From the IMG/VR virus record IMGVR_UViG_3300037847_000151, positions 1-30,596 of that record: 30,596 nt of DNA, one strand, 5' to 3'. The notes under the pieces were generated by a model that saw only the letters and a list, made by a program, of their open reading frames with translations, made no database searches and had not been told where the DNA came from. A program made the position numbers and the translations under genes. This DNA comes from a virus. Below are positions 1 to 30,596 of the stretch, piece by piece; the stretch's first letter is position 1, and each line of letters starts with the position of its first letter.

Positions 1-512
1 GGTATTATGTTTGAATCTACGTCAGCACCAAATACAACATTGTCTGCAGCAGAATCACCAAGAGTAAGTGTACCACCATTAAAAGTTGTTGTGCCTGTGA
101 CTGTAAGATTACCACCAACAGCTACGTTGCCTGTTGTGGTTATTGAATCTATGTATGCATCTTTGAAGTATAGTGAAGATGTTCCTAAGTCTACATCACT
201 ATCTGTTACGGGTAATAAAGCTCCGTCTTGCAGTCTTATTTGTTCTACTGCAGAAGAAGAAACCTGTACGTAGAATCCCCATCTGTTGTTTGTGTCGTCT
301 ACGACAATCTTGTTTAAAAAATCTAAGTCACCTATTTGTGGTATATTACCACCTTGCCCTGCTGTACCATCGTGTCTGTGTCCAGTAGAACTTGCACTAC
401 TTGAACTATAAGCAAATGCATTAACTAACTGATTATACTCATCATTAAATAACGCAGCAGTTATAGTATCCCCATCTGCAAACGAACTTTGTCGTGTATA
501 AGTTTGTGCCAT
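1..512 (-). CDS. Tail-fibre-like structural protein, 3' end cut by window edge
   Basis: The frame is open from an ATG at 510-512 to the left edge, giving about 170 residues of an incomplete protein. The start follows a clear AGGAG site that overlaps the end of the upstream tail gene (its stop is at 516-518), so the two are probably translationally coupled. The N-terminus runs MAQTYTRQSSF, then an Asn/Gly/Ser/Thr-rich region with short beta-type repeats (GNVAVGGNLTVTGTTTFNGG). That repeat style is common in trimeric phage tail fibres and neck appendages. It is the last visible gene of the structural operon, where host-recognition fibres are usual. The receptor-binding end is not in the window, so the assignment rests on composition, repeats and position. 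Confidence 0.6.
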   Translation of the reverse strand, partial: MAQTYTRQSSFADGDTITAALFNDEYNQLVNAFAYSSSSASSTGHRHDGTAGQGGNIPQIGDLDFLNKIVVDDTNNRWGFYVQVSSSAVEQIRLQDGALLPVTDSDVDLGTSSLYFKDAYIDSITTTGNVAVGGNLTVTGTTTFNGGTLTLGDSAADNVVFGADVDSNII

Positions 513-515
513 TTA

Positions 516-2123
516 TTATCTCCTACCTGAAGGTACGTAATTTATATAAAGACCATTAATAGTATATGGTGCTTTTGTGTCTTCACTAATTACTGTAAAA
601 CTGTTACTATGTCCACTACCTTGTAGTGCGACTCTTATTAATGGATTCTCGGCTCCACCAAATACGTTTGTATTAAATAAAGCTTCTCCAAATATTGACG
701 GAGGATCAATTACTCCTAAATCAAAAGGGTTTGGTGGTTGTGGTATATCAGTACTACCATAGTCAAATCTAACTTGTACATCAGGTTCTACAACACCTTC
801 TGCACTTGCAGATAATTTTAAGTAATGTAAAGTTTTTAATGTTCCTAAGTCTCCGTAATCGTAATCTGGAGTTGCATAACGTGCTAAAATATTAGAACCA
901 TTAAAGTCATTACCGGAATCATGAACATAAACAAATCCGTCTGTATCACCATGATAGTAGTTTTCTACACCATTTTGATCAAAACCTGAACCTATTTCAG
1001 TAACTTCTATTCCTCTTGTTTCTGACCATTGAAATCCATCAGGTCTAAGAGTTCCTATTATACCTCTTTGTTCACTATTAGTTTTAGTAGTATCAGTATA
1101 AAATAATCTATATTGTGACTTTTCACGTAATACTAAACTAGTTATTATATAACTGTTTATACTTTCTGTCAAGTCTGTTACAAGTGGTTGAATTTGTTTA
1201 CTAACAGTACCTAGCTCAACGTCACCAATTCTTGCTGTACCTGCTACTGTTCTTAATCCATCTGGTGCTAAGAATATTAAGTCACCACCAATCTCTTGCA
1301 CACTGTATCCACTTAAACACCCTACGTTTTCGGTAATAGGATCAATACGAATACTAGAACTATCATTTATATTAACAAGCTTGTGTATACTGTTTTCTGC
1401 AAAGACTATTAAATCTTCACGGAAACCTTTGATGCCTTCTACTTGATCAGATATAGTTACGGAACCGGCACCAGTTCCTGTAAAGTTATTAGGGTCATTA
1501 TAGACACTATAAAAAACTGTACTTAAATTATCTTCAACTCCTGCAGCTATTAAGTGATGGTCATGTATAGTAATATACTTAACATGCTTTGTGCCTGTAA
1601 CTGTTATTTCTTCAGCAAAGAATGTTCTACTTGTAAGTGCTCCTGTGCCTTCCATACGGAAGCTATACAGTTTATTTGCACCATCAGCTATAATTACTTC
1701 ACCATAATCATAGTCTGGTCCTTCAAATAAAACAAACTGGCATTGTCCTTGTCCAGTTCTTGTAAGTACACTACGTCCTGTAAAGGCTGTATGGTCATCA
1801 CCACTACCTGATACTGAGCTTCTATTTATCTGTAACCAACTTGTACCTGTGTTACTAAAATAAATATTTGTACCAACTGTTACAATAACTCCATCAGCGT
1901 ATGGAAACACACCAAGTATGGTTGCTGTACCTCCTGTAGGTTGTACTGCACTACCTCCTCCAAATTTAGCATATCCATTAATACGCCTATATCCACCTTC
2001 TGTAGATACTTCAAAGTTTCTAAGCTCTCTTGCTACACCGGGAGTTCTTAATAAGTCTATTGAGTTAGCAGACTTAACTAGCCCTCCATCACATGCAACA
2101 GTAAATGGTTGTGATGCTGCCAT
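516..2123 (-). CDS. Tail/head-completion protein (P22 gp10 or T7 gp12-like)
   Basis: This 535-aa protein has no signal peptide or membrane segment. It is rich in Gly, Thr, Ser, Asp and aromatic residues in a beta-strand pattern. It has an N-terminal segment of the type 'ARELRNFEVSTEGGYRRING' (about residues 31-50), typical of phage packaged-DNA stabilisation or tail-tubular proteins that plug or extend the portal. It starts 3 bases after the stop of the 255-aa adaptor-like gene, and the fibre-like gene follows. That order (capsid, adaptor, large beta-rich tail protein, fibre) matches short-tailed phages. I cannot tell from sequence alone whether it is closer to P22 gp10 or T7 gp12; structural role is likely, exact role is inferred. 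Confidence 0.55.
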   Translation of the reverse strand: MAASQPFTVACDGGLVKSANSIDLLRTPGVARELRNFEVSTEGGYRRINGYAKFGGGSAVQPTGGTATILGVFPYADGVIVTVGTNIYFSNTGTSWLQINRSSVSGSGDDHTAFTGRSVLTRTGQGQCQFVLFEGPDYDYGEVIIADGANKLYSFRMEGTGALTSRTFFAEEITVTGTKHVKYITIHDHHLIAAGVEDNLSTVFYSVYNDPNNFTGTGAGSVTISDQVEGIKGFREDLIVFAENSIHKLVNINDSSSIRIDPITENVGCLSGYSVQEIGGDLIFLAPDGLRTVAGTARIGDVELGTVSKQIQPLVTDLTESINSYIITSLVLREKSQYRLFYTDTTKTNSEQRGIIGTLRPDGFQWSETRGIEVTEIGSGFDQNGVENYYHGDTDGFVYVHDSGNDFNGSNILARYATPDYDYGDLGTLKTLHYLKLSASAEGVVEPDVQVRFDYGSTDIPQPPNPFDLGVIDPPSIFGEALFNTNVFGGAENPLIRVALQGSGHSNSFTVISEDTKAPYTINGLYINYVPSGRR

Positions 2124-2126
2124 ATT

Positions 2127-2894
2127 TTAAAAATAAATTCTGTCATCTCCCATATATTTTGGAGATGGATTAATTAAATTTGATTTCATGTTTCGCATAC
2201 CTTTTTTATAATCATCCATAGCAAAGGCTGCTTGTTGCGGGCTTTCTTTAAACTGCCACACATAGTATCTAGCTTTCGCAGTTACCACATTAGAATATTG
2301 ATCTGGTAAAACCATTGTATCTCCAAATGCAGATAAAGGTGTGGGAGCATTGTACGCATAAAAATGTACATTATATGCTTTATCAGGTATTGGACTTAAT
2401 CCAAACTTACGATGATCTGGACTACGAATAACATATTTAGGTTGACCATATTGTTGTGTATCTGCATCGTCATTGTTTTCTGAATCTCTTAAATATCTAG
2501 TCCAATCATCTAATGTAATAAATTTTAAACCTTGTGAAACATAAGGAGCTGTTTCTCCACTTACATTTATTGTTGTTAAATAAAAATCATCCCAATCTAC
2601 AGATGCATAATCAGTTGTAATACTAGAACTATCAGACTTTAATAAGTACCATCTAGTTCCTGCTGTAGTTGCTACAGTAACATTACCATAGAAAGGGTCT
2701 GTACCTCCACTTGCTGCAACTGCAAAGAAAGGTAATTGTGGTTCTTCATTAGCTATATCATTTAAAGCTTTGTTAATAGAATTCTTAACAAAACTTTGAA
2801 TTCCTGTCGCACTAGCAAAAGTAGACGAAGTTAGTTCAATTTCGTTAAGTTCTCTAAGAACATCGTTTGTTAGTGTTAGGAATGTTGTTGCCAT
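2127..2894 (-). CDS. Head-tail adaptor / tail tubular A-like protein
   Basis: This is a 255-aa soluble protein. The N-terminus (residues about 5-50) is helical, with a segment of the type LTNDVLRELNEIEL seen in short-tailed phage adaptor and tail tubular A-like proteins. A beta-rich middle and a tyrosine- and proline-rich C-terminus follow. It lies between the capsid cluster and the large tail protein, the usual place for the ring that joins portal and tail. The start ATG at 2892-2894 overlaps the stop of the 47-aa gene (TAATG), so it is probably translated by coupling. Function is inferred from position, size and N-terminal pattern; no catalytic motif is seen. Confidence 0.5.
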   Translation of the reverse strand: MATTFLTLTNDVLRELNEIELTSSTFASATGIQSFVKNSINKALNDIANEEPQLPFFAVAASGGTDPFYGNVTVATTAGTRWYLLKSDSSSITTDYASVDWDDFYLTTINVSGETAPYVSQGLKFITLDDWTRYLRDSENNDDADTQQYGQPKYVIRSPDHRKFGLSPIPDKAYNVHFYAYNAPTPLSAFGDTMVLPDQYSNVVTAKARYYVWQFKESPQQAAFAMDDYKKGMRNMKSNLINPSPKYMGDDRIYF

Positions 2895-3037
2895 TATTTT
2901 TTATGTTTTTTTTGTACTGCAAAGTCTGCTGTTAGGCTTGCACCTTTATGTTTTACAAACTTACCAGTATGCTTCATTAATTTATATTCTTTACCATTTT
3001 TCATCCAATGGTATCCTTTTGGGGCTTTTACTTTCAT
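2894..3037 (-). CDS. Small basic protein, 47 aa
   Basis: A 47-aa reading frame rich in Lys and His (starts MKVKAPKGYHWMKNGKEY, ends VQKKHKK). It fills the gap between the 34-aa gene and the adaptor gene, and its TAA overlaps the ATG of the adaptor gene. The start lies just after the upstream gene's stop. No known domain is recognised. The tight packing, the absence of other coding in the interval and the resemblance in style to other tiny basic phage proteins make it likely to be real. Binding to nucleic acid or capsid is conceivable from the charge, but not shown. Confidence 0.6.
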   Translation of the reverse strand: MKVKAPKGYHWMKNGKEYKLMKHTGKFVKHKGASLTADFAVQKKHKK

Positions 3038-3038
3038 A

Positions 3039-3143
3039 TTAACAAGGTTTAGCTTTTTTCATTCCACCATCTTTATACATGGTTCTTTTACCACCACCAT
3101 ACGCTTTTGTTCTTGGTTTTTTATTTTTTTTTCCGTAATGCAT
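3039..3143 (-). CDS. Tiny Lys/Gly-rich protein, 34 aa
   Basis: A 34-aa frame starts at an ATG preceded by a GGAG site (TTTGGAGATATATTATG). It encodes a Lys-, Arg- and Gly-rich peptide with the core KAYGGGKRTMYKDGGMKK, a type I recognise in style from structural operons of uncultured aquatic phages. It ends just before the 47-aa gene. No domain or function is known. It is too short for most gene finders but has a proper ribosome site and operon spacing. Confidence 0.55.
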   Translation of the reverse strand: MHYGKKNKKPRTKAYGGGKRTMYKDGGMKKAKPC

Positions 3144-3167
3144 AATATATCTCCAAAGTTAAAGGGT

Positions 3168-3206
3168 GTAAGGGGGAAGCGAACACCTGATTCCTTCCCC
3201 GCTTAC
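3168..3206 (-). terminator. Strong hairpin after the capsid gene
   Basis: GTAAG plus GGGGAAG (3168-3179) pairs with CTTCCCC plus CTTAC (3194-3200 and 3202-3206), giving a 12-bp stem with one bulged base and a 14-nt loop. It sits right after the capsid stop codon on the transcript. There is no U-tract, so it may be a partial terminator, an RNase stop or an mRNA stabiliser that lets capsid mRNA exceed that of the tail genes. Confidence 0.5.
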
Positions 3207-3213
3207 GAATTGC

Positions 3214-4203
3214 TTAGTCTACTACGTAGAAAGCAGATACTAGAGCTTCAGGTCTAAGTACTTCCGCACCATAAACGTGAAGACCTCTTACTATATCACC
3301 AAATGAATCTGGGTCACGTAGAACCTCAGTATTAGTGATAGCTTGAGCAGTAGCTGTTGACGATATGTGTCCTGCTAATACTTTACCAGTAGCGTTAGAC
3401 GTACTAGCAACATTATTAGATTTGTACATATCAAATCCACGTAACTTACCACTTGATACTAAACCATTTCTCAATGATCCTTGACCTGCGTTGAAGTCAA
3501 CAGATAGAAGTTTAGAATCAGCCGCAGAAAGTTCCTCGTAGAACGAAGGTGGTGCTAAGAACCATCTTCCTTCTTCAGGAATACTTTGGTCATCTAAAAG
3601 TCTAGCCATTCTAGCCATAAGGTCTAGAGGATCAACACCACTTCCATCAGAACCTAGAAGGTCTACTGAGTTTGTGGCGTGAGTCATTGTAGCATCAGCA
3701 GTTGAGCTATCTGAACCAATGATGTGATCAGGTGAACTTGAAGATACACCTGCAAACATTTCAGCGATAACGCCTTCATCAAAAGCATCTCTCAATGCAT
3801 AAGCAGCAGACGAACTGGCTACTTCTTTGAAGTTCACGTGAGACATTGAAGTTTCAATATCATCAACGATGAATTTAAAAGCGTTAGCTACGTCAACGAC
3901 CATAGTTAGTTCTTGGTCAGTTAACTTAGTTTGTGTTACATCAGCACCTCTTTCATACTGATAAACAGTAATTGTAGGTTCTTTAATGATTCTTACAGTA
4001 TCTCCGAAAGCGGATATTTCTCCTGAGTAATCAGTGTTAGTGATTGCTTCAGCTACCGAAGCTTTTCTAAAGAAGTTAAGTACCTTCTTAGAATAAACTT
4101 TGGGCATGAAAAAGGAGTTAGTTTGACCACTTACGGAATTACCAAAGTTACCATTAGTATCAGTCGATTGCTCAAATAGAGCGTCAGATTGATTATATGC
4201 CAT
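3214..4203 (-). CDS. Major capsid protein
   Basis: This 329-aa protein has the pattern of an HK97-fold coat protein of short-tailed phages. It has an N-terminal arm (about 1-40) and a segment near 45-80 (SVAEAITNTDYSGEIS, FGDTVRI) where the coat enters its ordered core. An acidic/aromatic middle (AFKFIVDDIETS) follows, then a C-terminal segment ending EALVSAFYVVD. It lies directly after the scaffold gene, has an AAGGAGAATAATT ribosome site, and is followed by a strong hairpin. No protease or accessory domain is seen. I am confident of the coat role from context and composition; the family cannot be fixed without a profile search. Confidence 0.82.
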   Translation of the reverse strand: MAYNQSDALFEQSTDTNGNFGNSVSGQTNSFFMPKVYSKKVLNFFRKASVAEAITNTDYSGEISAFGDTVRIIKEPTITVYQYERGADVTQTKLTDQELTMVVDVANAFKFIVDDIETSMSHVNFKEVASSSAAYALRDAFDEGVIAEMFAGVSSSSPDHIIGSDSSTADATMTHATNSVDLLGSDGSGVDPLDLMARMARLLDDQSIPEEGRWFLAPPSFYEELSAADSKLLSVDFNAGQGSLRNGLVSSGKLRGFDMYKSNNVASTSNATGKVLAGHISSTATAQAITNTEVLRDPDSFGDIVRGLHVYGAEVLRPEALVSAFYVVD

Positions 4204-4238
4204 AATTATTCTCCTTGAATATTATATTATTAACTTGG

Positions 4239-5111
4239 TTATCCAATAATCCTACCTTCCTCTAGGGCTTTGTCGATTTCACTTTCGAGTCTATCGTACT
4301 CATCCATAGATAAGGCAGCAATTTCCTGTTGTGTCCAAATCTTAGGTTCGCTTACATCTGCAGGTTGAGTAGTCTTCGTAGACACTAAATCTGCTGCATC
4401 GTTCCTTGATTTGGTAGGAGTTGATTTTTCAAGGTTTAATCCATTTTCAGCTTTAAAAAGATCAATGGCTTTACTAGCAAGAGTTGCATTGTTTGGATTA
4501 TTATAAATCCAATCTTTGATCTCTTCAGGTTGAGTTTCTGCCCAATCATGAAATTCATCACTACTTCTAAGTTCATCAAAGTCAGGATGTTTATTCAACA
4601 AATCTTTCTCTGCTTCTCTCTTTAGTATTTCTGATTCACGATCTTGCATTGCATCCAATCTTTCTTGCAGTGTTGCAAGTTTCTCTTCGCTTTGCAAGTG
4701 GGCTACTGATTCAACCACTTCATAAACATCAGGATATTGAGCTTTGAATTGTTCTAGTTCTTCGGGAGTTTTAGGAGCTACATACTCAGGCTGCGTTTCC
4801 GAAACTTTTTGTAGTAACTCTTGCTCTCTATTTCTAAAATTATTTAAGCTATTATCATAATGCTTTTTTAAGTCATCATATCTTTTTTTGTAATCTGGAC
4901 GTTTGTGAGTTTGTTGTTTAGTCGGAGCAGGTTCTGCATTCACAGGTTCTGCTTCTTCTTCCGAACTTACTTGTGGACGTTCAAAAAACAATCCGTCTGC
5001 CGTATCACCATGTTTAGGCATTACATCATCTGTATGCCATGATTTTTTTTGGTTATACGGATTTGGTGTTGCTTCTGCGGATTCCTCCTGTATTTGTTCA
5101 ACTTCTGTCAT
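4239..5111 (-). CDS. Capsid scaffolding protein
   Basis: A 290-aa, strongly charged, mostly helical protein with no membrane segment. The N-terminal third (1-75) is acidic and Pro-rich. Residues about 70-190 form a predicted coiled-coil rich in Glu, Lys, Gln and Leu. The C-terminal part has an AADLVSTKTT stretch and a terminal helix (IAALSMDEYDRLESEIDKAL) of the kind that binds coat protein. Its place right before the coat gene and this composition are typical of internal scaffolds. The ribosome site is AAGGAG, 8 bases before the ATG. No protease motif is seen, so it is probably recycled or released rather than self-cleaving, which is inference. Confidence 0.75.
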   Translation of the reverse strand: MTEVEQIQEESAEATPNPYNQKKSWHTDDVMPKHGDTADGLFFERPQVSSEEEAEPVNAEPAPTKQQTHKRPDYKKRYDDLKKHYDNSLNNFRNREQELLQKVSETQPEYVAPKTPEELEQFKAQYPDVYEVVESVAHLQSEEKLATLQERLDAMQDRESEILKREAEKDLLNKHPDFDELRSSDEFHDWAETQPEEIKDWIYNNPNNATLASKAIDLFKAENGLNLEKSTPTKSRNDAADLVSTKTTQPADVSEPKIWTQQEIAALSMDEYDRLESEIDKALEEGRIIG

Positions 5112-5125
5112 TTTGGTTTCTCCTT

Positions 5126-5199
5126 AGGGCTTGTGCTATTTACAAGGTAGCCTATCATAAAAACGTCTTTTTACTAGGGGCTTGTCTTACAAGGTAGCT
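5126..5199 (-). repeat. Two imperfect direct repeats with small hairpins
   Basis: Two related copies lie at 5126-5153 and 5176-5199, sharing GGGCTTGT, a short spacer, then ACAAGGTAGC. Within each copy CTTGT can pair with ACAAG. They sit in the 138-base gap before the scaffold gene, the longest gap inside the structural operon. They could be mRNA processing sites or protein binding sites. No clear promoter is seen between them. Confidence 0.4.
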
Positions 5200-5214
5200 A
5201 AAGGTTATTAAATT

Positions 5215-5244
5215 GATAAGGGTCACTTATGTGAGTAGCTTATC
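5215..5244 (-). other. Hairpin between EF-hand and scaffold genes
   Basis: GATAAG (5215-5220) pairs with CTTATC (5239-5244), and TCAC with GTGA inside it around a TTAT loop. It lies a few bases beyond the EF-hand gene's stop on its transcript. There is no U-tract, so it is more likely an mRNA stability or processing element than a terminator. Confidence 0.35.
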
Positions 5245-5249
5245 GTTAG

Positions 5250-5948
5250 TTAGCTTCTGACGTAGGGTCGAGTAGAAAGCATTGACTTTTTAAGTTCATC
5301 ACCGACTAAATCCTCTTCCTCTCTCAAACCTGCTTGACCACCAACAGTTTCTTTCGTTACTCTGATGTCTTGCTGTTGAGGTTCAGGTTGAGGTTTATAG
5401 ACAGTGTCTTCCTCTTCTACCGGTCCACCATTAGCCATGTCTTGTCTTCCATCTGCAGCAGCTTCTGCTTCTTTCATCATAGACATTAAATTGTCTGCTC
5501 CGATTTCTTCAGTTGCTTTTGCAGTAAAGACAAATTCCCCATCCGATAGCCTTGCAGGTATCGAATCGGACCTACCAGTTCCGGGACCTTCTACAGTTCC
5601 AGAACCAGTAAATTCTGTTGCACTCTCGACTACTTGATCGAATATCTCACTTAGTTTTGCGTCTTTCTCGAGAGCTGCGTTTAAATATGTTTTATCTTCT
5701 GTAGATAATGTTTCTTCTACAACATAGTCTACGTAATCTTCTTCCATCTCTTCATCAGGAAGCATTGGTTCTTCTACTTCTTTAGCTTCAACTTTAGCAG
5801 GTGCTACAGATATTGCAAGTGCATTCATCTGATCATCCATGTCTCCACCTTCTGCTTTTTTAACTCTTAGTATTGCAAAGTCTTCACCACTAATCTTGCC
5901 ATCTTTGTTAGCATCAAGTTTATTTTGTTTTCCTTTTAAGTTTGGCAT
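5250..5948 (-). CDS. EF-hand virion-associated protein
   Basis: This 232-aa acidic protein has a textbook EF-hand/dockerin-type calcium loop at residues 12-23 (D12, N14, D16, G17, I19, D23 of LDANKDGKISGEDF). A long Glu/Asp-rich linker (55-100) follows. Then comes a conserved phage segment at about 121-145 (GPGTGRSDSIPARLSDGEFV, then FTAKA), which recurs in virion proteins of many phages. The ATG overlaps the stop of the 76-aa gene (TAATG). It sits between portal and scaffold, so it is probably a capsid or internal/ejection protein. Calcium binding is predicted from the loop alone, and the partner is unknown. Confidence 0.55.
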   Translation of the reverse strand: MPNLKGKQNKLDANKDGKISGEDFAILRVKKAEGGDMDDQMNALAISVAPAKVEAKEVEEPMLPDEEMEEDYVDYVVEETLSTEDKTYLNAALEKDAKLSEIFDQVVESATEFTGSGTVEGPGTGRSDSIPARLSDGEFVFTAKATEEIGADNLMSMMKEAEAAADGRQDMANGGPVEEEDTVYKPQPEPQQQDIRVTKETVGGQAGLREEEDLVGDELKKSMLSTRPYVRS

Positions 5949-6178
5949 TAATCTTCCTCTCTATCTAATGTTACTTTTACTTCTTCTTTAAGCTTACTCA
6001 ATGTTTCCACTAAAGCCCATTTCCCCCGGTTGAGGAACAATTCCTGTTCCGATGTTGCCACCACCAGACCCTGTACGATCAATTTCCTCTGGTGATTGAG
6101 GTGCTCCTGTAGGGCTTCCCATGCCTGTGGGTTGTTGACCAGTGGGAGGAGTTTCTTCGCCTGTTGTTTGTTGAGCAT
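5948..6178 (-). CDS. 76-aa helical protein overprinted on the portal tail
   Basis: This gene overlaps the last 185 bases of the portal gene in another frame and runs on to 5948. The 76-aa product is helical and charged (MLNKQQAKKLLPLVNNPQAW at its start, then a long amphipathic stretch). It resembles a small family found beside portal or capsid genes in podoviruses, with the pattern 'N-x-x-x-W-x-x-L-x-x-x-L' followed by a helical coil. An AGGAAT ribosome site precedes its ATG, and its stop is coupled to the EF-hand gene by TAATG. The overlapped portal segment is low-complexity, which supports this frame as the structured one. Function unknown. Confidence 0.65.
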   Translation of the reverse strand: MLNKQQAKKLLPLVNNPQAWEALQEHLNHQRKLIVQGLVVATSEQELFLNRGKWALVETLSKLKEEVKVTLDREED

Positions 6179-8189
6179 TTTGCATTCCTATTATTTGGGC
6201 AGCTATTGCAGCTTCTTCCGGACTGTTTAGAATTTCTTCTGGGTCTAGGTCGAGACTGAAAGCTAGTTCACTAATTAACTTAGACATCTTAACAAATGGA
6301 GCAACTGCAGGATTCTGTGCAGTTTGCAAGAACATAGTAAGTCTTTGTGATCTAACTTCTTTCTGCATGAGACTTGCTGTACCCATTGCTTGTATTTCTA
6401 GATCACCAACGATATCTAAATCTTCTTCTATAAATTGCATATTCCAATGGAAGAAAGCTTCTCCTAAAGGTTTAAGCAAAAAGTCGTCAATGTTTTTTAT
6501 AACTGTTTTAATATTTAAACTTGATGCACCGAGTAGCATTGACATACCTGATGCAGTCCTAGTCATGCTCTGTACTCCTGTCTGCCCATGAGAGTAACTA
6601 GGTATTCCAGTTTGTTCGTCTGCAAGTTGTCTAAACTTGTCAAACATCATCATGTTTTCTGTAGCTGTGTTTGGAAACTTAATTCCATGTATAGACTGTC
6701 CCGGCATTCCTGCTTGTCTGCGGAATATCTTTCCGGGATATATATCCATTGATTGTCCACCTACTAAAGCAGACTCATCTACATCAAACACTAATGAACC
6801 TGACAGTGCTAGATTATCAATAGCCATCCTAGCATGTCCATTCATTATTTGTTGAGAGTCCACCATGTTTTCAGGAACTCCAATACCAAAGAAACTATAT
6901 GGATTCTTTTCGTACGGGAATGCATGATAAGGTAGTGTTGGAGGTGTAAACGGATTTACAACAGCTCTTAATAAATTCTGTCCACATACCCATGCATTAA
7001 TCTGTACTTCATCTAAATCATCTACTGTGTCTGGTAAATCAATACCAACTTCACGAGCATAGTCTGCATCCATGACTCCCCAGTATTCTAGTATTTCATA
7101 TCTATCTGAGTAATCTGTTTCACTTCTATCTTCGTCTGCAGTTATCTGATCTTCGAAGTCACGAGCTTCATAGTTAGGACCCATTTGTAAAACATTTCTA
7201 ATAGCATCCTTATCAAAGTAAGGCATGTGTCTAAGATTACGAACTTGACTTCTATTAAACTTATGTCTGTGAACAATGTAGTCACACTCTTCCATTGTAG
7301 TAGCATTAGGGTCAGGATAAAAATCCCAACAGCTAACAAACTCTACTCTAGGAACTCTAACATGTGTAGGAGTATATTCTCTTCCATTCTCTCCATTTGT
7401 CCAACGATGTAATGTTTTGTTGTAACTAAATGGTCCTTTTAATATTCCAGTACCAAGCATAGCTGATTCAAATAATGCATTACGTAATTCAGATACACCA
7501 TTTGATTCTTCTAGCTGATCATGGATTAGTTTTTCCATATTCCTTGCAGCTATCTGTGCAGGATTAACACTAGGAGTAGGAAGAGGTGAACGTCCTTCTG
7601 TTAAAACTATTTCTCCATCTTGTCCTGTGTAATTATCTTCTAATGAAGATAAAAAGTTTTCACCACTAGTAAGAGTAGCTCCCGGTTTTAAAACATTACC
7701 ATCTCCTTCGAATCCTACATCAAAAGGATTAGAAGCTACTTCTACCTGAGAAACATCAATACCACTTTCTATCTGTGGTCCTTCGATACTGATTGGAGCT
7801 TGATTTAATTCTATGTGAGCTTCTTTAGCTATACCTTCCGGTAGCCTTGTTTCTTTTACTGATATTGGAAACTCACCGGTTCCAAACAGTACGTCAATAA
7901 GTTGTCCATAAGCAGCTACTGTTTTAGTTTTAGTAACTTTAATAAATACTCTTGACTTTTCAGATTCTCTAAACCTAACACGCTTTCCGTATAGACCTCG
8001 AAAGTTTTGATAGGATTGTAACCATCTATCTTCGTCACCTTGCCTAGCTCTTTCTGCATCTGCAAAACGACTTTTAACTATACCTACAAGGTTTCTACTT
8101 TGATCTTCTTCAAGCTGTAAGGTTTTGCCATCTTCGCCTTCAACTTCTTCGTAGATGTTGTTAGCATTTAGAAATGTATTTTCTTCCAT
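5994..8189 (-). CDS. Portal protein
   Basis: About 731 aa, close to the size of the P22 portal (about 725). It follows the large terminase gene, as portals usually do. The N-terminal part has a charged helix with the segment RFADAERARQGDEDRWLQSY, which is portal-like. The middle is mixed alpha/beta with many aromatic residues. A helical stem/crown region around 540-640 precedes a Pro/Gly/Thr-rich disordered tail (about 675-731). I chose the ATG at 8187-8189, which follows the terminase stop as TAATATG. A TTG four codons upstream (8199-8201) is possible but less likely. The C-terminal tail is overprinted by the 76-aa gene. Confidence 0.82.
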   Translation of the reverse strand: MEENTFLNANNIYEEVEGEDGKTLQLEEDQSRNLVGIVKSRFADAERARQGDEDRWLQSYQNFRGLYGKRVRFRESEKSRVFIKVTKTKTVAAYGQLIDVLFGTGEFPISVKETRLPEGIAKEAHIELNQAPISIEGPQIESGIDVSQVEVASNPFDVGFEGDGNVLKPGATLTSGENFLSSLEDNYTGQDGEIVLTEGRSPLPTPSVNPAQIAARNMEKLIHDQLEESNGVSELRNALFESAMLGTGILKGPFSYNKTLHRWTNGENGREYTPTHVRVPRVEFVSCWDFYPDPNATTMEECDYIVHRHKFNRSQVRNLRHMPYFDKDAIRNVLQMGPNYEARDFEDQITADEDRSETDYSDRYEILEYWGVMDADYAREVGIDLPDTVDDLDEVQINAWVCGQNLLRAVVNPFTPPTLPYHAFPYEKNPYSFFGIGVPENMVDSQQIMNGHARMAIDNLALSGSLVFDVDESALVGGQSMDIYPGKIFRRQAGMPGQSIHGIKFPNTATENMMMFDKFRQLADEQTGIPSYSHGQTGVQSMTRTASGMSMLLGASSLNIKTVIKNIDDFLLKPLGEAFFHWNMQFIEEDLDIVGDLEIQAMGTASLMQKEVRSQRLTMFLQTAQNPAVAPFVKMSKLISELAFSLDLDPEEILNSPEEAAIAAQIIGMQNAQQTTGEETPPTGQQPTGMGSPTGAPQSPEEIDRTGSGGGNIGTGIVPQPGEMGFSGNIE

Positions 8190-8190
8190 A

Positions 8191-9912
8191 TTAATATCCA
8201 AAAGTAGAATCAGAAGCTTCGAATGTACGTTGCTTTAAACGTATCATATCTGAAATTGGGTCTGACATTCTAGGTCTACTCATTATTAAATACCTAAGTG
8301 CATCATAAGCGTGATCCTGTGCATGTGTATCTACATCCTCAGGATTCGTTTTTGACAAAGGTATACTTTGTAATTCTTTTATTAAGTCAGGGCAAGTGTT
8401 AAATATTTGCAAGCGTGGTCTACTTTCTGGATTTGCTTGTTTTAAATATTCGTGTATTTGCACTTTACCTGCTATTCTATTTTTATCTGCCCTTCTAAGT
8501 TTATGTCCTGATTTAATTAAGACTTCACCTATTGTAGGACCTGTGTATCCTGTTCTAGCCCATGCTGCAGTATCTAGTACTCCCGGTATAGAACGATACT
8601 CTTCTTTTTCTCTTTCAGTTATTTGTGCTCCAAGTGCTTCACCCGTAAGACCTTTTTGATAAAGTTCTCTATATATAATGAGGGTCTTATCCTGTGGGTC
8701 AACAGCAGCCCAGAGACAACAACTTTCCGATGCATAACCATAGTCAATACCTTTGATTCTTTCCCAATGTAAGGGTATATCAAAAGGTGCTATAACATGC
8801 ACCGATGGATCAAACTCTACAAAAGCTGCTCCTTCATTTACTTCCCAGTTACCTTCTAATAATTGTTTTCGTTGGATTGGAGGTAGTGAAAGGAGCATCC
8901 GTTCATACTCACCATCTTTCGCTAAGTAAGGGTTGTCTACTAACTTAGCCGGAATAAACTTTCTTGTTAAACCATCTGAACCTATAAAAGATTTGTTAGG
9001 TTCTTCTGATTCCAGATATCTTTTCTTTACCCAGTGTGCTCCAACACCTCCCGGGTTTGCAGTACAACGTAAATAAGTTTTAATACTTGGGTCTGTTGTT
9101 CTTAAACGTGAAGCTAAATAGTTCCACCCGAACTCAGTTGGTAAGTGAGTTATCTCATCAAAACCTATCCAACTGTATGCTTGACCTTGGTATCTATATA
9201 CGTCTGCATCTTTTTCCAAGAAACCAAACTCTATCTTGGCTCCACTTGGAAAGTTCCAAATCTTTTCTACTTCTCTGAACTTAGTCCCCGGAAAAGCCTT
9301 TGGATATAATTCTCTACTCTTATCTATCAGTTCTCGTAACTCTGGCATTGACCTTCTAAGTATTAAAGCTCTATGCCCTTTAACGTGGCAGTATCGCAAT
9401 GGGTCTATTAACATTGCAAAACTTTTACCACCACCTGCAGCACCACCATAAAGAACATCTTTTTCGTCTGCTGCTAAGAAGTCTGTTTGCGGTCCTTCGT
9501 TTGGCATAAAAGCAACAAACGAATTTGTTTCGTTTAGATGAGCTTGTACCGAATCGGCTAATGTGGTAACATCTGATTCTGTTACTACCTTCCCCTCTTT
9601 TGATACTGTCCGTTCATCCGATGCGTTCTCAAACTTACGGATTGTTGTTTCTTGTTGTCTGAGCGTTTGTTTTTTGGACCGTAATTTTTTTTCGAGTTTT
9701 TCAACTGTTTTCCTCTTTGAAGTTAATGATCTCTTAGCTGCCATTTTTTTCTTCTGTGCAGCAGAGTATACATATTTAGATTTAGACCCTTTAGGTCTTC
9801 CTCCTTTCTTCCGAGGTGTTCCGTCTTTCTTAAGTATAAGGTTGCCTTCAGAATCTGTCAAGTATTGAGTTGAATTTATTTCTGTCGGATTCTTCTTGTC
9901 TTTGTCTGTCAT
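8191..9912 (-). CDS. Terminase large subunit
   Basis: This 573-aa packaging motor pumps DNA into the prohead through the portal and cuts concatemers. The N-terminus (1-115) is an unusual Lys/Arg-rich region with a predicted coiled-coil at 60-95. The ATPase has a Walker A motif GGAAGGGKS at 156-164 and a Walker B motif WIGFDE at 248-253, with an adjoining coupling segment TANPGG at 284-289. The RNase H-like nuclease has acidic residues near D390 (KGIDYGYA), D447 (GVLDTAAW) and D533 (QDHAYDALRY). The basic N-terminal extension is longer than in most terminases and may touch DNA. The gene overlaps the 99-aa gene by 65 bases and abuts the portal gene. Confidence 0.93.
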   Translation of the reverse strand: MTDKDKKNPTEINSTQYLTDSEGNLILKKDGTPRKKGGRPKGSKSKYVYSAAQKKKMAAKRSLTSKRKTVEKLEKKLRSKKQTLRQQETTIRKFENASDERTVSKEGKVVTESDVTTLADSVQAHLNETNSFVAFMPNEGPQTDFLAADEKDVLYGGAAGGGKSFAMLIDPLRYCHVKGHRALILRRSMPELRELIDKSRELYPKAFPGTKFREVEKIWNFPSGAKIEFGFLEKDADVYRYQGQAYSWIGFDEITHLPTEFGWNYLASRLRTTDPSIKTYLRCTANPGGVGAHWVKKRYLESEEPNKSFIGSDGLTRKFIPAKLVDNPYLAKDGEYERMLLSLPPIQRKQLLEGNWEVNEGAAFVEFDPSVHVIAPFDIPLHWERIKGIDYGYASESCCLWAAVDPQDKTLIIYRELYQKGLTGEALGAQITEREKEEYRSIPGVLDTAAWARTGYTGPTIGEVLIKSGHKLRRADKNRIAGKVQIHEYLKQANPESRPRLQIFNTCPDLIKELQSIPLSKTNPEDVDTHAQDHAYDALRYLIMSRPRMSDPISDMIRLKQRTFEASDSTFGY

Positions 9913-10147
9913 ACTTCTTATCTATGTGTTTCTTTAAACCCATTCTTGAGAGTTTACGATTCGTACTTGCTTCTAACCAATCTACTGCAACAGCTAAACT
10001 GATCTCATCATTCCTAACCATTTGTGATACAACATCTAAAGCATGTATCTGTTCTTCAATAGGTTTAAGATAACCTTCTACTTCGTCATCAACTTCATAT
10101 CCAAAAGGTATGGTCGATGTTTTTCTTTTTATATATCCTTCTTTCAT
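9848..10147 (-). CDS. Conserved 99-aa phage protein next to terminase
   Basis: A 99-aa charged, mostly helical protein with the N-terminal motif KRKTSTIPFGYEV. Small proteins with this 'IPFGYE' start lie beside terminase genes in other marine podoviruses, as I recall them. The motif faintly recalls the 'PFGY' element of serine recombinases, but no catalytic domain is present. The C-terminal half has a helix-turn-helix-like segment (AVDWLEASTNRKLSRMGLKK). It could help the terminase contact DNA, which is inference. Its ATG overlaps the IscU stop (ATGA), and its end overlaps the terminase start by 65 bases, so all three are coupled. Confidence 0.6.
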   Translation of the reverse strand: MKEGYIKRKTSTIPFGYEVDDEVEGYLKPIEEQIHALDVVSQMVRNDEISLAVAVDWLEASTNRKLSRMGLKKHIDKKYDRQRQEESDRNKFNSILDRF

Positions 10148-10560
10148 AACTGATTGTGCTTTCTATGAGCAGTCTTTGTTTCCCAATCTTCAATAGCTTT
10201 AGCAATACTTTCTTCAGCTAACACACTACAATGTAGTTTGATGGGTGGAAGGTCTAAAGCTTTTGCAATGTCTTTGTCTTTAATTTGTTTAGCTTCTTCG
10301 ACTGTCTTACCTTTTAACATCTCCACAAACATAGTGCTAGATGCGATAGCAGAACCACAACCATAAGTTTTAAACTTAACGTCTTCTATTGTATCTCCGT
10401 TTAGTTTAAGCTGTAGTCTCATTACATCACCACAAGAAGGTGCACCCGTCATACCTGTTGCAACATTAGGGTCTGTTGGATCAAACCTACCCACTGCATG
10501 TTTCTCAGGTTCGTTAAGTACACTTTCAAACCTATCTATGACTTGTTGTGAATAAGCCAT
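10144..10560 (-). CDS. iscU: IscU-type Fe-S cluster scaffold
   Basis: A 138-aa full-length member of the IscU/NifU N-terminal family, which builds [2Fe-2S] and [4Fe-4S] clusters on three Cys ligands and passes them on. All key residues are present: C43 and D45 in GAPSCGDVMRLQ, C68 in YGCGSAIASS, and H110-C111 in KLHCSVLAEE. LPPIK at 104-108 corresponds to the LPPVK motif that the chaperone HscA recognises in bacterial IscU, so host HscA/HscB might act on it. No IscS, HscA or ferredoxin is encoded nearby, so host partners would be needed. It sits inside the packaging operon, coupled on both sides. It is likely captured from a bacterial host; the reason is unknown. Confidence 0.93.
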   Translation of the reverse strand: MAYSQQVIDRFESVLNEPEKHAVGRFDPTDPNVATGMTGAPSCGDVMRLQLKLNGDTIEDVKFKTYGCGSAIASSTMFVEMLKGKTVEEAKQIKDKDIAKALDLPPIKLHCSVLAEESIAKAIEDWETKTAHRKHNQL

Positions 10561-10706
10561 TACTTTTTAAATATACGATCCCAGTTATCATCAAACTGTT
10601 GTTGTGATACTGAAATCTTTCTAGGTCTAGAACCTTTACCAATACGACCACCATTCTTCTTATTAGTCATAAGAACTGGCTTTTCATTACTTCCTATCTG
10701 TGGCAT
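10560..10706 (-). CDS. Small basic protein, 48 aa
   Basis: A 48-aa reading frame starts at ATG 10704-10706 and ends in a TAA that overlaps the IscU ATG (TAATGG). The N-terminus is MPQIGSNEKPVLM; the middle is Gly/Arg/Lys-rich (NKKNGGRIGKGSRPRK), and the C-terminus is QQFDDNWDRIFKK. It exactly fills the gap between the 103-aa gene and iscU. No domain is recognised. The end 'DDNWDRIF' recurs in small phage proteins in this position in my recollection. The function is unknown. Confidence 0.6.
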   Translation of the reverse strand: MPQIGSNEKPVLMTNKKNGGRIGKGSRPRKISVSQQQFDDNWDRIFKK

Positions 10707-10707
10707 C

Positions 10708-11019
10708 TTACCATTTAACCTTATCAGCCCAATACGCTGCTGACATTTTTCCTTTTGCTATGTTCTTTGCATGACGTGCTTTAAAAGACTTACGCTTTGC
10801 TTTCATACGAGCAGACTCTCCTGCTTTAGGTTTACCTGCAGTCTTTGCACCTTTCTGTCCAAACCTTATGGTTTTAATTTTATCACCTTCTTTAGCCACA
10901 ACGATATGTGACTTCTTTGGATGGTTAGGTGTTCTCTTAGGTTTGTTATAACCACTAACACCTGCTCTTTTTAAACGTGGGTCTTTAGCTCTACCACCTT
11001 TCTTATAATCTTCTCTCAT
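10708..11019 (-). CDS. Conserved Lys-rich protein, 103 aa
   Basis: A very basic, soluble protein. The N-terminus is MREDYKKGGRAKDPRLKRAG. A conserved middle SHIVVAKEGDKIKTIRFGQK and an end MSAAYWADKVKW resemble a widespread small phage family in packaging operons. Pairing of 'KTIRFGQKG' with an 'ESARMKAKRKSFKARHAKNI' helix suggests a short beta-hairpin plus basic helix that could bind nucleic acid. The gene overlaps the next upstream gene's end by four bases (ATGA) and is followed after one base by the 48-aa gene. No catalytic motif is seen. Family resemblance is from memory; function is unknown. Confidence 0.7.
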   Translation of the reverse strand: MREDYKKGGRAKDPRLKRAGVSGYNKPKRTPNHPKKSHIVVAKEGDKIKTIRFGQKGAKTAGKPKAGESARMKAKRKSFKARHAKNIAKGKMSAAYWADKVKW

Positions 11020-11258
11020 CGTTTCTTTCCCTTATGTAGTCCATGCTTCGCATGTTGTTTACCTTTCTTTGTAGCTGCTCTTTTCTTTTTATTAGCTGCT
11101 GCTAGTTTCTTTCTTCCTGCTGCAGTTGATTTAAGTTTCTTTATAGTAGCTGCAGGTGCGTAGACTTCTCCTGTTTCAGAAGACTTCTTACCGCTTGGGG
11201 TTCTCCACTTTTGCTTTGTCCAACGCTTTAAAGACTTTTGAGACTTCTTAAGTGCCAT
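11016..11258 (-). CDS. Conserved Lys-rich protein, 80 aa
   Basis: An 80-aa protein in which Lys and Arg make up over a third of residues. It has the conserved start SLKRWTKQKWRTPSGKKSSE and an Ala/Lys-rich helical end. This resembles the small phage DUF5872-type proteins. The composition (Ala/Lys/Gly, histone-tail-like C-terminus) would fit DNA or RNA binding, but this is inference. It overlaps the 103-aa gene by four bases and shares one base with the preceding gene, so it is translated as part of one polycistronic message. Confidence 0.7.
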   Translation of the reverse strand: MALKKSQKSLKRWTKQKWRTPSGKKSSETGEVYAPAATIKKLKSTAAGRKKLAAANKKKRAATKKGKQHAKHGLHKGKKR

Positions 11259-11455
11259 TACTTATAACCTCCACCTTTAGCTTTGTATTCTCTTGCAAGC
11301 ATCTGAGCTTTCCTAGCACTCCATTGACCTGCTTTACCACCTTTACTTCCTGCTTTGATCTTTTCAAAAAGACGTTTACGCATAGTAGGTTTAGTATAGT
11401 TACCTGCTTTATTAACTGTTGATTTCTTTTTGGTTGTTGTTTTCTTTCTTGGCAT
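11258..11455 (-). CDS. Conserved Lys-rich protein, 65 aa
   Basis: A 65-aa very basic protein. It starts MPRKKTTTKKKS and carries a well-conserved core, KPTMRKRLFEKIKAGSKGGK, followed by AGQWSARKAQMLAREYKA and ending KGGGYK. This block is widespread in phage structural regions in my experience, always as a hypothetical protein. It is coupled to TerS by overlapping stop and start, and to the 80-aa gene downstream. It may be a nucleic-acid or capsid-associated protein; no direct evidence. Confidence 0.7.
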   Translation of the reverse strand: MPRKKTTTKKKSTVNKAGNYTKPTMRKRLFEKIKAGSKGGKAGQWSARKAQMLAREYKAKGGGYK

Positions 11456-11955
11456 TATTCTTCTTCCTCGCTTCCATCAGTTTCTCCCACATAAGATTGT
11501 TCGAATCTATCTTTTGTTTCATCGTAGGTCCCTTCTTCTTCATACTCTACTTCCTCTGCTTCTGCATCTATAGGAGCTTTGTCTGGTAATATAAAGATAC
11601 CACTTGATGCTTGCATATTAATATCTAACTTTTCAGACTTTGAAACTCCTACACGATCTAATAAAGACTGTGCAGCTACCAGTTTGTTGTTAGCCTGAGG
11701 TATTGGTTTATCGGAATCCATGATCTCTAAGAGCTTAAAAGCTGCCTTAGGGGCATTGTGGGCTAACACATCTTTAGTTAATTCTAATACTTCGTTCTTC
11801 AAAGCTTTTAAAACTTGGTAGTGTCCACCTGAATAACCTGCTAATTCTGCTGCAGCTCTAGCATCTCCTTGAGTTTCTATGAGATTATCTAGAAATAGTT
11901 GTTGTTTTTCTGTAAGCTGTCTAGCTTGTTGAGTTGTTGGTATAATACTGCTCAT
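11455..11955 (-). CDS. Terminase small subunit
   Basis: A 166-aa protein with the N-terminal helix-turn-helix typical of small terminase subunits at about residues 14-45 (LTEKQQLFLDNLIETQGDAR, then AAAELAGYS), which recognises phage DNA to begin packaging. A helical oligomerisation middle (about 55-115) and a very acidic tail (130-166, Glu-rich) follow, the tail probably contacting the large subunit. It is the first gene of the minus-strand structural operon and is separated from the large subunit by six small genes including iscU. The ATG lies only 8 bases after the promoter's -10 box, so its mRNA may be leaderless. The assignment is by motif and position. Confidence 0.78.
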   Translation of the reverse strand: MSSIIPTTQQARQLTEKQQLFLDNLIETQGDARAAAELAGYSGGHYQVLKALKNEVLELTKDVLAHNAPKAAFKLLEIMDSDKPIPQANNKLVAAQSLLDRVGVSKSEKLDINMQASSGIFILPDKAPIDAEAEEVEYEEEGTYDETKDRFEQSYVGETDGSEEEE

Positions 11956-11962
11956 GTAAACC

Positions 11963-11990
11963 AGTATAGGGTTATATTAAAAAAAGTCAA
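11963..11990 (-). promoter_or_regulatory. Structural operon promoter
   Basis: On the minus strand, TTGACT (11990-11985), a 16-base spacer and TATACT (11968-11963) form a near-consensus sigma-70 promoter directly before the small terminase gene. Transcription would start at about 11955-11957, almost on the ATG. The -35 box lies inside an inverted repeat at 11986-12002 that could be an operator. Confidence 0.7.
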
Positions 11991-12002
11991 GAAGGACTTG
12001 AC
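11979..12002 (-). terminator. Inverted repeat with T-tract upstream of TerS
   Basis: On the minus strand GTCAAG, loop TCCTT, CTTGAC is followed by seven T residues, the form of an intrinsic terminator for transcripts from the right. It overlaps the -35 box of the structural promoter, so it may instead, or also, be an operator. It could end a minus-strand transcript from the 12000-12900 region before the operon's own promoter fires. Confidence 0.5.
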
Positions 12003-12102
12003 AAAAAGCTCTCTGGACTGTAGAATGAGGCTTGTCCGGTAGGCAGGTTAGTACCTATAGGATTCCCACTACTTAATAGTCTATTAAGCCCGACCTTTCT
12101 GG

Positions 12103-12133
12103 TTGACACCCTAAACCCGATAAAATGTATAAC
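12103..12133 (+). promoter_or_regulatory. Possible rightward promoter
   Basis: TTGACA (12103-12108) matches the -35 consensus. At 17 bases lies TGTATA (12126-12131), or at 19 bases TATAAC (12128-12133). It points rightwards into the inverted-repeat region, so could drive a non-coding RNA or the first early genes. The -10 match or spacing is imperfect. Confidence 0.35.
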
Positions 12134-12273
12134 CACACCATAGATATATACGGAGGGTGGTATGGTCTCCTGCGTACCCATCACAAGCCAGAGACTTAGT
12201 AGGCTCTAAACCTACTCCAGACTACAAAGTCTAATTAATCTGTAATGTGAGACTGCAAGTCTTAACAGTTATC

Positions 12274-12326
12274 TTAGCTTTTTATAACTTGGTAGCCTTT
12301 GTAGTCTTCTGATATAAGAAAGCTAA
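12274..12326. repeat. Inverted repeat (13-bp stem, one bulge)
   Basis: TTAGCTTTTTATA (12274-12286) pairs with TATAAGAAAGCTAA (12313-12326) with one bulged base, leaving a 26-base loop. It is the first of four such elements in the control region. No U-tract follows on either strand, so it is not a plain terminator. Confidence 0.6.
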
Positions 12327-12343
12327 AAGAAAATATGATAGCC

Positions 12344-12430
12344 CTGCTACGTCTTTAAAGTAGACAAGCTATCTGCTATCCCTTCGGCTTCCTTCCTTCC
12401 TTCCTATTTGCATCTGCATTGACGTAGCAG
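12344..12430. repeat. Inverted repeat, 10-bp perfect arms
   Basis: CTGCTACGTC (12344-12353) and GACGTAGCAG (12421-12430) are exact reverse complements 67 bases apart. The spacer holds a small GTCT/AGAC hairpin and a (TTCC)4 run. GATAGC at 12338 can also pair with GCTATC near 12368. The element could fold in RNA or be bound as DNA. Confidence 0.6.
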
Positions 12431-12451
12431 AACTCATGAAAGTCTCTTTAT

Positions 12452-12561
12452 CCCACAAAAACTATCTAGTTTACAAAGTATATGAAGTTTGTAAGTGTTA
12501 ATATTATTAGAATAATACTACAAACTTTATAAACTTCAAAGACTTAGATAGTTTTTGTGGG
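12452..12561. repeat. Very long near-perfect inverted repeat (110 nt)
   Basis: CCCACAAAAACTATCTA (12452-12468) matches the reverse complement of 12545-12561 exactly over 17 bp. A second stem of 18 bp (12476-12493 with 12519-12536, two imperfect pairs) lies inside. The tip is TATTATT-AG-AATAATA (12502-12517). The three tiers could form one rod nearly 50 bp long. No T-tract follows on either strand. Cruciform, origin or structured RNA are possible roles. Confidence 0.85.
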
Positions 12562-12791
12562 TTATCAAATATTAAGTTGTATCCATATCAAACCATCCTT
12601 GTCTTATTGGATAACATAGTTAAGCAAAATTTTGAAGTGGTTTATCAGACCGCATCAAATCTGAGCTTTACACAGTCTACCTTTGCTACATAATGTATCA
12701 AATTCACGTCCTGCTGACATGCTGTCATGCAAGAATTCAAAGCTTCTGATGGTTTTCAACTGAGTAATTAGTACTTAACCTAAATTTATCC

Positions 12792-12926
12792 ATTAATTAC
12801 TGACAGTGGGCATGACTAAACAACCTAAGTCAAAAGTCAAGAGCTTGTAACAGCTAAAGCTTAACAAGCTCTAAAGACTGCTTTTGACATAGAACATTAT
12901 AGTCATGCTAATCCACTGTAATTAAT
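12792..12926. repeat. Multi-tier inverted repeat before the first early gene
   Basis: Five nested arms pair in order: ATTAATT/AATTAAT (12792/12920), ACAGTGG/CCACTGT (12803/12913), GCATGACTA/TAGTCATGC (12810/12900), GTCAAAAG/CTTTTGAC (12829/12881) and AGAGCTTGT/ACAAGCTCT (12840/12864). They form a long rod with small internal loops that ends just before the GGAG ribosome site of the 60-aa gene. It may be a leader RNA, a separate structured RNA or a DNA element. Confidence 0.8.
12884..12912 (+). promoter_or_regulatory. Possible promoter for first early genes
   Basis: TTGACA (12884-12889), 17 bases, then GCTAAT (12907-12912), with the ATG at 12938. The -35 box is perfect and the -10 box weak. 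Both lie within the right arm of the multi-tier inverted repeat, so folding or protein binding could control it. Confidence 0.4.
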
Positions 12927-12937
12927 TGGAGAAATTT

Positions 12938-13120
12938 ATGATACTAATTACTTTTGAAAACCAAGAAACTTTGGAATTCGATGACAGATTTACAGCAGAA
13001 GTTCATGTTGATACTTATGTATCTTCAGGATATCCTGTAGTAAAACTCAGATGTAGTGATGCATCTGATTACACAGCACTTCAAAATTACATTGATGTGC
13101 TTAACTATAACATCCAATAA
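12938..13120 (+). CDS. Small early protein, 60 aa, unknown
   Basis: The start chosen is the ATG at 12938, which follows GGAGAAATTT; a TTG at 12926 lies in that ribosome site and is unlikely. The 60-aa product (starts MILITFENQETLEFDD, ends LQNYIDVLNYNIQ) is acidic and soluble, with beta-strand patterns and a C-terminal helix. It has one Cys and no known motif. It is the first gene rightwards of the control region and pairs with the 93-aa gene in a two-gene unit ended by a strong terminator. An early host-takeover or regulatory role fits the position but is not shown. Confidence 0.7.
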   Translation: MILITFENQETLEFDDRFTAEVHVDTYVSSGYPVVKLRCSDASDYTALQNYIDVLNYNIQ

Positions 13121-13137
13121 ACCTAAGGAGGTATAAC

Positions 13138-13419
13138 ATGGATACAACATTTAATATTGAAAACTTTGATAAAGATAGACTTTCAGGTCCTGCTACTTGG
13201 AATCAATGCGATGCAATAGGTAAGAAATTTGCTAAACGCAAAGACGGAAGCATAGACTGGAGAAGGCATAAGCAGATCAGAGCTTGTCTATATAATGAGC
13301 TTAAGCAGGGCAATCTTCACTTTGACTACGCTTCAAATCTTATATCGACAGCTAAAAAGCTACCTAAAAAATATGCTGATAAGATAACTGGATATCTTGC
13401 AGATAATTTAGAAGCTTAA
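13138..13419 (+). CDS. Small early protein, 93 aa, unknown
   Basis: A basic, helical 93-aa protein after a strong site, AAGGAGGTATAAC-ATG. The sequence has an N-terminal acidic segment, then ATWNQCDAIGKKFAKRKDGS and a helical C-terminus (SNLISTAKKLPKKYADKI). The arrangement loosely recalls small helical DNA-binding modules in which a Trp/Gln-x-x-Ala-Ile helix comes first, but I do not recognise the family. It is the second gene of the first early unit, and a perfect intrinsic terminator follows 16 bases later, so this pair is transcribed separately from the genes to its right. Confidence 0.75.
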   Translation: MDTTFNIENFDKDRLSGPATWNQCDAIGKKFAKRKDGSIDWRRHKQIRACLYNELKQGNLHFDYASNLISTAKKLPKKYADKITGYLADNLEA

Positions 13420-13435
13420 TTAGGCTTCTCCAAAG

Positions 13436-13467
13436 GAGTAGGTTCTTAACGAGCCTACTCTTTTTTT
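13436..13467 (+). terminator. Intrinsic terminator
   Basis: GAGTAGGTTC (13436-13445), loop TTAAC and GAGCCTACTC (13451-13460) form a 10-bp stem with one G-U pair, followed at once by seven T. It ends the first two-gene early unit. Confidence 0.92.
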
Positions 13468-13491
13468 ATGCTTGTGATTTTAAATAGATGA

Positions 13492-13514
13492 CTTAGCTTA
13501 CGCTAAGACTTTTT
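13492..13514 (+). terminator. Second small intrinsic terminator
   Basis: CTTAGC (13492-13497), loop TTAC, GCTAAG (13502-13507), then AC and five T. It lies only 25 bases after the first terminator, as a possible back-up, or ends a short transcript beginning in the gap. Confidence 0.6.
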
Positions 13515-13535
13515 AATTTACAGGAGACCATACCA

Positions 13536-13580
13536 CTATTGAATATTTTATTTAAAGTACGATGCTTGAGTATTCAATAG
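13536..13580. repeat. Inverted repeat, 10-bp arms
   Basis: CTATTGAATA (13536-13545) and TATTCAATAG (13571-13580) are exact reverse complements with 25 bases between, and flanking CC/GG can extend the pairing. It lies just before the GTACC repeats and could be a protein site or RNA hairpin. Confidence 0.6.
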
Positions 13581-13604
13581 GGGCAACAGGTGGAGGGCAT
13601 ATTT

Positions 13605-13660
13605 TATGTACCTTTACCTTTATGTACCTTAAAATTTATGTACCTTTTACTGTACCTTTA
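13605..13660 (+). repeat. Iteron-like TATGTACCTT repeats
   Basis: TATGTACCTT begins at 13605, 13621 and 13637, exactly 16 bases apart, with a fourth partial copy (TGTACCTTTA) at 13651. Such phased short repeats upstream of promoters are typical of initiator or regulator binding sites. A and T dominate the flanks. Confidence 0.75.
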
Positions 13661-13698
13661 CTATAAAATCTATTAAAGATATATTAAATATTATATGC

Positions 13699-13727
13699 TT
13701 GCAATCTTCGGCGAAATGTGCTAAGCT
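13699..13727 (+). promoter_or_regulatory. Promoter module, copy 1 (weaker)
   Basis: TTGCAA (13699-13704), 17 bases ending in TGTGC, then TAAGCT (13722-13727). The upstream TATGCTTGCAATC is the same as in the other copies; the -10 box is poor, so this copy may be weak or decayed. Confidence 0.5.
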
Positions 13728-13793
13728 TTTGGGGAGATGGCAGGGAACAACAAAGTTTTTAAATATATATTACAAGTAAGAAATATAGTATGC

Positions 13794-13822
13794 TTGCAAT
13801 CGTTGACGGGTTGTGGTATAAT
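13794..13822 (+). promoter_or_regulatory. Promoter module, copy 2
   Basis: TTGCAA (13794-13799), a 17-base spacer ending TTGTGG and a perfect TATAAT (13817-13822), followed by TTATGGGC. It precedes the 64-aa gene by about 60 bases. Confidence 0.88.
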
Positions 13823-13826
13823 TTAT

Positions 13827-13846
13827 GGGCTTTGGGCGACTTGCCC
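13827..13846 (+). promoter_or_regulatory. GC hairpin at the transcript start
   Basis: GGGC (13834-13837), GACTT and GCCC (13843-13846) fold right at the expected 5' end of the transcript, with an alternative GGGC at 13827. A T-rich stretch follows. The same element lies after promoter copy 3, where it looks like a terminator, so this is probably an attenuator or 5' stabiliser. Confidence 0.55.
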
Positions 13847-13879
13847 TATTTGTTTAATAATAACCTGAGGAGGTTTAAC

Positions 13880-14074
13880 ATGGCAGTAAACATTGATTTA
13901 CATAGAGTCACTAATGTGATTGTTGAAGAAAATAAAATGGATAGAGATGATGGTACAACATGGTTTGTTACTAAAAATATTATTGTAAAAGATAATAGTG
14001 ATGAAGCAGTTCTTAAATTAACTTTGTTTGCAGAGGACTTTGATCAATTAAAATTTAATACTGAGGAGGTATAG
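13880..14074 (+). CDS. Small early protein, 64 aa, unknown
   Basis: The ATG at 13880 follows CCTGAGGAGGTTTAAC, one of the best ribosome sites in the window. A longer reading frame upstream passes through the promoter and was discarded. The 64-aa product (starts MAVNIDLHRVTNVIVEENK) has alternating hydrophobic residues suggesting a small beta-sheet, then an acidic C-terminus. No motif is known. It shares its last base with the GTG of the 31-aa gene, and both are driven by the TTGCAA promoter. Confidence 0.75.
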   Translation: MAVNIDLHRVTNVIVEENKMDRDDGTTWFVTKNIIVKDNSDEAVLKLTLFAEDFDQLKFNTEEV

Positions 14075-14169
14075 TGGAAAAGATTATCCATGATGTAGAG
14101 TTAGTAAAACAACTCTTAAAAGATATAGAATATTCAAGTAATGATGAACTTAATTTTGAGGAGGATTAA
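14074..14169 (+). CDS. 31-aa peptide with GTG start
   Basis: A GTG at 14074-14076 overlaps the previous stop (TAGTG), and GAGGAGGTATA lies just before. The 31-residue acidic helix (starts MEKIIHDVELVKQLLKDIEY) ends in a TAA that overlaps the next ATG (TAATG), and its own last codons supply the next gene's GAGGAGG ribosome site. These couplings support it as a real gene despite its size. Function unknown. Confidence 0.6.
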   Translation: MEKIIHDVELVKQLLKDIEYSSNDELNFEED

Positions 14170-14354
14170 TGAGTTTTAGAACACAAGACTTAGCATTCAA
14201 TCATTATCGTAATAAAGGTTTTAAATATGATAACTCCATGAGTATCCGAGAGGATAAATGGTACATATTTAGAAAAGGCAATCGCTATGTAGTTATTACT
14301 CCAAAGTATGATTCAATACTTGGAACTAACTGGATAGCGAGAGCTTGGTCTTAA
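14169..14354 (+). CDS. Small early protein, 61 aa, unknown
   Basis: A 61-aa basic protein rich in aromatic residues (three Trp, several Tyr and Phe) with the segment DKWYIFRKGNRYVVITPKYD, which looks like a compact beta-sheet. It is coupled to the 31-aa gene by TAATG after a GAGGAGG site. No family is recognised. The third copy of the promoter begins 20 bases after its stop, so it ends this small unit. Confidence 0.7.
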   Translation: MSFRTQDLAFNHYRNKGFKYDNSMSIREDKWYIFRKGNRYVVITPKYDSILGTNWIARAWS

Positions 14355-14373
14355 CATAGAAAATACTATATGC

Positions 14374-14402
14374 TTGCAATCATTTGCCGGCTGTGGTACA
14401 AT
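14374..14402 (+). promoter_or_regulatory. Promoter module, copy 3
   Basis: TTGCAA (14374-14379), a 17-base spacer ending CTGTGG, TACAAT (14397-14402), then TTATGGGC as in copy 2. The run from the upstream TATGCTTGCAATC to TTATGGGC is largely shared with copy 2, showing duplication of the whole module. Confidence 0.85.
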
Positions 14403-14413
14403 TTATGGGCATT

Positions 14414-14431
14414 GGGCATCTTGCCCTTTTT
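14414..14431 (+). terminator. Attenuator-like terminator after promoter copy 3
   Basis: GGGC (14414-14417), loop ATCTT, GCCC (14423-14426) and five T come about 5 bases after the expected start site. The stem is only 4 bp but GC-only. It would give a very short RNA unless read through, so may be an attenuator of the 133-aa gene. Confidence 0.5.
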
Positions 14432-14464
14432 AATAATAATAATACCTGAGGAGGTAATCAAGAT

Positions 14465-14866
14465 ATGAGTAAAACTACTTATACTATCAAAGGGAGTGCG
14501 ACTTCCACACCAATCGCAATGGCACCATTATCAATCCAAAAGATTTGGAATAGAGGAACTCAGTTAGGCGTAAATATCCTAAGAGTCAGAGCTGTTCAAG
14601 ATCGTAATGAAATATCTACTGGTGCTACATTTAATGGCTATCATAAAGATAAAGTTTCTATCTATAGTCAGAAAAGCAATCCTGCTAGAGAGCTTTGGTT
14701 CAGGAGGTTTGTTAAGTTGAATGAAGCTAACAAGAGTATGCAAGTTCTTGAAGTTGCAGATAACCTTGACGTTCAAGATACTTTGAATGTTATGGACTCT
14801 TACAATACATTTGCGAATGGTAATGTATTTACTAGATTCTTCAGAAAAGTCTTTAGCTTAGTCTAA
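14465..14866 (+). CDS. Unknown early protein, 133 aa
   Basis: A 133-aa basic protein after CCTGAGGAGGTAATCAAGAT-ATG. The N-terminal third is Ser/Thr-rich, followed by beta-type segments (GVNILRVRAVQDRNE, KDKVSIYSQKS), an ARELWFRRF segment, and a C-terminal basic/aromatic patch (FTRFFRKVF). No signal peptide or known motif. It has its own promoter and attenuator, and a structured non-coding stretch follows it, so its dose is probably controlled separately from its neighbours. I do not recognise a family. Confidence 0.7.
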   Translation: MSKTTYTIKGSATSTPIAMAPLSIQKIWNRGTQLGVNILRVRAVQDRNEISTGATFNGYHKDKVSIYSQKSNPARELWFRRFVKLNEANKSMQVLEVADNLDVQDTLNVMDSYNTFANGNVFTRFFRKVFSLV

Positions 14867-14869
14867 AGC

Positions 14870-15079
14870 ATTAAAGTCAGCCATTGAGTGCGAGAAGGTT
14901 ATCTCAAGAAGTGACTATAAACTACTAGACCTTCAAGTGTAGCTAGGTGAGGAGTGAGCTTTTGTAAAATCCTGTACGAGTGAGTGCTTGGTCAAACAAG
15001 CAAGAGGACTTAAGAGAGGTTAAAGTTGAAAGTAAATAAGAACTAAACCACCATGCACTACCTAGCTACACACTTTTTT
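14870..15079 (+). ncRNA. Structured RNA candidate with terminator
   Basis: A 210-base gap without a gene. GTGTAGCTAGGT (14937-14948) pairs perfectly over 12 bp with ACCTAGCTACAC (15060-15071), followed by CAC and six T, closing a multibranch domain like a terminator. Inside is a 6-bp hairpin TGCTTG-GTCAAA-CAAGCA (14985-15002). Before it, GAAGGT (14894) can pair with ACCTTC (14929), and TTGAG with CTCAA as an alternative. No promoter of its own is seen, so it may be processed from the 133-aa gene's mRNA. Confidence 0.6.
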
Positions 15080-15095
15080 AATAACGGAGATAGAT

Positions 15096-15821
15096 ATGCC
15101 AAGTTATAAATTACTATCACAGGGTAGTATGAAGATTGACAAGAGCAACAAGATACAAGATAAATACTTCAGTAGAATATTATATCTTGCACCACACAAT
15201 TTAGCTGATGGCAAACGTACTGTATGTCCATATGCTACAGTTGCCAAATGCCATGAACCATGTTTAAATACAGCAGGTATGGGTAAGTTTTCTAATGTAC
15301 AACAAGCTAGGATACGTAAGACTCTACTGTTTCTAGATGAGTATGATACGTTCATGCAGTATCTGATTGAGGACATCAACAAGTTTATTGGAGAGTGTTA
15401 CAAGCTTGATAAGATACCATGTGTCAGGCTCAATGGTACTTCAGATATACAATGGGAACATCAGTTGGTTGATGGTAGGAATGTATTTGATATATTCCCT
15501 GATGTATTGTTTTATGATTACACCAAGATACCTACACGAAAAGTTTCACATATCAAAAACTATCACTTGACTTGGAGTTACTCACAAGCTAACGACAAGT
15601 ATGCTGAGTTATTTGATGATGTACAATGCAACAAAGCTGTTGTATTTAGAAAAGAATTACCTGATACCTTCAGAGGTGTCAAAGTAATAGATGGTGACAA
15701 ACACGATATGAGATTCCTTGACGAGTCTAATGTAGTAGTCGGACTGACTGCCAAAGGACCTGCTAAGAAAGATTATTCAGGGTTTGTTGTTGATAATTTA
15801 ATAGAAGCGAGGGCAATATAA
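15096..15821 (+). CDS. GP88-like phage protein with Cys cluster
   Basis: A 241-aa protein resembling the phage 'gene product 88' family. Conserved features: an N-terminal ILYLAPHNLADGKRTVCPYA, cysteines C44, C52 and C56 (CPYATVAKCHEPCL), a VQQARIRKT helix with a following acidic helix, RLNGTSDIQWE near 138-148, FYDYTK, and a late VVVGLTAKG. The alternating strand/helix order, with polar motifs after strands, would fit a TIM-barrel, and the Cys cluster could bind metal or Fe-S, but it is not the radical SAM CxxxCxxC spacing. No biochemical role is known to me. It follows the structured RNA and starts a long run of coupled small genes. Confidence 0.65.
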   Translation: MPSYKLLSQGSMKIDKSNKIQDKYFSRILYLAPHNLADGKRTVCPYATVAKCHEPCLNTAGMGKFSNVQQARIRKTLLFLDEYDTFMQYLIEDINKFIGECYKLDKIPCVRLNGTSDIQWEHQLVDGRNVFDIFPDVLFYDYTKIPTRKVSHIKNYHLTWSYSQANDKYAELFDDVQCNKAVVFRKELPDTFRGVKVIDGDKHDMRFLDESNVVVGLTAKGPAKKDYSGFVVDNLIEARAI

Positions 15822-16048
15822 TGGTAGATATAACAGCAAGACAACATAACTTTATTACAAATACTCATAGGTATTTAGAGGAAGTTATTGATGATTCAGA
15901 GACGATAGAAGAACTTAGATCAGATATTTTTCATATGAAAGAAAGAGTAAATATGGATTATAATTATACAATGGACTTTATTGATGAATTAAAAAACGAA
16001 ATTAGTGACCTAAAACAAATGGTGGAGGACTTGCAAAATGAGCAATGA
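15821..16048 (+). CDS. Coiled-coil protein, 75 aa
   Basis: A 75-aa acidic protein. Residues about 20-75 are almost wholly helical with heptad-like spacing (ETIEELRSDIFHMKERVN and DFIDELKNEISDLKQMVEDL), predicting a coiled-coil dimer. Its ATG overlaps the stop of the GP88-like gene (TAATG), and it overlaps the next gene by 11 bases. It may be an oligomerising partner of a neighbour; no family known. Confidence 0.65.
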   Translation: MVDITARQHNFITNTHRYLEEVIDDSETIEELRSDIFHMKERVNMDYNYTMDFIDELKNEISDLKQMVEDLQNEQ

Positions 16049-16298
16049 AGCAACCGAAAGATTACAAGAGTTTATAAGTGAAACAGTTGGTGAGACATGG
16101 CAACTACCAACTAGACCTGACTTAGAAGCTGACTGTGTTGATTATGTATGGGAACATTGGGATAAGGAGTTACCTTATCATGATGAAGTCTATGTAAGAT
16201 TTTTAGTCATACAGTTCCTATCTAATCATTGCAGAGATGCAGTATCATCACAAGATTTAGACTATATGGCACAACAACAACGAGGTAATGAAATATGA
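16038..16298 (+). CDS. Unknown protein, 86 aa
   Basis: An acidic 86-aa protein, predominantly helical, with three Trp and two Cys. It includes the segment LEADCVDYVWEHWDKELPYH and a hydrophobic stretch VRFLVIQFLSNHCRDAV, too short and polar-flanked to be a clear membrane helix. It overlaps the coiled-coil gene's end by 11 bases and couples to the next gene by ATGA. No function can be given. Confidence 0.65.
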   Translation: MSNEATERLQEFISETVGETWQLPTRPDLEADCVDYVWEHWDKELPYHDEVYVRFLVIQFLSNHCRDAVSSQDLDYMAQQQRGNEI

Positions 16299-16651
16299 AA
16301 GCAATATTAATTGATGTACATAAACAAGAAGTTAAAGAGGTTGACTTTGATGGGAATCACAAATCTATTTATAGTCTTATAGACTGTAATACATTTGATG
16401 TGGTTGGTATTGATGATAAAAATACTTTATTCATTGATGATGAAGGGTTGTTGAAAGACGATCAGTTGTACTTTGAATATGCCGGTGATGAGAATAGTGT
16501 AAGACTGGGAGGTAGTGCATTAGTACTTGGTTATGATGAAGAAGGAGACTCAGTAGCAACTACACTTGATGTTGACTATGTTAAGGGTAAAGTAGCTTTC
16601 TTACCTAAAGGTTTTTACATTGAACCACGTATGGATTTTATAGCGTGGTAG
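16295..16651 (+). CDS. DUF3846-like protein, 118 aa
   Basis: A 118-aa acidic beta-rich protein. It opens MKAILIDVHKQEVKEVDFDG, with a middle NTLFIDDEGLLKDDQLYFEY and GGSALVLGYDEEGDSV. The 'Y-x-L-I-x-C ... DEEGLLK ... G-x-A-L-V-L-G-x-DEEG' order resembles the phage/plasmid DUF3846 family, of unknown function. ATGA couples it to the gene before. The assignment is by remembered pattern, so moderate. No catalytic residues are evident. Confidence 0.5.
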   Translation: MKAILIDVHKQEVKEVDFDGNHKSIYSLIDCNTFDVVGIDDKNTLFIDDEGLLKDDQLYFEYAGDENSVRLGGSALVLGYDEEGDSVATTLDVDYVKGKVAFLPKGFYIEPRMDFIAW

Positions 16652-16884
16652 ATATTGAAGTCTATGAGTATGATTACAATGGTACTATGGTTCAATGGTA
16701 TTGGAGTGATCAAGTAAAGAAAAACTGGAAGACTTGGAAACCTAAGGTTGAGGATGTACTATTAGTAAACTTGACAGACGAAAAGCAAAATGGTATAATT
16801 GCCTTAGAAATTTTTGAGGGCATAATGAATAAAGAACACCCTAAGAAAGTTAAACCAAAAGGAATATATAAAGTAAGGAGATAG
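16645..16884 (+). CDS. Unknown protein, 79 aa, GTG start
   Basis: GTG at 16645 overlaps the preceding stop; an in-frame ATG at 16687 is an alternative. The product is aromatic-rich at the N-terminal part (MVQWYWSDQVKKNWKTWKPK) and basic at the C-terminus (KKVKPKGIYKVRR). The motif 'YDYNG' is seen near the start. No family is recognised. It is part of the coupled run, followed by a GGAG site for the next gene. Confidence 0.55.
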   Translation: MVDIEVYEYDYNGTMVQWYWSDQVKKNWKTWKPKVEDVLLVNLTDEKQNGIIALEIFEGIMNKEHPKKVKPKGIYKVRR

Positions 16885-17163
16885 ATGGAAAGTTATTTAG
16901 TAGAAGTTATAGATGAAGATCATGAATCTAGTGTTGTTATGAACTTTGCAGATAGCATACAAGAACTAATAGATAATATAGTTTGTATGGAACAATTTGT
17001 TTTTATTACAAAGATTAAAAGAGTATCTGATAACAAAGAAATTAAACTAACAAAAGATGTTATAGACTTAGAAGACTTAAGAATGTATAGAGTTCTAATT
17101 GATGATGAAGTATCACTAAGACAAACATTAACAAACAAAGAAGATAATAGTATTATACAATGA
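16885..17163 (+). CDS. Unknown protein, 92 aa
   Basis: A 92-aa acidic protein that begins directly after the previous stop with AAGGAG upstream. The N-terminal strand-helix-strand pattern (ESYLVEVIDEDHESSVVMNF, then SIQELIDNI) followed by charged strands suggests a small alpha/beta fold. The C-terminus is polar. Its TGA overlaps the ATG of the 49-aa gene. No motif is known. Confidence 0.6.
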   Translation: MESYLVEVIDEDHESSVVMNFADSIQELIDNIVCMEQFVFITKIKRVSDNKEIKLTKDVIDLEDLRMYRVLIDDEVSLRQTLTNKEDNSIIQ

Positions 17164-17309
17164 GAACAGCTAAGAAACAAATAGAACATACTTCTAAGAC
17201 TGGTTCTAGAGGTAAAAAGACTTCGATTGGTAGAGGGAATGTAGGTTACTCTACTATGCCGAAACGTAAACGACAAACCTACAAAGCTTATAGAGGGCAA
17301 GGAAAATGA
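17160..17309 (+). CDS. Conserved 49-aa basic phage protein
   Basis: A 49-aa Lys/Arg-rich protein with the pattern KKTSIGRGNVGYSTMPKRKR and the end YKAYRGQGK. The 'TSIGRG...KRR-x-x-K-x-YRGQG' pattern is widespread in phages as a small conserved protein of unknown role. ATGA couples it to both neighbours. It is too short for many gene finders but the family resemblance and spacing make it secure. Nucleic-acid binding is a guess from charge. Confidence 0.75.
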   Translation: MRTAKKQIEHTSKTGSRGKKTSIGRGNVGYSTMPKRKRQTYKAYRGQGK

Positions 17310-17539
17310 AAGTAAAACATTTAAAAAATAAAACAACTATTGAGCTAACTCCAGAAGAGTTAGATAAATATAGAAAGCTAACAAATGATTTAGACTCCAT
17401 GTTGAGTAGCTTATTTGAATGTCAAGATATATGGTTAAGTGATGTTCGTAATTTAGATACTTTGAAGTGGAGACTAACAGACTTGTTAGGACTTAAATGG
17501 AACAGTGAAACTTATAGTTATATTAAAAATGCAAAGTGA
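17306..17539 (+). CDS. Unknown helical protein, 77 aa
   Basis: A 77-aa protein with the segment TIELTPEELDKYRKLTNDLD followed by helical stretches and 'LKWRLTDLLGLKWNSETYSY'. It has one Cys. ATGA and GTGA overlaps couple it on both sides. The composition suggests a small helical bundle. No family recognised. Confidence 0.6.
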   Translation: MKVKHLKNKTTIELTPEELDKYRKLTNDLDSMLSSLFECQDIWLSDVRNLDTLKWRLTDLLGLKWNSETYSYIKNAK

Positions 17540-17739
17540 TTGATATATCAAATGCTACACTAGATGTTATACAAGCTATCAAAACTAATAAAAAAATACA
17601 GTTCATCCATAGTGGCAATGTTGTTTGTACTGTCAAGCCCGTTGCTTTTCATGGAGACTTTGATGGTATTGTAACAGACAACGAACAAATTGATTTTAGT
17701 TATATAGATAAATGGGTAGGAATTGTGGAGGAACTATGA
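17536..17739 (+). CDS. Unknown protein, 67 aa, GTG start
   Basis: GTG at 17536 overlaps the upstream TGA (GTGA). The 67-aa product is beta-rich (KKIQFIHSGNVVCTVKPVAF, then an Asp-rich segment) with a single Cys. Its stop overlaps the ATG of the 164-aa gene (ATGA). The C-terminal codons also carry that gene's GTGGAGG ribosome site. Function unknown. Confidence 0.55.
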   Translation: MIDISNATLDVIQAIKTNKKIQFIHSGNVVCTVKPVAFHGDFDGIVTDNEQIDFSYIDKWVGIVEEL

Positions 17740-18230
17740 ACATATTTTATTTCTATGATTGTCCAATCAAATCAGCACAAGCACAGCCTGATAAGATGCT
17801 AGTGAAGATGCCTTTGGAAACAGCACAGATGTTATGCACAGCTCACAGAGAGCTTGATGGTGATGACTATGCAGACGAAGCAGGTTTATACAAACGAGCA
17901 TACTGGAATCATCCCTGTACAATATGGGCTAGAGAAAGCAGCGTGAATTATGTTTGGTTATACAAACACTTTCTAGCTCTTGGTAAAGAGTATGCTTACA
18001 GGTATGGAAGAGAACATGCAAGTATAACTAAACTTGGTGATGCTCTTTCAAAAATACCTGATAACATAAATATAAATCTTGCTACACCAGTAGCACAAGC
18101 TATGCCTGATGAATACAAGAACGAGGACCCAATCAAAGCATACAGAGATTATTGTATAAACGAAAAGCACTATGCTAAGTGGGAGAAAGGTAGAGCTAAA
18201 CCTAAGTGGTGGACACATGACAGAATATGA
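17736..18230 (+). CDS. Conserved phage protein, 164 aa
   Basis: The start at 17736 (MNIFYFYDC) follows GGAGGAACT and overlaps the previous stop; a longer frame from 17712 is unlikely. Conserved elements: PDKMLVKMPLETAQMLCTAH, WNHPCTIWARES, NYVWLYKHFLALGKEYAYRY and AQAMPDEYKNEDPIKAYRDY, with an INEKHYAKW end. This block order recurs in marine phages, sometimes labelled as pyrimidine-dimer glycosylase-like, a label I cannot verify here. The invariant His, Cys, Trp, Arg and Asp residues suggest an enzyme. Its last 14 bases overlap the next gene. Confidence 0.65.
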   Translation: MNIFYFYDCPIKSAQAQPDKMLVKMPLETAQMLCTAHRELDGDDYADEAGLYKRAYWNHPCTIWARESSVNYVWLYKHFLALGKEYAYRYGREHASITKLGDALSKIPDNININLATPVAQAMPDEYKNEDPIKAYRDYCINEKHYAKWEKGRAKPKWWTHDRI

Positions 18231-18390
18231 TGCACATAAAATGTTTGCAGAACAACAAGAACGTGACAGGATAACATCACTTCATGCTGATAAAGGAGTA
18301 ATTGAATTGAGATATGCTGATGGCACGACAGAAATTTACAAGAAACGTAAATGGTTAAATGGTTTTAAATTAATAAGGAGAAGACAATGA
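18217..18390 (+). CDS. Unknown basic protein, 57 aa
   Basis: Start chosen at ATG 18217 (MTEYDAHKMFAEQQERDRIT), 14 bases inside the previous gene; a longer frame begins deeper in that gene without a ribosome site. The product has a helical N-terminus and a strand pair around ADKGVIELRYADGTTEIYKK, with a basic end. No family recognised. ATGA couples it to the membrane protein gene. Confidence 0.55.
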   Translation: MTEYDAHKMFAEQQERDRITSLHADKGVIELRYADGTTEIYKKRKWLNGFKLIRRRQ

Positions 18391-19022
18391 AAATTGTAAC
18401 AACACTAATAGCACTATTAACACTAGTGGTTGGAACAAATATCTTTCTTAGAGTACAAGATCAAGACAGGATAGATACTGCTTTGCTTTTGTTAGATGAA
18501 AGAATTAGTTCAAACACAACAACAATTACTAATGTGGAAGAATACATTGTAGATACCACATTAACTTTTGAAAACATGCAGTACATTATGATGGACAACA
18601 TTAAAGATGTAGCTACTTCACTAGAAAAGCACAAGCATGAGCCTGTGTATGTAGAAGTTCCTGTTGTTCCTGAGGTTCCATCAGTTAAAATTAAAACTGA
18701 ACCTAAACCTGTTGAAACAGAAACACTAGAACGAATCTATGACCCTGAAACACAGTTACATGTTCCTAATCTACCTGTTCCGGTAGTTGTATGTCCTAAA
18801 GCAAACAACAACCTTGGTAAGTTTATTGAAGATGTAACCTTACGAAGAGACTACAAGTTTTTTGTAACATATGATATACTAGATAATAAACTAAACAACG
18901 TAAGGTTTGATAAGAAAATACCTAGTAAATTAAAGTCAGCTATGATACAATACATAAACTCTTTTAGATTCAATGGGGATGTGAAAAATTGTAAGATATC
19001 AATTAAAGTATTGGAGAACTAA
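18387..19022 (+). CDS. Membrane-anchored TonB/TolA-like protein
   Basis: A 211-aa protein with an uncleaved N-terminal membrane anchor (about 3-20, LIALLTLVVGTNIFL). A helical stretch follows (25-83), then a Pro/Glu/Val/Lys-rich linker (85-111: PVYVEVPVVPEVP, then KTEPKPVE). A C-terminal domain (about 150-210) has the layout strand YKFFVTYDIL, turn, NNVRF, helix KLKSAMIQYINSFRF, strand KISIKVL. That layout resembles the C-terminal domain of TonB/TolA energy transducers, including a helix ending in an aromatic-rich 'F-R-F'. C136 and C202 could form a disulfide. It would lie in the inner membrane facing the periplasm. Function (surface exclusion, uptake, lysis spanin) is open. Confidence 0.45.
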   Translation: MKIVTTLIALLTLVVGTNIFLRVQDQDRIDTALLLLDERISSNTTTITNVEEYIVDTTLTFENMQYIMMDNIKDVATSLEKHKHEPVYVEVPVVPEVPSVKIKTEPKPVETETLERIYDPETQLHVPNLPVPVVVCPKANNNLGKFIEDVTLRRDYKFFVTYDILDNKLNNVRFDKKIPSKLKSAMIQYINSFRFNGDVKNCKISIKVLEN

Positions 19023-19229
19023 ATGCAAGAATTTTATAGACTAACAAACTCTGAGTACAAAGAATGGAATAACTTTTGTACTGAGAACTACAAAGAAATA
19101 TATCAGAATAAAGATGGACATGTAGTACACTATATGCCTGAGTCTGATAGCTTTCATTTGTACATAGATTCAAATGAACAATCAGGTATGCAAAACTTTT
19201 TAGAAAAAATGCTTGCATATGATTTGTAG
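19023..19229 (+). CDS. Unknown protein, 68 aa
   Basis: A 68-aa acidic protein after TTGGAGAACTAA-ATG. It is rich in Tyr and Glu with segments YRLTNSEYKEWNNFCTENYK and VVHYMPESDSFHLYID, suggesting an alpha/beta fold. No family recognised. Its last codons contain the -35 box of the next promoter (19213-19218), so the gene and promoter overlap. Confidence 0.6.
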   Translation: MQEFYRLTNSEYKEWNNFCTENYKEIYQNKDGHVVHYMPESDSFHLYIDSNEQSGMQNFLEKMLAYDL

Positions 19230-19241
19230 TTGTGGTATAAT
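19213..19241 (+). promoter_or_regulatory. Promoter module, copy 4
   Basis: TTGCAT (19213-19218), a 17-base spacer ending TTGTGG and a perfect TATAAT (19236-19241), overlapping the end of the 68-aa gene. It drives the structured leader and the replication genes. Confidence 0.87.
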
Positions 19242-19247
19242 GCACTC

Positions 19248-19408
19248 ACTCAAGACAATGACCTTAATGTTAAAGGCTTTCCTTGAGTCACCGAGTAGCA
19301 TTAGCCCTCTATCTCCATCCTCCTCAAGGAGCTACTTGGTTCAGTTATCTGAGGTGATGGGGCAACTGGCTCATAGCCCCAACTCGAAAGAGTTAGCTAT
19401 GGTTTTTT
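19248..19408 (+). ncRNA. Structured leader or sRNA before the SSB gene
   Basis: About 160 bases from the promoter's start site fold well. ACTCAAG (19248) pairs with CTTGAGT (19282), and CCGAGTAGC (19291) with GCTACTTGG (19331). GGGGC (19359) pairs with GCCCC (19376), and a terminator stem is formed by CATAGC (19372), AACTC-GAAA-GAGTT and GCTATG (19396), ending in six T. The GGGGC/GCCCC stem and the terminator share 19376-19377, so only one can form. This suggests attenuation or a riboswitch-like switch, or a short stable RNA with readthrough. Confidence 0.65.
19372..19408 (+). terminator. Intrinsic terminator with GNRA tetraloop
   Basis: CATAGC/GCTATG plus AACTC/GAGTT close a GAAA tetraloop, with an internal CCC bulge, followed by G and six T. 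It lies 34 bases before the SSB start codon. Confidence 0.75.
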
Positions 19409-19441
19409 AAATACTGTTTAAATAATTAAAGGAGAAAAGAT

Positions 19442-19855
19442 ATGGCAGTAGTTAATGGAACTGCGTATTGGGCAAGTATTAAAACACCTAATACCAAATT
19501 CGAACCAGTATATACAATCAACCTTGTGGTTGACGAAGATACTGCAAATGATTTTGCGTCAAGAGGACACAAGATCAAACAGATGGATGAAGGTCCATCT
19601 ATTATTATCAAAAGAAAAGTTAATGGACCTAATGGAATGGTTCGTACAGCACCTAGACTTTTAGATGCTGAGAAGAACGAAGTTAATTATTCAGTTGGTA
19701 ATGGTTCTAAAGTGAGAGTACAATTCAATGAGTACCAAGGAGAGAATAAGTATGGACCATACACAGGTCTAGACTTACAAGCTGTCCAAGTACTTGACCT
19801 TGTTGAGTACCGAGCTGAAGATGGTGCAGAATTGTTAGACGGGGAGGAATTCTAA
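19442..19855 (+). CDS. Single-stranded DNA-binding protein
   Basis: A 137-aa protein resembling phage ssDNA-binding proteins of the T7 gp2.5-like/DUF2815-type group. It shows an OB-fold-like run of strands (VVNGTAYWASIKTPNTKFEP, then YTINLVVDEDTA), basic and aromatic positions (IIIKRKVNGPNG, NKYGPYTGLDLQAVQV), and an acidic C-terminal tail ending DGEEF. An acidic tail with a terminal Phe is the hallmark by which phage SSBs touch polymerase and primase-helicase. It heads the replication cluster under promoter copy 4 and the structured leader, with AAAGGAG as ribosome site. It coats lagging-strand template during replication. Confidence 0.8.
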   Translation: MAVVNGTAYWASIKTPNTKFEPVYTINLVVDEDTANDFASRGHKIKQMDEGPSIIIKRKVNGPNGMVRTAPRLLDAEKNEVNYSVGNGSKVRVQFNEYQGENKYGPYTGLDLQAVQVLDLVEYRAEDGAELLDGEEF

Positions 19856-20133
19856 TGGTAGATACTCCACAATTACAAGGTGCACCAATCACAATTAATC
19901 AAGATGATGGTTCAGCCAAAGTCTATGATTCAGGATTGTTATCACCTGAAGCACAACAGGCTGTAGATATGATTGCCTTTATCGGAAGATTAAGACAAGT
20001 CTTAGATACATCTGGACAGGTATTCAGTAATGTAGTCACTAACAACTTAACAGACGAAGCTATGATCGAAGATTCAGCTTCCGAAGCAGAAGTTGTTGAA
20101 GAGGACAGTGCTGATGAAGAAGACACTAAGTAG
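19855..20133 (+). CDS. Unknown acidic protein, 92 aa
   Basis: It lies between SSB and primase-helicase and overlaps the SSB stop (TAATG). The 92-aa protein has a helical middle (SPEAQQAVDMIAFIGRLRQV) and an extremely acidic C-terminus (residues 70-92: Glu/Asp/Ser/Ala). The operon position implies a role in replication; the acidic tail could mimic DNA or bind a replication protein. It ends in a double stop (TAG TAG) just before an attenuator. No family recognised. Confidence 0.6.
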   Translation: MVDTPQLQGAPITINQDDGSAKVYDSGLLSPEAQQAVDMIAFIGRLRQVLDTSGQVFSNVVTNNLTDEAMIEDSASEAEVVEEDSADEEDTK

Positions 20134-20149
20134 TAGTGTCATTGGCTCG

Positions 20150-20183
20150 AGGGCAGGTCGTGGTGGCTTGCCCTTATTTTTTT
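20150..20183 (+). terminator. Attenuator between SSB pair and primase
   Basis: AGGGCA (20150-20155) pairs with TGCCCT (20169-20174) across a 13-base loop, then TA and seven T. GAGGAGG for the primase follows at once. It probably lets SSB mRNA exceed primase-helicase mRNA. Confidence 0.65.
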
Positions 20184-20196
20184 ATGAGGAGGTTGT

Positions 20197-21849
20197 ATGG
20201 AAGAGAGTACTTGGGATAAACATAAACTACCATGTCCGAAATGTGGTGGCAGTGACCCAGTATCAACAAACACAGATGGTTCAGGCTATTGCTTTAGCTG
20301 TAACCATTATTTCAAAAACTATCAACAAGAAGTTGATGGGAATATCGTAGACATGGCTTCGCACAAAGAGCCTAGTACATTTTTAAACTCTTACACAGGA
20401 GTCTTTGGTGACTTGACAGATCGTAAGATCAGTGAAGCTGTTGCTAAGAAGTATGGTGTACGTGTTGTTTATGATAGTCAAGGTAACGTAGCTAAGCATA
20501 TCTATCCTTACTACAATAGCAACGAAGTTGTTTCAACTAAAACAAGAACTGTAAGTACAAAAGGTTTTGTAGTCGATGGTGGCTACGAAGGTACAGGTTT
20601 GTTTGGTGAGCAACTGTTTGGTAAAGGTGGTAAGTATCTCACAATAACAGAAGGTGAGTGTGATGCTATGGCAGTCTACGAAATCTTTGATAAGAAGTGG
20701 GCATCAGTATCTGTTAAACGTGGTGCTCAAGGTGCAGTCAGAGATATTAGAGACAGCATCGAGTTCGTTGAATCATTTGATCATGTTGTGATCTGTTTTG
20801 ATAATGACAAGTATGGTAGAGAAGCAGCACGTAAGGTTGCTCGTATTATAAAACCGGGAAAGGCTAAGATCGTTACACTGCCTGAAGGTTTTAAAGATGC
20901 TAATGCTATGCTTGAACAAGGACAGTATGCACAGTTTACTAAAGCATGGTGGGATGCTAAGACATACACACCTTCCGGTATCATGGAACTGTCGAGTGCA
21001 AAGGACAAATGGTTGCACCGAGAGCAGAAAGAAAGCATTGCGTATCCTTGGGAAGGACTCAACAAAAAACTATTTGGTATGCGTAAAGGAGAGTTAGTGA
21101 CGTTGACTGGTGGTACAGGACTTGGTAAGTCAAGCATCACTCGTGAGCTTACTCACTATCTAATTAAGAATACCGAAGACAATGTAGGTATCATAGCATT
21201 GGAAGAGAACTGGTTGAGAACTGCTGATGGTATCGTATCTATCGAAGCTAATGATCGTTTGTATTTAGAAGAGAAAAGAAAGAACTACACTGACGAACAA
21301 CTGCAAGAGTTGTTTGATAAAGTTATTCAGAAAGATAAAGTATTTATACATGCTCATCTTGGAGCTACAGATATAGATGAAATCTTTTCTAAACTAAGAT
21401 ACATGATCGTAGGTTGTGAATGTGACTGGGTAATTGTAGATCACTTACATATGTTAGTTAATCAATTAACCGAATCAGATGAACGTAGAGGTATAGATAA
21501 CCTAATGAATCGTCTTCGTTCTTTAGTTGAAGAGACTGGTGTAGGTATGTTCTTAGTATCACATTTACGTAGAGCATCCGGTGATCGAGGACACGAGCAA
21601 GGTATTGAAGTATCTCTGTCTCACCTCAAGGGATCTCAAGGTATATCACAACTATCTGACTGTGTGATTGCATTAGAACGTAACCAACAAGCCGAAGATG
21701 AAATGGAATCTAATACAACTAAAGTTCGTGTACTTAAATCTAGGTACACAGGTGATACAGGATTAGCTTGCAGCTTGCTTTATGATGTACAGACTGGTAG
21801 AATGAATGAGGTTACTGATGAAGTTACTCTTGATGATGTACCATTTTAG
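20197..21849 (+). CDS. Primase-helicase (T7 gp4-like)
   Basis: A 550-aa two-domain replication protein that lays down primers and unwinds the fork. N-terminal zinc-binding module with C13, C16, C32 and C35. TOPRIM primase core with E152 (ITEGECDAMA) and the D202/D204 pair (CFDNDKYG). C-terminal RecA-fold hexameric helicase with Walker A GGTGLGKS at 305-312, E336-E337 (IIALEENW), a Walker B-like VIVDHLHML near 430, and an SHLRR segment near 470 that positions the sensor. The very C-terminus is acidic and ends DDVPF, as in T7 gp4, for contact with polymerase. Size and order match gp4 (566 aa). Confidence 0.94.
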   Translation: MEESTWDKHKLPCPKCGGSDPVSTNTDGSGYCFSCNHYFKNYQQEVDGNIVDMASHKEPSTFLNSYTGVFGDLTDRKISEAVAKKYGVRVVYDSQGNVAKHIYPYYNSNEVVSTKTRTVSTKGFVVDGGYEGTGLFGEQLFGKGGKYLTITEGECDAMAVYEIFDKKWASVSVKRGAQGAVRDIRDSIEFVESFDHVVICFDNDKYGREAARKVARIIKPGKAKIVTLPEGFKDANAMLEQGQYAQFTKAWWDAKTYTPSGIMELSSAKDKWLHREQKESIAYPWEGLNKKLFGMRKGELVTLTGGTGLGKSSITRELTHYLIKNTEDNVGIIALEENWLRTADGIVSIEANDRLYLEEKRKNYTDEQLQELFDKVIQKDKVFIHAHLGATDIDEIFSKLRYMIVGCECDWVIVDHLHMLVNQLTESDERRGIDNLMNRLRSLVEETGVGMFLVSHLRRASGDRGHEQGIEVSLSHLKGSQGISQLSDCVIALERNQQAEDEMESNTTKVRVLKSRYTGDTGLACSLLYDVQTGRMNEVTDEVTLDDVPF

Positions 21850-21857
21850 GAGAAGTT

Positions 21858-23591
21858 ATGAAAGAAGTAGTATTTGATATAGAAGCGAACGGATTACAAC
21901 CTGATAAGATTTGGTGTATTGTAGCCAAACCTTTAAATGAACCTGTTGTATCTTTTGGTCCTGATAAAATTGAAAAAGGGATTGAGTATTTACAAGATGC
22001 TGATGTATTGATTGGTCACAACATACTAGGATTTGATATACCCGTTATCGATAAACTATATGGTGTTGATTTATCTAAGCATAAAATAAAAGATACTCTT
22101 GTAATGTCTAGATTGTTTAATCCTGTACGTGAAAATGGTCATAGTTTAAAAACTTGGGGTTACATTGTAGGCTTTCCAAAAAATGAACAGCCTGAAGATT
22201 GGGATTCATTTTCTCAAGACATGTTAAAGTACTGTCAACAGGACGTAATACTAAATGAAAAAGTATATCAACGTCTACTGAAAGAAGGTGAAAACTTTGG
22301 AGAGGATTCTATTGCATTAGAGCATGGAGTTGCAGAAGTTCTTAAACAACAAGAAGACAATGGGTTCGAGTTTAATCAAGAATATGCAATGATGTTGGTA
22401 GCTCAACTTAAAGAACGTATGTTCCAAGTTGAGAAAGAAGTTCAGCAAGTATTTAAACCAAAGATGGTAGATGTAAAACAAGTACATCCTAAATTAAAAA
22501 AGGATGGAACTTTATCTAAGTCTGGTTTAACTGCAGAAGAGTATGATAGATTGATTGAGTCAGGTGATTACAAACCTTTCATGAGACAAAAGCTACAACC
22601 TTTTAACTTAGGTTCTCGTAAACAGATTGGTGAGTATCTAACAGACTTTGGTTGGAAACCTAATAGGTTTACTCCTACTGGTATGCCGATTGTAGATGAA
22701 TCTTCTCTAGCTAAAGTTAAGAATATACCAGAAGCTAGATTAATAGCAGAGTTTCTTTTACTACAAAAACGAATAGCTCAGATTGATTCTTGGATACTAG
22801 CTGTTCAAGACGATAAACGAGTACATGGTTTTGTTATACCTAATGGTACAATAACTGGTCGTATGTCTCATCGTGCTCCTAATGTAGCACAAGTTCCGAG
22901 TCTTGCCAGTGAGTATGGTAAAGAATGTAGATCATGTTGGACTGTTAAAGATGGTTATAAATTAGTAGGTATAGATGCAAGTGGTTTAGAATTAAGAATG
23001 CTTGCTCACTACATGGACGACAAGGAATACACGAATGAAGTTACAGAAGGAGACATACACACAGCTAATCAAAAAGCTGCAGGACTTAAATCAAGAGATC
23101 AGGCAAAGACATTTATCTATGCCTTCATATACGGAGCAGGAGATGCGAAGATTGGGTCAGTGGTTGGAGGAAACCAAAGGGATGGTGCAAGACTTAGAAA
23201 GTCTTTCCTCGATAATAATCCATCACTTAAAGTTCTTAGAGACAGGGTATCGAGAGCAGCTAAACGAGGATACCTCAAAGGATTAGATGGTCGAAAGATA
23301 TTTATTCGTAACGAACATGCAGCACTCAATAGTTTATTACAAGGTGGTGGTGCAATAGTTATGAAAAGAGCTTTACTTATGTTACAAAGTCTGATAAAAT
23401 TAAATGCTCTTGATGCTAAGTTCGTAGCTAATATCCATGATGAATGGCAAATGGAAGTTAAAGAAGATATAGCAGACTTCGTAGGTGAGTTAGCTGTAGG
23501 ATGTATAGAAAAAGCAGGTGAGTATTATGACCTACGTTGTCCACTCACAGGTGAATATAAAATTGGAGGTGACTGGAGTGAAACCCATTAA
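21858..23591 (+). CDS. DNA polymerase, family A, with 3'-5' exonuclease
   Basis: A 577-aa replicative polymerase. Exonuclease: D7 and E9 (VFDIEANG), D60 (GHNILGFDIP) and D129 (YCQQDV). Polymerase: motif A D373 (VGIDASGLELRM), motif B R413, K417 and Y421 (RDQAKTFIYAFIYGAG), motif C H527-D528 (ANIHDEWQMEV). The residue equivalent to E. coli Phe762 is Tyr (Y421), as in T7, a form usual in lytic phages. It is shorter than T7 gp5 (704 aa), so the thioredoxin-binding insertion is probably absent. AGGAG lies just upstream. It works with the neighbouring primase-helicase and SSB. Confidence 0.95.
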   Translation: MKEVVFDIEANGLQPDKIWCIVAKPLNEPVVSFGPDKIEKGIEYLQDADVLIGHNILGFDIPVIDKLYGVDLSKHKIKDTLVMSRLFNPVRENGHSLKTWGYIVGFPKNEQPEDWDSFSQDMLKYCQQDVILNEKVYQRLLKEGENFGEDSIALEHGVAEVLKQQEDNGFEFNQEYAMMLVAQLKERMFQVEKEVQQVFKPKMVDVKQVHPKLKKDGTLSKSGLTAEEYDRLIESGDYKPFMRQKLQPFNLGSRKQIGEYLTDFGWKPNRFTPTGMPIVDESSLAKVKNIPEARLIAEFLLLQKRIAQIDSWILAVQDDKRVHGFVIPNGTITGRMSHRAPNVAQVPSLASEYGKECRSCWTVKDGYKLVGIDASGLELRMLAHYMDDKEYTNEVTEGDIHTANQKAAGLKSRDQAKTFIYAFIYGAGDAKIGSVVGGNQRDGARLRKSFLDNNPSLKVLRDRVSRAAKRGYLKGLDGRKIFIRNEHAALNSLLQGGGAIVMKRALLMLQSLIKLNALDAKFVANIHDEWQMEVKEDIADFVGELAVGCIEKAGEYYDLRCPLTGEYKIGGDWSETH

Positions 23592-23886
23592 AGATTCAAA
23601 TAGAAAAGGAGACTTTGCAGAATATTATGCAGTAACTTGGTTGTGGGATAATGGATATGAAGTGTTTCAAAACTCAGGTTGTACTGGTCCTGTCGATATG
23701 ATTGCTATGGACAAGAAAGGTAACACCCTGTTAATTGATGTAAAGACTACACATACCAACCATAACAATAGTAAGAAACCTAACTGTAAAAAAACAAGGA
23801 CGAAATTACAACAAAAATTAGGAGTTAAGCTATTAGGATTTAATCCTGATACAAGAGAACTTCACTTTATCGAGCATGTAAAATGA
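23578..23886 (+). CDS. PD-(D/E)XK endonuclease, resolvase-like
   Basis: Start chosen at GTG 23578 after GGAGGTGACT; a longer frame lies inside the polymerase gene. The 102-aa protein has the catalytic layout of Holliday-junction resolvase-type nucleases: E15 (GDFAEYYAV), D40 (GPVDMIAMD), and D54-V-K56 (LLIDVKTT), followed by a basic stretch (NSKKPNCKKTRTKLQQK). It probably cuts branched DNA or debranches concatemers, the role T7 endonuclease I has. Overlaps of 14 bases with polymerase and 4 with the exonuclease suggest coupling. Substrate is not proven. Confidence 0.75.
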   Translation: MKPIKDSNRKGDFAEYYAVTWLWDNGYEVFQNSGCTGPVDMIAMDKKGNTLLIDVKTTHTNHNNSKKPNCKKTRTKLQQKLGVKLLGFNPDTRELHFIEHVK

Positions 23887-24758
23887 AAAAGAAACTAGAA
23901 AACATAGTACCTGATATATACAAAGCTTTAAAACCTTTAACCAAAGGGGAAGGCTTAGATATCTCAGACGAAATGATTGATTCATTTGGTGAAGATATGA
24001 AATCAGCTTTACGAGACTGGGTTAAAAAACAACCTAAGACTAAAGATGCTTTACGTATGTCTAACATAGGTAAACCTGCTCGACAGCTTTGGTATAACAA
24101 ACATTCTAAAATCAAAGCTAAAGATTTACAGGCTACTTTGATGATTAAGTTTTTGTATGGTCATATACTAGAAGCTCTTGTTGTCTTCCTTGTTAAACTA
24201 TCCGGACATAAAATAACTGATCAACAGAAAGAAGTAAATGTAGGTGGTATCAAAGGACACATGGATTGTAAAATCAATGGAGAAGTTGTTGATATTAAAT
24301 CGACATCAGGCTTTGCATTTAATAAATTTAAGAACGGAACTCTACCTGAGAATGATAGCTTTGGATACATGGCACAGCTTGCCGGATATGAAGAAGCAGA
24401 AGGCACAGATCAAGGAGGTTTTCTAGCTATCAATAAAGAAACAGGAGAACTTTGGTTTTTTAGACCAGATGAACTTGACAAACCTGATATAAAGTCTAAA
24501 ATTAAAAGGTTGAAGGCAACTCTAAAAAAGCCTGAACCACCGGAGTTATGTTATCAACCGATAGCAGACGGAACTGGTGGCAACTTCAAACTTCCGAGAG
24601 AATGTACATGGTGTCCTCACAAGCTAGAATGCCACTCGGAATCTAATAACGGACAAGGACTGCGTATCTTTGATTACGCAAGAGGTCCTGTCTTTTTCAC
24701 AGATATAGTTACTGAACCAAGAGTTCAGGAGATTACTCATGAATGGAAAGAAAAGTAA
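23883..24758 (+). CDS. PD-(D/E)XK exonuclease with Cys cluster (Cas4/RecB-like)
   Basis: A 291-aa nuclease. The core shows E98 (GHILEALV), D128 (GHMDC), D137 and K139 (VVDIKSTS), and Q165-x-x-x-Y169 (MAQLAGY), the motif set of RecB/Cas4-type nucleases. The C-terminal part has four cysteines, C223 and C241-x2-C244-x5-C250 (RECTWCPHKLEC), the spacing of a [4Fe-4S] cluster in Cas4/AddB-type enzymes. It probably degrades host DNA or trims phage DNA, feeding dNTP pools or recombination. It sits in the position of the T7 gp6 exonuclease. The Fe-S cluster is predicted only from the Cys pattern. The phage also encodes an IscU. Confidence 0.8.
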   Translation: MKKKLENIVPDIYKALKPLTKGEGLDISDEMIDSFGEDMKSALRDWVKKQPKTKDALRMSNIGKPARQLWYNKHSKIKAKDLQATLMIKFLYGHILEALVVFLVKLSGHKITDQQKEVNVGGIKGHMDCKINGEVVDIKSTSGFAFNKFKNGTLPENDSFGYMAQLAGYEEAEGTDQGGFLAINKETGELWFFRPDELDKPDIKSKIKRLKATLKKPEPPELCYQPIADGTGGNFKLPRECTWCPHKLECHSESNNGQGLRIFDYARGPVFFTDIVTEPRVQEITHEWKEK

Positions 24759-24990
24759 ATTAATACGTAAGAAAGCAGAAGAACTACAGATAGATTGGAT
24801 TAATAGTTTATTAACAGAAGATACTGATAAAGTAACTCCGGAAACTTTAAACCAAGCTTTACCTGATCAAGAATATTATTACAAAGGTTTTACTATTCAT
24901 CATTCATTTATGAATCACAAATGGGTTGAAAAGAAACTCAAGAAAAATCTTAATATAACCTTAGACGAATTACTACAACAACATGGCTGA
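24739..24990 (+). CDS. Unknown protein, 83 aa
   Basis: An 83-aa charged protein with a helical N-terminus, a central GFTIHHSFMNHKWVEKKLKK with three His, and a Leu-rich acidic end. It overlaps the exonuclease end by 20 bases and the next gene by 8. The His-rich segment could bind metal but no clear site is formed. It is not recognised. Confidence 0.55.
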   Translation: MNGKKSKLIRKKAEELQIDWINSLLTEDTDKVTPETLNQALPDQEYYYKGFTIHHSFMNHKWVEKKLKKNLNITLDELLQQHG

Positions 24991-25168
24991 GTTTAATCTT
25001 GATGATATGAAGTTAGAAGATTTGTTGTTCGTACTTGGTGGTACGATATTACAAGGACATACTGTTGATGAAATTGAAATAGAAATATTACTAAGATTAG
25101 AAGAATTATTAAATACAAAAATAGATGAGAGGATGAGTGGTATACCTGCCGATGCCATTATACACTAG
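24983..25168 (+). CDS. Unknown acidic helical protein, 61 aa
   Basis: A 61-aa acidic protein, with mostly helical segments (LDDMKLEDLLFVLGGTILQG, then VDEIEIEILLRLEELLN). The amphipathic repeats suggest a small helical dimer. It overlaps the previous gene by 8 bases and is followed by GGAG for the DUF3310-like gene. No family recognised. Confidence 0.55.
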   Translation: MAEFNLDDMKLEDLLFVLGGTILQGHTVDEIEIEILLRLEELLNTKIDERMSGIPADAIIH

Positions 25169-25176
25169 GAGATACA

Positions 25177-25443
25177 ATGGAATATAAATTTAATGAAGGA
25201 CAAATTATAAAAGAAATTCAAGATTATATTGATGCAACTTACGAGCAACACTATGCTCACTCTAAGTACCAAGCAACTGATATGATTATAGATGCAGGAC
25301 ATGGAGAAGGTTTTTGCATGGGGAATATTATGAAGTATGCTATGCGGTATGGTAAAAAAGATGGGAAAAACAAGAGAGACTTGCTAAAAATTATTCACTA
25401 TGCTATAATAGGTATACATTTAGGAGACACGGACGATGATTAA
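25177..25443 (+). CDS. DUF3310-like protein
   Basis: An 88-aa protein with the pattern GEGFCMGNIMKYAMRYGKKD, then KRDLLKIIHYAIIG. The 'G-N-x-x-K-Y-x-x-R-x-x-K ... D-L-x-K' order is typical of the DUF3310 family, frequent in phages near nucleotide metabolism and replication genes. The biochemical role is unknown to me; suggestions of nucleotide-kinase similarity exist in annotations but are not shown by these motifs. Its end overlaps nrdA by 8 bases, so it is co-translated with the reductase. Confidence 0.7.
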   Translation: MEYKFNEGQIIKEIQDYIDATYEQHYAHSKYQATDMIIDAGHGEGFCMGNIMKYAMRYGKKDGKNKRDLLKIIHYAIIGIHLGDTDDD

Positions 25444-27313
25444 AGAATATTTAGGTATTCAAATAAATTACAATAAGGATAAAAAACTAGACAAGTTTAG
25501 TATTGATACATTACAGGACAGATACTATTGGGAAAATGAACAAAGTCCACAAGAAGCTTTTGCAAGAGCTGCAGTATTTGGAGCTACATATAAAGGTAAT
25601 ATAGATTTTAATTTAGCACAGAGGTTATACAATTATGCATCCGATCATTGGTTTATGTTTAGCACTCCTATACTTAGTAACGGGGGAACAACTCGTGGCT
25701 TACCTATTAGCTGCTTTCTCAATTACGTACCTGATTCAAGGGTTGGTCTTTCTCATCACTATGATGAAAACATATGGCTCGCAAGTTCAGGTGGAGGTAT
25801 CGGTGGATATTGGGGAGATGTTAGGAGTGATGGCGTGTCAACTGGCAACGGCTCTCGTTCTACTGGATCAATCCCGTTTATGCATGTCGTAGACTCTCAA
25901 ATGCTTGCCTTCAATCAAGGCACTACAAGACGTGGAAGTTATGCAGCTTACTCTGATATATCTCATCCGGAGATCGAAGAGTTTATTAATATGCGTAAAT
26001 CATCAGGTGGTGATATCAATAGAAAGAATCTTAACTTACACAACGCAGTCAACATAACTAATGAATTTTTAGAAGCTGTCAGAACTGATGATGAATGGAG
26101 ACTGATAGACCCTAAGACTAATGAGCCTACGAAAGTTATTAGTGCTAGAGAATTATGGATGCGTTTACTTGAGACTCGTGCAGAGACTGGTGAGCCTTAT
26201 CTTATTAACATTGATACCTGTAATGAAGCTCTACCTAAAGGACAGAAAGACTTAGGACTAGAGATAAAACAAAGTAATCTGTGTTCAGAAATTACTCTGC
26301 CTACAAATGAAGAACGTACTGCTGTATGTTGTTTATCAAGTGTCAATTTAGAATACTATGATTCGTGGTCTAAGAACGAAGACTTTATTAAAGATTTAGT
26401 GACGATGCTTGATAATGTTTTAGAGCATTTCATTGGAGAAATAGTACACACAGAAAAACTGGGAGGTTACACTGCAAATTTTAAGAGGTTTAAAAGTTAT
26501 GTTAAAGAAGGTAAAGAAGGTATGGTTAAAGCTGCATACTCAGCTTACAGAGAAAGGTCAATTGGATTGGGTGCAATGGGATTCCACTCGTATCTACAAA
26601 GTAAAGGATTATCTTTTAATGGGCTACAACAAACTGGCATCAACAATCGTATCTTTGCAGGAATTAAATCCAAAGCTGAAGATGCTACTAAATACCTTGC
26701 TGCAGAACGTGGTGAAGCTCCTGATATACATGGTAGCAATAAGCGTAACTCTCATCTTTTGGCTGTTGCTCCTAATGCCAGTAGTAGTATTATATGTGGT
26801 GGCACTTCCCCTAGCATTGAACCATATCGTGCTAACGTATATACGCACAAAACTTTATCCGGTAACTACAAAGTTAAAAATAAATTTTTAGAAAAGCTTC
26901 TGAAAAAGAAAGGACTTAGTGCCGAAGAAAGAGAAAAGGTGTGGAAAGATATCTCAAATGAAAGAGGTTCTATACAAAATATTAAAATATTTAATAAAGA
27001 AGAAAAAGAAATATTTAAAACAGCAGATGAGATAAATCAATTACATTTAGTAGAACATGCAAAGATAAGACAAGAGTATATTTGTCAAAGTCAAAGTGTT
27101 AATCTTTTCTTTGTACCACCCAAGGCTACAGAGTCTCAAGAAGTACACGATGAATTTTTACAATACTTGAATGATGTACATTGGTATGCTATGCACAATT
27201 TAAAATCATTGTACTACCTTAGATCAGATGCAGCTAAGTCTGCTGAGAATGTAAATGTAAGAATAGCAAGAATTAATTTAGAAGACACAGAATGTATAAG
27301 CTGTGAAGGATAA
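25436..27313 (+). CDS. nrdA: Ribonucleoside-diphosphate reductase, class I alpha
   Basis: A 625-aa catalytic subunit that makes dNDPs for phage replication. Active site: C93 (PISCFLN) and C298 (TAVCCLS) as the redox pair, and N281, C283 and E285 (NLCSEI) at the thiyl site. The SIEP and paired-Tyr (SLYYL) segments of the radical path are present, and the C-terminal C620-x-x-C623 (ECISCEG) shuttles reducing power. The protein starts almost at the catalytic barrel, so the N-terminal ATP-cone is missing. It is thus probably insensitive to dATP shut-off. Its partner NrdB lies two small genes away. No thioredoxin or glutaredoxin gene is seen, so host reductant is probably used. Confidence 0.95.
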   Translation: MIKEYLGIQINYNKDKKLDKFSIDTLQDRYYWENEQSPQEAFARAAVFGATYKGNIDFNLAQRLYNYASDHWFMFSTPILSNGGTTRGLPISCFLNYVPDSRVGLSHHYDENIWLASSGGGIGGYWGDVRSDGVSTGNGSRSTGSIPFMHVVDSQMLAFNQGTTRRGSYAAYSDISHPEIEEFINMRKSSGGDINRKNLNLHNAVNITNEFLEAVRTDDEWRLIDPKTNEPTKVISARELWMRLLETRAETGEPYLINIDTCNEALPKGQKDLGLEIKQSNLCSEITLPTNEERTAVCCLSSVNLEYYDSWSKNEDFIKDLVTMLDNVLEHFIGEIVHTEKLGGYTANFKRFKSYVKEGKEGMVKAAYSAYRERSIGLGAMGFHSYLQSKGLSFNGLQQTGINNRIFAGIKSKAEDATKYLAAERGEAPDIHGSNKRNSHLLAVAPNASSSIICGGTSPSIEPYRANVYTHKTLSGNYKVKNKFLEKLLKKKGLSAEEREKVWKDISNERGSIQNIKIFNKEEKEIFKTADEINQLHLVEHAKIRQEYICQSQSVNLFFVPPKATESQEVHDEFLQYLNDVHWYAMHNLKSLYYLRSDAAKSAENVNVRIARINLEDTECISCEG

Positions 27314-27316
27314 GAT

Positions 27317-27538
27317 ATGACAGACGAAAAATATAATACCATGTATGAAGATAGATTTGATGCGTTACAAAAAAAGTATGAAGCTGAGATAGCAATTGCT
27401 AAATCAGAACTTAAAACTTATTTTGAGTTAGGTATGGGAGTAGCTGAACATCCACATATAATCGAGTCAATGGATTTATTAATGGACAAGATGGCTACAG
27501 CACAAGAGAAACTTGATTTATTACTCAAGGAGTTTTAA
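27317..27538 (+). CDS. Coiled-coil protein, 73 aa
   Basis: A 73-aa charged protein, nearly all helix (DRFDALQKKYEAEIAIAKSE, then a short break, then a second helix MDKMATAQEKLDLLLKEF), predicting an antiparallel coiled-coil hairpin. It follows nrdA by 3 bases. It lies between the two reductase genes, as small unknown genes often do in phages. No function is known. Confidence 0.6.
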   Translation: MTDEKYNTMYEDRFDALQKKYEAEIAIAKSELKTYFELGMGVAEHPHIIESMDLLMDKMATAQEKLDLLLKEF

Positions 27539-27700
27539 ATGAAAGAGGATACCTTTCGTCAGTTCTGTACTAGAATGTGGTTAGATTACTGTGATGAAAA
27601 TTCATCCTTTGGTTCGACCATCTTAAGCCAAGAGGAGTATATGAAACAATATAATAAATGGCTGCTATCACAGTATGCTAGTTATAAAAATGGAGAATAA
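27539..27700 (+). CDS. Small conserved protein, 53 aa
   Basis: A 53-aa reading frame (starts MKEDTFRQFCTRMWLDYCDE, ends WLLSQYASYKNGE) fills the gap exactly between the coiled-coil gene and nrdB. An AAGGAG lies 6-11 bases upstream, and its own end carries GGAG for nrdB. The 'FRQFC-x-x-MW-x-DYCDE' pattern recurs in small marine phage proteins in my recollection. It has two Cys and several aromatic residues. No function can be assigned. Confidence 0.7.
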   Translation: MKEDTFRQFCTRMWLDYCDENSSFGSTILSQEEYMKQYNKWLLSQYASYKNGE

Positions 27701-28687
27701 ATGAGCTTATTAGGAACACAAAATTATTTTAAACCATTCGAGCATCCTTGGATGTTTGACTACTGGGATTTACAACAACAGATGCATTGGATACCAAACG
27801 ATGTACCTCTAAACACAGATGTAAAAGATTGGAACAACCATCTCACGGATGAAGAACGCAACTTAGTTAAACAAATATTTAGATTGTTTACACAGTCAGA
27901 CGTAGATGTTGGTTCAGCATATATTCATAAGTATATGAAATTGTTCAGAAAACCTGAAGCACAATTAATGATGTCAGCTTTTGCAAACATGGAAGGTATA
28001 CATCAGGTAGCCTACAGTCAACTGTTAGAAACTATTGGTATGCCTGACAAAGAGTACAAAGCATTTGCAGAGTACGAAGAGATGGCTAACAAACATGAAT
28101 ATCTTTTAGACTTCAAACCAACAAGAAAGAACAAACGAGAGATAGCTAAAGCTTTAGCAGTTTACTCTGCATTCACCGAAGGACTGCAGTTGTTTAGTAG
28201 CTTTGCAATCTTGTTAAACTTTCCGAGGTATGGTAAGATGAAAGGTATGGGTCAGATTGTCACGTACTCTATACGTGATGAGTCTTTACATGTTGAAGCT
28301 ATGACTAAACTATTTCGAGAGTTTGTCAAAGAAAATCCTGACATTTGGAAAGATGATCTAAAGAAAGAATTGTATGATATCTGCAGGAAGATGGTAGAAT
28401 TAGAAGATAAGTTTCTTGATTTAGTATTTGAGATGGGTAATCTTGAAGGGCTTACCAAGGATGAAATGTATGCATACAACAGATACATAGCTGATAGAAG
28501 ATTATTACAGTTGGGATTAAAACCAAACTTTAAACAAAAAGATAATCCATTGGAGTGGATTGATGAAGTGATCGGTGTCGAACATCAAAACTTTTTTGAA
28601 GGTAAGGCAACGTCATATATGAAAGCAGGGCTAAGAGGAAATCATGGAAGTTTAACTTTTACGGAATTGCAAAATGAAAAAGAATGA
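27701..28687 (+). CDS. nrdB: Ribonucleoside-diphosphate reductase, class I beta
   Basis: A 328-aa helical-bundle protein that carries the di-iron centre and tyrosyl radical. E98, H101 and Y105 (NMEGIHQVAYS) fit the E-x2-H-x3-Y pattern of two metal ligands and the radical Tyr. E160 (AFTEGLQ), E194 and H197 (RDESLHVE) complete the site, with D67/D69 near the first ligand. The radical Tyr is present, so it belongs to the Tyr-radical subclasses (Ia-like; no NrdI seen). It partners NrdA encoded upstream. The final codons contain the start of the 72-aa gene. Confidence 0.94.
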   Translation: MSLLGTQNYFKPFEHPWMFDYWDLQQQMHWIPNDVPLNTDVKDWNNHLTDEERNLVKQIFRLFTQSDVDVGSAYIHKYMKLFRKPEAQLMMSAFANMEGIHQVAYSQLLETIGMPDKEYKAFAEYEEMANKHEYLLDFKPTRKNKREIAKALAVYSAFTEGLQLFSSFAILLNFPRYGKMKGMGQIVTYSIRDESLHVEAMTKLFREFVKENPDIWKDDLKKELYDICRKMVELEDKFLDLVFEMGNLEGLTKDEMYAYNRYIADRRLLQLGLKPNFKQKDNPLEWIDEVIGVEHQNFFEGKATSYMKAGLRGNHGSLTFTELQNEKE

Positions 28688-28892
28688 AGCCACATTGATT
28701 AGCTACAAATTAGTAATTGATCAAAAAGGAAAAGTATATAGTGAACGTAGTATCAGTGATATTGATGAGATCGAGGAACGATTCAATCCTATCATGTTTA
28801 GTACTTTAAAAACTACCTTACGTACAGCTAGTACTGAACTAGATAAAATACATAACAAAATAGAATCAGACTTAAATTGTAGACTACAGTAG
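28674..28892 (+). CDS. Unknown protein, 72 aa
   Basis: A 72-aa protein starting 14 bases inside nrdB, with a strand-rich N-terminus (TLISYKLVIDQKGKVYSERS) and a helical C-terminus (ASTELDKIHNKIESDLNCRL). It is the last rightward gene. Its end overlaps the convergent cyclase gene by 9 bases and no terminator lies between them. Function unknown. Confidence 0.6.
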   Translation: MKKNEATLISYKLVIDQKGKVYSERSISDIDEIEERFNPIMFSTLKTTLRTASTELDKIHNKIESDLNCRLQ

Positions 28893-30596
28893 TGTGTAAA
28901 TTTTTAATGGTTCTGTCTTGCCTTTTACAGGTATAGGTTTTAAAACTTCAAAAGTATTCGAGCATTTGGATGTGGTCGCTTTAGTAATAAGTAGATCATG
29001 TCCTGCTTCTTTACAAGCTGACTCAGTTCTAGCTGCAGTATTTACAGCATCACCAATAGCAGTATAATCAAACCTTGTTTCACTTCCCATATTACCTATC
29101 ACAGCTTCACCACTATTGATACCAATACCAATAGCAATAGGAGCTATACCCTGTTTATCTAGTTCTTTATTTAGTTCTATCATTCCTTCTTGAATATCTA
29201 AAGCACAGTCTACTGCTTTCTGTTCGTGTCCTTCCAAGTCTAATGGTGCTCCGAAGATAGCCATCATTGCATCACCAATATATTTATCTACCATCCCACC
29301 ATGTTTCTGAACAGCTTGTTGTTGTACAGTCAATGCTTTGTTCATGACATATGTTACATCTTGAGGATCAAGCTTCTCAGACATTGCAGTAAATCCTCTT
29401 ACATCTGTAAATAAAAAAGTACAATATCTTTTCTCACCACCAAGCTTTAAAAGTTCCGGATTACTTTGTAATCTTTTAACTTGGGCAGGGTCTAGATAGT
29501 GTTCAAATTGTTTCTTAATCTGCTGACGAAGTTTAAACTGTGTCCTATAATTTAGATAGAAAGCTACACTTGCAGTCACAAACTGTGAGATCAAAGACCA
29601 CGACACATCTATCAAGATTCCACGCTGAATTAAGTAGTATCCAGAAAACGCTGTTAGAGCTCCGATAAGTCCTGCGAATACCAATCCAAGGGTGATACCA
29701 AATACGTTCAATACAAGCCAAATACAGGCGACTGAGAGGGTAAATATGAGCATCTCTACAGCTAGACTGTAATCAGGTATGTAAGGGCTGTTCTGGACCA
29801 AGATTGACTCTGCTAATGCAGCTTGAATTTTGTGTGGTTCTAGCAATCCAACCGGTGTACTTAGCTGTGGCATTACACCATTAGCTGTGACTCCAACAAT
29901 CACAAATTTACCTTGAACATCCATCTCTTGTAATGTGGTTGAAGGTGTATCAACCCAACTAATCCACTTACGACCTAGTGAATCTACCGGCACAGCAGGA
30001 ATACCTTTGACTCGTATTTCTTCTATACCATTCTGATTGGTTTTAATTATATACGTATCAGAACCTGCTAATACTTTTAAAACTTGTGTACCAAAGGATG
30101 CTACCCAACCATCAGGAGTTCTCATTAACAAAGGTAATCTTCGTACTAATCCATCAACATCTATAGGAGCAGATGCAATACCTTGAGTTGCATTAGACTT
30201 CAACAAGTCTATATTCTCTACAACACCGGATAATTCATAACCACCTATATCATCTCCTAATATAACTGTTCCCTCTGTTCTAGGAAACTCTCCATTGTTA
30301 TATTCAAACATAGACAATATACTTGGATACAGTTTTAATACATCAGCAAACTCTTGATCACCTCCAAATCTATCAGCTTCACTAAACGACATGACATAAC
30401 CTACACCCATAGCTCCACGCTGTAACAACTCCATGTGTATCTCTGCAAGTCTTTGACGAGGTAATGGATAACCTCCTTCTCTTTGTATATCCTCTTCAGT
30501 TATGTCAAGTGTTGTAAACAATCCGTATGGAGATTGTTCTGGAACTAACGCATCAAAGGTTTTAAGTTTGAGTACTTCCAAAGGTAACATATTGAA
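28884..30596 (-). CDS. CHASE2-domain adenylate cyclase, N-terminus cut by window edge
   Basis: The frame is open beyond 30596; an ATG at 30588 is in frame, but the domain is expected to begin earlier with a membrane helix. Numbering from that ATG: CHASE2 sensor 5-265 (FTTLDITEEDI, YPLPRQRLAEI, FVIVGVTA), three membrane helices at about 275-297, 298-321 and 328-347, a HYLDPAQVKRL linker, then a class III cyclase (388-560). Metal Asp D396 (FTDVRGFT) and D440 (YIGDAMMA), substrate Lys K436, D508/T510 (FDYTAIGD), and N517 and R521 (VNTAAR) are all present, so it should be active, most likely making cAMP. It would sit in the host inner membrane. Probably host-derived. Confidence 0.92.
   Translation of the reverse strand, partial: FNMLPLEVLKLKTFDALVPEQSPYGLFTTLDITEEDIQREGGYPLPRQRLAEIHMELLQRGAMGVGYVMSFSEADRFGGDQEFADVLKLYPSILSMFEYNNGEFPRTEGTVILGDDIGGYELSGVVENIDLLKSNATQGIASAPIDVDGLVRRLPLLMRTPDGWVASFGTQVLKVLAGSDTYIIKTNQNGIEEIRVKGIPAVPVDSLGRKWISWVDTPSTTLQEMDVQGKFVIVGVTANGVMPQLSTPVGLLEPHKIQAALAESILVQNSPYIPDYSLAVEMLIFTLSVACIWLVLNVFGITLGLVFAGLIGALTAFSGYYLIQRGILIDVSWSLISQFVTASVAFYLNYRTQFKLRQQIKKQFEHYLDPAQVKRLQSNPELLKLGGEKRYCTFLFTDVRGFTAMSEKLDPQDVTYVMNKALTVQQQAVQKHGGMVDKYIGDAMMAIFGAPLDLEGHEQKAVDCALDIQEGMIELNKELDKQGIAPIAIGIGINSGEAVIGNMGSETRFDYTAIGDAVNTAARTESACKEAGHDLLITKATTSKCSNTFEVLKPIPVKGKTEPLKIYTLL

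Follow-up and report, generated by a model that had tools for sequence, protein, structure and literature searches.

The adenylate cyclase gene at the end of the window (the whole stretch of DNA analyzed here, 30,596 nucleotides, which represents bases 1–30596 of a 34,188-base IMG/VR viral contig) belongs to a phage curli (type VIII secretion, T8SS) cassette, in which it comes last, and is not a lone receptor. The cassette that it closes consists of genes for CsgF, CsgG, a curlin-like protein, FecR, and the cyclase, and on balance we favor a reading in which FecR and the CHASE2 cyclase act as an envelope-sensing pair that is coupled to curli export and makes cAMP. The association of a cyclase with curli and FecR genes is already known from two pelagiphage groups; what we add is a third phage lineage in which the cassette has a stable home beside nrdB and forms a clade of its own, evidence for movement of the whole cassette in one piece, two or more natural events of cyclase loss or gain, which provide matched pairs for testing, and the lack of the obvious cAMP reader in the surveyed phages and SAR11 family.

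The cyclase gene lies on the minus strand at 28884..30596, where ORF analysis, Pfam, and comparison with a 98% identical contig (L002) identify its 3' 568–570 codons. Its ORF of 568 aa (28884–30590, minus strand) is open up to the window edge, and directly beyond this edge the gene continues across a 10-N scaffold gap (contig positions 30597–30606) to its true start codon at contig position ~30633, about 21 residues upstream. The gap removes the first transmembrane helix. In L002, the cyclase is whole (589 aa) and has an N-terminal transmembrane helix ahead of CHASE2; the full-length window cyclase is accordingly predicted to have four transmembrane helices in all, the N-terminal one being taken from L002. 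Within the window, the protein comprises a CHASE2 sensory domain that is predicted to be periplasmic (residues 5–283, 29742..30578, minus strand; Pfam PF05226, E value 4.6e-27, and AlphaFold model), three transmembrane helices recognized from AlphaFold helices and alignment (about residues 275–362, 29505..29768, minus strand) that are immediately followed by the conserved linker KKQFEHYLDP, and a class III nucleotide cyclase domain (residues 389–567, 28890..29426, minus strand; Pfam PF00211 Guanylate_cyc, E value 1.8e-22). The AlphaFold model of the L002 cyclase (pLDDT 88.4, pTM 0.66) consists of CHASE2, three helices of transmembrane length (296–317, 319–343, and 351–383 in L002 numbering), and a cyclase that matches the CyaC and CyaB crystal structures with TM-scores, normalized by target, of at most 0.88; the solved structures nearest to the cyclase domain are those of Cya2, CyaB, and CyaC. 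Pfam and the AlphaFold model, thus, confirm the architecture of CHASE2, three transmembrane helices, and class III cyclase that had been proposed in the initial annotation, and with the N-terminal helix read from L002 the protein has the complete layout of a CHASE2 receptor (N-terminal transmembrane helix, CHASE2, three transmembrane helices, and output domain).

The active site is intact. The two metal-binding aspartates D396 (29403–29405) and D440 (29271–29273) and the substrate lysine K436 (29283–29285), all encoded on the minus strand like the residues that follow, are invariant in 128 phage homologs, the second purine-specifying residue T510 (29061–29063) is Thr in 90, Ser in 37, and Asp in one of them, the transition-state residue N517 (29040–29042) is Asn in all but that of phage Melnitz (127/128), and the transition-state residue R521 (29028–29030) is Arg in every homolog row that reaches this position. 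The protein, therefore, has the two metal Asp, the Lys plus Thr/Ser/Asp, and the Asn plus Arg that define an adenylate-type class III cyclase, and the intact catalytic site that had been read from the window alone holds across the phage homologs. Lys combined with Thr, Ser, or Asp is the adenylate pattern that alignment places in CyaB of P. aeruginosa. The guanylyl cyclase Cya2 is structurally close, but the base-reading positions here are Lys and Thr, and we prefer adenylate over guanylate specificity. The cyclase domain also matches PycC (Pycsar) models; however, these matches extend over the shared cyclase fold only and the neighboring genes are curli genes, and we have provisionally set a Pycsar assignment aside on the fold-level nature of the match. 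For the cyclase half, dN/dS is 0.05–0.10 (eight informative pairs), indicating that the enzyme is under purifying selection. From these features the phage protein is probably a working membrane adenylate cyclase, and its product would be cAMP. In the Melnitz cyclase (L084:8917–10968), the transition-state Asn is replaced by Ser and the purine Thr by Asp, which may alter or abolish its activity.

Beyond the gap, and on the same minus strand as the cyclase, the contig encodes FecR (contig 30630–31745; E value 5.5e-11), a curlin-like protein (contig 31660–32370; weak curlin repeat match), CsgG (contig 32312–33175; E value 1.8e-50), CsgF (contig 33120–33584; E value 1.1e-19), and, at the head of the cassette, a small coiled-coil protein with one transmembrane helix and weak holin-like PHROG matches (contig 33584–33967, equivalent to L082:7584–7967, where L082 is contig 26001–34188, the piece that covers the genes past the window end). 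Because these genes sit past the window end, the curli cassette was missed in the initial annotation. The genes for CsgF, CsgG, curlin, FecR, and adenylate cyclase are adjacent and co-directional, as in a T8SS-FecR-AC cassette, with a curlin match that is weak in the window phage, and in L002 the FecR stop overlaps the cyclase start. Among the 77 cyclase-bearing relative loci that have upstream sequence, the nearest recognized gene before the cyclase is FecR in 52 and a curlin gene in 23 (75/77), and it is on this ground that we regard the cyclase as the terminal member of a phage-borne curli cassette.

We considered, and rejected, that the cassette starts with a histidine kinase gene such as the one reported for the cluster in PMC9599517: no kinase domain was found by Pfam in the small upstream proteins scanned, namely the head protein of the window contig and the upstream genes of L023, L051, L083, and L084. 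The small transmembrane/coiled-coil proteins at this position may be what was called a histidine kinase in PMC9599517. An Rfam scan of seven loci revealed no riboswitch near the cassette; its sole scores were the tmRNA and a glutamine riboswitch of Melnitz, upstream of and apart from the cassette. In a promoter and terminator scan, promoter-like sites were fewer than in shuffles and not informative. By eye, spanin-like and lysozyme-like genes directly follow the cassette in one contig (L087:9928–11451), and in another a DNA-methyltransferase-like gene is apparently inserted between FecR and the cyclase (L088:1694–2857).

A false join of phage and bacterial DNA near position 28890 had been named as a finding that would undo the phage assignment of the gene. 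An assembly chimera, or contamination with bacterial DNA, at the end of the window would fit the 10-N gap at 30597–30606 and a sharp break in identity to L002 at about 28.9–29.0 kb. However, 36 CsgG-anchored contigs with FecR, cyclase, and nrdB have the same convergent nrdB/cyclase join, and it is also present in L002, L004, L005, L006, and L056; the FecR/cyclase join is complete in L002 and L003 where the window contig has its gap. Because dozens of independent viral contigs share the nrdB/cyclase junction, it is not an assembly artifact; the join is real, the gene is phage-encoded, and we give a chimera virtually no chance. Of the 43 nrdB-flanked cassettes with FecR, 36 carry the cyclase.

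The identity break has a different meaning. Between the window contig and L002 the cassette is 92–100% identical, whereas the adjacent nrdA and nrdB are 69–81% identical, and because the change is sharp we conclude that the cassette has been exchanged as a block between phages, with its breakpoint at the very spot where the false join was suspected. The cyclase tree, in which the cyclases of nrd-flanked phages fall into two distinct groups, fits block exchange. A tree built from FecR and CsgG unites the nrd-flanked cassettes in a single 56-row clade (SH-aLRT 85, quick method), which also includes short contigs without an assigned flank.

In the window phage, TerL (64–65%) and PolA (51–53%) are most similar to those of HTVC103P, HTVC104P, and HTVC115P, ahead of all others in INPHARED, and the packaging genes of these three phages are of the HMO-2011 type (PMC8528129). 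Neither HTVC023P nor HTVC027P is among the best 15 matches for TerL or PolA, and the window phage is not placed in the HTVC023P type. These markers place the window phage closest to HTVC103P-type pelagiphages, and it constitutes a third lineage with the curli/cyclase cassette. The earlier description of its genes as T7-like is loose: PolA and a primase-helicase are present, but TerL and PolA have their best counterparts in HTVC103P, HTVC104P, and HTVC115P. A tblastn search of INPHARED revealed no cyclase or CsgG homolog in any of these three phages, and HTVC115P displays a cassette-free site in which nrdB is followed by gp34 and then directly by the late-strand genes; the homolog of gp34 in the window is the small ORF after nrdB (28674..28892, plus strand) that is convergent with the cyclase. 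The GC content of the window phage is 36% versus 30.8–34.0% in its HTVC103P-type relatives, and a related group IV, for which the host is not identified, spans 31.9–44.4% (PMC8528129). Distance and GC content together suggest that the window phage belongs to this looser group IV. Next to the terminase large subunit, we also observed an IscU-like Fe-S cluster scaffold gene (10144–10560, minus strand; TIGR01999, E value 6.3e-47, below the curated cut-off). Four contigs filed in bacterial MAGs (L087 in Pelagibacter MED605, L088 in Neomarinimicrobiota RS350, L089 in Maricaulis IN14, and L093 in Flavobacteriaceae NAT175) also contain the phage cassette, which suggests that viral sequence has contaminated these MAGs.

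Among the 43 nrdB-flanked cassettes with FecR, the cyclase is cleanly absent from seven, in which FecR is followed by a small ORF and then nrdB while the curli genes are kept. The FecR and CsgG tree calls for a minimum of two switches between presence and absence of the cyclase and fits gain as well as loss; by this tree, the cyclase has been lost or gained at least two times while FecR and curli were retained. Its absence from these seven cassettes would also fit an enzyme that is carried as an unused relic of a bacterial module, but the catalytic residues are intact, dN/dS is low, and the other 36 cassettes have retained the gene, and we regard a mere passenger as very improbable. An alphaproteobacterial origin of the cyclase has been published; our scan of genome contigs gave only three clearly cellular homologs, which have 30–32% identity and sit on long branches. 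Two of these (L090 and L092) lie near FecR genes without curli.

As for a reader of the cAMP, the initial annotation had proposed that infection could switch the CRP program of the host. We surveyed the family of SAR11 MAG MED605 (118 genomes), which may not be the host group of the window phage. The cNMP-binding domain PF00027 is encoded in nine of these genomes, and the proteins read, as assigned from their sequences, are one FNR-like protein with an N-terminal Cys, DUF294-like proteins, and ABC-type proteins; no CRP-like receptor was found among them. HTH_Crp_2 scored over the cut-off in a single genome and in the same FNR-like gene, whereas the control domain Response_reg (PF00072), which was used after AsnC proved too patchy as a positive control (16/118), was found in all 118. 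Class III cyclases were found in two of the genomes, in one of them on the phage contig L087 itself; in the other, the only other CsgG match lies on the same contig, about 4 kb apart. Likewise, no cNMP-binding domain was detected in any of 50 phage records, two of which are complete (HTVC008M and Melnitz) and most others fragments; HTVC008M, which was isolated on SAR11, carries the cyclase without a cNMP-binding domain of its own. The missing CRP-like receptors speak against a CRP effect in SAR11, and for the window phage, which may have another host, they limit such an effect without refuting it. That phage cAMP activates a host CRP-family regulon agrees with the adenylate-type active site and with a host that could carry CRP, as the window phage may have a host outside SAR11 and its GC content lies within the broad range of its relatives in PMC8528129; in view of the results from SAR11 and HTVC008M we nevertheless consider this classical hijack unlikely, and the claim as first made is unsupported.

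Alternatively, cAMP could act through a receptor that lacks a cNMP-binding domain, or the cyclase could have another role such as a late drain on ATP or interference with nucleotide defense, possibly connected with the timing of lysis. An active site that is conserved under purifying selection where no canonical receptor was found in phages or SAR11 would agree with this, as would the weak holin matches of the small transmembrane protein at the cassette head, the spanin-like and lysozyme-like neighbors of the L087 cassette, the lysis function proposed for the curli pore of Melnitz (PMC9004378), and the matches to Pycsar cyclase models. However, the Pycsar matches span only the shared cyclase fold and a regulated enzyme coupled to FecR is an odd design for a plain ATP drain, and we hold such roles to be unlikely. 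For SAR11 phages such as HTVC008M in particular, we tentatively raise the possibility that the curli-linked FecR/CHASE2 cyclase makes cAMP without a CRP-like cNMP receptor in host or phage, and that this cAMP works through a receptor not yet described or serves a non-signaling purpose tied to curli export or lysis. With the reader missing, a CRP effect of phage cAMP can no longer simply be assumed and becomes a question that is testable in the HTVC008M/SAR11 isolate system.

The envelope-sensing pair that we favor would work as follows. FecR and the CHASE2 cyclase would have been brought over from bacteria together; their periplasmic domains would react to periplasmic conditions or to curli export, this would free the cytoplasmic cyclase from restraint, and the released enzyme would make cAMP in the infected cell. 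We infer such a pair, which would sense the envelope or curli export and set cAMP, from the recurrent pairing of FecR with CHASE2 proteins in bacteria and from the behavior of CyaD1 of Sinorhizobium meliloti, which yields constitutive cAMP when it lacks CHASE2 (PMC5498481), suggesting that CHASE2 restrains the enzyme. Physical contact between FecR and CHASE2 would be part of this model. The position of FecR or curlin genes ahead of the cyclase in 75 of 77 loci and the overlap of the FecR stop with the cyclase start support the model, as do the conserved catalytic residues, the low dN/dS of the cyclase half, the block exchange of the cassette, and the FecR genes near two of the three cellular homologs. 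Against it stand the seven cassettes that have FecR and curli without a cyclase through at least two separate events, and because of these FecR is not present only to serve the cyclase; the lack of a cNMP-binding domain in the phage records and of a CRP-like one in the SAR11 family; and the loss of the transition-state Asn and purine Thr in Melnitz.

Several known systems resemble parts of this arrangement. For HTVC023P-type podoviruses and for myoviruses, Wittmers et al. 2022 (PMC9599517) described a pelagiphage curli/FecR cluster that includes an adenylate cyclase, and the function can, therefore, not be called little-described; their paper does not deal with CHASE2, CRP, or a receptor. Like the window cassette, that cluster comprises small upstream proteins, CsgF, CsgG, curlin, FecR, sometimes a second curlin, and a variable cyclase in marine phages, whereas the window cassette belongs to an HTVC103P-like lineage and has a fixed site beside nrdB, and the histidine kinase reported upstream in PMC9599517 contrasts with the small proteins scanned here, which show no kinase domain. 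In Pelagibacter phage HTVC008M and Methylophilales phage Melnitz, a full-length homolog (33%) is likewise the last gene of a CsgF-CsgG-curlin-FecR cassette, but these are T4-like myoviruses with a second curlin-type gene before the cyclase, the Melnitz cyclase lacks the catalytic Asn that the window enzyme has, and the authors of the Melnitz study propose a role of the curli pore in lysis (PMC9004378). Among bacteria, most CHASE2 cyclases of Campylobacterota are encoded together with a phosphodiesterase, a TPR protein, and an outer-membrane protein that has a FecR domain (PMC9239204); the CHASE2 adenylate cyclase beside a FecR-domain protein is shared with the window, whereas the phosphodiesterase and TPR protein were not seen in the phage cassette, and curli is not mentioned in the part of that source considered here. 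The BiofilmReg operon of Burkholderia, which controls biofilm, pairs a FecR/LysM periplasmic protein with a CHASE2 histidine kinase (PMC5192318); the pairing of a FecR-domain periplasmic protein with a protein of the layout TM-CHASE2-3TM is the same as here, but the output is a histidine kinase with a response regulator and not a cyclase. S. meliloti CyaD1 is, like the window enzyme, a CHASE2 adenylate cyclase, but it is a cellular enzyme that acts through the cAMP-dependent regulator Clr, of which we found no counterpart here (PMC5498481).
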